Below, in pieces: positions 1 through 55,452 of a stretch of DNA of 55,452 bases. The DNA lies in the NCBI GenBank assembly GCA_947624645.1, contig CANQLG010000013.1:1-55452 (forward strand), written 5' to 3'. Source of the DNA: Candidatus Gastranaerophilales bacterium. GTDB taxonomy: Bacteria > Cyanobacteriota > Vampirovibrionia > Gastranaerophilales > Gastranaerophilaceae. Position 1 is the stretch's first letter, and the number at the start of each line of letters is the position of its first letter. The notes under the pieces are model-generated. The model saw only the letters and a program-made list of their open reading frames with translations. It was not told where the DNA came from and did not search any database. Made by a program: the position numbers and the translations under genes.

Positions 1-50
1 GAATATCTATATTTTTATCTTACCAAAAAAAATTATATTGTAAATACTTT

Positions 51-1034
51 TTATAAATTATTATTTATTTTATTTATAACTAATTGCATTCTGTCAAAAG
101 GTAATACTTGAAGCTCTGTATCTCTGGCTTTTTCCAATGCATAAGAATACAAATCATACATTCTTTCCAAGAAAATTTTATTTGTTGATTCACTACAAAA
201 CCAACCTACTTCTATATCAAGATAGCATGTTTTAACTTTTGCATTAATATTTTGAATCAAAAATTCATTAATTTCTTCTTTGTTATCATTAATATAAGGT
301 AAAATTATATATTTAGTTTTAACCAAAGTGTTTGCTTTTTGAACTTTTACATATTTAGCTATATTTTTCCAAACTTGATTATGTTTATCGGTTAACTTGA
401 TTTTTTTAAATGTGGCTCTTGTCCCCGAATCAGTAGAAACAAGTATGTTTACAAGCCCTTTTTTTAATCCGATTTCAATGTATTTATTATATTTAATCGC
501 ATTAGTTAATACTCTTACGGGACTTATATTGGTTTTGATAAATAATTTAAGTGTTTTATCAAAATCCGATGTAACTGTTGGTTCTCCTCCTGCTATTGTT
601 ATATCGACAGGCATTCTCAGATAATTATTTTTTATAAGACTTTTTATCAAAGGATACAATTTATATTCTTTAATATGTTTATATTCTTTTCTGTCACAGT
701 ATATGCAAGATGCATTGCATTTTATCCAATTATTAATATTTATTGTGTTTATATAATGTTCATCATCCCATTGCTTTTTTTCAAGATAAATGCAACCTTT
801 GCATTGGGGAATAGTTTTGCCTTTTTTTTGATAATCTCTTAAATTGTCAGTATTTTGAAAGAATTTTTCCCAATCAATTTTTTCTCCGTTATAATTCGGA
901 ATAAGCACAACTTCGTTTGTGTTATTTTCTTTACTGGTTCTGCAACATAAATTTATTGAATCAAATTGAGCATCAAATCCGTGCTCAATAATATTACAGC
1001 TTACATATTCACTATTAGAATTTGTATTTTCCAT
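51..1034 (-). CDS. Radical SAM protein of unknown substrate, directly after tRNA-Thr
   Basis: A 327-residue radical SAM enzyme. The 4Fe-4S motif C-x3-C-x2-C is Cys106, Cys110 and Cys113 (CNASCIYC), followed by the SAM-binding GGEP at about residues 149-152. Extra Cys pairs lie at 30-31 and in CKGC (78-81), so a second cluster or metal site is possible. There is no clear C-terminal SPASM domain. The ATG is only 9 nt past the 3' end of the upstream tRNA on the same strand, and I see no Shine-Dalgarno sequence and no in-frame Met nearby. The gene therefore looks co-transcribed with the tRNA and may become leaderless after tRNA 3' processing. The family assignment is firm; the substrate is unknown. 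Confidence 0.8.
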   Translation of the reverse strand: MENTNSNSEYVSCNIIEHGFDAQFDSINLCCRTSKENNTNEVVLIPNYNGEKIDWEKFFQNTDNLRDYQKKGKTIPQCKGCIYLEKKQWDDEHYINTININNWIKCNASCIYCDRKEYKHIKEYKLYPLIKSLIKNNYLRMPVDITIAGGEPTVTSDFDKTLKLFIKTNISPVRVLTNAIKYNKYIEIGLKKGLVNILVSTDSGTRATFKKIKLTDKHNQVWKNIAKYVKVQKANTLVKTKYIILPYINDNKEEINEFLIQNINAKVKTCYLDIEVGWFCSESTNKIFLERMYDLYSYALEKARDTELQVLPFDRMQLVINKINNNL

Positions 1035-1043
1035 ATTAAAATA

Positions 1044-1116
<73 letters not shown>

Positions 1117-1158
1117 ATATTTATATTGTACAATATAAATGTATTTTGTATAGTTTAT

Positions 1159-3987
1159 TTATTTTTTAGAAAATAATTGCAATAAATTTGTAGTTGCTAT
1201 ACCGCTTGATGTTGATGTTTGGTCAGAAATTTTGGGTTTATTATCTTTTTGTAATCTTTGGCTGAGAGGCTTTTTACCCGTTAAAAGCCGCATAAATTTG
1301 AAATATTTGCCTAAAAATCCTTTTCGATTTTCATTTTTTTCATCTATTTCTTCAAGCTCTTTTAGTGATTTTCTGCCAATAGGCATACCGATTGATTTTC
1401 TGGTTAATATTTCTGTTGTGAGTGTATTCGGAATTACAACAGCTGCCATTCCTTTTAATGAACTGTTATATGTTGATCTGAATGTTGCATTAAACCAATG
1501 AATTAACATTGTTTGATAGAATAATGCACTTAATCTCTGTATAATACGTTCATTTGCTTTTTCTTTTGCCCCTTCTTTATTTTCACCGTTTGATTTTAGC
1601 ATTACCATATTATAGTTATCGGCAACAAGAAATGCTGATGTTACTGCTGATGATGCCAATTTTGACATCATCGCCAAATCCGTATTTTTATTACTTGATT
1701 GGGTTACACCGTTGAATGATTTTTCAACTGCCGTATTTACGTATATAAGTAAATCATTTTTCGCTTTATTTAATGCGTCTTTTGCTTTTTTAATATCAGC
1801 TTCGGAAGCAGCATTCTTTATTAATTCAGCTAATGTTGCTTCAGCCTTGCGATATGGCATTGTACGTTTTTCTAACTGTTCCATTGCGTTTACAAATACA
1901 GTTTGACTTATTTTAGAAGATTTTGCCGCTTTCTCTCCGAAAATTTCGGTTACTACTCTATGTATTCCTTTTTCAAATTTAGTCAATTCTATATTCTCAA
2001 CAAGTGCTTTTTGTGCTTTATTTTCTATTGGAGATACAGCCATTTTGAGTAAAGAACTTGTAATCGTAAACGGTAATTTAAGTGCTGAAAATATAAACTT
2101 AAAAGGTTCTGTTACAACATCGACAAAAGGTTTTATCTTAGTTTCTACTTGCATCGGAATTTCTTTTGTCCCTTTTGCTATTGCATCAGTTATTGTTTGT
2201 GAAATATCATCTAACTGCTCTGCATTTACATTAATTTGTTTATTCTTTATTATATTAACAACTTTTTTTGCAACGGCTTCAAATTTGTTTTCAGCTATTG
2301 AAGTACTTTCTGAGCTTATTGCCGTCTTAATAGCTTGAGATATTTGAGAATATTCTTTATCTGTTAATTCTACTCCTGTTGTTTTTAGTTTTTCTGCTAC
2401 TGTATCTATAATTTCAGGTATTTTTGCAGAACTCAATGATGATTTATACATTTTTATAACACCGTCAACAGTTTTACCGTATTTCTGCATTATAAACTCA
2501 TGACCTTTTGCAACTTCTTCACAGCCTGCTTCTTTTAAACTTGTTGTAACCTGCTCAAAATCTTTTTCATTTATTGCAAAATCTTTAAATGCTAAAGGAT
2601 TATATATTTTATCTTTGATTTTATTTCCTATATTTTTTATTCCCTGAACAAGTTTTGAATCTTTTGTAAATGAACTGTTCTTAAGAAAACTCAATATAAA
2701 CCCTGCTGAAACCAAAAATATTATAGCATTTTTAAATGTTTTAAAATTGATTAATGCTTTTTTAGGTTCTTCTTTCTTTTCGGATTCTGTTGGCTTTTTA
2801 TCATCTGATGCTTTAAAACTTGTGAATACTTTGGATTTTTCTGTCGCTTCTTTATAATTAAAGAATGTGTTGATTTGCTGTTTTGTAGGTTCAGTTGGTA
2901 TATTTCCTTTTTGTGTAGTTGTATTATCCGTTTGTTTCGTTGAATTTGCTTTCTTTTGATTGTGAGCTTTAGCTTTTTCTTTTGAAAGGAAGAAAATGGG
3001 CTTTCCTAAACGTTTTCTTGATACTATTTCCGAGAATAATACCGTAGCGGCTGACGTTAATGGGGTAAACCAAGGTATTGTATTTACTTGTTTTGTGAAC
3101 GCTCCAAATGTCAGAAGCTGTATATATGCAGTAATAAATACCCTTGATATTTCTTGTTTCCTTCTTTCTCTTGCTTCTTTTTCGGAAACCTCTTTTTTAT
3201 CTCCGCATAATACTGATAAGTTGTACGCATCATTTGCTAAAAATATTACTGGAACTAAGCCGGAAACTATTCTGTTTAAAGGACGTTCATAAGCTGTATT
3301 GAAATTCCCAGTGTATTTATCAAAAAACTTATTGCTGACTTTATATAAATTCTCTTTAATAAAATCGCTTGCTTCAGCAACTAATTTTTTTGCAGCAGGT
3401 GTATCATCTGTTTTATTTAATTGGTCAAGTAAATATTCTGATGATACTCCTTTTTCTTTTGCAAATTTTTCAATGACATCTTTTGTTTTTTCGAAAATAC
3501 CTTTTAATTGGTCGGTTCTTGCATCAAGCTCATTTAATTTCCTCGGAAATCTTAAAATGGGTTTTTTATAAACTTTTGCAGCCCAATTTTTCACAGGTTC
3601 AATTGGAATTGACTGCATTTTCTTAACTATCCAGCTGGCAGCATATAACGGCAAGTTTATAAACGGGAAAATAACATTTTCTATAAGTGATTGTCCTATT
3701 TTTTTATCACGAATATAAAGAGCTCCTTTGTCTGATGCAAATCTAGAGCTCTTCTTAAATATTTCTGCCGTATTTATTAATTTATCCGACTTTAGTAATA
3801 GTCTTTCGCCAATCTTTCCGTAATGTTGAGAGAACACATTTAATATTTTTTTATCTGCCGAACTTAATAGACTCAAAGGACCCGATTTGAAACTGATTTG
3901 TTGCTTAGAATCATTGTAATTTATATTAGTTTTATTATATCGTGTTCTTTCGGCTATATTTGCAATATTCGGTTTTATAGTATTCAT
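1159..3987 (-). CDS. Large hypothetical membrane protein with an internal duplication
   Basis: A 942-residue protein I do not recognise. It has several scattered hydrophobic segments (about residues 105-122, 241-256, 283-300, 420-436 and 640-660) separated by Lys/Glu-rich stretches. A module at about residues 240-330 (FLANDAYN, then a charged stretch, an aromatic helix and a conserved RKRLGKPI) recurs at about 775-874 (FLVADNYN, then RKSIGMPI), so the protein seems to have grown by an old internal duplication. The N-terminus carries QQISFKSG at about residues 29-36, a short motif seen in similar form in the 579-residue protein at 31.1-32.9 kb. There is no classical signal peptide. The several long open frames on the opposite strand are shadows. 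Confidence 0.75.
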   Translation of the reverse strand: MNTIKPNIANIAERTRYNKTNINYNDSKQQISFKSGPLSLLSSADKKILNVFSQHYGKIGERLLLKSDKLINTAEIFKKSSRFASDKGALYIRDKKIGQSLIENVIFPFINLPLYAASWIVKKMQSIPIEPVKNWAAKVYKKPILRFPRKLNELDARTDQLKGIFEKTKDVIEKFAKEKGVSSEYLLDQLNKTDDTPAAKKLVAEASDFIKENLYKVSNKFFDKYTGNFNTAYERPLNRIVSGLVPVIFLANDAYNLSVLCGDKKEVSEKEARERRKQEISRVFITAYIQLLTFGAFTKQVNTIPWFTPLTSAATVLFSEIVSRKRLGKPIFFLSKEKAKAHNQKKANSTKQTDNTTTQKGNIPTEPTKQQINTFFNYKEATEKSKVFTSFKASDDKKPTESEKKEEPKKALINFKTFKNAIIFLVSAGFILSFLKNSSFTKDSKLVQGIKNIGNKIKDKIYNPLAFKDFAINEKDFEQVTTSLKEAGCEEVAKGHEFIMQKYGKTVDGVIKMYKSSLSSAKIPEIIDTVAEKLKTTGVELTDKEYSQISQAIKTAISSESTSIAENKFEAVAKKVVNIIKNKQINVNAEQLDDISQTITDAIAKGTKEIPMQVETKIKPFVDVVTEPFKFIFSALKLPFTITSSLLKMAVSPIENKAQKALVENIELTKFEKGIHRVVTEIFGEKAAKSSKISQTVFVNAMEQLEKRTMPYRKAEATLAELIKNAASEADIKKAKDALNKAKNDLLIYVNTAVEKSFNGVTQSSNKNTDLAMMSKLASSAVTSAFLVADNYNMVMLKSNGENKEGAKEKANERIIQRLSALFYQTMLIHWFNATFRSTYNSSLKGMAAVVIPNTLTTEILTRKSIGMPIGRKSLKELEEIDEKNENRKGFLGKYFKFMRLLTGKKPLSQRLQKDNKPKISDQTSTSSGIATTNLLQLFSKK

Positions 3988-4090
3988 TATTTTCCCTTTT
4001 ATAGGTCTTTGTATTGTCCCATTGTTCTAAAAATTAAAAAAGTTTTTTTTGCCACTTTTAAATATAAAATGTAACAATTGTTCTTATATT

Positions 4091-4843
4091 TTATTCGGGG
4101 TATCTTGATGTGGCTTTTATCAACATTTTTGCCAACTTCTCCGCTCCTTCAAAATTTCGCTGTTCTATTTTTTTGCTTGCTTGTTCAACGTTATATTCTA
4201 TAAGTTTATGTTTTATATTGTATGTTGAATCAGATTCGTTTATGTCCATTATTGCATAGCAGGCATTGGGTGTTTCACTGAACGGTCTGCCTACTGACCC
4301 GGCATTCACAACTGTTTGTTCTGTATTTGTTTGGTATCCGCATGGCATGTGGGTATGTCCGCAAAATATTATATTTGCCTCCGTACCGTTTATTATTTCT
4401 TCAATTTGTTTGATAGGCATGTTCGGATATATATTTTCATCATTTTTTCTTGGCGAACCATGGACAAGCAGAATTTTTATTCCGAAAAATTCAAGATTTA
4501 GCTCTTCGGGAAGATTTTTTAAAAACTCTTTATCTTCATTTGATAATAATTTACTGTCTGCAAGATAGGCACTTGCCATTACTTTGTTTTTTTCAATCAG
4601 TTTATTGTATGTATCAAATGAAAATACAGACAACATTTTGTCTGTATTTCCCTGAATTATATAAAAATCTTGTGAGTTTATAAGTTGTCTTATTCTGTTA
4701 AGAGTTTCAATAGGCTCAGAACCCGCCATTACAAGGTCGCCTAAACAAAATATCTTACTGCAATTTTCTTTTGTTATATCATCTAATACACTGTTAAGTG
4801 CATCTAAATTGCCGTGTATATCCGATATAATTGCAATTTTCAT
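4091..4843 (-). CDS. Calcineurin-like metallophosphoesterase, YfcE/MJ0936-like
   Basis: The protein is 250 residues from the chosen ATG. An upstream TTG would add four residues, but GGGATATAAAATG places the ribosome binding site just before this ATG. It has the metallophosphoesterase motifs in order: SDIHGN near the N-terminus, GDLV, GNTD and GHTH. These supply the Asp, His and Asn ligands of the dinuclear metal centre. Such proteins hydrolyse phosphodiesters or phosphomonoesters, and the natural substrate cannot be told from sequence. It is divergently transcribed from ispG, with about 55 bp between the two starts. Confidence 0.87.
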   Translation of the reverse strand: MKIAIISDIHGNLDALNSVLDDITKENCSKIFCLGDLVMAGSEPIETLNRIRQLINSQDFYIIQGNTDKMLSVFSFDTYNKLIEKNKVMASAYLADSKLLSNEDKEFLKNLPEELNLEFFGIKILLVHGSPRKNDENIYPNMPIKQIEEIINGTEANIIFCGHTHMPCGYQTNTEQTVVNAGSVGRPFSETPNACYAIMDINESDSTYNIKHKLIEYNVEQASKKIEQRNFEGAEKLAKMLIKATSRYPE

Positions 4844-4898
4844 TTTATATCCCAAAATTTATTCATGCTAATATAATCATAACAGGAAATAAAAAATC

Positions 4899-5954
4899 AT
4901 GATACAGAGAAGAAAATCAAAACAAATTCAAATCGGAAATGTTAAAATTGGCGGAGATGCTCCTATCAGTGTGCAATCAATGACAAACACTGATACAAGG
5001 GATGTAGAATCCACCTTAAAACAAATTTACAAACTGTCTGAAATAGGCTGTGAGCTTATAAGATTGGCTATCTTAAATAATGATGCAGCTGAGGCAATTA
5101 AAGAAATCAAAAAGAAATCTCCCATTCCGATTATAGCTGATATACATTTCGATTACAGACTCGCTATAAAGTGTATTGAAAACGGGGTTGATGCTTTAAG
5201 AATTAATCCCGGTAATATAGGTAAAGAAGAACATACAAAAAAAGTAGTGGCGTTGGCTAAAACTAACAATATTCCTATAAGAATCGGTATTAACGGAGGT
5301 TCTCTGGAAAAAGATTTATTGGAATTAAATATTCCGCTTGCGGAAAAGATGGTTATGAGTGCAATGAGGCACATTAAGATTCTAGAAGATAATAATTTTG
5401 ATAATATTAAGATTTCTTTAAAATCAAGTGACGTAATGACAACGATTGATGCATACAGATTAATGGCTCAAAAAGTGGAATATCCTCTTCATTTGGGAAT
5501 AACAGAAGCAGGCACATATTTTGGAGGTATTGTTAAATCTTCTGTCGGTATAGGGGCACTGCTTTCAGAAGGTATCGGCGACACTATCCGAGTATCGCTT
5601 ACGGATAGTCCTATTCAAGAGGTTAAAGCTGGATATATGATTCTGAAGTCTTTGGGACTCAGACAATATGGTATAAATTTTATTTCGTGTCCTACTTGCG
5701 GCAGAACTCAAATTGATTTAATAAATCTTGCTAAAGAAGTTGAAAAACGTTTAGAAAATATAACAAAACCAATTACTGTCGCAGTTATGGGCTGTGCAGT
5801 TAACGGCCCCGGGGAAGCTAAACACGCTGATTACGGTATAGCAGGCGGAATAAAAGAGGGCTACATTTTTAAAAAAGGTGAAATCATTTCAAGACTTCCT
5901 GAAGATAAACTTGTGGACGAATTTATAAATATCATTCAAATGGAGAATGTTTAA
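4899..5954 (+). CDS. ispG: 4-hydroxy-3-methylbut-2-enyl diphosphate synthase (flavodoxin)
   Basis: IspG (GcpE) performs the penultimate step of the MEP isoprenoid pathway, turning MEcPP into HMBPP with a 4Fe-4S cluster. The 351-residue length is normal for the bacterial two-domain form. The N-terminal TIM barrel begins with IQIGNVKIGGDAPISVQSM. The C-terminal cluster-binding domain holds CPTCGRTQ and GCAVNGPGEA, supplying the three cluster cysteines and the conserved Glu. The start ATG is the only one that gives the full N-terminus. It is divergent from the phosphoesterase gene, and the next gene follows after about 60 bp. Confidence 0.96.
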   Translation: MIQRRKSKQIQIGNVKIGGDAPISVQSMTNTDTRDVESTLKQIYKLSEIGCELIRLAILNNDAAEAIKEIKKKSPIPIIADIHFDYRLAIKCIENGVDALRINPGNIGKEEHTKKVVALAKTNNIPIRIGINGGSLEKDLLELNIPLAEKMVMSAMRHIKILEDNNFDNIKISLKSSDVMTTIDAYRLMAQKVEYPLHLGITEAGTYFGGIVKSSVGIGALLSEGIGDTIRVSLTDSPIQEVKAGYMILKSLGLRQYGINFISCPTCGRTQIDLINLAKEVEKRLENITKPITVAVMGCAVNGPGEAKHADYGIAGGIKEGYIFKKGEIISRLPEDKLVDEFINIIQMENV

Positions 5955-6014
5955 ATATTGCATTATCAAAAAAAATAATATATCATGTATATAGAATAAA
6001 GAGGATTTAATTGC

Positions 6015-6320
6015 ATGAAAAAGAATATTATTTTTACATTAGTATTATTTGTATTTGCATCTGTTTCAGCTAAAGCATATGTTGATAACCGCTATATGAC
6101 TACTCCGAATTTTATGCTAAATACCGGATATTCGCAAGAAATGGCTATGATGCTTAACGTTGTTAACCAAGACCCTTATAGAGAACATGAATCGGAGCCT
6201 AATGATGCTTCTACAATTTTGAAAAGAATATATGGATATATTGCTCCTACTATGTATACTGATATTCCTTTCTATAATAGTGATATAAATACAGATACAA
6301 CAGGTTGGAAAGATTACTAA
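6015..6320 (+). CDS. Small secreted hypothetical protein
   Basis: A 101-residue protein with a typical signal peptide: Lys-Lys, a hydrophobic core at about residues 4-17, and an Ala-x-Ala type site near SAKA (residues 18-21). The mature part is polar, Tyr/Asn/Asp-rich and lacks cysteine. AGAGGA about 12 nt upstream of the ATG can serve as the ribosome binding site. A strong terminator follows, so it is probably a single-gene unit. I do not recognise the family. Confidence 0.72.
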   Translation: MKKNIIFTLVLFVFASVSAKAYVDNRYMTTPNFMLNTGYSQEMAMMLNVVNQDPYREHESEPNDASTILKRIYGYIAPTMYTDIPFYNSDINTDTTGWKDY

Positions 6321-6335
6321 AAAGAAAAAATTGCT

Positions 6336-6366
6336 GAAAAGGCACCAATCAGGTGCCTTTTTTGTA
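6336..6366 (+). terminator. Intrinsic terminator
   Basis: The stem AAAAGGCACC/GGTGCCTTTT with loop AATCA runs into a T tract, 15-20 bp after the stop of the small secreted protein gene. Confidence 0.92.
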
Positions 6367-6371
6367 TATAT

Positions 6372-6380
6372 TGTTATAAT
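6372..6380 (+). promoter_or_regulatory. Extended -10 promoter of the TPR gene
   Basis: TGTTATAAT is a perfect extended -10. It ends 6 nt before the ATG of the next gene, so transcription would start at or next to the start codon and the mRNA would be leaderless. No Shine-Dalgarno sequence is present. Confidence 0.6.
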
Positions 6381-6386
6381 TTATTT

Positions 6387-7064
6387 ATGAAGATTTATAG
6401 AAAAATATTATTTATAATTTTATGTTTGGTCTTTTGCGATTGTTTTGCTTTTGCCGATAATATCACAGATGCAGAAAAACTTATAGAAAAAGCTTATAAT
6501 TCCGAATCTAAAGAGGCAGGTTATGAATATATTCATAAAGCCATGGATTTATTTAACGAAGAGTATGAAAAAAATCCTCAAAATATAACAATTTTACTTG
6601 GGTTATCAAAAACTTATCAATTCATTAAAAACAGAAAAAATGCAAAATTATATTTATTAAAAGCTTATAATATGAATCCTTCTAATCCGATGCTTCAAAA
6701 AGAAATGGCTGATTTTTATTATAATTTTCAAGAATATTCAACTGCAATAGAATATTATAAATTAAGCTTAGCTTCGGGGCTGTTAACGGACTATGAAACA
6801 AATCTTAAAACAGCGCGATGTTTCGATAAATTGGGAGACAGTGAAAATGCGCAATTATATTACCAAATTTGCAAGCATATAAATCCTCAAGCCGAAATAG
6901 AGCAATATGGTATTTCAGATAAAGAAAAAAATAAAACTGATAATAATGAAACAATCGAAATTTCAAAATTAAAATCTTTTATTAATGAAGATTTATTATT
7001 AAATCGTGAAGAAGAAAGTGCAAGAACTATTATTGAAGAAATAAATAATATTAAATTATATTAA
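6387..7064 (+). CDS. Secreted or periplasmic TPR protein
   Basis: A 225-residue protein. The signal peptide covers about residues 1-23 (hydrophobic core IILCLVFCDCFAF, cleavage after AFA). About three tetratricopeptide repeats follow between residues 50 and 165, recognisable by A/L/Y-rich helix pairs such as ILLGLSKTYQF and MADFYYNF followed by YSTAIEYYKLSL. It ends in a charged tail. TPR proteins act as protein-protein adaptors, and the partner is unknown. It has its own extended -10 promoter and probably a leaderless transcript. It converges on the minus-strand operon that ends 6 bp downstream. Confidence 0.75.
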   Translation: MKIYRKILFIILCLVFCDCFAFADNITDAEKLIEKAYNSESKEAGYEYIHKAMDLFNEEYEKNPQNITILLGLSKTYQFIKNRKNAKLYLLKAYNMNPSNPMLQKEMADFYYNFQEYSTAIEYYKLSLASGLLTDYETNLKTARCFDKLGDSENAQLYYQICKHINPQAEIEQYGISDKEKNKTDNNETIEISKLKSFINEDLLLNREEESARTIIEEINNIKLY

Positions 7065-7070
7065 TTAACA

Positions 7071-7541
7071 TTATTTAACCATTGTTTTATTAATTGAAGC
7101 TTGATTATTCAAATATTGAACAATAGCGCCTCCTATTTCTTCCGTTGGGTCAAAATATGGAGAATTGGGCATAAGAGTTTGTCTTATTAACATTTTATTT
7201 AACGGTCCAAATGCGTCAGGCACCAATGTCTTTCTGTATATTCCTGCCAGCATTACTTGTACGTTGGGTGAAGTTACATCATTAAACTTTGACAATGTAG
7301 GATACATTTTATCTATGCCTTTTACTCCATTATCCAGCATTTTGTCTAAAATTTGCAGAGCATCAAGAACTTGTTCTTCCGTATTTGCTGTTTTTAAAAA
7401 AGAGTCTAAATATGGAAGAGCTGATTCTTTTTCATTAACTATTGCCTGAGTTCTTTGTTCATCAAAGGTACAATAGTTTCTGTTTATATTCGGCAGGCTT
7501 ACACCTTGTCCTAACTGTGCTATTATCGGAGTAATATTCAT
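7071..7541 (-). CDS. Hypothetical protein, third gene of the riboswitch operon
   Basis: A 156-residue, mostly helical soluble protein. Segments such as EQVLDALQILDKMLDNGVKG and VQVMLAGIYRKTLVPDAFGP look like HEAT/ARM-type helical repeats, but I cannot name a family. No signal peptide or membrane segment is visible. It lies 9 bp after the 499-residue gene on the same strand, so it is the last gene of the operon that begins behind the cobalamin riboswitch candidate. Confidence 0.68.
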   Translation of the reverse strand: MNITPIIAQLGQGVSLPNINRNYCTFDEQRTQAIVNEKESALPYLDSFLKTANTEEQVLDALQILDKMLDNGVKGIDKMYPTLSKFNDVTSPNVQVMLAGIYRKTLVPDAFGPLNKMLIRQTLMPNSPYFDPTEEIGGAIVQYLNNQASINKTMVK

Positions 7542-7550
7542 ATTATATCC

Positions 7551-9050
7551 TTATGTATATACGTATGGGGGACCATTTTTGATTTCCATTAATATATTAT
7601 CGGCAATTTGTTTTAATTCTTCCTTTGATTTAGAGCCTTCTTCAGCTTGTTTTTTAAAATTATCAATAAGCGGTGTAACAGCACTTTTCTTCTTTGATTG
7701 GAAATTGGCTACTTCTACATCTACAAGACGTTTTCTTAAATTTAATTCCGTTTTTGCATTTTCTTTAAGTACAGTTACTTCTTTAATTGCATTCATTCCT
7801 TGTTTGAAAAGATAACCTATTGCACTGGAAATGGTAAAAGCAGTGAAAATATATTTCGTAAATTTATTTTCAGGATTTAATATCCAGTTATAAAGATGAC
7901 CGCGATTTTCATCTATATAACAATAGTATTGAATTTTTTTAGGAATACCGCCAAGTGCTGTGGGCGCATCAGCAAAGATGGTTTTTTTTGATTCTTCTAC
8001 GGCAGCTATTATAGAAGAGGTTTCTTGAGATGAAAGCCCGTATTTTTCAGCTGTTTTTTGTATAAAATCAGGTTTTGCGCATATTGATTTAAAAAGTTCG
8101 GTAAGTCTTGGAATATCTTCTTTTCTTGCATTTTCGCTCATTGAATTAATTGTATCAATGGTTTTTTCTGTAAAACCGTTTGCGTAATCCTGAGAAAGTT
8201 TTGCTGTTTTTTTAATATTAGATATACTATATTTCCCTAAAACTATTGCACCTGCCAATACTCCCAGTATTAAAGCGGTATATTTTATGTTTTTAATTTT
8301 CTTTGATTGATTTTTATCTTTATTTTGGGTATTATTTGTGCCTTTAAATGAGGCAAATTCCGAAAATACATTTGAATGCTGCGATTTATTGAGTGTTTTA
8401 TCAAAATATTTAATACTGTCAGTTAGCATATTATTTACAACATTTAATTTTCCCGAAAATGATTGAGTCTCAACTTGAATAAGATTTTCTTGAAGGTCTT
8501 TTTCAATGTCTGCTGATTGTTTTTTTAACCATATTTCTTTAGCACCGTCAACAAAATTTTTGCAGCCTATTGTTATTCCGCTCATAATAAATATTGCTGC
8601 CGCCCCCATAATATTTCTGAAATTAGGGTCTCGAATAGCTCTATATATTGCAAACTGTGGTTCTTCTTTAATGTTCATATTTACTGCTATATCGGGCAGT
8701 TGCTCAAAACTGTTGGTTGTAAGCAGCGTTTGAGAGGATTTTTTTAAGATTGCACTTAGTGCAAAACATCCGCCTATAAGGATTGATGTGCCTATCAATA
8801 ACGGTTTTATTGCTTTATTTATATTAAAGGAACTTTCTTTTTGTCCTTCTTTAATTGAGGAATTTTGTTTATTATTTTCGTGGATTAATAATGAGTCTTG
8901 AATTTCATCAAACGATACAGGCGTATCATTATTTTTGACATGAGTATTTATAAGCACGCCTTTTAGTGTTGAATTTATTTCAGGGATGTTTTTATTTAAT
9001 GCTTTATTACTTGGTTTAATTATCTTTAGAGGTTCCGGGCTCATTTCCAT
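7551..9050 (-). CDS. Hypothetical membrane protein, second gene of the riboswitch operon
   Basis: A 499-residue protein of unknown family. Four likely membrane helices lie at about residues 83-101 (LLIGTSILIGGCFALSAIL), 148-166, 258-277 (ALILGVLAGAIVLGKY) and 394-411. Between them are long Lys/Gln/Ser-rich, probably helical regions. The start overlaps the 3' end of the upstream gene by 35 bp, which suggests translational coupling. Either ATG at 9050 or 9044 could be used. The third gene follows at once. The layout suggests a membrane partner for the two neighbouring products; function unknown. Confidence 0.72.
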   Translation of the reverse strand: MEMSPEPLKIIKPSNKALNKNIPEINSTLKGVLINTHVKNNDTPVSFDEIQDSLLIHENNKQNSSIKEGQKESSFNINKAIKPLLIGTSILIGGCFALSAILKKSSQTLLTTNSFEQLPDIAVNMNIKEEPQFAIYRAIRDPNFRNIMGAAAIFIMSGITIGCKNFVDGAKEIWLKKQSADIEKDLQENLIQVETQSFSGKLNVVNNMLTDSIKYFDKTLNKSQHSNVFSEFASFKGTNNTQNKDKNQSKKIKNIKYTALILGVLAGAIVLGKYSISNIKKTAKLSQDYANGFTEKTIDTINSMSENARKEDIPRLTELFKSICAKPDFIQKTAEKYGLSSQETSSIIAAVEESKKTIFADAPTALGGIPKKIQYYCYIDENRGHLYNWILNPENKFTKYIFTAFTISSAIGYLFKQGMNAIKEVTVLKENAKTELNLRKRLVDVEVANFQSKKKSAVTPLIDNFKKQAEEGSKSKEELKQIADNILMEIKNGPPYVYT

Positions 9051-9726
9051 TCCGTTTCTTAAGTTTTGAAATTATATTAACAAAATATTTTTTTATCTCT
9101 CGTGATTTAAAAACAGCAAGAGTATCATCATTTTGATAATTTTCCTCATCTATGTTGGTAAAAAAGAACAACAAAAATTTTTTTGCTTTTTGTTTTAAGT
9201 TTTTTAAAATTTTATTATCAATAAAGTTTTTAATTTCTCCTAAAACGGCAGCAAGCTTTTCTGCTGCCTGCATAACAAAATTTTTAATATCTTGCCCGAA
9301 TTGAGCCAGTTTTTCAATAATTTTGGGTAACTGAGAAATAATATTAATAAATGTATTAGCAATAATTTGAACAGTTACACTGATAAATTTAGGTGCAATA
9401 TTATTAATTATTTGAATTGCATTATGAATTCTTTGGGCTAAATTCTGAATACTTTTGTTCAAATTATGTGCAAACTCTATTTGGCGTTCAAAAGCCGATT
9501 TGGCATTTTCCGCACGAGCTTGCTGAGCTTTCATTGCCATACCAGCAGCATAACATTTCATATATGACCATTCATTAGCGTGTGGTTTGGATTTTACTGC
9601 GGTATCTCGCATCCTTGAGACACCACCCATTCCGCCTCCGCTGCATATTGGGCATGCTGAAGGCGGCAGCCCATGCGGGCATAATCCGGCTCTTGTATTT
9701 GATGATGTTGCTATTGGTGTACTCAT
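9016..9726 (-). CDS. Hypothetical Cys-motif protein, first gene of the riboswitch operon
   Basis: A 236-residue protein from the ATG preceded by TAAGGATGGAT. An upstream in-frame start would lie inside the leader hairpin and is rejected. Near the N-terminus is LCPHGLPPSACPICSGGG, a C-x8-C-x2-C arrangement with His that looks like a small zinc or metal knuckle, followed by a Gly-rich linker. The middle (about residues 70-190) is a long amphipathic helical region, and the end is basic. No signal peptide is visible. I do not know the family. A cobalamin riboswitch candidate lies directly upstream, so expression is probably controlled by B12. Confidence 0.7.
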   Translation of the reverse strand: MSTPIATSSNTRAGLCPHGLPPSACPICSGGGMGGVSRMRDTAVKSKPHANEWSYMKCYAAGMAMKAQQARAENAKSAFERQIEFAHNLNKSIQNLAQRIHNAIQIINNIAPKFISVTVQIIANTFINIISQLPKIIEKLAQFGQDIKNFVMQAAEKLAAVLGEIKNFIDNKILKNLKQKAKKFLLFFFTNIDEENYQNDDTLAVFKSREIKKYFVNIISKLKKRNGNEPGTSKDN

Positions 9727-9731
9727 ATCCA

Positions 9732-9753
9732 TCCTTACCGTTAATTGTAAGGA
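9732..9753 (-). promoter_or_regulatory. Hairpin masking the ribosome binding site (expression platform)
   Basis: On the minus strand TCCTTAC pairs perfectly with GTAAGGA around an 8-nt loop. The second arm contains the AAGGA ribosome binding site of the gene starting at 9726. This fits a riboswitch that acts on translation. Confidence 0.65.
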
Positions 9754-9765
9754 CTCCAATATTAA

Positions 9766-9860
9766 TTATTAGTCGGAGTTCGCAACTAATAAATTATGGA
9801 GCATTCCGACTTTTACGGCTGCGATCCAGTTTAGGAGTTTCACCTAATTCCCTCATATTA
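9766..9860 (-). ncRNA. Cobalamin riboswitch, class II (env8-like) candidate
   Basis: The minus-strand leader follows the conserved core of cobalamin riboswitches. It has GAGGGAA, then the P4 hairpin TTAGG-TGAAACT-CCTAA (the GGTGAAA..CC signature), then ATCGCAGCCGTAA (L5/P5), then GTCGGAATGCTCC (P6 and the 3' side of P3). P3 can form from ATGAG and CTCCAT with one bulge. A downstream hairpin ATTAGT/ACTAAT presents TGCGA in its loop, which can pair with TCGCA in L5. That is the kissing loop that closes this riboswitch around its ligand. The compact layout without the peripheral P7-P12 domain resembles the class-II or env8 type. The call rests on my alignment by eye. Confidence 0.78.
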
Positions 9861-9916
9861 ACTTTGCTCTATCTTATCATATTGATAAAATCAAGTAAAC
9901 ATTTGATTAATAAATA

Positions 9917-11014
9917 TTAAATATTGAACCTGAAATGTACTATATCACCATCTTGAATAACATAGTCTTTACCTTCAAGTCTTGTAAGTCCCTTATCTCT
10001 TGCAGCAGCATATGACCCTGCGCTTACAAAATCTTTATAGCTTGTAACTTCGGCTCTTATGAATCCCTTTTCAAAATCGGTATGAATTACGCCCGCAGCT
10101 TTGGGCGCTTTTGAACCTGCTTTTACAGTCCATGCTCTTACTTCTTTTTCGCCTGCCGTAATAAATGTTGTTAGGTTTAAAAGCTTATATACGGATTTTA
10201 TCATTCTTTCTATACCCGAATTTTCCACTCCCAAATCAGACAGATAAGCTTTAGCTTCTTCTTCGGATAAATCTACTAATTCTGATTCAATTTTTGCTGA
10301 AATTACAACAACATCCGCTCTGTGATTTTTTGCATATTCTTTTACTTTATCTACATATGCATTTCCATTTGCTAAATCTGCTTCACTGACATTTGCCGCA
10401 TATATTACCGGTTTTATACACATTAACTGTGAATTTCGTGCAACCTCAAGCTCTTCTTCTTGAAAATGTTCTTCTATATTAATAAATGAAGCATCAGACA
10501 ATAAATCATTTAGCTTGGTTAGTACTTTATGCTCTAAAACAGCTTGTTTATCTCCGCTTTTTACCTGTTTTGTTAATCTTTCCAATCTCTTTTCTATTGA
10601 AGCCATATCAGAAAGTGCAAGTTCAGTATTAATTGTTTCTATATCGTCAAGAGGGTTGATTTTCCCCGATACATGGATTGTATTATCATCATCGAAACAT
10701 CTAACTACTTGTATAATAGCATCCACTTCTCTTATATTATGCAAAAATTGGTTGCCAAGCCCTTCTCCTTTACTTGCACCTTTAACTAACCCAGCAATAT
10801 CAACAAATTCTATGGCTGTCGGTATTACAACATTCGTTTTTACCAAATCTTTTAATATATATAGTCTTTCATCTGGTACATTTACCACGCCTACGTTGGG
10901 TTCTATCGTACAAAACGGATAATTTTCACTCTGGGCATTTTTTGATGATGTGAGTGCATTAAACAAGGTTGATTTTCCTACATTCGGCAAACCTACAATT
11001 CCTGCTCGTAACAT
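9917..11014 (-). CDS. ychF: Redox-regulated ribosome-associated ATPase YchF
   Basis: YchF (EngD/Ola1) is a universally conserved Obg-family P-loop protein that prefers ATP. The protein is 365 residues from the ATG preceded by GAAAGGAAATATT; an upstream in-frame TTG is rejected. The motifs are G1 GLPNVGKST near the N-terminus, G3 DIAGLVKGAS, and NVSE in place of the usual NKxD, which is the hallmark of ATP specificity. The C-terminal TGS domain is present (about residues 280-365, ending YVIQDGDIVHFRFN). Confidence 0.97.
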   Translation of the reverse strand: MLRAGIVGLPNVGKSTLFNALTSSKNAQSENYPFCTIEPNVGVVNVPDERLYILKDLVKTNVVIPTAIEFVDIAGLVKGASKGEGLGNQFLHNIREVDAIIQVVRCFDDDNTIHVSGKINPLDDIETINTELALSDMASIEKRLERLTKQVKSGDKQAVLEHKVLTKLNDLLSDASFINIEEHFQEEELEVARNSQLMCIKPVIYAANVSEADLANGNAYVDKVKEYAKNHRADVVVISAKIESELVDLSEEEAKAYLSDLGVENSGIERMIKSVYKLLNLTTFITAGEKEVRAWTVKAGSKAPKAAGVIHTDFEKGFIRAEVTSYKDFVSAGSYAAARDKGLTRLEGKDYVIQDGDIVHFRFNI

Positions 11015-11067
11015 AATATTTCCTTTCAATATATAATCAGGTTAATATAAAAAAACAACCTAATCAA

Positions 11068-11856
11068 CTAGCCTTTTATTTGATTATCTCCCGTAATTTT
11101 TATTTGAAATTTTGTTCCTGCAGGAAGCGACAATGAACCTCCTTTTGTAAAAATAGCTATAAACGGTGCAAATGTTGCATTTACTACATATACTATTGAA
11201 CCGCTAAGCCATATTACAGGAGATAAAATTTCTATAATCGGTATTGTGGATATTTCGTGGGCTGCCTTTTGAGTAGCTAAAAATGTCTTTTTACCGGGTT
11301 TTGTTACTTTAGCAAAATTTTTCCAATAGCTGCGTTTTCCTTTTATATCGGAGCGAAAAACTTTTTTTGAATTAGCTAAACTTATTTTTGTGTTAATTTT
11401 AGATATTACTCCGTTTAATTGGATTTCATCTATACAAAGCTCCACAAGTCCCCCGTTACCTGTGAGCTGGGGTCTGTGTACATCAGTTATTCTTCCCTTA
11501 AAAATAGTGCCTTCAGGGATTGTATAACCTTCTTTTGTAATAATACTGTTTGAACTGCTGAATGATATGCTGCTGCCTTTATGAGCCCAATCTGTTATTG
11601 CCGATCTTGCTATCAGATTTATTTTACTTCCGCTTTTTAGTGTATATGTTTTTCCTGTCGTTTTTGTAATGGCAGGTAACGGCGGAACTTCTTCTATATT
11701 TGCAGTAGGAATTGCTTTTGGAAGAACAGGAAGGTCATTTTCTTCTACCTGATAGTCTTTTCTTATTTGTGAATCTATTGAAGAATCAAATTCTACACCA
11801 TATACTGCCGTATTTATAAAAAACATTATTAAAAATATGGAAATGATTTTTTTCAT
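11068..11856 (-). CDS. Secreted hypothetical protein with beta-rich domain
   Basis: A 262-residue protein with a signal peptide (residues 1-20, ending AVYG). The mature part is rich in beta-type segments: TYTLKSGSKINLIARSAI, then IPEGTIFKGRITDVHRPQ, which is like a barrel or OB-type surface-protein module, and a C-terminal LPAGTKFQIKITG strand. Between them is a hydrophobic helix (about residues 205-235) that could be a membrane anchor. The same-strand neighbour upstream is the 104-residue gene. I do not recognise a family. Confidence 0.7.
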   Translation of the reverse strand: MKKIISIFLIMFFINTAVYGVEFDSSIDSQIRKDYQVEENDLPVLPKAIPTANIEEVPPLPAITKTTGKTYTLKSGSKINLIARSAITDWAHKGSSISFSSSNSIITKEGYTIPEGTIFKGRITDVHRPQLTGNGGLVELCIDEIQLNGVISKINTKISLANSKKVFRSDIKGKRSYWKNFAKVTKPGKKTFLATQKAAHEISTIPIIEILSPVIWLSGSIVYVVNATFAPFIAIFTKGGSLSLPAGTKFQIKITGDNQIKG

Positions 11857-11886
11857 TTCTATATTTTATAATTATTATATTTTTTT

Positions 11887-11906
11887 TCACTCAATTAAAT
11901 GAGTGA
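11887..11906. repeat. Short inverted repeat between two minus-strand genes
   Basis: TCACTCA and TGAGTGA form a perfect 7-bp stem around ATTAAA. On the minus strand it is followed by an A run rather than U, so it is not a normal terminator for the upstream gene. It may be an operator or a processing hairpin upstream of the gene starting at 11856. Confidence 0.4.
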
Positions 11907-11920
11907 TTATTAATCTAATA

Positions 11921-12235
11921 TTATTTTTTCAGTAATTTGCTAAAAAAACTTTTTACTTTATCGGGTTTTATTTCTATTGCGTTGTATGCTCTTACTAATC
12001 CTGTTTTTGCTAAACTGAATAATTGGGGTATATGTTTTATATTCCTTAAGAGCAATATTCCGCCTGCTGTATATAAAATGCCTTGTAAAACAAGATTATC
12101 TTTTTTCTTTATATTTTTTTGTTTGCTTGTGAAAGAATCGGGGTCTGAGTTTATATTAGTCTTATATTCGTTTAAATCACGTAATCCGGCAGAACCATAT
12201 TTTGAATTATAATTGCTAAGTCCGATTTCAAACAT
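11921..12235 (-). CDS. Small hypothetical protein
   Basis: A 104-residue protein. The first half is polar and Asn/Ser/Lys-rich. A single hydrophobic segment sits at about residues 50-60 (LQGILYTAGGILLL) and the C-terminus is basic and helical (KVKSFFSKLLKK). AAGGATAAATT before the ATG is a plausible ribosome binding site. It may be a small membrane-associated protein. No known family is recognised. Confidence 0.6.
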   Translation of the reverse strand: MFEIGLSNYNSKYGSAGLRDLNEYKTNINSDPDSFTSKQKNIKKKDNLVLQGILYTAGGILLLRNIKHIPQLFSLAKTGLVRAYNAIEIKPDKVKSFFSKLLKK

Positions 12236-12403
12236 AAATTTATCCTTATAGTTTTTTTCCTATATATATAAAAACAATTGCTATTTAAAAATTGACTTTT
12301 AATTTGCCTAAAAAACAGCCTACATCATACGCAGTATTTTATTCAAAAAAGATTCCATTTTTTAAGATTTTATCGGATGATATAAATATCGGGGGAAAAA
12401 TAA

Positions 12404-14083
12404 ATGTTAAATGAAATTACGACAAATTCTGATGATTCTGTTATAAATTCCGAAATAAATATAAATATAGATGCAGATGTTTATATGGAATTTGCAAGAA
12501 AATTTCATGAACAATATTTAATAAAAGGCAGAAAAAGTGACCTTGATAATGCGGTTGATAACTATATAGATGCCATAAAATATAATCCAAATATACCTGA
12601 AGCTTATTATAGGCTGGCCTCTTTATTATGGGATAAAGGTGAAATAAATCTCAACAGTGCAATAGAACAGTGCAAGTCGGCAATAAATATATCTCCGTCT
12701 GATTATAATGCCAGAATATATGCCGCTTATTTTTTGGAAATGGCAAAAAAATATGAAGAAGCTGAACAAGAATTAAAAGCTGCAATAAAACTTAATCCTT
12801 TAAAATCAGCAAGATCAAGATTGACACTTGCTTCTATGTATTTAGATAAGATGAATGATAATAAAATTAATATAAAAGATTTATCACAATCATTATATTA
12901 TATGTTTTCAGGCGGTTTAAGTATAGCCTTAGACTATCCTTCGATAAAAATGCTTTATAAAAATCTTTCAAAAAATGTATCGGTATTATTTTATGACCTT
13001 ATAGGACAGTTATCGGAAAAAACAAAAAATTATTCCTTAGCAATAAAAGCTTATGATAATGCCGCAAATAAAACCGGTAAAAATGAAATATTTTATAAAA
13101 AAATCGGTGATATTAACATAAAGGAAGATGATTTATCTAAGGCTAGAGATGCTTATTTAAAAGCCTTACAAACTAATCCCAATGAAAAAGAATTATTGTA
13201 TAAAGTTGCTGCTATAACACAATTGCATTTTGAAGATGAAATTGATATCGCTATTGATTGTTATACAAAGCTCTTGGAGTTGGAAGAGGATAATAATGCT
13301 TTTATTTATTATGAACTCGGACATTTATATTTAAAGAAAAATGATATGCTTAATTCATTAAATGCATTTAATCTTGCAATAGAAAAAGACTATGAAAACC
13401 CGTTTTATCATAATGCAATAGCATATACATTAGTTAAATTAGAGCAATACGAAGAAGCGGCAGAACATTATAAATTTGCAATAAATAAAAATCCCGAACC
13501 GGAATGGACATCTATTGTTTGTCAGACATTGGCATCTTTATATTATTCCGCATTTGAAGATGTGGATGGTGCTTTAGATTTATTAAAAACCGCAATAATT
13601 CTTGACGGTTCAAATTCGGATGCATACGTTGATATCGGTGATATATATTCAGACTGTGAAGATATAGACAGTGCTATAAAAGCCTATTGTGAAGCCATTA
13701 AATTAAATCCCAAAAATCCTTCCGTTTACAATAAATGTGCGATGGCGCTATGGCAAAAAAATTATATAGAAGAAGCTATAATTGCTTATCATAAAGCAAT
13801 AGGACTTAATCCCGATTATTATAATGCATATAATAATTTGGGTGTTATATATTTAGACGGTATATGTAATTTAAAAGAGGCTAAAAAACTATTTGAAAAA
13901 GCTATTGAGCTGAAAGATGATTATGTAATGGCTTATTTTAATCTCGGCAGAACGCTTCAAAGGCTGGGTAAAAATCTTGATGCCGCTAAATGTTATCAAA
14001 CTGCTCTTGAATTAAATGAATATAACCAAGAAATGGATTCTGAAGAAATTAATAAAAATCTGCATTCACTCTTTGAAGTTTAA
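12404..14083 (+). CDS. TPR-repeat protein
   Basis: A 559-residue protein made almost wholly of tetratricopeptide repeats from about residue 40 to 545. Many 34-residue units are visible, with the usual A-x-Y/A-x-x-L and final NP signature (for example YNPNIPEAYYRLASLLWDKG, LNPKNPSVYNKCAMALWQKN and LNPDYYNAYNNLGVIYLDG). There is no signal peptide, so it is probably a cytoplasmic scaffold. GGGGGAAAAATAA before the ATG is the ribosome binding site. It ends by overlapping the convergent sigma-factor gene by 4 bp, so the two mRNAs share antisense 3' ends. Confidence 0.85.
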   Translation: MLNEITTNSDDSVINSEININIDADVYMEFARKFHEQYLIKGRKSDLDNAVDNYIDAIKYNPNIPEAYYRLASLLWDKGEINLNSAIEQCKSAINISPSDYNARIYAAYFLEMAKKYEEAEQELKAAIKLNPLKSARSRLTLASMYLDKMNDNKINIKDLSQSLYYMFSGGLSIALDYPSIKMLYKNLSKNVSVLFYDLIGQLSEKTKNYSLAIKAYDNAANKTGKNEIFYKKIGDINIKEDDLSKARDAYLKALQTNPNEKELLYKVAAITQLHFEDEIDIAIDCYTKLLELEEDNNAFIYYELGHLYLKKNDMLNSLNAFNLAIEKDYENPFYHNAIAYTLVKLEQYEEAAEHYKFAINKNPEPEWTSIVCQTLASLYYSAFEDVDGALDLLKTAIILDGSNSDAYVDIGDIYSDCEDIDSAIKAYCEAIKLNPKNPSVYNKCAMALWQKNYIEEAIIAYHKAIGLNPDYYNAYNNLGVIYLDGICNLKEAKKLFEKAIELKDDYVMAYFNLGRTLQRLGKNLDAAKCYQTALELNEYNQEMDSEEINKNLHSLFEV

Positions 14084-14748
14084 TAATCATAGTGATCTTT
14101 TTTATTAAGATACTCTCTTACCGTATTTAAAGATGCTTGAATGATTCTGGTAATTCTTGATGAAGAAAGCCCGACTTGCTCTGCAATTTCTTTAACCTGC
14201 ATATTACGATAAAATCTGTATTCAATAATGATACGTTCTTTTTGCGGTAATTTAGAAATTGCTTCACGAATAGCCCTGCTAAGTTCTGAAATTTCAGCTT
14301 TTTCATCTGGCAGTGCAGCAGGATCTTTAATAAAATCGAAAGGAGAATCATTATCGGATGCTGCAGCAGCTAAACTATCAATGGAAAGAATTGTCTCATA
14401 GATTGCTTCACGAACTTTACCGGGAGTAATTGAATTATCTTCTTCGGAATCGCTTTCGCCATCACTTATGCTTTGTGTGTCTGAGTCATCATTATTATGC
14501 TTTAAGGTGTACCATTTATATCTGTTTCTTAGCTCATTACGTATGGCCCATCTAACGGCCGTTGCAATATACGAATTATTGTATTTTTCAAGTTGTTCAT
14601 CCGTTTTGTCTTTTATCATAACTTGAATAGCAATAATACCAATGCTTACCAATTCTTCATACTCTACCATATGTGACGGTATTCGTCTATGTTCAACCTT
14701 GGCAACTTTTTCAATTATATCAATGTAATCTTGGATTTTTGCGTGCAT
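14080..14748 (-). CDS. Sigma-70 family factor, FliA/SigD-like
   Basis: A 222-residue RNA polymerase sigma factor. Region 2 is seen around EYEELVSIGIIAIQVM and YIATAVRWAIRNELRNRY. After an acidic, variable linker (about residues 90-110, Asp/Ser/Glu-rich) come region 3/4 sequences: LPQKERIIIEYRFYR and the helix-turn-helix VKEIAEQVGLSSSRITRII. The size and the adjacent flhB suggest a FliA-type factor for flagellar or motility genes, but the linker is unusual and a different alternative sigma is possible. It is the last gene of a minus-strand run maf-apt-flhB-sigma with short gaps. Confidence 0.8.
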   Translation of the reverse strand: MHAKIQDYIDIIEKVAKVEHRRIPSHMVEYEELVSIGIIAIQVMIKDKTDEQLEKYNNSYIATAVRWAIRNELRNRYKWYTLKHNNDDSDTQSISDGESDSEEDNSITPGKVREAIYETILSIDSLAAAASDNDSPFDFIKDPAALPDEKAEISELSRAIREAISKLPQKERIIIEYRFYRNMQVKEIAEQVGLSSSRITRIIQASLNTVREYLNKKDHYDY

Positions 14749-14765
14749 TTTTAAAGTCTATATTA

Positions 14766-15845
14766 CTACTTACTTATATTACTACCTTTTTGAGTATTTC
14801 GCAAATTATAAACAAAAATCAATATTTCAGCGACAGCTTTATATAACTCGGGCGGAATAGACGCATTTACTTCTACCATTCTAAAAATTGCCCTTGCAAC
14901 GGGAGGGTTCTCTATTACAGGAATAGAGTGTTCTCTTGCTATTTCAATAATTTTTTTGGCAAATAATTCGGTACCTTTTGCTAATAATTGCGGCGATTCC
15001 ATTTTTTCTGCATCATATTTTAATGCACACGCTATGTGTGTCGGATTTGTTACTATAAAATCAGCATCAGGTACTGAATCCATCATCTTTTTTTGCAGCA
15101 TTTGCTGTCTTCGCTGCCTTAGTGCAGCTTTTACCTGAGGATCACCTTCTGAGTTTTTATATTCATCTTTTACCTCTTTAAAAGACATTTTTTGATCCTG
15201 AAGAAATTTCCATCTTGTTATACCGTAATCAGCCGCAGCTATTATTAAAAAGGCTATTCCAGCTTTCATTATAAAATCTATTAATAAAGAACCGAATTCA
15301 TTAAGTATTGCAAAACTGTTTTCTATACTCGCCAGAGCTATAATTGCTTCTAAATGTGCCTTATATACCATCCAGCCTACTAAACCCAGTAAAACTACTT
15401 TTAAAATATTTTTAACTAAATCAAATGCGGTTTTGGGTGACATTAGGTTCTTAAAATATTTACTGGGATTAAGTTTATCTAATTTCGGTTCTAAAGGTTT
15501 TGTTGTAATTAACGGTCCAACTTGAATAAAATCTCCCAATATCGCTATAAATGATGCCAATATTAATATCGGACCTATTATTAATCCTGTCGGTATAAAA
15601 ATTGATGTGAATAAGTGTACATAACCTATATCTTCAAGATGTTTTTCAGGTATTTTATCATATATATATACAAATAATATTGATATTTGATCCCAAATAA
15701 AAGGCGAAATTTTTATTATGGTTATAAACATTACCAATAGAGCAAGTGCGGTAGAAAAGTCTTTGGATTTAACAACTTGTCCTTCTTTTCTTGCCTTTTG
15801 CAGCTTCTGCTGGCTGGCTTCAAATTGTTTATTCTCATCAGCCAT
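14766..15845 (-). CDS. flhB: FlhB/SctU-family type III export switch protein
   Basis: A 359-residue inner-membrane component of the flagellar (or related type III) export gate that switches substrate specificity by self-cleavage. The N-terminal cytoplasmic start (KARKEGQVVKSKDF) is typical. Four membrane helices lie at about residues 28-48, 78-100, 138-158 and 178-200. The cleavage motif NPTH is at 267-270, followed by the conserved C-terminal domain (YDAEKMESPQLLAKG, IPVIENPPVARAIF). The name flhB is preferred because a FliA-like sigma lies next to it, but a non-flagellar homologue cannot be excluded. No other export genes are in the window. Confidence 0.9.
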   Translation of the reverse strand: MADENKQFEASQQKLQKARKEGQVVKSKDFSTALALLVMFITIIKISPFIWDQISILFVYIYDKIPEKHLEDIGYVHLFTSIFIPTGLIIGPILILASFIAILGDFIQVGPLITTKPLEPKLDKLNPSKYFKNLMSPKTAFDLVKNILKVVLLGLVGWMVYKAHLEAIIALASIENSFAILNEFGSLLIDFIMKAGIAFLIIAAADYGITRWKFLQDQKMSFKEVKDEYKNSEGDPQVKAALRQRRQQMLQKKMMDSVPDADFIVTNPTHIACALKYDAEKMESPQLLAKGTELFAKKIIEIAREHSIPVIENPPVARAIFRMVEVNASIPPELYKAVAEILIFVYNLRNTQKGSNISK

Positions 15846-15859
15846 TATTTTTTACCTGC

Positions 15860-16387
15860 TTAATATTTAACCATGGACACAATTTCAATATCTTGCGGGA
15901 GATTTTTTCTTCCGTTTAAGTCTGTCAATTCTATAATGAAAGCAGCTGCTACAACATTTGCCCCGGTTTTTCTTATTAATTTGCAAGCAGCATTAACCGT
16001 TCCGCCTGTTGCCAATAAATCATCCACAACTACAACATTTTTGCCTTTTTCAAGTGCATCTTTATGAATTTCCAGTTTATCACTGCCGTATTCAAGAGCA
16101 TATTCTTCGCTTATAGTTTCAGCAGGAAGTTTTCCGGGTTTCCTTATTAATATACATCCTGCACCAATATTATATGCCAGCGCACTGCCGAAAACAAATC
16201 CTCTGGATTCAACTACTGCTACATAGTCTATTCCTCGATTTTTAAATTTATCGGTTAAAAAGTCTATCATTTCTTTTAATGCTTCTTTATCTTTTACAGC
16301 AGTTGTTATATCTCTAAAAACTATCCCCTTTATCGGAAAATCCTGTATATTTCTTATTTTATTTTTTACAAGCTCTATACTGTTCAT
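15860..16387 (-). CDS. apt: Adenine phosphoribosyltransferase
   Basis: Apt salvages adenine: adenine plus PRPP gives AMP and PPi. The 175 residues match the family length. The PRPP-binding loop VVVDDLLATGGT and the ESRGFVFG motif are both present, as is the FRDIT motif near the N-terminus. It sits between maf and flhB in a tightly spaced minus-strand run. AGAAGGAGAAAAA before the ATG is a strong ribosome binding site. Confidence 0.95.
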   Translation of the reverse strand: MNSIELVKNKIRNIQDFPIKGIVFRDITTAVKDKEALKEMIDFLTDKFKNRGIDYVAVVESRGFVFGSALAYNIGAGCILIRKPGKLPAETISEEYALEYGSDKLEIHKDALEKGKNVVVVDDLLATGGTVNAACKLIRKTGANVVAAAFIIELTDLNGRKNLPQDIEIVSMVKY

Positions 16388-16417
16388 TTTTTCTCCTTCT
16401 TAACTCCTTTTTATATT

Positions 16418-16990
16418 TTACAATAAATTTATTTCTTCTAACATATTTTTTAACATTTTAATGGGTAATCCCACAATATTGTCATAATCCCCTTTGACTT
16501 CTTCAATAAATCCTTCAGGCAGCTCCTGTATCCCGTATGCACCTGCCTTATCATAGGGTTTGTATTTTGTTATATATTCTTTTATTTTTTCGGTTGAAAG
16601 TTTGTTGAAAATTACTTCACTGGTTTGTGATTTAATGATACTTTTATTTTTGGCAATATTATATATATAAACTGAAGTAACAACTTTATGCTTATTACCA
16701 TTTAAAAGCATTAGTATTCTATATGCATCTTCAAAATCTTTAGGCTTCCCAAGTATTATATTATCGTATATTACGGCAGTATCAGCACTGATAATTATTG
16801 AGTTATGCGCTGCTTTCTTTGCGGCTGATTTACCTTTATTTTCAGCAACATCTTCTATTAAATTATAGCTAAAAGGTTTATTTATTATATTTTCATCATA
16901 ATCAGGCGGTATAATATCAAATTTTATACCCGCACTTTCAAGCAATTTCTTTCTTCTCGGAGAGGTTGATGCCAATATAATTTTATTCAT
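16418..16990 (-). CDS. maf: Maf-family nucleotide pyrophosphatase
   Basis: Maf proteins hydrolyse non-canonical or canonical NTPs (dTTP/UTP-type in many bacteria) and can influence septum formation. From the ATG at 16990 the protein is 190 residues. The N-terminal TSPRRKKLLESAGIKFDII and the central SADTAVI, KPYDKAGAYGIQ and DYNIVGLP motifs (written here with the family spacing) are present. An upstream in-frame TTG is less likely because GGAAAAG gives this ATG a ribosome binding site. It is first in the minus-strand run maf-apt-flhB-sigma. Confidence 0.92.
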   Translation of the reverse strand: MNKIILASTSPRRKKLLESAGIKFDIIPPDYDENIINKPFSYNLIEDVAENKGKSAAKKAAHNSIIISADTAVIYDNIILGKPKDFEDAYRILMLLNGNKHKVVTSVYIYNIAKNKSIIKSQTSEVIFNKLSTEKIKEYITKYKPYDKAGAYGIQELPEGFIEEVKGDYDNIVGLPIKMLKNMLEEINLL

Positions 16991-17003
16991 ATACTTTTCC
17001 AAA

Positions 17004-17046
17004 AAAATAATTAACTTTTATATTTTAAATAAAAGTTAATTATTTT
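17004..17046 (-). terminator. Long A/T-rich perfect hairpin, likely terminator
   Basis: Arms of 18 bp (17004-17021 and 17029-17046) are perfectly complementary around a 7-nt loop and are bordered by A and T runs. It lies 20 bp past the stop of the 84-residue gene and just before maf, so it probably ends that transcript on the minus strand. Confidence 0.75.
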
Positions 17047-17065
17047 GTAAATTATTTAAAATTAA

Positions 17066-17320
17066 TCACTGCTTTCGCGGTCGGGGCGGATTAAATGTCA
17101 GCCGCAGATATACCGCCGATTTTGATGTTACGTTTGAACATATATCTTTAAGCTTTGAATTCATATCCATCATACTTCGCTGCATTGCTGCATAATCATT
17201 CATTGCTGATAACATTTTTTGTGAATCTACCAATTTCGTGGTTTCAGGGTTATCCATTTTCAATTTGGCATATTTCCTGACCAATTCACGGTCAATCTTG
17301 TCTCTAGCTCCAATCGCCAT
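17066..17320 (-). CDS. Small hypothetical protein
   Basis: An 84-residue protein with a good ribosome binding site (AAAGAGGATCAATA before the ATG). It is mainly helical and Met/Lys/Asp-rich (KMDNPETTKLVDSQKML, then MQRSMMDMNSKLKDI), with a short basic, Pro-containing tail PPRPRKQ. No membrane segment is visible. It is divergent from the radical SAM gene to its right and is followed by a strong hairpin. I do not recognise it. Confidence 0.6.
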   Translation of the reverse strand: MAIGARDKIDRELVRKYAKLKMDNPETTKLVDSQKMLSAMNDYAAMQRSMMDMNSKLKDICSNVTSKSAVYLRLTFNPPRPRKQ

Positions 17321-17459
17321 TATTGATCCTCTTTAAATTAAATATAGTCCTCTTATTTATATAAAGTTCTTTTTTTATTTAAAATTGCCTCTAAAAAAAA
17401 CATTGTAACAATTTATTAATTAATAAAATTTTATAATATAATATTTAGAGAGTGAAGAT

Positions 17460-18542
17460 ATGATGATTAATTACAGCTGCTTATTTGATATTGTCAGAGA
17501 TTTGTACGCTAATCTCTCTTTTGACAATACAACGGGAAAAATAAAAATGCCTATGAGATATGTATTAGAACTAACGTACAGATGTAATCTTAAATGTCCG
17601 TTTTGCTATATTACGGGAAAGCGTTGTATTGATGAACTAAATACGCAAGAATGGTTTGATATAATTAATCAAATCCCCGCATTCTCACTTATAACCTTTT
17701 GTGCAGGTGAAGTACTTATAAAAAAAGATTTTATTGATATTTATAAAAAAGCATCTGAAAAATTCAGAAAAGTTACGGTTATTTCTAACGGACTTGCTTT
17801 AAATGAAGAGATTATTGATTCTTTTATAAAAAACAAGCTGATGCTATTATCGGTTTCTCTTGATGCATACGGTAAAAAACATGATGAAATAAGAAAATTT
17901 CCTAATTTGTGGGATAAGGTAATAAATAATTTGGAAATGTTTAATTCCAAACGGAACGGGAAACAAAAACCGATGTTGGATATTAAGACATGTGTGCTTG
18001 AGAATAATTTAGACGATTTACCAAAATTATATAAAGAATCACAAAAATTAAATGCTCAGTTTTATTCGCTTACATTTATCAGAAAACAGCCGCTTCGTCA
18101 AAATTCAATATTGTATGATGAATTTGGAGAAGATTTTTATTTAAAAGAATATCCGCCCGAATTATATTTTGATATGGAACATTTTAAGGAGATATATAAA
18201 GAACTCGAAAGTTTGCAAAAAACATCTAAAACTATACTGCGCTATGCTCCGAGATTTAAGCCGACAGGAGATATAAAAACTATTGAAAAAGTCTTTAACG
18301 CTCAAAATAAATCGATTAATGATATTTATAAACCTTGTAAGATACCCATGACAAGCCTATATATAACTCCCGGAGGCGAAATATATCCCTGTTTATCATA
18401 TAAAGTGGCAAGTTTAAAAGATATGCCGCTTAAAGAGGCAATAAATACGGTAAAATATAAGTGTTTCAGAAAAAACTTATATCGTTCGGGAGTATTTAAT
18501 GCTTGTCAAATGTGCTGTGATTTACAGCCTAAAAACCAATAA
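17460..18542 (+). CDS. Radical SAM/SPASM-like protein
   Basis: A 360-residue radical SAM enzyme. The motif CNLKCPFC provides Cys42, Cys46 and Cys49 and is preceded by LELTYR, typical of the family that includes PqqE/MoaA-like and SPASM proteins. Further cysteines near the C-terminus (CKIPM, YPCLSYK, ACQMCC) suggest an auxiliary cluster domain; ITPGGEIYPC is the usual SPASM signature. The substrate is unknown, and no small precursor peptide gene is evident next to it except possibly the divergent 84-residue protein. AGAGAGTGAAGAT precedes the ATG. The end overlaps the convergent ald gene by 14 bp. Confidence 0.85.
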   Translation: MMINYSCLFDIVRDLYANLSFDNTTGKIKMPMRYVLELTYRCNLKCPFCYITGKRCIDELNTQEWFDIINQIPAFSLITFCAGEVLIKKDFIDIYKKASEKFRKVTVISNGLALNEEIIDSFIKNKLMLLSVSLDAYGKKHDEIRKFPNLWDKVINNLEMFNSKRNGKQKPMLDIKTCVLENNLDDLPKLYKESQKLNAQFYSLTFIRKQPLRQNSILYDEFGEDFYLKEYPPELYFDMEHFKEIYKELESLQKTSKTILRYAPRFKPTGDIKTIEKVFNAQNKSINDIYKPCKIPMTSLYITPGGEIYPCLSYKVASLKDMPLKEAINTVKYKCFRKNLYRSGVFNACQMCCDLQPKNQ

Positions 18543-19635
18543 GACTTGTTAACTCGGTATATTCAAAATTTAAAGCTTCCGCTACTCCCTTGTTTGTGAG
18601 TTTACCTTTAAAAGTATTGACACCTTTTGCAAGTGCAGAGTCATTTTTTATAGCTTCGACAAGTCCTAAATCAATAATTTTGGCAATATACTTTATATTT
18701 TCATTGGTTAATGCCAGTGTAGCAGTCCTTGCTACACTACCCGGCATGTTAGAAACACAATAGTGGATAATTCCGTATTTTTCATAAGTAGGGTTACTAT
18801 GAGTGGTAATCCTGTCCATGGTTTCGACAATACCGCCTTGATCAATTGATAAATCAACTATTACCGAGCCTTTTTTCATACTTTTTACCATATCTTCAGT
18901 AATCAGACAAGGTGCCTTATGCCCCGGAATAATAACATCAGCTTCTTTAACAAGTTCTTTGAGATTTGAAGGTGTTGACATATAGGTTTTTATTTTAGAC
19001 CCGAATTTATCTTCAATATACCTTAATTTTTGTATATCGGTATCGACTATACTGATATTTGCCCCAATCCCTGCGGCGACTTTTGCGGCATTCATACCGA
19101 CAGACCCAGCACCTATAATAAGTACTTTACCTGCAGGTACACCTGCTACTCCGCTTAATAAAATCCCCGAACCGCCATTTCTGTTCTCTAAAAGATTAGA
19201 GGCTATTTGAACCGACATTCTCCCGCCTATTTCACTCATCGGGGTTAATAAAGGAAGTTTTCCATCCTCTGTTTCAATTGTTTCATAGGCAATAGATGTA
19301 ACTTTCTTGTCCATAAGTTCTTTTGTCAGAATTTTTTCTACCGCAAGATGTAAATATGTTATTAAAATTAAGTCTTTTTTAAGAAATTTATATTCTGACG
19401 GTTGCGGTTCTTTAACTTTAACAATGATATCCGATAAAGAATATACTTCTTCTGAATTATCAACAAGGATTCCACCCTCATCTATATATTCTTCATCCGA
19501 AAAACCGCTTCCTACACCTGCACCTTTCTCAACAAGAATCTTTTGCGCTTTATTTTTGAGCAGCTTAACTCCTAAAGGAGTTAAACCTACACGATTTTCA
19601 TCTGCTTTAATCTCTTTAACAACCCCTATAATCAT
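18529..19635 (-). CDS. ald: Alanine dehydrogenase
   Basis: The enzyme interconverts L-alanine plus NAD+ and pyruvate plus ammonia. The 368 residues are standard. The N-terminal domain opens IGVVKEIKADENRVGLTP. The NAD-binding Rossmann motif GAGSVGMNAAKVAAGIGA and the conserved catalytic regions around YLHLA and CVSNMPGSVART are visible. It overlaps the pyrF stop (TAATGATG), so it is translationally coupled to pyrF; either of the two adjacent ATGs may be used. Confidence 0.95.
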   Translation of the reverse strand: MIIGVVKEIKADENRVGLTPLGVKLLKNKAQKILVEKGAGVGSGFSDEEYIDEGGILVDNSEEVYSLSDIIVKVKEPQPSEYKFLKKDLILITYLHLAVEKILTKELMDKKVTSIAYETIETEDGKLPLLTPMSEIGGRMSVQIASNLLENRNGGSGILLSGVAGVPAGKVLIIGAGSVGMNAAKVAAGIGANISIVDTDIQKLRYIEDKFGSKIKTYMSTPSNLKELVKEADVIIPGHKAPCLITEDMVKSMKKGSVIVDLSIDQGGIVETMDRITTHSNPTYEKYGIIHYCVSNMPGSVARTATLALTNENIKYIAKIIDLGLVEAIKNDSALAKGVNTFKGKLTNKGVAEALNFEYTELTSLIGF

Positions 19636-19637
19636 CA

Positions 19638-20393
19638 TTAAACCTCTTTATCTTTAAGTGCATCGTCAATTTCGGCAATTATAAGTTTTGCTGCCACAAT
19701 CGGATCTTGCGCATGGGTAATCGGTCTGCCTATAATTATATAATCCGCCCCCGATTTTATTGCCTCTGATGGTGAAACTATTCTAATTTGATCATTAACT
19801 ATTGCCCAAGTCGGTCTTACGGCAGGACATACTACTATAAAATCATCACCGAATTCTTTTTTAATTTTCATCGCATCAGTATCGGGCGCAATTACTCCTG
19901 AAACACCTGATTCTTTTGCTATTTTTGATAATTTTAAAACGTAGTTTGATATATTCATATCAACTCCGAGTTCTTCCGTAAGTGTTTTTTGTCCGAAACT
20001 TGATAATAGTGTAGTTGCCAAAATTACAGGCTCATTTAACCCGTTTTTTCTGGCGTAATTTTTACAGGTTTCTACCGTATTGGTTAACATTTTAGAACCG
20101 CCCGTTGAACTTATGCTGAAAAAATCAACTCCTTGTTTTAAAAGATTGATGCTTGCCTGTGCAATAGTATTGGGAATATCTTGAAATTTTCCGTCAAAAT
20201 ATACTTTTCCGCCATGTTTTTTTATAACGTCTATTGCTTCAAATCCGCAAGAAATAAATAAAGGAAGCCCGACTTTAAAAAAGCCGACATAATCCTTTAA
20301 TAATTCCACATACCTGATAACTTCTTCTATACTATCTACATCAAGAGCAAGAATAATTCTGTCTTTTGCTTCAGTAGGCTTTATATTTTCCAT
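19638..20393 (-). CDS. pyrF: Orotidine 5'-phosphate decarboxylase
   Basis: PyrF makes UMP from OMP, the last step of de novo pyrimidine synthesis. The 251-residue protein has the N-terminal ILALDVDS, the catalytic DGKFQDIPNT (Lys and Asp of the DxKxxD motif) and the phosphate-binding IIGRPITHAQDP near the C-terminus. Its stop codon overlaps the ald start, so the two form a coupled pair. AGAGATTGATATG precedes the ATG. Confidence 0.95.
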   Translation of the reverse strand: MENIKPTEAKDRIILALDVDSIEEVIRYVELLKDYVGFFKVGLPLFISCGFEAIDVIKKHGGKVYFDGKFQDIPNTIAQASINLLKQGVDFFSISSTGGSKMLTNTVETCKNYARKNGLNEPVILATTLLSSFGQKTLTEELGVDMNISNYVLKLSKIAKESGVSGVIAPDTDAMKIKKEFGDDFIVVCPAVRPTWAIVNDQIRIVSPSEAIKSGADYIIIGRPITHAQDPIVAAKLIIAEIDDALKDKEV

Positions 20394-20446
20394 ATCAATC
20401 TCTCTTTAAAATGATGAAAATATATTAGCACTACTAAAGGTTATTT

Positions 20447-20815
20447 TCAATAATTCCCTTGTTGAGCCATTGCTAAAAATTCTTCTTCGGCAATAAGTGC
20501 TTTTTCATATGCTTCGGAAGGCTGCATTCCTTGTTTTGTATATTCTTCATATAATTTTTCAAATATTGTTTCACTGCCTTTTAAAAGTGCAGGATTACTT
20601 TTTGCCAAATTGACCGCATCCATAACACTTTTTGAAATGTCATTATTTTTTGCCTTTATTTGAGATCTGCCGATTACTCCGGTATCAGGCACATATTCAT
20701 TTTGCTTTATATCCTCTATTTTATTTTCGGGTTGTGAATATCGTTGTGTTTCTTTTTTATTGATTTTATCAACTTTCGGTCCGAAATTTGGTATATTATT
20801 GTTTATTTCAGCCAT
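20447..20815 (-). CDS. Small hypothetical protein
   Basis: A 122-residue soluble protein. The ATG at 20815 is chosen because CAGAGGTAAAA gives it a clear ribosome binding site; the longer frame upstream adds a basic stretch without one. The N-terminus (INNNIPNFGPKVD) and middle are polar and probably disordered. The C-terminal half is helical and ends EEEFLAMAQQGNY. No known family is recognised. Confidence 0.65.
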   Translation of the reverse strand: MAEINNNIPNFGPKVDKINKKETQRYSQPENKIEDIKQNEYVPDTGVIGRSQIKAKNNDISKSVMDAVNLAKSNPALLKGSETIFEKLYEEYTKQGMQPSEAYEKALIAEEEFLAMAQQGNY

Positions 20816-20981
20816 TTTTACCTCTGTGTTTATTTTCGCATTATGTACTAAACCATGGTATAAAAATTTTTTGCTAGTTTCTTTTAAAATATATACTATT
20901 TTTTTCAAAAAAAAATAGTAAAATTGCCCAAATCCCTTTATTTATAACAAAAAATTAATTTTAAATTTATCTTAACAAAAC

Positions 20982-21011
20982 TTAACATAATATATATTTT
21001 ATAGGTATAAT
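20982..21011 (+). promoter_or_regulatory. Sigma-70-type promoter of the outer-membrane protein gene
   Basis: TTAACA and TATAAT are separated by 18 bp. The -10 box lies about 48 nt before the ATG of the secreted protein gene. Confidence 0.5.
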
Positions 21012-21058
21012 ATATTTAACTGATTGAATTAATAACTTTTTTAGTTGAAAATTATATT

Positions 21059-22141
21059 ATGAAAAAGATATTCATAATACTGGTTGTGTCATTACTTTTT
21101 CAACATACGGGGTTTTCAAAAGAAAATGAAAAGCTTAACGTAAATTCGCAGAGTTTTATGGATTTAAGCAGATATGTTGAAACCTTTGAAACAAATGAAG
21201 CTCAGGATGATACTTTAAATGAAGAAGAAGAAAATATCAGTGATATTAATTTTGAACAAGAAGCAATTAATGATTTAGCAAAAAGATATGAGAATAATGC
21301 TGTTGAATTAAAATTGGATGATGATAGTTCAATCGGAATTAATGATGTAAATTCTCCAAGGATATTCAGTTTAAAAGTCAATGAAACTCAATATAAAATA
21401 GAAAATGGTATAAAAGCAGAAAATATGATTTGGGACTCTTCAAAATCATTTTCTCAAGCTATATTCAATGATTCAAGACATTTAGCACCGATTCCTTCTG
21501 TTATAAATTCCCAAAAATTAACTGCTAACGTATCAAATAGAGTATCCGCAAAATTAGGTCAAACTAATTTATATGATTCAACGGGTAATAACTTATTATT
21601 TATAAGGGCAAATGAATCAACCTATAATACGGGTTCAGTACTTGATTATAATGGCGAAAAAATAAAAATGTCCGTCGGGTCTTTTTCATCTTCTTATGAT
21701 AACTCGGCATCAGGCGGTGCAATTTTTGCTTTAAAACCTTTTGCATTGCCCAAAAAATCAGGAAATTTTACCATTGGCGGGGGCTGTTTTACTAAAGAAA
21801 TGCAAAATGATAATAAAACTACCGGAGGACTCTTTGGTGAATATAATTTTAAACGATTAAAATTAAACGCTCAAATTGCTCAAAGTAAATTTGCCAATTC
21901 CGACAACTTTGATACGGGGATATATTTTGTACCGGAATTCAGACTGTCCGATTCTTTAGCGTTAAAAACCAGATTAATCAGAAATATTTCTCAAAATATA
22001 AGTCAGGATGAACTTGTTTTGTCTTATAAACCCGTTAAAAGTAAAAATAATCTGGAATTTGAAATTAACGCTTCAAATCAATATAATAACAATGATACAA
22101 TCAACCAAAGACTTAAATTTTCTACCTCATTTAAAATATAA
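21059..22141 (+). CDS. Putative outer-membrane beta-barrel protein
   Basis: A 360-residue protein with a signal peptide (KKIFIILVVSLLFQHTGFS, cleaved near residue 20). An acidic, low-complexity segment (about residues 45-90) comes next. From about residue 150 there are alternating Gly/aromatic beta-strand patterns such as NFTIGGGCFTKEM and LFGEYNFKRLKLNAQIAQ. The protein ends in FSTSFKI; a C-terminal aromatic/hydrophobic strand is what BAM-dependent barrels need. I do not know the family, and the barrel call is from pattern only. It is transcribed together with or just before the FtsB-like gene. Confidence 0.6.
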   Translation: MKKIFIILVVSLLFQHTGFSKENEKLNVNSQSFMDLSRYVETFETNEAQDDTLNEEEENISDINFEQEAINDLAKRYENNAVELKLDDDSSIGINDVNSPRIFSLKVNETQYKIENGIKAENMIWDSSKSFSQAIFNDSRHLAPIPSVINSQKLTANVSNRVSAKLGQTNLYDSTGNNLLFIRANESTYNTGSVLDYNGEKIKMSVGSFSSSYDNSASGGAIFALKPFALPKKSGNFTIGGGCFTKEMQNDNKTTGGLFGEYNFKRLKLNAQIAQSKFANSDNFDTGIYFVPEFRLSDSLALKTRLIRNISQNISQDELVLSYKPVKSKNNLEFEINASNQYNNNDTINQRLKFSTSFKI

Positions 22142-22143
22142 AA

Positions 22144-22172
22144 TTGTATTACATACTTTTATAGAGTATAAT
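22144..22172 (+). promoter_or_regulatory. Promoter of the FtsB/DivIC-like gene
   Basis: TTGTAT, a 17-bp spacer and a perfect TATAAT. The -10 ends 8 nt before the ATG, so the transcript would have almost no leader. There is no Shine-Dalgarno sequence. Confidence 0.65.
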
Positions 22173-22180
22173 TTTTTATT

Positions 22181-22561
22181 ATGCAAAAGAAAAAGATAAA
22201 CAATCCGAATATTGAAAAAAGACAAATGAAAGTTAAATATTCACTGCTTACATTTGTTCTTATAGTTTGTATTATAGAGTTATTTTTTAGTTCTGTTCAA
22301 AACATTAATAAGAATATAAATTTTGTATCAAAAATAAAAGGGTTGGAAACCAAAAGAAACGAAGAAGCTGATAAAAATAAACAATTGAAATCCGAGATTG
22401 AAAATTTTAATTCCGAAATGATATTGGAATCAATCGCCAGAAATAATTTAAAAATGGCTGAAAAAAATGAAATATTGATAATTATAAATAAACCTGAAGA
22501 AAATCAACTTGAAGAAACTCAAGTAAATAATAAAATTAACAATAAAAAATCCCGCAAATAA
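22181..22561 (+). CDS. FtsB/DivIC-like septum-formation protein
   Basis: A 126-residue single-pass membrane protein. A basic cytoplasmic N-terminus is followed by one membrane helix (LLTFVLIVCIIELFF, about residues 22-36) and then a coiled coil (ETKRNEEADKNKQLKSEIEN). Next comes the segment ESIARNNLKMAEKNEILIII, which matches the conserved end of the DivIC/FtsB family (ARxxLxxxxxxE). Such proteins link FtsL and FtsQ in the divisome. The terminator hairpin overlaps the last codons. Ortholog identity is moderate because the family is short and divergent. Confidence 0.72.
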   Translation: MQKKKINNPNIEKRQMKVKYSLLTFVLIVCIIELFFSSVQNINKNINFVSKIKGLETKRNEEADKNKQLKSEIENFNSEMILESIARNNLKMAEKNEILIIINKPEENQLEETQVNNKINNKKSRK

Positions 22562-22573
22562 TGCGGGATTTTT
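22545..22573. terminator. Bidirectional intrinsic terminator
   Basis: AAAAATCCCGCA and TGCGGGATTTTT form a perfect 12-bp stem with loop AATAA. It has A on one side and T on the other, so it can stop the FtsB-like transcript from the left and the 51-residue gene from the right. Confidence 0.93.
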
Positions 22574-22585
22574 AACTCTCCTTGT

Positions 22586-22741
22586 CTATTTAGAAGCAAT
22601 TAGTCTTATATTGGCTCCTAAACCCGTATTTACCTGTCTGACGCTTGCAATTGCCATTGACCTGCGTTTCTTCGCTCCTCTTAAGAAAAATTCAACACCA
22701 TCAGATATATTATTAGTCGGAATCAAATATATTTTGTTCAT
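22586..22741 (-). CDS. Small basic protein (51 residues)
   Basis: A short minus-strand gene. ACAGGAAAATTTT before the ATG is a good ribosome binding site, and the reading frame ends just before the bidirectional terminator. The product starts MNKIYLIPTNNISDGVEFF and continues with a very basic LRGAKKRRSMAIASVRQV, ending NIRLIASK. There is no membrane segment. The compact ribosome-binding-site, ORF and terminator arrangement supports a real gene. The basic patch suggests nucleic-acid binding, which is only a guess. Confidence 0.65.
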   Translation of the reverse strand: MNKIYLIPTNNISDGVEFFLRGAKKRRSMAIASVRQVNTGLGANIRLIASK

Positions 22742-22884
22742 AAAATTTTCCTGTTTAACTCTACACTTTCTTATTCGGTAAATTTTTTAAAAAACTTTAA
22801 TTTTTAAAATAAAAATTGTAATATTTTGTAATGTTTAATATTTATGTTTATGCTAAAACATTAATGATAATAAGAGAAAAAGCA

Positions 22885-23604
22885 ATGCAGGAACTTAAAC
22901 TTATTACAAAAGATAAAGTAAAAATAGCGGTAAATTATTATAATAATAGAAGAGGTCGGGCTGTTATAATTGCTCCCGGCTGGTTTATGACAAAAGATAG
23001 TAAATCTTTTAAAGAGATAAGTGAATTTTTTAGTCAATATGCCGATGTTTTTGCTATGGATTTCAGAGGACATGGCAGAAGCAGCGGATTTTATACCTTT
23101 ACCTCAAAAGAGATTCTGGATATTTTAACAGTAACTGACTATGCACATAAAACATATAACGATATATATTTGGTGGGATTTTCTCTTGGTGCGGCAATTG
23201 TTATAGAGGCTGCAACAAAAAGAGATTATGTAAAAAAAATTATCGCAATCAGTGCGCCTGCCGAGTTCAGTAAGATAGAAAATCAAATGTGGCGTAAAGA
23301 AGCTTGGATTCCTACTTTACAAAAGTGTGAATTAAAAAGATGGTTTTCTATTCGCCCCGGGAATATTAACGGAAAGAAAGTTAATCCCGTGGATATAATT
23401 CAAAAAGTTAAAGCTCCTACATTATTTTTGGCGGGAGAAAAAGATCCGACTGTATTTAATTGGCATACGCAGTCGTTATATGAAAAAGCTGTTTGTAAAA
23501 AAGATTATGAGCTGTTTGAAAATTGTTCGCATGCCGAGGATTTATTTATTCAAGACAGGGATAAATTTATCAAATTGTGTGTTGATTGGCTCTTTAGCGA
23601 ATAA
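22885..23604 (+). CDS. Alpha/beta-hydrolase
   Basis: The protein is 239 residues from the ATG at 22885, the start that matches the usual family N-terminus; upstream in-frame ATGs would add an unusual hydrophobic stub. The fold is clear: oxyanion region APGWFMTKDSKSF, then DFRGHGRS, the nucleophile elbow GFSLGA (Ser as nucleophile), the acidic residue in LAGEKDPTVF, and the catalytic His in FENCSHAEDLF. Related proteins are serine esterases or lipases, and the substrate is unknown. It is followed by an inverted repeat and then groES. Confidence 0.85.
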   Translation: MQELKLITKDKVKIAVNYYNNRRGRAVIIAPGWFMTKDSKSFKEISEFFSQYADVFAMDFRGHGRSSGFYTFTSKEILDILTVTDYAHKTYNDIYLVGFSLGAAIVIEAATKRDYVKKIIAISAPAEFSKIENQMWRKEAWIPTLQKCELKRWFSIRPGNINGKKVNPVDIIQKVKAPTLFLAGEKDPTVFNWHTQSLYEKAVCKKDYELFENCSHAEDLFIQDRDKFIKLCVDWLFSE

Positions 23605-23606
23605 TT

Positions 23607-23642
23607 AATTTTTCATTAATATTTTAACGAAAATGAAAAATT
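23607..23642. repeat. Inverted repeat between hydrolase gene and groES
   Basis: AATTTTTCATT and AATGAAAAATT are perfect 11-bp arms around a 14-nt spacer, about 46 bp before the groES ATG. It may be a weak terminator for the hydrolase gene or an operator for groESL. The standard HrcA/CIRCE sequence is not present. Confidence 0.5.
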
Positions 23643-23687
23643 GATTGTATAAAAGTAAATATGGTATAGATAAAGGAGGATATTAAC

Positions 23688-25639
<1,952 letters not shown>

Positions 25640-25672
25640 TCCAGGGGGTATAAACCTAAAATAATACATTTT

Positions 25673-25710
25673 AAGAGAGGAGGGCTTTTGCTTTCCTCTC
25701 TTCTTATTTT
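25673..25710 (+). terminator. Terminator of groES-groEL
   Basis: AAGAGAGGA pairs with TCCTCTCTT, with further inner pairs around a TTTT loop, followed by a T-rich stretch. It starts about 35 bp past the groEL stop. Confidence 0.9.
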
Positions 25711-25766
25711 AATAAATACATTGTTTAACAGATATAAAAATATGGAATTTAGTATATTATAATGTT

Positions 25767-28283
25767 ATGCAATATGAATTTTTAAATGATACATTTAAAT
25801 CTTTTATTACGGATGGGAGTGTTAGTATTCCCGATCTTCAGAAATATATTGCTTTTAAAGAAAAGAATTTTATTTTAAATCACAATATTGAAGCGTTGGC
25901 TAATATAATAAAGTTTTTAAATTCCAATGATAATATATTTATCCTGAATGGGTTTATGGGCTCGGGAAAAACTTATACAGCTGATTGCCTTTCTGAATTT
26001 ATTTCAGATAAAGTTTTGGTATTTAAAAATTCATATCAGGAAGCAATAAATTGTGATGATATTTTATTATCTTTATTCAAGGATTTTACAATATATCATA
26101 ATAGTAGAAAAATAACGCTTCCAAAGGTTGAAACTAATATTTTTTCGGAGAAAATAAATGCTTATATAAAATCTTGTGAAGCACCTATGCTGTTTATTTT
26201 TGATTCTTTTGAAATAAATATGCGCTCAAAAGATACTCAAAAAGATATACTGGATTTTATTTTATACTTATCACATTTTGCACGTATAAAAATAGTTATT
26301 TGTTCAAGAACATTTAAAGCGGCTGATATGATGTCATCGGCATCGGTTAAATCGTACACTCTTGAATCTTTACAGGAAGCGGAATTTAATGATTATATAG
26401 AGCAAAATCAAATAACGGGAAGTAAATATGATATAGAATCACTTTATAAAATAACAAGAGGGCATTATCTGTTATTGGAATTATCCGTTATGATAATGAA
26501 ATTATTAGGATTAAATTTAGGAGCTTTTACAACAGAATATAAAAAATCGAAAAATAATTTTTTAGAATATTTAATATCAAAAATTTTATCTGTATCAGGT
26601 GAAAAGTTTATAAAATTAATGGCATTTTTTTCACTTATCAGACATGGTGTAAGCAGTGATTTTATAGTTAATCAGTATATAGCTCAAGAAGATGACCTTG
26701 AATTTTTACTTCAAAAACAAGTTATAACAGAAAAATTTGATAAATATTATTTAAAAGATTATATAAAACAGGAATACCTCAAAAACCTTAATTCTATGAC
26801 AAAATTAAGGATGCATAAGTTTATAAAAGAAGTATATGAAGAAGAGTTACCGTTAAAGCCGTTCGAACGTCAATTATTATTGTCAAGGTTAACAATGCGG
26901 CAGGAAATTGCATATCACGGAAAACAAATAGAAATGCTTGAAGCCGAGCTGGAAAAATCTTCTACTCCTTGGTCAAAAGATAATCAGGGTATGCCGTATT
27001 TAAGTTACGTAAAATCAAGCGGATATAATGTAACGGAAGAAAATAAGCATGGGGCTAAAAGGGAAATTATAAGCGCAAAACTGCGAGATGATAAGTTTAA
27101 GAAAATAACTAATGATAAACCTTTGTATACAGGTATCAAAGTAAATGAACCTGTTAAAGAAGATTTTGTAAGTGATATAGAACAAAAAGAAATAAAACCG
27201 GAGTCAACTAATAATAATGTTGAAAATTTAATTCCCGACAGTATATCTGATTATATTAAGCTGGCAGAAGATTGCGAGAAAATATACAAATATAATGATG
27301 CCATATTATATTACAGGCGTGCTCTTACATATAAAAATGAAGATGATTTTGAGAAAACGGAACCGATTATATACCTTAAACTGGCAGATTGTTATAAAAA
27401 AATACAAGATATTGACCAAGCAGTAAGTTTATATGAGAAAGTCTATCAAATATATAAATCAAAATCCGATAAAGATGCGGATGATATACTTATAAAAATA
27501 GCTCATATATATATTGAAGTGTTCAAATTTGAAAAAGCAAAAGAAATATATAATAAGATTACGGAATCACGAAATGCGTCGGATAGTATAAAAATCAAGG
27601 TATATATAGAGCTGGCAGAATTGGAAGAAAGAAATGACAATATAAAAGGTGCTGCCGAATATTTTAAATCGGCAGTGACTTTAGCGCAAAAAAATTCTGA
27701 TGCCGGTATATTATCGGAGTGTTATTATAAATATGCACTTCTCCTTGATGAAATAAACAATTTAGATTTGGCTCAAAAATATTATTTAAGATGTATTCAA
27801 GTATCTGCCGATATCAATGTTAATGTTAATTTAGCTTATGCATATTCTAACTTGGCGGATATTTCATACGATAGTAATAATATGAATGCGGCAAAGATGT
27901 ATTATGAACTTGCAATAGATGCGGATACAAAGATAAATAATACGGAGGGTTTATATTTTTCGTATTCAAAAGCGGCACAAATATATGCAAAAGAAAATTC
28001 ATCAAAAGCGTTGGACTACTTGATACAAGCGCTACAATACGCTAAAAAATCCGAGGATATGGAATATACAATACTTGCTTATGAAGCAATAGGCGATTAT
28101 CATTTAAGGCTTAAATCTTATAAAGAAGCAATAAAATCATATATACTTGCGCAGACTTTTGACCCTGCAAGCATATCAGAGGAACTTGCAATAAGACTTG
28201 AAAAAAAATCAGACAGAATCAAAATGACTCTGGGGCAAAGTGCTTATGATGAAATACTGGAGGATATAAAGAAAAAACGCTAG
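25767..28283 (+). CDS. P-loop ATPase with C-terminal TPR array
   Basis: An 838-residue STAND-like protein. The N-terminal ATPase part has a Walker A motif GFMGSGKTY (about residues 62-70) and a plausible Walker B, MLFIFDSFE (about 147-155). A winged-helix-like region and a charged linker follow. From about residue 480 there are many TPR units (for example YNDAILYYRRALTYKNED and AKMYYELAIDADTKI). STAND ATPases with TPRs act as signal-dependent switches, and the input here is unknown. There is no membrane segment. Its stop overlaps the GTG start of rsmG by one base, so the two are co-transcribed and probably coupled. Confidence 0.82.
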   Translation: MQYEFLNDTFKSFITDGSVSIPDLQKYIAFKEKNFILNHNIEALANIIKFLNSNDNIFILNGFMGSGKTYTADCLSEFISDKVLVFKNSYQEAINCDDILLSLFKDFTIYHNSRKITLPKVETNIFSEKINAYIKSCEAPMLFIFDSFEINMRSKDTQKDILDFILYLSHFARIKIVICSRTFKAADMMSSASVKSYTLESLQEAEFNDYIEQNQITGSKYDIESLYKITRGHYLLLELSVMIMKLLGLNLGAFTTEYKKSKNNFLEYLISKILSVSGEKFIKLMAFFSLIRHGVSSDFIVNQYIAQEDDLEFLLQKQVITEKFDKYYLKDYIKQEYLKNLNSMTKLRMHKFIKEVYEEELPLKPFERQLLLSRLTMRQEIAYHGKQIEMLEAELEKSSTPWSKDNQGMPYLSYVKSSGYNVTEENKHGAKREIISAKLRDDKFKKITNDKPLYTGIKVNEPVKEDFVSDIEQKEIKPESTNNNVENLIPDSISDYIKLAEDCEKIYKYNDAILYYRRALTYKNEDDFEKTEPIIYLKLADCYKKIQDIDQAVSLYEKVYQIYKSKSDKDADDILIKIAHIYIEVFKFEKAKEIYNKITESRNASDSIKIKVYIELAELEERNDNIKGAAEYFKSAVTLAQKNSDAGILSECYYKYALLLDEINNLDLAQKYYLRCIQVSADINVNVNLAYAYSNLADISYDSNNMNAAKMYYELAIDADTKINNTEGLYFSYSKAAQIYAKENSSKALDYLIQALQYAKKSEDMEYTILAYEAIGDYHLRLKSYKEAIKSYILAQTFDPASISEELAIRLEKKSDRIKMTLGQSAYDEILEDIKKKR

Positions 28284-28981
28284 TGTATAACAATTTGAGT
28301 GATATAAATATAATTTTAGATAATGAGCAAGAAAAATTAATGAAATCTTTTGAGCAAATTTTTCTTATGTATAACCACGATGTAAATTTAATAAGTAAAA
28401 ACGATGAAAAATATTTATTTGAAAAACATATATATGACAGTCTAGCTCTAAATTTATTTATAAAAGAAAAAAAAGAAATAAAAACAATAATGGATATCGG
28501 AACAGGCGGAGGTTTTCCGTCTTTGCCTCTGGCTGTTTATTATGGGGATATTAATATAACGGCAATAGACTCAATAAAAAAGAAGATAAATATAGTGGAT
28601 AAAATAGCACAAGAGCTGAATTTAAAAAATATAACAGCAATAAATTCCAGAGCTGAAAATCTGCCGGGTACAATGCGGGATTCATTTGATATGGTTGTGT
28701 CAAGAGCTATGGCGGAATTAAGAATTATATTGGAATATGCGGTTCCGTATGTAAAAGTTGGGGGATATTTTGTTGCGTATAAATCAATAAAAGCGGAGGA
28801 TGAGCTTAAAAATGCATCAAATGCGCTTAAAATGTTGAATACAAAATTGATTGACAAAATAGGATATAAACTCCCCTTAGAAGACAGCCCGAACAGAGTT
28901 TTGCTTGTTTTTAAAAAATTAAAACCTGCATCAGCGCTTTATCCCAGAAAAAACGGAAAAATCATAAAAAATCCGCTATAA
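28283..28981 (+). CDS. rsmG: 16S rRNA (guanine-527-N7)-methyltransferase RsmG
   Basis: RsmG (GidB) methylates G527 of 16S rRNA with SAM. The 232-residue protein uses a GTG start directly overlapping the stop of the ATPase gene. The SAM-binding motif MDIGTGGGFPSLPLAV and the following AIDSIKKK and SRAENL motifs identify the family, and DMVVSRAMAEL completes the fold. It ends by overlapping the convergent bioD gene by 6 bp. Confidence 0.93.
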   Translation: MYNNLSDINIILDNEQEKLMKSFEQIFLMYNHDVNLISKNDEKYLFEKHIYDSLALNLFIKEKKEIKTIMDIGTGGGFPSLPLAVYYGDINITAIDSIKKKINIVDKIAQELNLKNITAINSRAENLPGTMRDSFDMVVSRAMAELRIILEYAVPYVKVGGYFVAYKSIKAEDELKNASNALKMLNTKLIDKIGYKLPLEDSPNRVLLVFKKLKPASALYPRKNGKIIKNPL

Positions 28982-29638
28982 TATGTTTTTAAACTGATTA
29001 ATGATTTCCGATTTGTCTGAGTTCATAATTTCCTTTATGCAAGCCAGAATTTTAACATCCGTATATGTTTTAAGCTCGTCTATAAAATTAATTACGGCTA
29101 AATCCTCTGATTGATTCGGGATTTTATTTACGATAATTCCTTTAATATTAATTCCCGCTGACTTTGCGTAATGAATTGTAAGCAAAGTGTGATTTAATCT
29201 TCCTAAAAAAGGTACCGTTACAATAATTATCGGAATATTCAGCTCTTTAATTAAATCGGCGCAAAGCATATTTTCTGCGGCTGGCGCTAGAATGCCTCCC
29301 GCACCCTCAACCAAAGTAATATCATTTTCTTTTGAAAAATTAATAAAATCATTTTTTATTTTATCAATATTAATATTAATTCCTGCCAATTTAGCTGCTA
29401 GGGCGGGTGAAACTTCTCCTTTCAAAAGATAAGAGCATTTTGTGTTTATATTTGGGCAAAGTTTTTTTACGGCATCCAAATCAGGTGCGATTAGTTCACT
29501 GCCGGATATTTTTGCCCCCGACTGTAAAGGTTTATATACTCCGACTTTTTTGCCGACGCTATTTAACGAAAGAGCTAATCCCTTTGTTACAAAAGTTTTT
29601 CCTATATCCGTATCAATACCCGTAATAAAATATTCCAT
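28976..29638 (-). CDS. bioD: Dethiobiotin synthetase
   Basis: BioD closes the ureido ring of dethiobiotin from DAPA, CO2 and ATP. It is a 220-residue P-loop protein with GIDTDIGKTFVTK at the N-terminus, the VEGAGG motif and KPLQSG. It lies 2 bp downstream of bioA, and AAGGAG at the end of bioA is its ribosome binding site. The last biotin step (bioB) and the earlier ones are not in this window. Confidence 0.95.
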   Translation of the reverse strand: MEYFITGIDTDIGKTFVTKGLALSLNSVGKKVGVYKPLQSGAKISGSELIAPDLDAVKKLCPNINTKCSYLLKGEVSPALAAKLAGININIDKIKNDFINFSKENDITLVEGAGGILAPAAENMLCADLIKELNIPIIIVTVPFLGRLNHTLLTIHYAKSAGINIKGIIVNKIPNQSEDLAVINFIDELKTYTDVKILACIKEIMNSDKSEIINQFKNIL

Positions 29639-29640
29639 AT

Positions 29641-31005
29641 TTACTCCTTATCCGGAAGCACTTTCAACAGTGATTTATATGCGATATCGGTTAATTTTTC
29701 TATTTGTTTTTCGGTTATAATATATGGCGTGATAAAATATATGCAATTCCACATGGGTCTAAGGATAGCGCCAAGCTTTAATCCCTCAAGATAAATTTTT
29801 CTGCCTATGCCGTCTTCATAATTAAACGGTTCTTTGGTCTTTTTATCTTTTACGAGCTCAATTGCACAAACCATACCTGTTTGCCTTATATCACCGACAT
29901 TTTTATGATTTCGGAATTTTTCAAGCTCCTTTGAAAATTTAGCTATTTTAGGTTTAAGATATTCTTCTATATTCATTTCTTCAAGGATTTTAAGATTTTC
30001 AAGAGCAACAGCCAATGCCAAGGGGTACGCAGTGTAGCTGTGACCGTGGTAGAAAGTTTTATATCCGTCTGTATCGTCATCATAAAAAGCATTATATATC
30101 TCATCAGTTGTAACCGTAACAGATAAAGGCATATAACCTGCCGTTATACCTTTTGCGGCACATATTATATCGGGTACAATGCCTGCGTGTTCGTATGCAA
30201 AGAGTTTACCTGTTCTGTAAAATCCCATTGCGACTTCATCATCAATAAGAAGTATATTGTATTTATCACAAATTTTTCTCAGTTTTGTAATATATTTTGG
30301 CGGATACATAATCATACCGCCTGCTGCCTGAACCAAAGGTTCAATAATAATTCCGGCAATCTCGTTTGCTGTGTTGTTTAATATATTTTCTACCGACTCA
30401 AGGCATTCGCAATTGCAGGATTGTTTGTCACAATTCATCGGACATCTGTAACAATATGGGCTTAAAGCCTGCTCTATTTCAAAAAGGAGCGGTTTATAAA
30501 GTTTGTGATACATATCTATTCCGCCGACAGAAACAGCACCCAATGTATCACCGTGATAGGAGTTCTTAAGCGCAATAAACTTACGTTTTTGAGGTTGACC
30601 TTTCAATACAAAATATTGATATGCCATTTTTAATGCTACTTCAACAGCAGTTGAACCGTTATCGGAGAAAAACACATGATTTAATTTATTATTCATTAAA
30701 TTAACCAGTTTTTTTGAAAATTCAATGGCGGGAGTATGTGTAAACCCTGCAAAAATAACGTGTTCTATGTTTTTTGATTGTTTGTATATTGCTTTATTTA
30801 TTCTTTTATTTGAGTGTCCGAGTGTATTAACCCACCAAGATGATACTGCATCAATATATTTATTCCCGTCAATATCTTCAAGATAAATGCCTTTGCCTTT
30901 TTTTATAATAATCGGTTTATTATTCTCATTTTCAAGAGATTTCATTTGAGTAAAAGGACGCCAAATATATTTTATATCGTCCCGTAGTAATTCTGTTTTA
31001 TCCAT
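29641..31005 (-). CDS. bioA: Adenosylmethionine-8-amino-7-oxononanoate aminotransferase
   Basis: BioA transfers an amino group from SAM to KAPA to form DAPA in biotin synthesis. The protein has 454 residues in the class-III aminotransferase fold. The motifs include SSWWVNTLGHSN (substrate side), GSTAVEVALKMAYQ, the DDEVAMGFYRTGK active-site region and the PLP-lysine in ICAAKGITAGYMP. A Cys-rich insert (CYRCPMNCDKQSCNCECLE, about residues 197-215) is unusual for BioA and may bind metal. It is co-transcribed with bioD. GATAGGGGAAGAAAT precedes the ATG. Confidence 0.95.
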   Translation of the reverse strand: MDKTELLRDDIKYIWRPFTQMKSLENENNKPIIIKKGKGIYLEDIDGNKYIDAVSSWWVNTLGHSNKRINKAIYKQSKNIEHVIFAGFTHTPAIEFSKKLVNLMNNKLNHVFFSDNGSTAVEVALKMAYQYFVLKGQPQKRKFIALKNSYHGDTLGAVSVGGIDMYHKLYKPLLFEIEQALSPYCYRCPMNCDKQSCNCECLESVENILNNTANEIAGIIIEPLVQAAGGMIMYPPKYITKLRKICDKYNILLIDDEVAMGFYRTGKLFAYEHAGIVPDIICAAKGITAGYMPLSVTVTTDEIYNAFYDDDTDGYKTFYHGHSYTAYPLALAVALENLKILEEMNIEEYLKPKIAKFSKELEKFRNHKNVGDIRQTGMVCAIELVKDKKTKEPFNYEDGIGRKIYLEGLKLGAILRPMWNCIYFITPYIITEKQIEKLTDIAYKSLLKVLPDKE

Positions 31006-31128
31006 ATTTCTTCCCCTATCTCAAAACTATTATATTACAATAATTTCATTTACAAAAATTAATTATGTACAATAAAAAAATCAATTTCAAAATAATTTTT
31101 AACTTATTATATAAGTGAAGGTATATGT

Positions 31129-32868
31129 ATGCGCGCTGAAACGATTAATGCACAAACAGGTAAAAATAATGCACTACAAAGGATTGAGCCTGCTATTGTC
31201 CAAAATGGGGGAGCTTCAAATCCTTTAAACGGTTATGCCGAAAAATTGCCGATAGAAAATATAAATGCTTCACACATAAGTGCAAATTTTCTTCCGATTT
31301 CATTCAGTGGAAATGCGCCTAAGATAAAAAGGGCTTATTTAATTACATCTCGTGAAGAAAATATCCCCATCGATCAAATTAAAAAAAATAATTCGTATTT
31401 AGTTGAATTTGAAACTCAAACAGAGGTAATTTACGGTACTGATGCGATAAAATTTTTAAATACCCACAAAAAATTTGATTATGATACTCAGATAGTATTT
31501 CCCAAGAAAGCTGAAGGCGTTTTATATATAGATGATAAAGAAATACCATTGGACGAAAATTCGGCAGTGTTATTAAAAGAGGATACGGAAGCAAAGATAG
31601 AGGTAAAAAAAGGATATCCTTTTATGATAATTACCAAGCAAGATCACGGTTGGTACGAACGACATAACAAAAATGCAGCGAATGTAAATATAAGAAATAA
31701 ATTTGATGAATTAAGATATTATAATGCCCATGTATATAACGGAGAATTTACACCAAATATAATGCTTCCGGAAAGATTAAGGGATGAAAAATATTTAAAA
31801 TCCGTATCAATAGATAAATGGCAGTCAAAAAATAATCTTGTGTATGATTTATATGAAAAACGTGAGATGTTGGGAGAAGAAGATAAAAAAGCGGTAGAAT
31901 GCGCCAAAGAATGTTTGGATAAAATGTTCTCGGCGGGAATAATAGAAGCTAAAGAGGACGGATTTATAGGGTTTAGAAAATTATATACCGTAAAATATAT
32001 GCAAAATGTATTAAAAGAAGCGGGGCTGAATGAGCAGGAAATAAAAATGATAACTCCGATAATACAGCAGGCAAGACAGGCGCATTTGGAAACCAAAATT
32101 TCAATACGAGCAGATAAAAAGGGGTTAAACGAAGAACTGATACAAAAGATGCAGGATTCGGGTATATTATATAAACCTCAAAAACAGACCGAATATATAT
32201 ATTGGAAAACCCTTTATGCCAATGAAGAAGAATTAAGAAAAGTGCTTGTACAAAACGGGTTTAATGATTCAGAACAAGCTGAAATAGTTGAACATTGGAA
32301 AAAAACAAATATAACGGGTTATGATATAAGCGGATTAAAATTTATAAATGAAAATGCGGCGGTATATAACTTAAATAATAAATTGAACAATTGGACACAA
32401 GAAAAGACGGCATGGGTAACAAATTCAACCGAAATGTCAGGATTAGGGGAGAATACTCCGTCTGTCGGCATATCAATGGTACAATACGATAAAGAAAGCC
32501 CCGTATCAATGCCTCAATTGCGCCGTGAAGAGAAATTGCATACGCATCCTAACGAAGAAAAAAAGAGCCAGCGTGAAATATATTTGATAACGAGCGGAGA
32601 AGCAGCATTAAATGTTGTAAAAAACGGAAGAACCCACGTTGAAATATTGCGAGAGGGTGATTTAGCAGTAGTAGGCGAGGGTGTTTCGCATTGTGTAAAC
32701 TCACTCCATGGAGAATATGAACAAATAGTAGCGCAAGTTCCCTCGGCTTTTCAATATGGATTTGAATTTAAGACTCCAGTTGAACCGCCGAAAGATTATG
32801 ACGAAACGGAATTGCAGCAAAGGGCTTTTAGCGAATTGAGAAAAGAACACACAAAAAGAGTATGTTAA
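31129..32868 (+). CDS. Hypothetical protein with C-terminal cupin domain
   Basis: A 579-residue protein I do not recognise as a whole. The N-terminus contains PISFSGNAPKIKRAYLIT, which begins with an IxFxG-like motif. The middle has long charged helical segments. The last 130 or so residues form a cupin: LHTHPNEEKKSQREIYLI and then GDLAVVGEGVSHCVNS place the usual His/Glu metal ligands. Cupins bind metal or small ligands or act as isomerases/epimerases; the fused N-terminal two thirds could be a sensor or a sugar-related enzyme. It is the last gene before the phase-variable locus. Confidence 0.72.
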   Translation: MRAETINAQTGKNNALQRIEPAIVQNGGASNPLNGYAEKLPIENINASHISANFLPISFSGNAPKIKRAYLITSREENIPIDQIKKNNSYLVEFETQTEVIYGTDAIKFLNTHKKFDYDTQIVFPKKAEGVLYIDDKEIPLDENSAVLLKEDTEAKIEVKKGYPFMIITKQDHGWYERHNKNAANVNIRNKFDELRYYNAHVYNGEFTPNIMLPERLRDEKYLKSVSIDKWQSKNNLVYDLYEKREMLGEEDKKAVECAKECLDKMFSAGIIEAKEDGFIGFRKLYTVKYMQNVLKEAGLNEQEIKMITPIIQQARQAHLETKISIRADKKGLNEELIQKMQDSGILYKPQKQTEYIYWKTLYANEEELRKVLVQNGFNDSEQAEIVEHWKKTNITGYDISGLKFINENAAVYNLNNKLNNWTQEKTAWVTNSTEMSGLGENTPSVGISMVQYDKESPVSMPQLRREEKLHTHPNEEKKSQREIYLITSGEAALNVVKNGRTHVEILREGDLAVVGEGVSHCVNSLHGEYEQIVAQVPSAFQYGFEFKTPVEPPKDYDETELQQRAFSELRKEHTKRVC

Positions 32869-32948
32869 TATAATTTGATATTACATTTTGTAAATGCCGA
32901 AAAACATATAAGACAATATATTTTCAGTTGAATATACAAATATCTGAC

Positions 32949-32959
32949 GGGGGGGGGGG
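32949..32959 (+). repeat. Poly-G tract 1 (11 G), intergenic, upstream of GT2 promoter
   Basis: Eleven G in an otherwise A/T-rich intergenic stretch, 5 bp upstream of a TTGTTT -35 box and 42 bp before the GT2 start. An in-frame TGA lies between the tract and the ATG (32986-32988), so the tract is not part of the coding frame. Length changes would move upstream DNA relative to the promoter. Confidence 0.95.
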
Positions 32960-32964
32960 ATTTT

Positions 32965-32994
32965 TTGTTTATCAAAATGTTTTTTTGATATAAT
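32965..32994 (+). promoter_or_regulatory. Promoter of the first glycosyltransferase, with operator-like dyad
   Basis: TTGTTT, an 18-bp spacer and a perfect TATAAT that ends 6 nt before the ATG, so the transcript would be leaderless. The spacer holds TATCAAAA/TTTTGATA, an inverted repeat that touches both boxes and may be a repressor site. Confidence 0.6.
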
Positions 32995-33000
32995 TTTCTT

Positions 33001-33993
33001 ATGTTTATTGATAATATTAAAAAACTGATAAATAAAGTAGGTGATACAAAATTACCAACGTTTGATTTAAGTAAAATCAATTATAAAAACGCTTGTATTT
33101 CACCGAAAGTATCAATAATTATTCCCGTTTATAATGCGAAAAAATATATAACCAGATGTCTTTATTATTTGGTAAATCAAACATTAGAGGATATAGAGAT
33201 AATATTTGTCAATGACGGCTCAACAGATGATTCAATGAAATGTGTAAAAGAAGCTTCAATAAATGACGGTAGGATTAAAATTATAGAACAAGAGCATAAA
33301 CTTCAAGGAGCTGCCAGAAATAAAGGTATAAAAATAGCTAAAGGCGAATATTTGGGCTTTTGTGATGCTGATGATTGGGTGGATGAAAATTATTATGAAA
33401 AATTATACGAAGCTGCGAAACGCAATAATTCAGATATAGCCTGTGCAATAAATGTCAGAATAAGTAATATAAAATATAAGCCTAGGCTTCATTTTAAAAA
33501 GGAAGAAACATTTTCGACTTTAACGGATAAATTTAACGCCTGCAATCTTCATAAAAATGAGTGTCCCACAAATAAAATCTATAAAAGGGAATATATTATA
33601 AAAAATAACATTTTATTTCCGGAAGGCGTATACTGTGAGGACAAATTATTCTCTTTAAAAGCCGTATATTATGCGAATAAATTAACAACTGTACCTGATA
33701 TTCATTATTATTACTGGCAAAATCCCGATTCTACTGTTAATACGGTTAAAACAAAAAAACACATAGAAGATAAAATAACCGCAAAAAGAGAAGTTTTAGC
33801 TTTCGCCAAAAAAGAAAATATGCCCATTAAAGACGGCTATTTTACGGCAGAGAAAAAACACATTAAATTATTGGGACTTACTCTTTTTTTAATCAAAGAA
33901 AGCATAGAAACAGAAGCTTTTTATTTATTTGGTAAAATTAAAGTGTATAAAAGGCATTTGCCAAATATTAACGGGGGGGGGGTAAAAAGGTAA
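33001..33993 (+). CDS. Family 2 glycosyltransferase with 3' poly-G tract
   Basis: A 330-residue cytoplasmic GT-A transferase that moves a sugar from a nucleotide donor to a glycan acceptor. VSIIIPVYNAKKYI starts the catalytic domain, VNDGSTDD is the first nucleotide-binding segment, and CDADDW (Asp122-Asp124) is the DxD metal motif. A C-terminal stretch follows, ending in an NGGGVKR tail coded by a ten-G tract. One G fewer ends the protein within the tract; one more adds an unrelated 17-residue tail. The stop abuts the TTG start of the next glycosyltransferase. It is the first gene of the glycan locus. Confidence 0.9.
   Translation: MFIDNIKKLINKVGDTKLPTFDLSKINYKNACISPKVSIIIPVYNAKKYITRCLYYLVNQTLEDIEIIFVNDGSTDDSMKCVKEASINDGRIKIIEQEHKLQGAARNKGIKIAKGEYLGFCDADDWVDENYYEKLYEAAKRNNSDIACAINVRISNIKYKPRLHFKKEETFSTLTDKFNACNLHKNECPTNKIYKREYIIKNNILFPEGVYCEDKLFSLKAVYYANKLTTVPDIHYYYWQNPDSTVNTVKTKKHIEDKITAKREVLAFAKKENMPIKDGYFTAEKKHIKLLGLTLFLIKESIETEAFYLFGKIKVYKRHLPNINGGGVKR
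33973..33982 (+). repeat. Poly-G tract 2 (10 G) at the end of a GT2 gene
   Basis: Ten G at codons 325-328 of 331 in the first GT2 gene. The count sets where the gene stops relative to the abutting TTG start of the next gene: 9 G stops at once, 10 G stops exactly at the start, and 11 G runs about 35 nt past it. Confidence 0.93.
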
Positions 33994-34965
33994 TTGGAAA
34001 ATATATTTACTGCAATACTTTTTACCTATAATCATAAAGACACTTTTAGAGGGGCAATAGAAAGTGTTCTAAATCAAAAAACGAATTTTGACTTTAAAAT
34101 TATAGTGCTTGATGATGCATCAAACGACGGAACGACAGATATAGTAAAAGAATATGCAAATAAATATCCTGAGAGAATAACGGCAATAATCAATCCTGTT
34201 AATATGGATGGCAAATATATCAGAGAAGTTATAAGACAAATTAAAACAAAATATTTTGCAATATTAGAAACCGATGATTATTGGTGTGACGAAAATAAAA
34301 TACAAACTCAAATTGATATTTTGGAAAATAATCCCGATTGTTCAATGTGTGCCCATAATACACTGCGTAATTATGTTAATCAAAACAAAACAGAGAACTA
34401 TCTTAATTCACCGACGAAAATATACACTCTGCCTAAGAAAAAACTCACAAATAAGTATTATATAGAACCGCATACATCTTCAAGGGTTTATCGAACATCA
34501 AGCATAAACTTTGATGAATTGGGAAATGAAAAACTTATTATATATGATGTAACCAGCGTTTTTTATATTCTTACAAAAGGTAATTTATATTATATAAATA
34601 AAGTAATGAGCGTTTATAATTACACACAAAAAGGAAAATATTCTTCTCAAACCTCGTACAAAAACAGATATAGTGCCGCAAAAGGAATATATGAATTAAA
34701 TAAAACTCTAAATTTTAAATATAATTATCTTTTAGCAAGATTTTTTGCAACAAGATTAAATCTTAACTTTGTAACGGCATTTAGAATTAAAAACTGTAAA
34801 AATACAATTGTTCTTGATAAGATATACAAAAAAATACTGAGTAATTTTGAAGAAAGATATTTTGGATTTTACGACAGAAAACCGATTTGTTTATTTAAAA
34901 TACCGGTAGGACATAAAAGAAAACTTGTATTTGAGCTAAGCAGAGAGAAACCTTTATGCAAGTGA
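33994..34965 (+). CDS. Family 2 glycosyltransferase
   Basis: A 323-residue GT2 with a probable TTG start, directly after the previous stop. AAAAGG just upstream is the only candidate ribosome binding site. The N-terminus TAILFTYNHKDTFRGAIES and LDDASNDG are the usual donor-binding parts, and ETDDYW is the DxD-like motif. It is a paralog of the enzymes at 38.9 kb and 54.2 kb, which share the YNHxxT...QKT...DDaStD pattern. Its last 10 bases overlap the aminotransferase gene, so translation is coupled. Donor and acceptor are unknown. Confidence 0.87.
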   Translation: MENIFTAILFTYNHKDTFRGAIESVLNQKTNFDFKIIVLDDASNDGTTDIVKEYANKYPERITAIINPVNMDGKYIREVIRQIKTKYFAILETDDYWCDENKIQTQIDILENNPDCSMCAHNTLRNYVNQNKTENYLNSPTKIYTLPKKKLTNKYYIEPHTSSRVYRTSSINFDELGNEKLIIYDVTSVFYILTKGNLYYINKVMSVYNYTQKGKYSSQTSYKNRYSAAKGIYELNKTLNFKYNYLLARFFATRLNLNFVTAFRIKNCKNTIVLDKIYKKILSNFEERYFGFYDRKPICLFKIPVGHKRKLVFELSREKPLCK

Positions 34966-36053
34966 AAAGCGATAAAAAAATATTTGTAACAAAGTCATAT
35001 ATGCCTCCGTTAGAGGAGTATATGAAATATGTTAATGCTGTATTTAATAATGCCCAATTAACAAACGGCGGGCCTATCGTAAAAGAACTTGAAGCCGAAT
35101 TATGCGACTATTTAAAAATTGATAACATTCAATACGTAACAAACGGAACAATTGCGCTTCAATTGGCATTAAGAGCATTGGATATTCAAGACGGGGAAGT
35201 CATAACAACACCGTTTTCATACGTAGCAACGACATCGGCTATAATGTGGGAAAAAATAAAACCCGTCTATGTTGATATTGAGCCTGATAATTTTACAATT
35301 GACCCAAATAAAATTGAAGAAAAAATAACATCTAAAACAAAGGCTATAATGCCTGTTCACGTATTTGGCTATGCTTGTGATGTTGAAGCCATACAAAAAA
35401 TAGCTGATAGACATAATCTAAAAGTTATATATGATGCGGCACACGCTTTTGCCTCAAGATATAAAGGCAAGTCACTTGTGAGCTACGGAGATATATCCAC
35501 CTTAAGTTTTCATGCGACAAAACTTTTCCATACGGTTGAAGGCGGAGCCTGCATAATAAAAGATGAAATAGTAAAAAAAGAACTGGATTTAATAAAACGA
35601 TTCGGGCATAACGGCGATGAACACTATTGCTTGGGAATAAACGCAAAACAATCTGAAATGCACGCGGCAATGGGTTTAAGCATATTGCCTCATATATATG
35701 AAATTATTGAAAAAAGAATGCACATCTGCAATTTATATGACAGTATGCTTCAAGGACGGTTAAAACGACCTAAATTGCAAAAAGATTTAGAATACAACTA
35801 TTCATATTATCCTGTTGTATTTAAATCGGAAAGTGAACTTTTAAGAGTATTTGAAGCGTTAAACAAAGAAGAAATATACCCCAGAAGGTATTTTTTCCCC
35901 AGTTTAAATCTGCTTCCATACCATAAAGATTATCAATGCTGCCCTATATCGGAGAATATATCGTTAAGAATAGCCTGCCTGCCTTTATATCCTTCTTTAG
36001 CTACTGAAGATGCAGAGAAAATAGCAAATATTATAATAAAAAATCTGGATTAA
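34956..36053 (+). CDS. DegT/DnrJ/EryC1-family sugar aminotransferase
   Basis: A 365-residue PLP enzyme that turns a nucleotide-linked keto sugar into an amino sugar. The N-terminal part has FNNAQLTNGGPIVKELE and the active-site segments VTNGTIALQLAL, TPFSYVATTSA and MPVHVFGYACDVE. The PLP lysine is Lys189 in SFHATKLFHTVEGG, followed by the typical EGG. It sits between glycosyltransferases and radical SAM genes, which suggests an amino sugar in the surface glycan. The start overlaps the preceding gene by 10 bp. Confidence 0.93.
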   Translation: MQVKSDKKIFVTKSYMPPLEEYMKYVNAVFNNAQLTNGGPIVKELEAELCDYLKIDNIQYVTNGTIALQLALRALDIQDGEVITTPFSYVATTSAIMWEKIKPVYVDIEPDNFTIDPNKIEEKITSKTKAIMPVHVFGYACDVEAIQKIADRHNLKVIYDAAHAFASRYKGKSLVSYGDISTLSFHATKLFHTVEGGACIIKDEIVKKELDLIKRFGHNGDEHYCLGINAKQSEMHAAMGLSILPHIYEIIEKRMHICNLYDSMLQGRLKRPKLQKDLEYNYSYYPVVFKSESELLRVFEALNKEEIYPRRYFFPSLNLLPYHKDYQCCPISENISLRIACLPLYPSLATEDAEKIANIIIKNLD

Positions 36054-36072
36054 TGATTGGAGAAATAAACTA

Positions 36073-37452
36073 ATGAACTTCGCGCAAAAAATATTTTCGG
36101 TAAAAAATGATAACAGAAAAACTCACAAAATAATAACAATAGCAGGATTAAAATTAAAGGTAAAAAGGGACGGAATACAAAACCTTAAACAAAAAATAGA
36201 AGACTATAAAATAATGCACGATCCTTCATTATATGTGGGTATTCCAAACGATATAACCTTGCAATTAATGTTTAATAACGACTGTAATTGCAGATGTAAA
36301 TTTTGTAATAACTATATGAATCTTGATAAACCCAGAGAAGTCATTCCTGATAAATGGTTATATGAGTATTTTAAACCGATATATAACAAAACAAAAAATC
36401 TGCTTCCCTGCTACGGTGAAGTAACCTATGCAAAAGAAGGTTATGAATTTCTTTCATATATTTCGCAAAACTATCCGCATATAAATATATTTATAGAAAC
36501 TAACGGTATAGCATTTAATGAGAAATGGAGAAAACTGGCTGTTGAAAATTTATTTAACGTTAATTTTTCCGTTAATGCAATAGATGAGAAAAGCTTTAAA
36601 AAGACAGTTTGGGAAAAAGACGGGATTTATACATTAGTACATAACAATATCGAAAAATATATAAATGCGCTTGATGCCAACGGATTATCAGCCTTTAGAC
36701 CAAGTATTTCTTCAGTTTTAAATTCAACTAATTACCAAAATGTTGAAGCATTTGTGTTAATGGCATTAGAATGGCATTTGCAAAAAATTATATTCTTCTT
36801 TGATTCAAGAGAAAATAATATTAACAATTTATCGGTAAAAGATAAAGAAAATTTTGATAAAGCATTAATTACCTTATTGGAATTGGAAAAGCTGCTAAAA
36901 GATAAAGTACGTATAGGATTTAGGCTTTTTATGCCAGTTAAAAATATTAATGAATACGAAGAAAAAGTAAAAGATATTTCAATTGATGAACTAAAAGAAA
37001 AATATAGCAAAATTTGGGATTTAGCCAAAGATTTAGATGTATATAAAACTTATTTAAACAGACTTGAAGTATATAAAGCAAAAAAGAAAAAAGTATTGAC
37101 ATTTTATGAATATTTAACCGGTGTTACTTGGCATCAAAAAGTATATAAAGATAAATCGGTATGTGAAAATGCTTGGAATCATATCAGATTAAGACCTGAC
37201 GGCAGATTAGAAATATGTGCTTGGAGAGGATATAGAGATAATTACAGAATACAAAATTTTATAGAAAAAGATAAAGTTAATTTCATTAAATTATTTAATG
37301 ATTTATACCATAGAAAACTCCGCCAAAACTTCATAGGGGGGGGGTATTTTGGCTGCATGAAGAATTGTCCTGCTACACGAAAATTGTCGCAGGCAGAATT
37401 CAGCCGTCAATATTGTACAAACGAGTTATTAGAAAATAAATTGGGGAGGTAA
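36073..37452 (+). CDS. Radical SAM protein (paralog 1) with poly-G tract
   Basis: A 459-residue radical SAM enzyme, one of three paralogs in this locus. The N-terminal segment IFSVKNDNRKTHKIITIAGL is shared by all three. The cluster motif is Cys71, Cys75 and Cys78 (CNCRCKFC). The C-terminal part carries VCENAWNHIRLRPDGRLEIC and a final GCMKNC that resembles a SPASM/auxiliary-cluster domain. A nine-G tract encodes IGGG just before GCMKNC (residues 422-424), where paralog 2 has RKGN. The present count keeps the frame open. One G fewer stops the protein within 10 residues and loses the final cysteines; one more gives a wrong tail of about 30 residues. The substrate is unknown. Confidence 0.87.
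   Translation: MNFAQKIFSVKNDNRKTHKIITIAGLKLKVKRDGIQNLKQKIEDYKIMHDPSLYVGIPNDITLQLMFNNDCNCRCKFCNNYMNLDKPREVIPDKWLYEYFKPIYNKTKNLLPCYGEVTYAKEGYEFLSYISQNYPHINIFIETNGIAFNEKWRKLAVENLFNVNFSVNAIDEKSFKKTVWEKDGIYTLVHNNIEKYINALDANGLSAFRPSISSVLNSTNYQNVEAFVLMALEWHLQKIIFFFDSRENNINNLSVKDKENFDKALITLLELEKLLKDKVRIGFRLFMPVKNINEYEEKVKDISIDELKEKYSKIWDLAKDLDVYKTYLNRLEVYKAKKKKVLTFYEYLTGVTWHQKVYKDKSVCENAWNHIRLRPDGRLEICAWRGYRDNYRIQNFIEKDKVNFIKLFNDLYHRKLRQNFIGGGYFGCMKNCPATRKLSQAEFSRQYCTNELLENKLGR
37336..37344 (+). repeat. Poly-G tract 3 (9 G) in radical SAM gene
   Basis: Nine G encode three Gly before the final GCMKNC cysteines. In frame as it stands; a change of one base removes the last cluster cysteines. It aligns with RKGN in the paralog, so it has grown at a Gly codon. 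Confidence 0.95.
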
Positions 37453-37463
37453 TTTAATAATAA

Positions 37464-37487
37464 GTCTCCTCAATAGAAAGAGGAGAC
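37464..37487 (+). promoter_or_regulatory. Hairpin that masks the ribosome binding site of paralog 2
   Basis: GTCTCCTC pairs perfectly with GAGGAGAC around AATAGAAA. The second arm is the GAGGAG ribosome binding site of the gene starting at 37491. The stop codon of paralog 1 lies only 12 nt before the first arm, so ribosomes finishing paralog 1 would open the hairpin. Confidence 0.78.
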
Positions 37488-37490
37488 GAA

Positions 37491-38861
37491 ATGAAAACAG
37501 ACAAGATTTTTTCGGTAAAAAATGATGAAAGAAACACACATAAAATAATCACAGTTGCCGGTTTAAAAATAAAATGCAAAAAAGATAAAATAAAATTTAA
37601 AAACGAAAAAATAAACCGATTAAAGCAAAAAATTGAAAACTTCATAATTATGCATGATAAATCTTTGGATGTTGGTATTCCGAATAATATAGTTTTACAG
37701 CTTTGCTTTAATAATGATTGTAATTGTAAATGTAATTTCTGTACAATATATCATCAACAAGGGTTGGCAAGCAGGATTATAAATCCCGATATAGTATATA
37801 AGCAGCTGCTTCCCTTATATCCGAAAACATTAACAATATTTCCTACATACGGAGAAATAACCCACAGAAAGGAAGGATATGAATATTTAAAATTTATAAA
37901 TGAAAAATATCATCATATAAATATCCACGTAGAAAGTAACGGAATTGCATTTGATGAGAAATGGAGAAAACTTGCTATTGATAATTTAATGAGTGTAAAT
38001 TTTTCTATAAACGGTATTGATGAAGAGAGTTACAGGAGAACCACTTGGGATAAAGAAGGAATTTTTACGAGAGTGCAGGAAAATATAAAGAAATACATTG
38101 AAGATTTAGATAAAAATAATCTGTCTGAGTTTAGGCCGAGTTTTACTTGTGTTTTAAATTCAACAAATTATCAAAATACATTGCAATTTATAAAAAATGC
38201 TTTAGAGCTTGGTATTTGGAAAATCTGTTTTTACTTTGATTGCCGAGAAAACTCTGTTAACAGTATGCAGGTTAAAGATAAAGAAAATTTTGAAAATTCA
38301 TTAATGACATTGTTAGAATTAGAGAAACTTTTATTGGATAAAGTAAGAGTAGGTTTCCGTGTTTATATGCCGTGTAAAAATATATCCGAATATGAAGAAA
38401 AAGTGGCAAAAATGAGTATTGAAGATTTAAAAGCAAAATATTCGGATATATGGGAAATAGTAAAAGATTTTGATACGTATAAAATCTATCAGGCGAAAAC
38501 GCAAAAACGAAAAGAGCAAGGAAAAGCTTTATACAGCTATTATATTGAAATGGCAGGTAACTGCTACAATCAACATGACTATAACGGTACAATGATTTGT
38601 GAAAATCCGGATACACATTTAAGAATAAGAGAAGATGGGAGACTTGCCGTTTGTTCATTCATCGGATATAAGGATTCTTATAATGTATATAATTTTATGG
38701 AAAACGGAGCAATAAACTGGAATAAACTTTTTAATGATGAATATCGTAGAAGACTAAGACGTAATTTCAGAAAAGGTAACTACAAAGGCTGTATGAAAAA
38801 CTGTATAGCAGCCAGACATATTAAAACTGCTGATTTCAAAACAATGTATAAGGAGAGTTGA
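37491..38861 (+). CDS. Radical SAM protein (paralog 2)
   Basis: A 456-residue radical SAM enzyme close in layout to its upstream neighbour. The shared N-terminus (KIFSVKNDERNTHKIITVAG) is followed by a slightly longer linker, then Cys77, Cys81 and Cys84 (CNCKCNFC). The C-terminal cysteines include MICENPDTHLRIREDGRLAVC and GCMKNC. No G tract is present. Its ribosome binding site is in a hairpin that probably opens only when ribosomes reach the natural stop of paralog 1. The function may be modification of a sugar or of a lipid or peptide carrier, but this is not shown by sequence. Confidence 0.87.
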   Translation: MKTDKIFSVKNDERNTHKIITVAGLKIKCKKDKIKFKNEKINRLKQKIENFIIMHDKSLDVGIPNNIVLQLCFNNDCNCKCNFCTIYHQQGLASRIINPDIVYKQLLPLYPKTLTIFPTYGEITHRKEGYEYLKFINEKYHHINIHVESNGIAFDEKWRKLAIDNLMSVNFSINGIDEESYRRTTWDKEGIFTRVQENIKKYIEDLDKNNLSEFRPSFTCVLNSTNYQNTLQFIKNALELGIWKICFYFDCRENSVNSMQVKDKENFENSLMTLLELEKLLLDKVRVGFRVYMPCKNISEYEEKVAKMSIEDLKAKYSDIWEIVKDFDTYKIYQAKTQKRKEQGKALYSYYIEMAGNCYNQHDYNGTMICENPDTHLRIREDGRLAVCSFIGYKDSYNVYNFMENGAINWNKLFNDEYRRRLRRNFRKGNYKGCMKNCIAARHIKTADFKTMYKES

Positions 38862-38866
38862 GAAAA

Positions 38867-39838
38867 ATGTATGATTTGACTTGTTTGTTAGTAACATATA
38901 ATCATGAAAACACTATCAGAAAAGCAATAGAAAGTGTATTGGAACAAAAAACAAAGTATAAATATATAATTAAGATTTTGGATGATTGTTCAACCGATGC
39001 TACTTTAGAAATTTGTAAGGAATATGTAAAAAAATATCCCGATAAAATAGAATTATATACAGTCAGCAAAAATACACGATGTAAAACTCTTCCTGCCATC
39101 ATGAAAAAAATAGATACAAAATACTATTGTATTCTTGATTGTGATGATTATTGGTGTAACGAAAATAAGATAGAGCAGTGTCTGGATATATTAGAAAATA
39201 ATCCGCAATACATAATGGTAGGCCATAATACCAACTTAAATTATATTTCAAAAAAGAAACTTACGCCTGTTGTAAATAAAAATATAAAAGACAATTTAAT
39301 AACTTTGGAAAATTATCAATATTTACATATATCTGCATTAATATACAGATCGGAATTTCTTTTGAATAAAAATTATAAGAATATGAAAATGCGTGATATT
39401 TTTTTATATTACGCTTATTTAGAAAACGGCAGTTGTTATTATATAAATGAGATAATGTCTGTATATAATATTACTGGCGAAGGGACTTGGTCAAAACTGC
39501 CGTCTGAAATACAAAAATATGCTATAACCTGTTTAAGACCTTATAATTGCAATAAAATATCAGGATTTAAATATGATAAAATATATACCACTCAGGTAAA
39601 TAAAAAAACATTGAATTTTATGAAAAAACATTTTGGGATTAAATTAGGCTGGTATTTTTATTATTTATATTATAAGTTTAGAATAAGAAAAAAATTAGAA
39701 CGAAAGCTTTGGTCTGAAATTAGAAGAATTGAGTTAAGTTACTTCCCCTATACTAAAAAAGAATTAAATCTTATCAATTGGACAGAAAGGAATATGATGA
39801 AATATGGAACAGATATACCCTGCGTTTCAAACAAATAA
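38867..39838 (+). CDS. Family 2 glycosyltransferase
   Basis: A 323-residue GT2 from the ATG at 38867. An in-frame TTG nine bases earlier overlaps the previous stop and has no better ribosome binding site; AAGGAGAG is 8-9 nt upstream of the chosen ATG. LLVTYNHENTIRKAIESVLE opens the catalytic domain, DDCSTDAT is the donor-binding segment and DCDDYW is the DxD-like motif. It is a paralog of the GT2 enzymes at 34 kb and 54 kb. Its end overlaps the GT8 gene by 35 bp. Confidence 0.9.
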   Translation: MYDLTCLLVTYNHENTIRKAIESVLEQKTKYKYIIKILDDCSTDATLEICKEYVKKYPDKIELYTVSKNTRCKTLPAIMKKIDTKYYCILDCDDYWCNENKIEQCLDILENNPQYIMVGHNTNLNYISKKKLTPVVNKNIKDNLITLENYQYLHISALIYRSEFLLNKNYKNMKMRDIFLYYAYLENGSCYYINEIMSVYNITGEGTWSKLPSEIQKYAITCLRPYNCNKISGFKYDKIYTTQVNKKTLNFMKKHFGIKLGWYFYYLYYKFRIRKKLERKLWSEIRRIELSYFPYTKKELNLINWTERNMMKYGTDIPCVSNK

Positions 39839-40910
39839 TACGGCCGTATGTTTTATTATTCCGGATGGCTGGATAAAATATTTATCGGTTGCAATTCAAT
39901 CTTTAATTGATAATTCATCATCTGATAATAATTACGATATAATTATTATATGTAATAATATTCAACCGTATAATCAGAAATTACTTTCAAAATATAATAA
40001 AGATAATATTTCTTTAAGAATTATAACAATAGCAGATTATTTGGCAAAATATAACTGGAAAGAATTTTATACTCATCATTATTGGGGCAGAGAGATGTAT
40101 TACAGGGTATTTTTGCCCGAAATTTTAAGTAATTATTCCAAAGTTTTATATTGTGATGCTGATATTTTATTAAATGATGATATAGCTAAATTATACAATA
40201 CGGATATGAAAGATGCAGAAATAGGTGTCTGCGTTACAGTTCGGCAGCTAATGAATTATTATCAGAATAAATCTGATAAGTTTTTTTATGACAATATATT
40301 AAAACTAAAAGATATGAATGAATATTTCAATTCAGGTGTACTTCTTATGAATCTTGAGTCTATGAGACAGACTAATATGATAGAAAGATTTATCTCAACA
40401 ATGAAGAAGCTTGATTATTTAATTACCCCTGACCAAGATATATTTAACGTATTATATAACGACGGCGGGAAAATGCTTATAAATATAAGATGGAATCACA
40501 TATATTATGCAAATACAACCATAGAAAATAATAAAAAATATTATACTGAAGAGGTATTAGAACAATATTTAGATGCACAAAAAAATCCCGGTTTAATTCA
40601 TTTTGCAGGGAATTTAAAACCATGGCTTACTCCGTATTATGAACATGGGAATATGTTTTGGAATTATGCAAGAAAAACAGATTATTATGAAGAAATACTT
40701 ATAAGTACAATAAGGCAAATATCTAACAAAACAGTTGAAGCAGCCAATTACAGTATGCTGAAAAGAAAAATATTTTTCTATAAACTAAAAGCATTTTTTA
40801 CTTTCGGGGTCAAGAAAGACCAAATTAAAACAAAACGCAGATTTTTAAAAGACTATTTGCGAGATTTAAAAGTAGAGTTTCCGGCAATTAATAAAATAAG
40901 GAGAGGATAA
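39804..40910 (+). CDS. Family 8 glycosyltransferase
   Basis: A 368-residue retaining GT-A enzyme of the LgtC/RfaI/RfaJ family. AVCFIIPDGWIKYLSVAIQS is the N-terminal donor fold. The DxD metal motif is at Asp118-Asp120 (YCDADIL). FNSGVLLMNL and HFAGNLKPW near residue 268 complete the family pattern. Such enzymes add hexoses in LPS or LOS cores. The start overlaps the preceding GT2; AAAGGAATATG lies upstream. It is followed directly by the first ATP-grasp gene. Confidence 0.9.
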   Translation: MEQIYPAFQTNNTAVCFIIPDGWIKYLSVAIQSLIDNSSSDNNYDIIIICNNIQPYNQKLLSKYNKDNISLRIITIADYLAKYNWKEFYTHHYWGREMYYRVFLPEILSNYSKVLYCDADILLNDDIAKLYNTDMKDAEIGVCVTVRQLMNYYQNKSDKFFYDNILKLKDMNEYFNSGVLLMNLESMRQTNMIERFISTMKKLDYLITPDQDIFNVLYNDGGKMLINIRWNHIYYANTTIENNKKYYTEEVLEQYLDAQKNPGLIHFAGNLKPWLTPYYEHGNMFWNYARKTDYYEEILISTIRQISNKTVEAANYSMLKRKIFFYKLKAFFTFGVKKDQIKTKRRFLKDYLRDLKVEFPAINKIRRG

Positions 40911-42155
40911 ATGAAAAAATTTCTTCTTTTAGGCGGTAAACCTGTCGGGTCTTTAGATATTGCACTTTATGCAAAAAGTTTAGGGTTTTATGTTATAGTT
41001 TGCGATTACCTGCCAAAGGAGCAATCCCCTGCAAAGCAAGTAGCAGATGAATGCTGGGAATATTCGACAGCCGATGTCGATTTAATAGTAAAAAGGGCAA
41101 AAGAAGAAAATGTCAGTGCCGTATTTACGGGGGTTCATGAATTTAATATTGCAAGATGCCAAGAGGTGTGCGAAAAATTAAATTTACCTTTTTATGTTGA
41201 TAAACAAACAATGTTGAATGCTTCAAATAAAAGTTATTATAAAAAAGTATTTGAAAAATTTAAAATTCCTACAATACCGCAATATGGAATTGAAGATAAA
41301 AAAGAGTATCCTGTTATATTAAAACCGGTAGATGGTTCCGGCTCATACGGACTAAGAATATGTAACAATGAAAAGGAATTTGAAACTAATTTTCAAGAAG
41401 CATTGAAATTCTCGGATAAAAAAGAAGTAATAACAGAGCAATATATTGAAAACAAAGAAGAAATTACAATAGTATATATTATAAAAGACTCTATACCTTA
41501 TTTGGCTTCTGTCGCAGACAGAATTGTTAAAAAGTTTGATAATGCCGTAATTCCTCTGCCTATTGCTTATATATGGAAATCCAAATATCTTGATTTATAT
41601 GAAAAAACTATTGATGAAAAAATGAAAAAAGCAATTCAATATTTGGGTTTAAAAAACGGTATGCTGTTTATTCAATCAATAGTCAAAGATAATGTCATAA
41701 TGCCTTATGATATAGGTTTTAGGATTTCAGGCACACAAGAACATTTAATTTTGGAAAAAATGTGCGGATATAACCCTTTGAAATTATTAACGGAATATGC
41801 AATTACGGGTAAGTTTGGCGATGATAAGCTTACAGAAAAAATAAATCCTCATTTTAACGGTTCATCAGCGCAAATAACATTTTTGGTAAGACCCGCAACA
41901 ATTAACCATTATGAGGGCATACAGGAGGTTCAAAAAATGGATGGAGTTATAAGAGTTATTAAAAATAAATCAGAAGGAGAAACAATTCCTCCGTCGGCCT
42001 ATGGAACATTAAATCAGGTTGCTTTAAGAGTGTTTGTTAATGCTGAAAATAGTACAAAACTTAACTCTATTATAGAAAATATCACGGGGGGGGGGAAGAA
42101 GAAGAATGGAATAATAAAAATATATTCCAAAAATAATGAAAATATAATTATATGA
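40911..42155 (+). CDS. ATP-grasp ligase (paralog 1) with poly-G tract
   Basis: A 414-residue ATP-grasp protein of the carbamoyl-phosphate-synthase-L/PurK-like fold. The N-terminal LLGGKPVGSLDIALYAKSLG is a Rossmann-type part. VILKPVDGSGSYGLRIC is the ATP-binding loop, and MLFIQSIVKDNVIMPYDIGFRISG carries the metal-binding residues. A related ligase lies at 44.3 kb. Such enzymes join a carboxylate to an amine through an acylphosphate, which fits decoration of an amino sugar. A ten-G tract encodes TGGGKKK near the end (residues 392-395), so a slip gives different C-terminal tails (ending RRRME or EEEEWNN...). A strong ribosome binding site, GGAGAGGATAA, lies upstream. Confidence 0.85.
   Translation: MKKFLLLGGKPVGSLDIALYAKSLGFYVIVCDYLPKEQSPAKQVADECWEYSTADVDLIVKRAKEENVSAVFTGVHEFNIARCQEVCEKLNLPFYVDKQTMLNASNKSYYKKVFEKFKIPTIPQYGIEDKKEYPVILKPVDGSGSYGLRICNNEKEFETNFQEALKFSDKKEVITEQYIENKEEITIVYIIKDSIPYLASVADRIVKKFDNAVIPLPIAYIWKSKYLDLYEKTIDEKMKKAIQYLGLKNGMLFIQSIVKDNVIMPYDIGFRISGTQEHLILEKMCGYNPLKLLTEYAITGKFGDDKLTEKINPHFNGSSAQITFLVRPATINHYEGIQEVQKMDGVIRVIKNKSEGETIPPSAYGTLNQVALRVFVNAENSTKLNSIIENITGGGKKKNGIIKIYSKNNENIII
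42086..42095 (+). repeat. Poly-G tract 4 (10 G) in ATP-grasp gene
   Basis: Ten G near the 3' end of the gene. Nine G ends the protein after RRRME; eleven gives EEEEWNN and a longer wrong tail. It changes the last 15-20 residues rather than abolishing the enzyme. Confidence 0.93.
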
Positions 42156-42181
42156 CATAATATTTGAATATAAGGGGAATG

Positions 42182-43126
42182 ATGACAATAAATTATAAAG
42201 AAATAGGCGGTTTTAAAGAACTTGAAATACAAAATAAAAAAGAATATTTTACTGATGCTTTAAGGTTTAATAATGCCAGAAATGCGTTAAGATATGTTAT
42301 CAGGGCATTTGATATAAAAGAAATTCATATTCCGTTTTATACCTGTTCAACTGTTTGGCAAGCCATACAAAAAGAAAATTGTAAAATAAAGTTTTACAGA
42401 ATTGATGAAAATTTATTCCCCAGAGTCTCTTTTAATGAAAATGATTTTATATTGTATTCTAACTATTATGGAGTTAACGGAAAAAATGTTGATGAAATGT
42501 GCCATAAATATAAAAACATAATTGCAGATAATGCGCATTCATTTTATATGAAAAAACAAGGAATTGCCTGTTTTAATTCCGCAAGAAAATTTTTTGGAGT
42601 ACCTGATGGTGCTTATTTATATTCAAATAAAACAATAAAAGATGAAATACCTACGGATAATACTTCGCATTTGAGATTTTCTCATCTTATAAAAAGGATT
42701 GATTTATCATCTGATGAAGCATATTCCGATTTTTTGGAAAATGAGAAGAAACTCTCGCTTGAACCTGTTAAATATATGTCAAAATTAACTCAAAAACTTT
42801 TATCGGGTATTGACTATGAAAAAGATAAAAATATAAGACTTGAAAACTTTAATTATCTTCATTCACACTTCAAAAGTATTAACGAACTTAATATAGACAT
42901 TTCAAAAAATGATGTTCCGATGGTTTATCCTTTTTTGGTAAATAAATCTGATTTAAGAAAAAAATTAATCGAAAACAAAATATATGTTGCAAGGTATTGG
43001 GATGTTAAGGGATTAAATACTTTTGAAACTTATTTATGTAATAATATGGTGCCATTACCTGTCGATTCACGTTATTCGATAATACAAATGGATAAAATTA
43101 TAAAGACAATAAAGGATTTATTATGA
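42182..43126 (+). CDS. DegT-like PLP-dependent transferase
   Basis: The protein is 314 residues from the ATG at 42182, chosen because TAAGGGGAATG places the ribosome binding site 5-6 nt before it; the adjacent ATG at 42179 is possible. It is shorter than usual DegT enzymes. RNALRYVIRAFDIKEIHIPFY and NYYGVNGKNVDE are fold-type-I segments, ADNAHSFY carries the PLP-pyridine Asp, and SARKFFGVPDGAYLY holds the likely PLP lysine, Lys136. It is probably a sugar aminotransferase or dehydratase. Its stop overlaps the next start (ATGA), so it is coupled to the TupA-like gene. Confidence 0.75.
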   Translation: MTINYKEIGGFKELEIQNKKEYFTDALRFNNARNALRYVIRAFDIKEIHIPFYTCSTVWQAIQKENCKIKFYRIDENLFPRVSFNENDFILYSNYYGVNGKNVDEMCHKYKNIIADNAHSFYMKKQGIACFNSARKFFGVPDGAYLYSNKTIKDEIPTDNTSHLRFSHLIKRIDLSSDEAYSDFLENEKKLSLEPVKYMSKLTQKLLSGIDYEKDKNIRLENFNYLHSHFKSINELNIDISKNDVPMVYPFLVNKSDLRKKLIENKIYVARYWDVKGLNTFETYLCNNMVPLPVDSRYSIIQMDKIIKTIKDLL

Positions 43127-44325
43127 AACTGTTTAAATATGAAAAGGAAAAATATAAAAAAGTATTATATTTATTTGGTATAAAATTTACAAAAACCGAT
43201 AAATATGCAATATTAACCGATAAATATTCATCATTAACTGATAAATACTCAACATTAACCGATAAAGTTAATAATTTAATTGATAAAAACAAAAATTTAG
43301 AACAGGAATTGTCTGATAAAACAAATACCCTGTTAGGTGCTGATAAAATTATAGAAAAAAAGTTAAATTATAATACAATGATTTTAACAAAAGAAAAAAA
43401 CAGGTTCAGATATACAATTAATTATCTTGTAGAAAAATTAGGGTTTGAGGATATAAAAGAAATTATAATTCGTCAAAGATTTATGTTCGGAGATAATGTA
43501 TATAATCCGAATTTAAAGAATCCTAAAAGTTTTAATGAAAAAATATTATGGCTGTGTCTGCATTATTACAATGAAAACCCCGAAATTGCAAGAATAGGTA
43601 ATAAAATAACATTTAAAGATTTCGTTAAAGAAAGGTTGGGAGAAGGATATACAGTTCCTTTAATTAAAGTATATGATAAGGTTGAAGATATAAATTATGA
43701 CGAACTTCCTAATCAATTTGTAATTAAAACAAATTGGGGCGGAGACGGAACTCAAGTCAAAATAATCAAAGATAAATCCAAAACGGATATAAAAAAACTT
43801 AATTCCGAAATGAAAGAGTGGTTAATGATATGGAATGGTATTTATTATTATAATTTTAACGGTGCATATAAAAATATAGAGCCAAAATTGTTAATTGAAA
43901 AATATATAGATGAATTTGACAGGGATGATTCTGATTATAAATTTTTCTGTTTTAAAGGAGAACCGAAATTGTTTTATATAGCTAACAATTGGGGAACTGC
44001 AAAACAAAAAAAATTGACATATTATAATATGAATTTTGAAAATTTGAATATTCAATATAATAATTTTATAAGAAATAAAGAATCAAAAATTGAAAAACCT
44101 ATTTTATTTGACGAAATGGTTCAGATAGCAAGAAAATTATCAAAAGGATTTCCTTTTGTAAGAGTTGACTTAAATCCTGTTAAAGACAAAATATATGCGG
44201 GAGAACTGACTTTTACCCCGGGGGGGGGTATAAGCACATACAATCCTGTTGAGTGGGATTATAAACTTGGAGAAATGCTTGATATATCAGATATTATAGA
44301 AGAATATAATAATAGAAAGAAATAA
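43123..44325 (+). CDS. TupA-like ATP-grasp protein with 21-bp repeats and poly-G tract
   Basis: A 400-residue protein of the TupA-like ATP-grasp family, named for teichuronopeptide synthesis. The N-terminus KVLYLFGIKFTKTDKY shares the short GIKF-type motif of other proteins here. Five near-identical 7-residue units (LTDKYSS type) then form a coiled coil. The ATP-grasp part begins near residue 110 (PKSFNEKILWLCLHYY), with VIKTNWGGDGTQVKI as nucleotide loop and FPFVRVDLNPVKD, GELTFTPGGG and WDYKLGEMLDI near the end. A nine-G tract encodes PGGG in the conserved GELTF...WDYKLG region. One G fewer or more stops the protein at once, removing about 32 residues. It is in frame as it stands. Confidence 0.85.
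   Translation: MKLFKYEKEKYKKVLYLFGIKFTKTDKYAILTDKYSSLTDKYSTLTDKVNNLIDKNKNLEQELSDKTNTLLGADKIIEKKLNYNTMILTKEKNRFRYTINYLVEKLGFEDIKEIIIRQRFMFGDNVYNPNLKNPKSFNEKILWLCLHYYNENPEIARIGNKITFKDFVKERLGEGYTVPLIKVYDKVEDINYDELPNQFVIKTNWGGDGTQVKIIKDKSKTDIKKLNSEMKEWLMIWNGIYYYNFNGAYKNIEPKLLIEKYIDEFDRDDSDYKFFCFKGEPKLFYIANNWGTAKQKKLTYYNMNFENLNIQYNNFIRNKESKIEKPILFDEMVQIARKLSKGFPFVRVDLNPVKDKIYAGELTFTPGGGISTYNPVEWDYKLGEMLDISDIIEEYNNRKK
43195..43299 (+). repeat. Five 21-bp tandem repeats in a coding region
   Basis: Units begin at 43195, 43216, 43237, 43258 and 43279, all starting ACCGATAAA or a close variant; the first three are closest. Each codes for a heptad of a coiled coil (TDKYSSL type). The repeat length keeps the frame, so copy number can change without breaking the gene. 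Confidence 0.88.
44220..44228 (+). repeat. Poly-G tract 5 (9 G) in TupA-like gene
   Basis: Nine G follow CCCC in GELTFTPGGGIS. Eight G reads PGGV then stop; ten G stops about 10 codons later. It acts as an on/off switch for the last part of the ATP-grasp domain. Confidence 0.95.
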
Positions 44326-45585
44326 ATGTATAATTGGCAAGGTAAAAAACTTCTGGTGCTGGGGGCAACAAAATTTCAAAGCGAGATTGTTAAACAAGCT
44401 CAAAAATATGGAGCTTATGTTTATGTTATAGATTATTATGAAAATTCTCCCGCTAAAAAAATTGCGGATGAAAGCTTTCTGATAAATGCCGTTGATGTTG
44501 ATTCTGCGGTTAAATTAATAAAAGAGAAAAATATAAACGGAGTTTTAACGGGTTTTGCGGATTCTTTGCTTCCCGCATATAAAGAAATATGTGAAAAAGC
44601 AAAACTTCCTTGCTATATAACAAACAATGAACAATTAAAATTTTCAACGGAAAAACAGGTTTTTAAAAATTATCTTAATGAGTTTGGAATTCCTTATGTT
44701 GCTGACTTAAAAGAAACCGATAAAAAAGAGTTTCCTTTAATAGTTAAGCCCGTTGATAATTCAGGTGCAAGAGGCATTTGTATCTGTAATAATGAAGAAG
44801 AATTGCAGCAAGGTATTTTAACGGCTTTAAAATTCTCAAAAAGTAAAAAATATTTATTGGAAAAATATTTAAATTACAAAGAAGCAACGGTATTTTATTT
44901 ATTTGCTGACGGTAAACCGTATTTTACTCTGATGGGAGATAGACATATTGCAAATGTAAAAGACGGATTTATAAAACTTCCGACAGGCTACACTTTCCCA
45001 AGCCCGTACAGCAAAAAGTTCTATGAAGAAACTCACCCTAAATTTGTTAAATTGTTTGAAAAATTACAAATTAAAAACGGAATGATGTTTATACAATGTT
45101 TTATTGACGAAAACGGCAATTGCATTCCTTATGAATCAGGCTTCAGATTGACGGGAAGCCTTGAATATATTCTTCTGGAAAATGTATCGGGTTATAATCC
45201 TTTAGCGATGATGATTAATTATGCACTGACAGGTAAAATGTGCGCAGGTAACGAAATATCAAAAATCAATCCTTTTATTGAGCAAAAAAGCTACAATATA
45301 AGCTGTCTTATAAAGCCCGGAACTATTGAAAAAATATCAGGTATAGACGAATTAAAAAAACAAGAAGGCATTGTTGATATATTTTCAAGCTATGATGAAA
45401 ATGATACAATCTCTGATGATATGTGGGGTAAATTGGCACAAATAGCGATAAGAATATTTATAGTACCAAATAGCGAAAATCATTATATCTTATTGCAAAA
45501 AAAAATTGAAAAGCTGATAAATATTACATCGACACAAAATCATAATATGTTAATTAATAAAAAAATTGAGGAAAAAAATGGATAA
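44326..45585 (+). CDS. ATP-grasp ligase (paralog 2)
   Basis: A 419-residue relative of the ligase at 40.9 kb. LLVLGATKFQSEIVKQAQKYG opens the protein, PLIVKPVDNSGARGICIC is the ATP-binding loop, and MMFIQCFIDENGNCIPYESGF carries the metal ligands. Both paralogs share GYNPL and YALTGK. It has no G tract, and its end differs from paralog 1 (INKKIEEKNG). It begins right after the TupA-like stop and overlaps the epimerase start. Two copies with the TupA-like protein suggest two different amide or peptide linkages on the glycan. Confidence 0.85.
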   Translation: MYNWQGKKLLVLGATKFQSEIVKQAQKYGAYVYVIDYYENSPAKKIADESFLINAVDVDSAVKLIKEKNINGVLTGFADSLLPAYKEICEKAKLPCYITNNEQLKFSTEKQVFKNYLNEFGIPYVADLKETDKKEFPLIVKPVDNSGARGICICNNEEELQQGILTALKFSKSKKYLLEKYLNYKEATVFYLFADGKPYFTLMGDRHIANVKDGFIKLPTGYTFPSPYSKKFYEETHPKFVKLFEKLQIKNGMMFIQCFIDENGNCIPYESGFRLTGSLEYILLENVSGYNPLAMMINYALTGKMCAGNEISKINPFIEQKSYNISCLIKPGTIEKISGIDELKKQEGIVDIFSSYDENDTISDDMWGKLAQIAIRIFIVPNSENHYILLQKKIEKLINITSTQNHNMLINKKIEEKNG

Positions 45586-46483
45586 ATCTTTATATAAAAA
45601 TATACTGATTACAGGTGCGGGCGGTGTACTTGCGCAAAAATTAATTAATAAATTTTTGATAAACGGCAATTATAATATAGTTTCATCGACAAGGAACATA
45701 AATTCGCTTTTGAATAAACAAACCGGTATAAAATATGTTAATAATACCGATTTAATTACAACGGATATATTAAAAAATACGGATATTATTATAAATTGTG
45801 CATTTCCTCGCTCGCAAGATACAATAGCTTTGTATGAGGCAATGCAATTTTATGAATTTCTGGTATTAAAAGCAATTGAGTTAAAAGTAAAAGGTATAAT
45901 AAATATTTCTTCTCAATCCGTATATGGAAGTTACAGGGAAATTCCATCTATGGAAACAAATAATTTGAAGCCCGAGGATATTTATGCTTTTGCCAAAATC
46001 GCTTGTGAAAAAATAGGATTGGCTTTAACAGAAGAAAGTAACACTAAACATACAAGTATAAGACTGGCAAGTCTTATAGGTAAAGAATATTATCAGCGAG
46101 TTATAAATAAAATAATTGATAATGCTAATAAAACAGGCAAAATTGAAATTCAAAACGATAAAAATGTATTGGGATATATGGATATAGATGACGCAGCAGA
46201 CGGATTATATGCATTTGTTAATAATTCGGATATTGATAACTGGAAGCCTTTATATAATTTTGGTTCAGATTCCGCAAATGTAATAACAATGGCAGAATAT
46301 GCAAAAATAATAAAAAATTATTTTGATTATATTAATAAAAAAATAGAAATTATTTCTAAGTCGAAAGATAAAGCAGATAAATTATGTTTAATGGATTCTA
46401 AAATGTTTTATGAAGATTCAAACTGGATACCCTCTGTTTCTCTTGAAGAATCAATTCAGAAAATTTTTCATAGTATAATATAA
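45578..46483 (+). CDS. NAD-dependent epimerase/dehydratase
   Basis: A 301-residue extended SDR enzyme from the ATG at 45578, preceded by GAGGAAAAAA inside the end of the ATP-grasp gene; an in-frame TTG upstream is rejected. TGAGGVLAQKL binds NAD, and NISSQSVYGSY with YAFAK (Tyr-x3-Lys) is the active site. The later segment GYMDIDDAADGLYAFV is typical of nucleotide-sugar epimerases. It is likely to change or dehydrate a nucleotide sugar for the glycan. The substrate cannot be told. Confidence 0.9.
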   Translation: MDKSLYKNILITGAGGVLAQKLINKFLINGNYNIVSSTRNINSLLNKQTGIKYVNNTDLITTDILKNTDIIINCAFPRSQDTIALYEAMQFYEFLVLKAIELKVKGIINISSQSVYGSYREIPSMETNNLKPEDIYAFAKIACEKIGLALTEESNTKHTSIRLASLIGKEYYQRVINKIIDNANKTGKIEIQNDKNVLGYMDIDDAADGLYAFVNNSDIDNWKPLYNFGSDSANVITMAEYAKIIKNYFDYINKKIEIISKSKDKADKLCLMDSKMFYEDSNWIPSVSLEESIQKIFHSII

Positions 46484-46504
46484 ATATGTAGTTTAAGTGA
46501 AAAT

Positions 46505-48283
46505 ATGATGGAAATAATAAATAAAATTAAACAATCACAATTTTATATAAATTACTCAAGAATGTGGCCGTTTGTCAAACCGTATTCATTCAGGGGATTA
46601 ATGGCGGTACTCATTTGCATACCGATAGGCGGGCTTGACGCAGTAATTGCATTATCTTTAAAACCGTATATGGATATTGTTATGGTCGAGCAAACGCTTT
46701 ATTCCCCTTGGTATATACCTGTTGGGATTGTGGCATTTACCAGTATTCAAGGCGTATTAAATTATCTGGCAATATATTTAAACACGTGGGTGGGCGGAAA
46801 AATCACAGCCGATTTAAAATTTGAACTGTATAAAAAAATGCTCCGGTTTGAAACTCAGTATTTTGACAGAAAAAAATCGGGCGATATAGTTTTCAGATTT
46901 AATAATGACGCAGATACCGCCTGCAATGGGCTTTTAAATAATCTGAAGGTGTTTGTATCAAGAATTTTTTCTTCGGTTTCTCTGATTGGAGTACTGTTTT
47001 ATAACTCCTGGCAGCTTGCTATTATAGCAAGTGTAGTGCTGGGATGTGCTTTATTACCGCTTACAAAAATCAGAAAACATATCAAAGATGTTGTGGATAA
47101 ATCAACTGCCGCAACTTCAAAAGTTATAACCTCGTATAATGAAAGCTTTGCGGGGAATAAAACAATAATTTCATATAACTTAGCGGAATATCAAAAAAAT
47201 AAATTTGCGGATACTTTAAGAAATTTATTTACCCTGCAAATAAAGATGGTACAAAGAACATCTTGGCTGTCACCGATGATGCATGTTATAGTTTCTATTG
47301 GAATAGGTCTTGCAATAGGATACGGAAGCCATTTAATTGTTACCAAGCAAATAACGGCAGGCAATTTTGTATCATTTATTACAGCGTTAATTATGCTCTA
47401 CACACCTGTTAAGGATATAGGAAAGAACTATAATGCAGTTCAGCTTTCGTTTATGGCTATTGAACGTATATTTAATATATTAAATTCAACTCCAAAAATA
47501 CTTGATAAAGAAAGCGCTGTTGAACTTAAAAATATTGAACACAATATTACATTTGAAAATGTTAATTTTGAGTATATAAAAGGTAAAAAAGTTCTGGATA
47601 ATATTAATTTAAATGTTTTAAAAGGTGAAACAATTGCAATAGTAGGCAACTCGGGCGGAGGGAAATCAACACTGGTAAGTTTAATCCCAAGATTTTATGA
47701 TGTAACATCGGGCGCAGTTAAAATAGACGGAGCTGATATTAGGGATTTTACATTAAAATCTTTAAGAGAAAATATAGCTGTTGTTTTTCAGGATAATTTC
47801 TTGTTCTCGGGAACTATAAGAGAAAATATAATGCTGGGTAAAAAAAATGCAACTGATGAAGAATTAAATCAAGCAATAAAAATGGCATACTTAGATGAAT
47901 TTATAGCAACGCTTAAAGAAGGTTTAAATACTCAAATAGGTGAAAGGGGTATGCTGTTGTCTGGCGGTCAAAAACAGCGTGTAGCAATAGCAAGAGCATT
48001 TTTAAAAAATGCTCCTATTGTAATTCTTGATGAAGCAACATCTGCCTTAGATAATAAATCGGAAGCCGTTGTACAAAAAGCGATTGATAATTTAATGCAG
48101 GATAAAACAGTTTTTGTAATTGCTCACAGGCTATCAACCATTCAAAATGCTCAAAGAATTATTGTTATAAACCAAGGCAAACTGGTTGAATCAGGCACTC
48201 ACGAAGAACTTATGAAAATTGAAAACGGTAAATATAAAGCGCTGTATGAAATGCAGTTTAAAAAGCAATTGCAGGCAGTTTGA
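46505..48283 (+). CDS. ABC transporter, MsbA/lipid-flippase type (fused membrane and ATPase)
   Basis: A 592-residue half-transporter. Six membrane helices span residues 25-310. The ATPase domain has Walker A GNSGGGKST at about 380, the Q loop, the signature LLSGGQKQRVAIARAF (about 482-497), Walker B IVILDEATSALD at about 505 and the H-loop IAHRLS. Such dimers flip lipid A, lipid-linked oligosaccharides or similar carriers. Placement inside the glycan locus suggests export of a lipid-linked glycan. Two in-frame ATGs begin the gene; the ribosome binding site is weak. Confidence 0.93.
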   Translation: MMEIINKIKQSQFYINYSRMWPFVKPYSFRGLMAVLICIPIGGLDAVIALSLKPYMDIVMVEQTLYSPWYIPVGIVAFTSIQGVLNYLAIYLNTWVGGKITADLKFELYKKMLRFETQYFDRKKSGDIVFRFNNDADTACNGLLNNLKVFVSRIFSSVSLIGVLFYNSWQLAIIASVVLGCALLPLTKIRKHIKDVVDKSTAATSKVITSYNESFAGNKTIISYNLAEYQKNKFADTLRNLFTLQIKMVQRTSWLSPMMHVIVSIGIGLAIGYGSHLIVTKQITAGNFVSFITALIMLYTPVKDIGKNYNAVQLSFMAIERIFNILNSTPKILDKESAVELKNIEHNITFENVNFEYIKGKKVLDNINLNVLKGETIAIVGNSGGGKSTLVSLIPRFYDVTSGAVKIDGADIRDFTLKSLRENIAVVFQDNFLFSGTIRENIMLGKKNATDEELNQAIKMAYLDEFIATLKEGLNTQIGERGMLLSGGQKQRVAIARAFLKNAPIVILDEATSALDNKSEAVVQKAIDNLMQDKTVFVIAHRLSTIQNAQRIIVINQGKLVESGTHEELMKIENGKYKALYEMQFKKQLQAV

Positions 48284-48294
48284 TTATTATTGTT

Positions 48295-49455
48295 TTACGG
48301 CTTTTTTATGAATTTTTTGCTTAAATATATAGAAGCAGGTTTTTCAATTATGTAATATAGCATAACCCCGGATACAAGAATTACCGATATAATTGTAATT
48401 AGATTTAATACAGGATGGCAATGTACCCAATACGGATGTTTTGTCCACAATAATGACCTAAAAAGAAATAAAATAAAAATATGCACCATATATAATGAAT
48501 ATGTATATTTCCCAAGTTTTACAAAAATATCTTTATCCAAAAGTCTGGAAATAAGTCCTCTCTTATATAAAAACAGAATCATTGTAATTGTAAATACAAT
48601 TACAAATATTAGCTTATTGCGGCAGTTAACTCTGTGAAGAAATAAGTTATTAATCATAAAATACATGCATATAAATTCACATATTGTTAAAAATATAACG
48701 GAATATATATTGCAGGTAGTTTGTTTTATTTTATCAATGTTATTAATGTACCATTCCCCTATAAAATATCCTATGCCGATACCTGCAAATGCTCTAAGCA
48801 GTCCGGGGATAAAAATATAGTAATGAATTTTGGTTGTATTAGTTAAAGCTCCGCATTGAGTTTGTATAATAAGTGAATATGCAAAAAATATTCCAATTGC
48901 AATAAACAAATTAACAGATTTTTTTTCGAAATTTTTTCTCAAATAAAAAAACAAAGCTAAAACCCAAATTAATGAAGAACAAAACCAAAATTGATCTACT
49001 TGTGTCGGATAAGATTTATAAACTAATCCGGTTCCGGGCAAGCAGAATATATAAAATAAATTTTTATAAAAATCCCATTGTATAATGCCCGTTAAAGACA
49101 CTAAAAATGATATTATGATAATTGATATTAATACAGGGTGAAATCGAATGATTTTGTTTTTTATGAATTCGAACAATGAATAATTAGTATTTAGTTTATA
49201 AACAAAGAAAAAACCTGAAATTATAAAGAATAATTCAATGCCTATTTGTCCGTCTTTTGTCATGTTTACTAAAGAATTGTATAAATCAATGTCGTGAAAA
49301 TTTTTCATATACATAAATTCAGGTCTGAAAATATGAAAAATTATAATAGCAAGACAAGCTAAAACTCTTAAGAAATCAATATTTTTAAGTCTTTGCTTCT
49401 CTCTCTCCCCCCCCCGAGCAATATTTTTAAGGTCTTCAACCGGTATATTATTCAT
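48295..49455 (-). CDS. Acyltransferase-3 family membrane O-acyltransferase with poly-G tract
   Basis: A 386-residue protein with about ten membrane helices. The first follows FLRVLACLAIIIFHIFRPEF, where the conserved His of the RxxA...H motif lies, and LFFIISGFFFVYKL is the second conserved block. Such proteins (for example OafA and NolX-type) O-acetylate or O-succinylate surface glycans. On the coding strand a nine-G tract encodes residues 14-17 (ARGGE) before the first helix. One G more or fewer stops the protein after about 25 residues, so this is a clean on/off gene. It is on (in frame) here. It points toward the ABC gene (convergent) and shares its strand with the XRE gene. Confidence 0.9.
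   Translation of the reverse strand: MNNIPVEDLKNIARGGEREKQRLKNIDFLRVLACLAIIIFHIFRPEFMYMKNFHDIDLYNSLVNMTKDGQIGIELFFIISGFFFVYKLNTNYSLFEFIKNKIIRFHPVLISIIIISFLVSLTGIIQWDFYKNLFYIFCLPGTGLVYKSYPTQVDQFWFCSSLIWVLALFFYLRKNFEKKSVNLFIAIGIFFAYSLIIQTQCGALTNTTKIHYYIFIPGLLRAFAGIGIGYFIGEWYINNIDKIKQTTCNIYSVIFLTICEFICMYFMINNLFLHRVNCRNKLIFVIVFTITMILFLYKRGLISRLLDKDIFVKLGKYTYSLYMVHIFILFLFRSLLWTKHPYWVHCHPVLNLITIISVILVSGVMLYYIIEKPASIYLSKKFIKKP
49407..49415 (-). repeat. Poly-G tract 6 (9 G on the coding strand) in acyltransferase gene
   Basis: Nine C on the plus strand, so nine G on the coding minus strand, followed by GAGAGAGAG. Located at codons 14-17. The count keeps the gene in frame; one base either way truncates it. 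Confidence 0.96.
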
Positions 49456-49504
49456 GTTTGTTCCTTTTCCTTTTAACTTTATTTATTTTCACATAATATA
49501 ATTT

Positions 49505-49855
49505 TTAAAGCAAACTTTTCCCGATTTTTAATCCTTTTTGAGCGTGTTGAAGAGCTTCAAGATAATATTTTTTCTCTATATCCGATTTTGCTGAATTTAG
49601 AATATTTAAGGATTTCAAAAAAAATTTATCGGGAAGATTTATATCATTTAAGGGCTTTTCATCAATTTCATAAATATCAAAATCAAGTACCCTGGCAAGT
49701 TTTTTTATTATATTATAAGTCGGCATATGCTTGCCCTTTTCAATTCTTGACAGATGTTTATTATCAATACCGATTTTTTCCGCAAGCTGTTCTTGAGTCA
49801 ACCCTTTAGATTTTCTGATTTTACGAATTTTTTCGCCGAGTGTATTCTGTAACAT
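49505..49855 (-). CDS. XRE-family transcriptional regulator
   Basis: The protein is 116 residues from the ATG preceded by AAAGAGGTGACA; an upstream in-frame ATG is rejected for lack of a ribosome binding site. A Cro/CI-type helix-turn-helix is at about residues 7-60 (KIRKIRKSKGLTQEQLAEKI, GIDNKHLSRIEKGKHMP). The rest is helical and may dimerise (IEKKYYLEALQHAQKGLKI). It is divergent from the third radical SAM gene across an A/T-rich region with CGTAAT repeats, so it may control itself and the neighbouring glycan genes. Confidence 0.88.
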   Translation of the reverse strand: MLQNTLGEKIRKIRKSKGLTQEQLAEKIGIDNKHLSRIEKGKHMPTYNIIKKLARVLDFDIYEIDEKPLNDINLPDKFFLKSLNILNSAKSDIEKKYYLEALQHAQKGLKIGKSLL

Positions 49856-49900
49856 TGTCACCTCTTTTTTATTTTTTACAAAAGAACAACTTTTATACAC

Positions 49901-49939
49901 CGTAATTTAACGAATTTTTAACGTAATAATTTTCGTAAT
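49901..49939 (+). promoter_or_regulatory. Phased CGTAAT repeats between XRE and radical SAM genes
   Basis: CGTAAT-like hexamers begin at 49901, 49911 (CGAATT), 49922 and 49934, about one helical turn apart, in the divergent promoter region. They could be binding sites for the XRE regulator. Confidence 0.5.
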
Positions 49940-50011
49940 ACATGTTGAATTAATTCCGCAGTTATGTAATTATTATTTTATTGAAAAGAAACAGACACAT
50001 GCGAGGGTATA

Positions 50012-51376
50012 ATGGGAAATAGCGTATTAGAGAAAGTATTTTCTGTAAAAAATGATGATAGAAAAACACACAAAGTAGTTACAGTTTTGGGAGCAAAAAT
50101 AAAATTTAAAAAGGACGGAATAAAATCGCTTAAACAAAAAATTGAAGACTATAAAATTATGCACGATTCTTCTTTATATGTCGGTATTCCCAAGGATATA
50201 ACATTACAACTGATGTTTAACAGCGGTTGTAACAGCAAATGTAAATTTTGCTATGTACACAATGTTAACAATAAAAACACATACCTAATGCCAAAAGAAT
50301 GGGTATATAAAACTTTTAAAAGTATTTATCCTTATACACAGCATTTAGTTCCAACATACGGAGAAATAACTTTCGGCGCAGAAGGTTATAACTACCTGAA
50401 TTGGATTACTCAAAATTATCCGCATATAAATATTTTTATGGAATCTAACGGTATCGCCTTCACTGATCGCTGGGCAAAAATGGCTGCTAAAAATTTATTT
50501 AACGTAAATTTTTCAGTTAATGCCGTTGACGAAGAAAGCTACAAAAAAACGGTTTGGGAAAAAGACGGAATATTCACTCTTATTATGAATAATATTAAGC
50601 ATTATCTTGACGTATTAAAAGAAAATGGTACAAGTATGTTTAAACCCAGTATATCGTGCGTATTAAATTCCTCAAATTATCACAATACCGCAAAATTTAT
50701 AAAAATGGCGGCACAACTTGGTATTCAAAAAGTAATTATATTTTTTGATGCTAAGGAAAACAGTGTCGAACGTCTGAGTGTAAAAGATAAGGAAGGCTTT
50801 TATAATGCCCTGATTACATTAATTGAATTAACAAAACTTTTGGAAAAGAAGATGATTTTAGGGTTCAAATTATTTATACCGATATGCAATATAGAAGAAT
50901 ATGAAAATAAAGTTAAAAATACAAGTATTGAAGAACTAAAAGAAAAATATTCCGATATATGGAAATTAGCTAAAGATTTTGATTATTATGAAAATTACAA
51001 ACAAAAAGTTGAAAAATATAAAGAATACAATAAAAAACCGTTAACATATTATGAAGAAAAGACAGGAGTAACATATCATCAGGAAGAACTAAAGGGTAAA
51101 ATTATATGTACAAATCCTTGGAAACATATAAGATTAAGAACAAGCGGATTATTGGATTTTTGCTCTTGGAGAGGATATAAATCTAACATTTATATTCAAG
51201 ATTTTATTGAAAACGGATTATTAAACGTAGAGAAATTATTTAATGATAAATTTTACAGACGCCTCCGTAAAGATTTTGCAAAGGGTTGTTATACTAACTG
51301 CTTAAAAAATTGCCCCGGTTCAAGGTTTTTTACAAAGCAAGAATTTGAGGTCAAATATAAGGCAGAAAGGTGTTAA
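50012..51376 (+). CDS. Radical SAM protein (paralog 3)
   Basis: A 454-residue radical SAM enzyme closest to paralog 1 at 36.1 kb: the N-terminal VFSVKNDDRKTHKVVTVLGA and many central segments match. The cluster motif is Cys73, Cys77 and Cys80 (CNSKCKFC). The C-terminal part has IICTNPWKHIRLRTSGLLDFC and NCLKNC, and no G tract. GAGGG four nt before the ATG is the ribosome binding site. It lies divergent from the XRE gene and heads a new run of genes (KASIII, ACP, SDR, NeuD-like, GT2). Function unknown, but three copies in one glycan locus suggest a glycan-specific role. Confidence 0.88.
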   Translation: MGNSVLEKVFSVKNDDRKTHKVVTVLGAKIKFKKDGIKSLKQKIEDYKIMHDSSLYVGIPKDITLQLMFNSGCNSKCKFCYVHNVNNKNTYLMPKEWVYKTFKSIYPYTQHLVPTYGEITFGAEGYNYLNWITQNYPHINIFMESNGIAFTDRWAKMAAKNLFNVNFSVNAVDEESYKKTVWEKDGIFTLIMNNIKHYLDVLKENGTSMFKPSISCVLNSSNYHNTAKFIKMAAQLGIQKVIIFFDAKENSVERLSVKDKEGFYNALITLIELTKLLEKKMILGFKLFIPICNIEEYENKVKNTSIEELKEKYSDIWKLAKDFDYYENYKQKVEKYKEYNKKPLTYYEEKTGVTYHQEELKGKIICTNPWKHIRLRTSGLLDFCSWRGYKSNIYIQDFIENGLLNVEKLFNDKFYRRLRKDFAKGCYTNCLKNCPGSRFFTKQEFEVKYKAERC

Positions 51377-51426
51377 TCCGAAAAGAATAACCGGAGATGA
51401 AAAAATCATTAAAAAAAGAGGATAGT

Positions 51427-52575
51427 ATGGGCTTATCAAAATTTAAACATGTAAAAATAAAAGGAATAAGTACTGTTGTACCTGAAAAAGAGATAAATAT
51501 ATACGATGAAGCGCAATATTACGGAAACAATATAAAAAAAATAGACAGAATGCGTAAAATAGTAGGCTTTTATAAAAGACATGTTGTTGATGAAGGAGTA
51601 ACCGCTTCGGATTTATGTATTAATGCCGGTGAAATTCTCTTAAGTGAGATGAATATTGATAAAGACAGTATTGACGCTTTAATATTCGTAGTTCAGCGTC
51701 CCGACCACTCATCGCCTGCTACGGCATATTATATACATGATAAATTAAAATTGAGTAAAAACTGTATGGCTTTTGATATTCGTCAAGGCTGTACGGGCTG
51801 GGTATACGGTTTATATGTAGCAAGTGCCTTAATTGAATCAGGGGCTGCAAAAAGAATATTATTGCTGGCAGGTGATACACCCTCATCAGGAGTAAATCCT
51901 GCTGACAGAAACGTTGCACCGGTTTTCGGCGACGGCGGCAGTGCAACTCTTTTAGAATACAGTGATGAAATAAATAAGTCATATTTTAATATAACCGTTC
52001 AAAGCAATGGGTATGAAGCTATAATTAAACCGTCATCAGGCTATCGTCTGCCGTTTTTATATGATGAAAGCGATAAAGAGCTTACTGAATATTTAACAAC
52101 TCCTGCGGGAAATAAAGAAAGGCTTGTTGATTTACACTTGGACGGAATAGCCGTTTTTGATTTTACCATGAATGCCGTTCCTTCAAATATAGAAGATTTA
52201 ATGAAGCATTTTGGTTTTAATAGAGAAAATATAGATTATTTAATGCTTCATCAGGCAAATAAGCAGATAGTGCAGACACTAAGTTCAAAGTTAGGATTTA
52301 GCGATGAAAAAGCTCCTTATTATTCCTTTGAAGCATTCGGAAACCAATCAATAACATCTATACCGATAGCAATTTCATATAATATACAAGAAGAAATGCA
52401 AACGACCGAAAAAAGAATATTGGCAAGCGGCTTCGGTAACGGACTGGCTGTTGCTTCTTGTATTATTAACACCGATAAAATATACTGCTCGGGAATAAGG
52501 ATGTTTAAAAAACCAGAAGACTTTTTAGACAGAAAACAATATATAAAATACTGGAAAGAAAAAATTACAAACTAA
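51427..52575 (+). CDS. 3-oxoacyl-ACP synthase III-like (KASIII/FabH) enzyme
   Basis: The protein is 382 residues from the ATG at 51427, where AGAGGATAGT gives a ribosome binding site; an upstream in-frame ATG has none at a useful distance. The catalytic triad is Cys122 (DIRQGCTGW), His275 (MLHQANKQ) and Asn306 (FGNQSITS). These enzymes condense acyl-CoA with malonyl-ACP. Here it is followed by an ACP and an SDR, so it probably builds a special acyl group for the glycan rather than membrane fatty acid. Confidence 0.9.
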   Translation: MGLSKFKHVKIKGISTVVPEKEINIYDEAQYYGNNIKKIDRMRKIVGFYKRHVVDEGVTASDLCINAGEILLSEMNIDKDSIDALIFVVQRPDHSSPATAYYIHDKLKLSKNCMAFDIRQGCTGWVYGLYVASALIESGAAKRILLLAGDTPSSGVNPADRNVAPVFGDGGSATLLEYSDEINKSYFNITVQSNGYEAIIKPSSGYRLPFLYDESDKELTEYLTTPAGNKERLVDLHLDGIAVFDFTMNAVPSNIEDLMKHFGFNRENIDYLMLHQANKQIVQTLSSKLGFSDEKAPYYSFEAFGNQSITSIPIAISYNIQEEMQTTEKRILASGFGNGLAVASCIINTDKIYCSGIRMFKKPEDFLDRKQYIKYWKEKITN

Positions 52576-52585
52576 GGAGATTAAA

Positions 52586-52813
52586 ATGAAAAAAGAAGAA
52601 TTTTTACTGGGACTTGAAGATGTACTTCAAAGAGAAGAAGCTGTTAAAGAAAATGATATTTTAGATGATTATGATGAATGGGATTCTTTATCAAAAATGG
52701 CTGTTATGGCATATTATGATAAAAATTTCGGAGTTAAAATTACCCTTAATCAAATGAAAGATATTCATTTAGTTAAAGATTTAATAAATTTGGCAGGGGA
52801 TAATATCCAATGA
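52586..52813 (+). CDS. Acyl-carrier-protein-like protein
   Basis: A 75-residue acidic four-helix protein. DEWDSLSKM carries the phosphopantetheine attachment serine (Ser34) in a DSL motif, as in ACPs. AAGGAGATTAAA precedes the ATG. Its stop overlaps the SDR start (ATGA), so the two are coupled. It is placed to carry the acyl chain made by the KASIII-like enzyme. Confidence 0.88.
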   Translation: MKKEEFLLGLEDVLQREEAVKENDILDDYDEWDSLSKMAVMAYYDKNFGVKITLNQMKDIHLVKDLINLAGDNIQ

Positions 52814-53550
52814 TATCATTTTCAAAAGAAGATGTAATTATTGTAACAGGTGCTTCTTCCGGCCTTGGAGAAGGAACGGCTTTACTATTGAATCAACTTG
52901 GGGCGACTGTTGTTGGGATTGCAAGAAACAAAGAACGTTTAAACAAGATGAAAGAAAAATGTAAAAATCCCGAGAACATGCACATTGAAATAAAAGACTT
53001 AACGGAAAATATTGAAACTTTGCCTGATTATGTCAAAGAATTAAAAAATAAATACGGGAAATTTAGAGGTTTAGCCTACTGTGCAGGTATCGTAGAAGTT
53101 AAACCTCTGCAAATATTGGATTTATCTGCAATGAAAAAAATTTTTGACATAAACTATTTTGCTCCGATTTTTATGGCAAAAGGGTTCGCAGATAAAAGAA
53201 ACAATACGGGAAAAGGCGCATCTGCCGTTTTTATTTCATCAATAGCAGGGCTTCAATCAGATAAGGGCATGATAACTTATTCGGGTTCAAAAGCGGGGCT
53301 GGCTGCTTCTATAAAATCCATAGCAAGAGAGCAGGCAGCTAAAGGAATCAGATTCAATTGCGTTTCTCCATCTGATGTTATAACTTCAATGACTTCAGGT
53401 ATTTTGGGATTAAAAGAAACTAAAGCGAATTTATATCCGATGGGATTTGGTGAAGTATCTGATGTATCAAATATGATAGTTTATTTACTTTCTGATAAAG
53501 CAAAATGGATAACGACACAAAATTATGTAATAGATTGCGGGTATATGTAA
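52810..53550 (+). CDS. Short-chain dehydrogenase/reductase, FabG-like
   Basis: A 246-residue classical SDR. IVTGASSGLGEG binds NAD(P), GLAYCAGIVEV is the NNAG-like motif, and YSGSKAG (Tyr-x3-Lys) is the active site with Ser in FISSIAG. In this context it may reduce the 3-oxoacyl-ACP made by the KASIII-like enzyme to a 3-hydroxyacyl chain. It overlaps the ACP gene and lies 1 bp before the NeuD-like gene. Confidence 0.92.
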   Translation: MISFSKEDVIIVTGASSGLGEGTALLLNQLGATVVGIARNKERLNKMKEKCKNPENMHIEIKDLTENIETLPDYVKELKNKYGKFRGLAYCAGIVEVKPLQILDLSAMKKIFDINYFAPIFMAKGFADKRNNTGKGASAVFISSIAGLQSDKGMITYSGSKAGLAASIKSIAREQAAKGIRFNCVSPSDVITSMTSGILGLKETKANLYPMGFGEVSDVSNMIVYLLSDKAKWITTQNYVIDCGYM

Positions 53551-53551
53551 G

Positions 53552-54199
53552 ATGAAAAAAATATATGTTGTAGGTGGTAACGGTTTTGCAAGAGAGTGTT
53601 ACTGTTATATAAAAGATTTGGAAAAATCAGGAAAAGATATAGAATTTGCAGGTTTTTTAGGTCATGGCGGATATGGGCATACCGTTGATTATTTAAATTT
53701 ACAAAAATATTATATGGGCGAAGTTGCAGAACACAAGTTCCAAGATGATGAATATGCTGTTATAGGGGCAGGATATCCTAATTTAAGAAAAAAAATATAT
53801 GATGATTTAAAAAATATGGGAGTTAAGCTGTACAACTTAATAACAGTCAATTCTTATATTAATGAATATGTAGAAATCGGTGAAGGGAATGTTATAAATG
53901 CTACCAGAATAACATCCCCGCATATTAAAATAGGCAATGGCAACTTATTGAACGGAAATATTGTTCTTGGACATGATGCAAGGGTTGGAGATTTTAATTT
54001 TTTCGCTCCGAGAGTACAGATCCTGGGAAATGTAAAAGTGGGAAACAGTAATACAATTGGGGTAAATTCCGTATTACTTCCAAGTGCAAAAATAGGCAAT
54101 AATAACAAGATTGCACCTTTAAGTGCAGTTTATAAAGGCTGTAAAGATAACTGTTATATGCTGGGAAATCCTGCATTAAAAATCGGAGAAGTATTGTAA
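53552..54199 (+). CDS. NeuD/PglD-like sugar O- or N-acyltransferase (hexapeptide repeat)
   Basis: A 215-residue protein. The N-terminal GGNGFARECYCYIKDL binds the nucleotide sugar, and the C-terminal half is a left-handed beta-helix of hexapeptide repeats (IGEGNVINATRI, IGNGNLLNGNIVLGHDARVG). NeuD and PglD transfer acetyl groups to sialic acid or bacillosamine; His in GHD is the likely base. It may use the acyl-ACP of the adjacent module instead of acetyl-CoA. Confidence 0.9.
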   Translation: MKKIYVVGGNGFARECYCYIKDLEKSGKDIEFAGFLGHGGYGHTVDYLNLQKYYMGEVAEHKFQDDEYAVIGAGYPNLRKKIYDDLKNMGVKLYNLITVNSYINEYVEIGEGNVINATRITSPHIKIGNGNLLNGNIVLGHDARVGDFNFFAPRVQILGNVKVGNSNTIGVNSVLLPSAKIGNNNKIAPLSAVYKGCKDNCYMLGNPALKIGEVL

Positions 54200-55345
54200 A
54201 TGAAAAAGAAATTTAAATTTTTTAAGGTTTCAAATATAAACAATCCCTATAAATACCGTTATAAAAGAAGATATTCATTTTTTGGCATTCATTTTACAGT
54301 TAAAAATAAAGAAAAGATTAAATTTTATATTGAAAAAAAATCTAAAAAACCAAGTAAATACTATAATCAATACATATCGGAAATTAATGAAGCGGATTTG
54401 GCAAGATTAAATAAAAATCCATTACTTACAATTGTACTTGTAACATACAATCATCAAAATACTATTGAAGATTGCATATTAAGCCTTTTAAACCAAAAAA
54501 CGAAATATCCGTATTTAATAAAAATATGTGATGACGCATCAACCGATAAAACAAGCGAAGTATGCTTTAAATATATGAAATTATATCCCGAAAAAATACA
54601 ATATGTATTGCAAAAAGAAAATACACTTGGTAAACATTTTGCAAAAGCAATAAAGTCTTTAAATTCAAAATACTGGTGTTTTATAGACGGTGATGATAAA
54701 TATCTTACGGATGATAAAATAGAAGAAGCACTGGATTTTATGGAAACACACAGTGATTATGTAACGTTTGCAAATGATTTTTTATTCAAATCAAGAACAT
54801 GGAAAGGCTCTCAGCCCCATGCCATATACAAATTAAAAAAAGGAAACCAAGATATAAGTCTTGACCATTATGTTTATTTGCACCCCTCATCAAGAATTCA
54901 CAGAAGAGTTATTGAAGATTATGATAAAGAATATCCCGAATTAAAAGTAATTTCCGATTATTATTTATATTTTTTACATCTTATAAAAGGAAAATGTTAT
55001 TTTTCGGACACCATAAAATCAGTATGGAACTTTAACGGTCAAGGAATGTATTCCAAGAGAAGTCTGCTTTTAAGAGAGTATTTAGACAGAATAATTGATT
55101 ATAATTTGAATTCATTATTAAACTATAAATATAATGACTTTTTTGTCAAAAAATGGAATATAAAAAAACACAGAATAATGGCACAAAGCTGGCTACCCAA
55201 ACAAATTTTGGGCATAGCTTGGGCTGTTTACATGAGAAATAAGAGAATAAGACTGGCACGGGCAGAAAAAAAAGTTATAGATGATAGTTACAATCACATA
55301 AAAAAGATAAAACAGTTCAGATATTTAAAAAATGATTTATTTTAA
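54200..55345 (+). CDS. Family 2 glycosyltransferase with extra N-terminal segment
   Basis: A 381-residue GT2. About 70 residues precede the catalytic part and contain RRYSFFGIHFTVKNKEK, a short motif like that of other proteins here. The catalytic domain starts TIVLVTYNHQNTIEDCILSL, has DDASTDKT and the DxD-like DGDDKY, and ends with a basic tail. It is a paralog of the GT2 enzymes at 34 kb and 38.9 kb. It is the last complete gene of the window, beginning at the stop of the NeuD-like gene. Confidence 0.9.
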   Translation: MKKKFKFFKVSNINNPYKYRYKRRYSFFGIHFTVKNKEKIKFYIEKKSKKPSKYYNQYISEINEADLARLNKNPLLTIVLVTYNHQNTIEDCILSLLNQKTKYPYLIKICDDASTDKTSEVCFKYMKLYPEKIQYVLQKENTLGKHFAKAIKSLNSKYWCFIDGDDKYLTDDKIEEALDFMETHSDYVTFANDFLFKSRTWKGSQPHAIYKLKKGNQDISLDHYVYLHPSSRIHRRVIEDYDKEYPELKVISDYYLYFLHLIKGKCYFSDTIKSVWNFNGQGMYSKRSLLLREYLDRIIDYNLNSLLNYKYNDFFVKKWNIKKHRIMAQSWLPKQILGIAWAVYMRNKRIRLARAEKKVIDDSYNHIKKIKQFRYLKNDLF

Positions 55346-55400
55346 TTGTAAATGAAATCATATCTTTGCAAATTATAAGATAAAATGAAAGGACAAAAAA

Positions 55401-55452
55401 ATGGTAAACGAAAATTACACGGCACAAAATGCTAAAAACTCTGCGGGGGGGG
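55401..55452 (+). CDS. Start of a gene cut by the window end, with N-terminal poly-G tract
   Basis: AAAGGACAAAAAA precedes an ATG, and 17 codons are visible: MVNENYTAQNAKNSAGG. The window ends inside the G tract at codons 15-18. Product unknown. The place of the tract near the N-terminus suggests an on/off switch. Confidence 0.6.
   Translation, partial: MVNENYTAQNAKNSAGG
55445..55452 (+). repeat. Poly-G tract 7 (8 or more G) at the window edge
   Basis: Eight G up to the last base. The full length is not visible. It starts about 44 bases after the ATG. Confidence 0.9.

Follow-up and report, generated by a model that had tools for sequence, protein, structure and literature searches.

A cobalamin riboswitch precedes a conserved, uncharacterised three-gene operon in the Gastranaerophilales

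The riboswitch leader and the genes behind it

The window, as we call the stretch of DNA analysed here, comprises one contig of 55 kb (55,452 nucleotides) from a 2.1 Mb Gastranaerophilales genome. Scanning it with cmscan against the whole of Rfam returned two matches, a tRNA and a cobalamin riboswitch of the AdoCbl-II family (RF01689), the latter lying upstream of three minus-strand genes that we refer to as A, B and C. Read 5′ to 3′ along this strand, the aptamer (9864–9791) is followed by the P13 hairpin (9790–9768), a hairpin containing the Shine-Dalgarno (SD) sequence (9754–9731) and the ATG of gene A at 9726. The features of the locus are as follows:

9791..9864, minus strand: AdoCbl-II (class-II) cobalamin aptamer with P1, P3, P4, P5 and P6 (RF01689, 42.4 bits; covariation across 26 leaders)
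9820..9824, minus strand: L5 side of the kissing pair, TCGCA, with the core TCG at 9824–9822 (sequence reading; compensating core changes)
9768..9790, minus strand: P13 hairpin, the loop of which, TGCGA (9784–9780), is the other kissing side (81% of cells paired; both-sided changes in 4 of 6 pairs)
9731..9754, minus strand: hairpin burying the SD of gene A, GTCCTTAC (9754–9747) / GTAAGGAT (9738–9731) (fold; 41 of 56 leaders)
9016..9726, minus strand: gene A, 236 amino acids, helical, invariant CPHG...CPxC motif, no known family (profile searches, alignment)
7551..9050, minus strand: gene B, 499 amino acids, membrane protein of no known family for which three transmembrane helices (probably four) are predicted; its start overlaps with the end of A
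7071..7541, minus strand: gene C, 156 amino acids, predicted armadillo/HEAT-like helical solenoid, no known family (structure model)

The AdoCbl-II match exceeds the gathering score of 36.5, has an E-value of 7.4e-7 across 4227 families and covers the model over its full length (positions 1–81). No other site in the window's own genome passes the cut-off; the runner-up, at 16.2 bits on contig C8, was dismissed as a chance match rather than a second riboswitch. The class-I model RF00174 reached 18.7 bits against a cut-off of 31.5 in the same genome, which places the element outside class I. The first-pass annotation had read this leader as a class-II-like cobalamin riboswitch, and both the Rfam comparison and the covariation described below bear this out, except that the aptamer starts at 9864 and not at 9860. 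All of the leader elements that it had named are present in the sequence, namely P4 (TTAGG/CCTAA), CGCAGCCGTAA, GTCGGAATGCTCC, the L5/L13 complement and the SD hairpin. Hence, the riboswitch before A-B-C is real, and the known AdoCbl-II class gains a good new member with it.

Since the folding energy of the window leader alone is unremarkable (z −1.8), the case for its structure rests on the covariance model and on covariation. We compared 26 leaders of close relatives, using slid partners and 500 shuffles as controls. The named structure is paired in 83.7% of cells, compared with at most 47% when the partners are slid, and both-sided changes occur in 20 of its 37 pairs, a number reached in none of the 500 shuffles. 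In the kissing core, 70.5% of cells are paired and changes are seen on both sides: the inner pair varies between G-C, A-U and G-U and the middle pair between C-G and G-C, with L5 and L13 changing together from C-G to G-C in one sequence and from G-C to A-U in four, while the outer pair is weak (8 of 26 sequences). The kissing pair had been proposed to comprise 5 bp. Its two complementary sides, TCGCA and TGCGA, are there; as they partly overlap P5, 3 bp (TCG/CGA) is the safe count.

The proposed ribosome-binding-site hairpin also holds. Its stem, GTCCTTAC-AATTAACG-GTAAGGAT at 9754–9731 on the minus strand, encloses the SD of gene A, which is thereby buried 4 nt ahead of the ATG. Of 56 leaders in front of gene A, 41 contain a hairpin that takes in the SD and ends no more than 8 nt from the start codon; in 200 shuffled controls in which the SD end was kept fixed, the average was 5 such leaders and the highest count 11. 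The stem varies by clade (CCTTAC/GTAAGG, TCCTCT/AGAGGA) with the SD still buried. In most relatives a U-run follows the stem, making it terminator-like; this run is lost in the window copy, and a terminator scan of the window leader found none. The energy fold of the window leader contains a competing helix between the 3′ strand of P3 (CUCC) and GGAG at 9757–9754, for which reason we can only infer the relay from ligand state to SD hairpin.

The start of B lies inside the end of A and 9 bases separate B from C in this single minus-strand row, from which it follows that the three genes are probably expressed as one transcript. Neither Pfam nor NCBIfam holds a family matching A, B or C in profile searches, sequence comparison with the PDB gave no convincing relative, and none of the three belongs to a TonB receptor, FecCD permease, ABC ATPase or binding-protein family. 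This agrees with the earlier statement that the genes at 7071–9726 show no known B12 function. Weak coiled-coil and helical matches in Pfam, NCBIfam, PHROGs and PDB sequences, for example to tape-measure proteins and apolipophorin, were rejected.

Protein A carries an invariant C-P-H-G ... C-P-x-C followed by glycines, a motif that, judged by its sequence, would be typical of a metal site. Hydrophobic segments are predicted in B at residues 78–105, 144–168 and 253–279, with another at about 398–418 by eye, alongside long conserved helices; its AlphaFold model is poor (pLDDT 53). The model of C is of fair confidence (pLDDT 80.6) and describes a small armadillo/HEAT-like solenoid. Foldseek returned a weak structural match at best (E 0.018), and VIA-align gave Z 12.8 over 139 aligned residues with an rmsd of 3.4, which is within the range reachable by the common arrangement of helical repeats. 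The initial guess of a membrane or metal-related system is therefore plausible for B, with its predicted membrane helices, and for A, with its metal-type motif. As a separate observation, large hydrophobic proteins without known family that carry a short SFKS/FKG-like motif recur in these genomes, one of them being encoded in the window at 1159–3987 on the minus strand and others at loci L175 and L157; B contains FASFKG, and the motif may be lineage-specific.

Conservation of the link between riboswitch and operon

Among a first sample of 98 relatives, 74 contain an AdoCbl-II match and 62 protein A. We inspected the surroundings of 97 riboswitch sites and found gene A to be the first gene at 56 of them, nearly always followed by B and usually by C. 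Conversely, a cobalamin riboswitch lies directly upstream of 58 of the 63 A matches. This count includes G063 (L140:758–950), where an insertion in P4 causes Rfam to miss the switch and a custom model made from relatives yields 42.9 bits, and G066, the operon leader of which matches RF00174 with 51.6 bits. The five A matches without a switch upstream comprise a second copy in G028 at a contig edge, a very weak relative in G076, and the operons of G008, G015 and G021 (L138, L137 and L139), three members of the window's genus in which the operon directly follows ychF with no recognisable riboswitch and B12 control has apparently been lost.

The same link is seen in a wider sample of 289 genomes of the class Vampirovibrionia. 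Protein B occurs in 181 of these, every one within the order, and 180 of them possess a cobalamin riboswitch, G021 being the sole exception. Among genomes with a listed B, 98 of the 113 listed riboswitch sites are located 661–878 bp upstream of it. In another family of the order the operon stands behind a class-I riboswitch (RF00174) that scores above cut-off, with 38.7–51.6 bits in G066, G078, G079 and G080 (L141:5108–5279 on the minus strand, L134:4913–5083, L073:5694–5829 on the minus strand and L135:577–747 on the minus strand). The riboswitch class differs in that family and the target operon is unchanged. A-B-C is thus a conserved uncharacterised B12-regulated unit across the whole order. 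The B12-linked system anticipated from the window alone is in this respect well supported, while its function is something that we infer.

Other first genes behind the riboswitch in the order include BtuB, then followed by BtuC-, BtuD- and BtuF-like genes, NrdD together with NrdG, MetE, and CobT, the last named by sequence reading. Uptake systems and B12-independent routes are textbook targets of cobalamin riboswitches. These neighbours indicate that the RNA class reports B12 shortage in these bacteria, which in turn supports the OFF direction suggested by the SD hairpin.

Several further targets were noted in passing. In two genomes of a distant family (G096 and G122; L062 and L162), AdoCbl-II precedes genes that by sequence reading appear to belong to the methylcitrate cycle and to acyl-CoA/valine catabolism, a B12-independent propionate route. 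In sister families (G083, G085, G090, G095, G102, G120 and G126; for example L108:5914–8346, L119:5914–8443 and L049:6340–8865), the first gene behind AdoCbl-II encodes c26, a protein of about 580 amino acids with repeated amphipathic stretches, often followed by c32, of about 245 amino acids with a glycine run. Like A-B-C, c26/c32 is uncharacterised and stands first behind the same riboswitch class, and it is possibly another B12-linked unit. A short helical stretch of c32 resembles A (hhalign probability 94% over 38 columns), but c32 lacks the CPHG...CPxC motif. We rejected c26 as a distant form of B, the two having no similarity. Finally, c57, an uncharacterised protein of 94–95 amino acids, is encoded first behind a second AdoCbl-II riboswitch at L122 and L063 (G052:C7 and G003:C94).

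Distribution of the operon relative to cobalamin genes

A set of 53 genomes, of which 36 carry the operon and 17 do not, was scored for genes of cobalamin synthesis, import and use; these are assemblies, some of them incomplete, so that absences may be gaps. The importer survey covered BtuB and FecCD (BtuC-type) permeases. PF02310 was discarded as a marker of B12 use because it is non-specific and catches radical-SAM proteins whether or not a genome carries the operon. CobS is absent from all 53 genomes, and with it the usual last step of cobalamin synthesis, and BtuB and the FecCD permease are confined to the same 13.

The ribonucleotide reductase NrdJ requires adenosylcobalamin. Outside the window's genus it is present in all 24 operon-bearing genomes versus 4 of 11 operon-less ones (Fisher p 4.9e-5, a value that ignores phylogeny, the joint absence of NrdJ and operon being concentrated in few genera). 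In G049 the NrdJ match is broken into two parts, as an insertion would produce. About 20 species contain a B12-dependent enzyme and neither CobS nor BtuB/BtuC, and of their cobalamin-switched loci the operon is the most constant. Because A-B-C recurs mostly in B12-requiring species without recognised synthesis or import, it is a candidate for B12 acquisition, and whether it is a lineage-specific system of this kind is, on the basis of its distribution, an even call in our estimation.

A comparison with the known importer points in the same direction. G336 (L154, G336:C21) possesses NrdJ but not A-B-C and carries BtuBCDF behind the switch, whereas its genus mates have A-B-C and no BtuB. The BtuB of G336 shares 84% identity with a BtuB from another family, a sequence likeness that suggests recent horizontal transfer. 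G058, G065, G067 and G074 likewise have no gene A, and in them too the switch precedes BtuBCDF. It looks as if one system stands in for the other. G241, G246 and G321 depart from this pattern, NrdJ being present there with both A-B-C and BtuB/BtuC absent.

Ten genomes contain both systems, which allows for a complementary rather than an equivalent role. Their retention of A-B-C alongside BtuBCDF also fits the main rival to acquisition, according to which A-B-C is no importer and deals with cobalamin, or with a metal, in the cell interior or at the inner membrane in times of cobalamin scarcity, be it in storage, escort, remodelling or in metal homeostasis via the CxH/CxxC of A. The invariant motif of A, and the fact that neither family nor fold points to a transporter for any of the three proteins, are as expected from such handling. 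It would, however, leave the cobalamin source of the B12-requiring genomes without CobS and BtuB/BtuC unexplained, and G336 and the other genomes just described resemble cases of replacement by BtuBCDF. A need for cobalt in particular is unlikely given that CobS is missing. Overall, we consider intracellular handling rather unlikely.

NrdDG and MetE, which are found under the same riboswitch, make B12-independent substitutes an ordinary type of target, and A-B-C might be another substitute of this kind, produced when cobalamin runs out to replace a B12-dependent function. The co-occurrence of the operon with NrdJ would agree with this. The three proteins, however, resemble a membrane protein, a small helical protein with a metal motif and a solenoid rather than enzymes, and no NrdJ was found in the sampled genomes of the window's genus, which retain the operon nonetheless. 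This makes a substitute improbable.

In the window's own genome, our search found no NrdJ, MetH cap domain, BtuB, FecCD/BtuC or CobS. An 834-amino-acid frame considered as MetH was rejected, as its sequence looks like a fused radical-SAM protein. The sole B12-type candidate found in this genome is a radical-SAM protein on contig C14, akin to B12-dependent methyltransferase families and below their cut-offs. The scarcity of B12 genes, a scan that detected no promoter-like site at 9700–10050 and the three congeneric operons that follow ychF without a recognisable riboswitch would suit a switch that is a relic or weakly used in this genome, with the operon read mainly through from ychF; against this, the window copy is intact, scores highly and differs from its congeners by compensatory changes, and the radical-SAM candidate is present, so that we regard a relic as the least probable of these explanations.

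A proposed role in cobalamin acquisition and its relation to known systems

B12 regulation of the A-B-C operon is nearly certain. Cobalamin is the presumable ligand, and an OFF switch is suggested by the SD-sequestering architecture together with the other genes under the same control. Following the acquisition reading, cobalamin would bind the aptamer and stabilise the kissing pair between L5 and L13. This would favour the hairpin that buries the SD, and that in most relatives may act as a terminator as well, so that gene A and hence A-B-C would be off as long as cobalamin suffices. When it becomes scarce, A, B and C would be produced. By their predicted features, B would reside in the inner membrane, A would be cytoplasmic with a CxH/CxxC metal-type site and C could serve as a solenoid adaptor, the three together taking the part played by BtuBCDF elsewhere in the order. 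What speaks against acquisition, besides G241, G246 and G321, the lack of a confirmed B12 enzyme in the window's own genome and the three congeners that have the operon without a recognisable switch, is that A, B and C are unlike transporters and include no outer-membrane channel. The more specific proposal, in which A-B-C would represent a novel kind of importer with no relation to BtuBCDF or the other B12 transporters known, and would be the main or only entry of B12 across the order, is a tentative one.

The Gastranaerophilales are common gut relatives of the cyanobacteria, and competition for B12 matters in the gut. Most sampled species of the order outside the window's genus have a B12-dependent ribonucleotide reductase and lack CobS as well as BtuB/BtuC. 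A-B-C has no known family and is the most constant target of their B12 switch; it therefore suggests itself for the import step that is missing, and a specific three-gene set is now defined for laboratory tests of B12 acquisition. A limited literature search yielded no paper on riboswitches, B12 uptake or the link between switch and operon in this order.

On the RNA level, the window copy resembles RF01689 in its full-length match to the covariance model, its compact P6 without the class-I extension and its L5-L13 kissing pair. The AdoCbl-II class was first described from marine samples (PMC2864571). In contrast to those, the window copy occurs in gut Gastranaerophilales, precedes genes without known function and hides its SD in an additional hairpin that follows P13.

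On the protein level, BtuBCDF is another target of this riboswitch class within the order, and its distribution suggests that it and A-B-C can take each other's place. In terms of protein family, A, B and C have nothing in common with TonB receptors, FecCD permeases, ABC ATPases or binding proteins. The closest precedent is provided by Bacteroides, where riboswitch-linked unknown proteins were later found to bind B12 (PMC8941943). BtuG and BtuH, encoded by unknown genes in B12-riboswitch operons of these gut bacteria, have since been shown to serve B12 uptake (PMC8941943, PMC6143338). A-B-C shares with them that uncharacterised genes sit in a B12-riboswitch operon of a gut bacterium; BtuG and BtuH, however, belong to BtuB loci and work on the cell surface, whereas A-B-C stands alone and is apparently a cytoplasmic and inner-membrane system.
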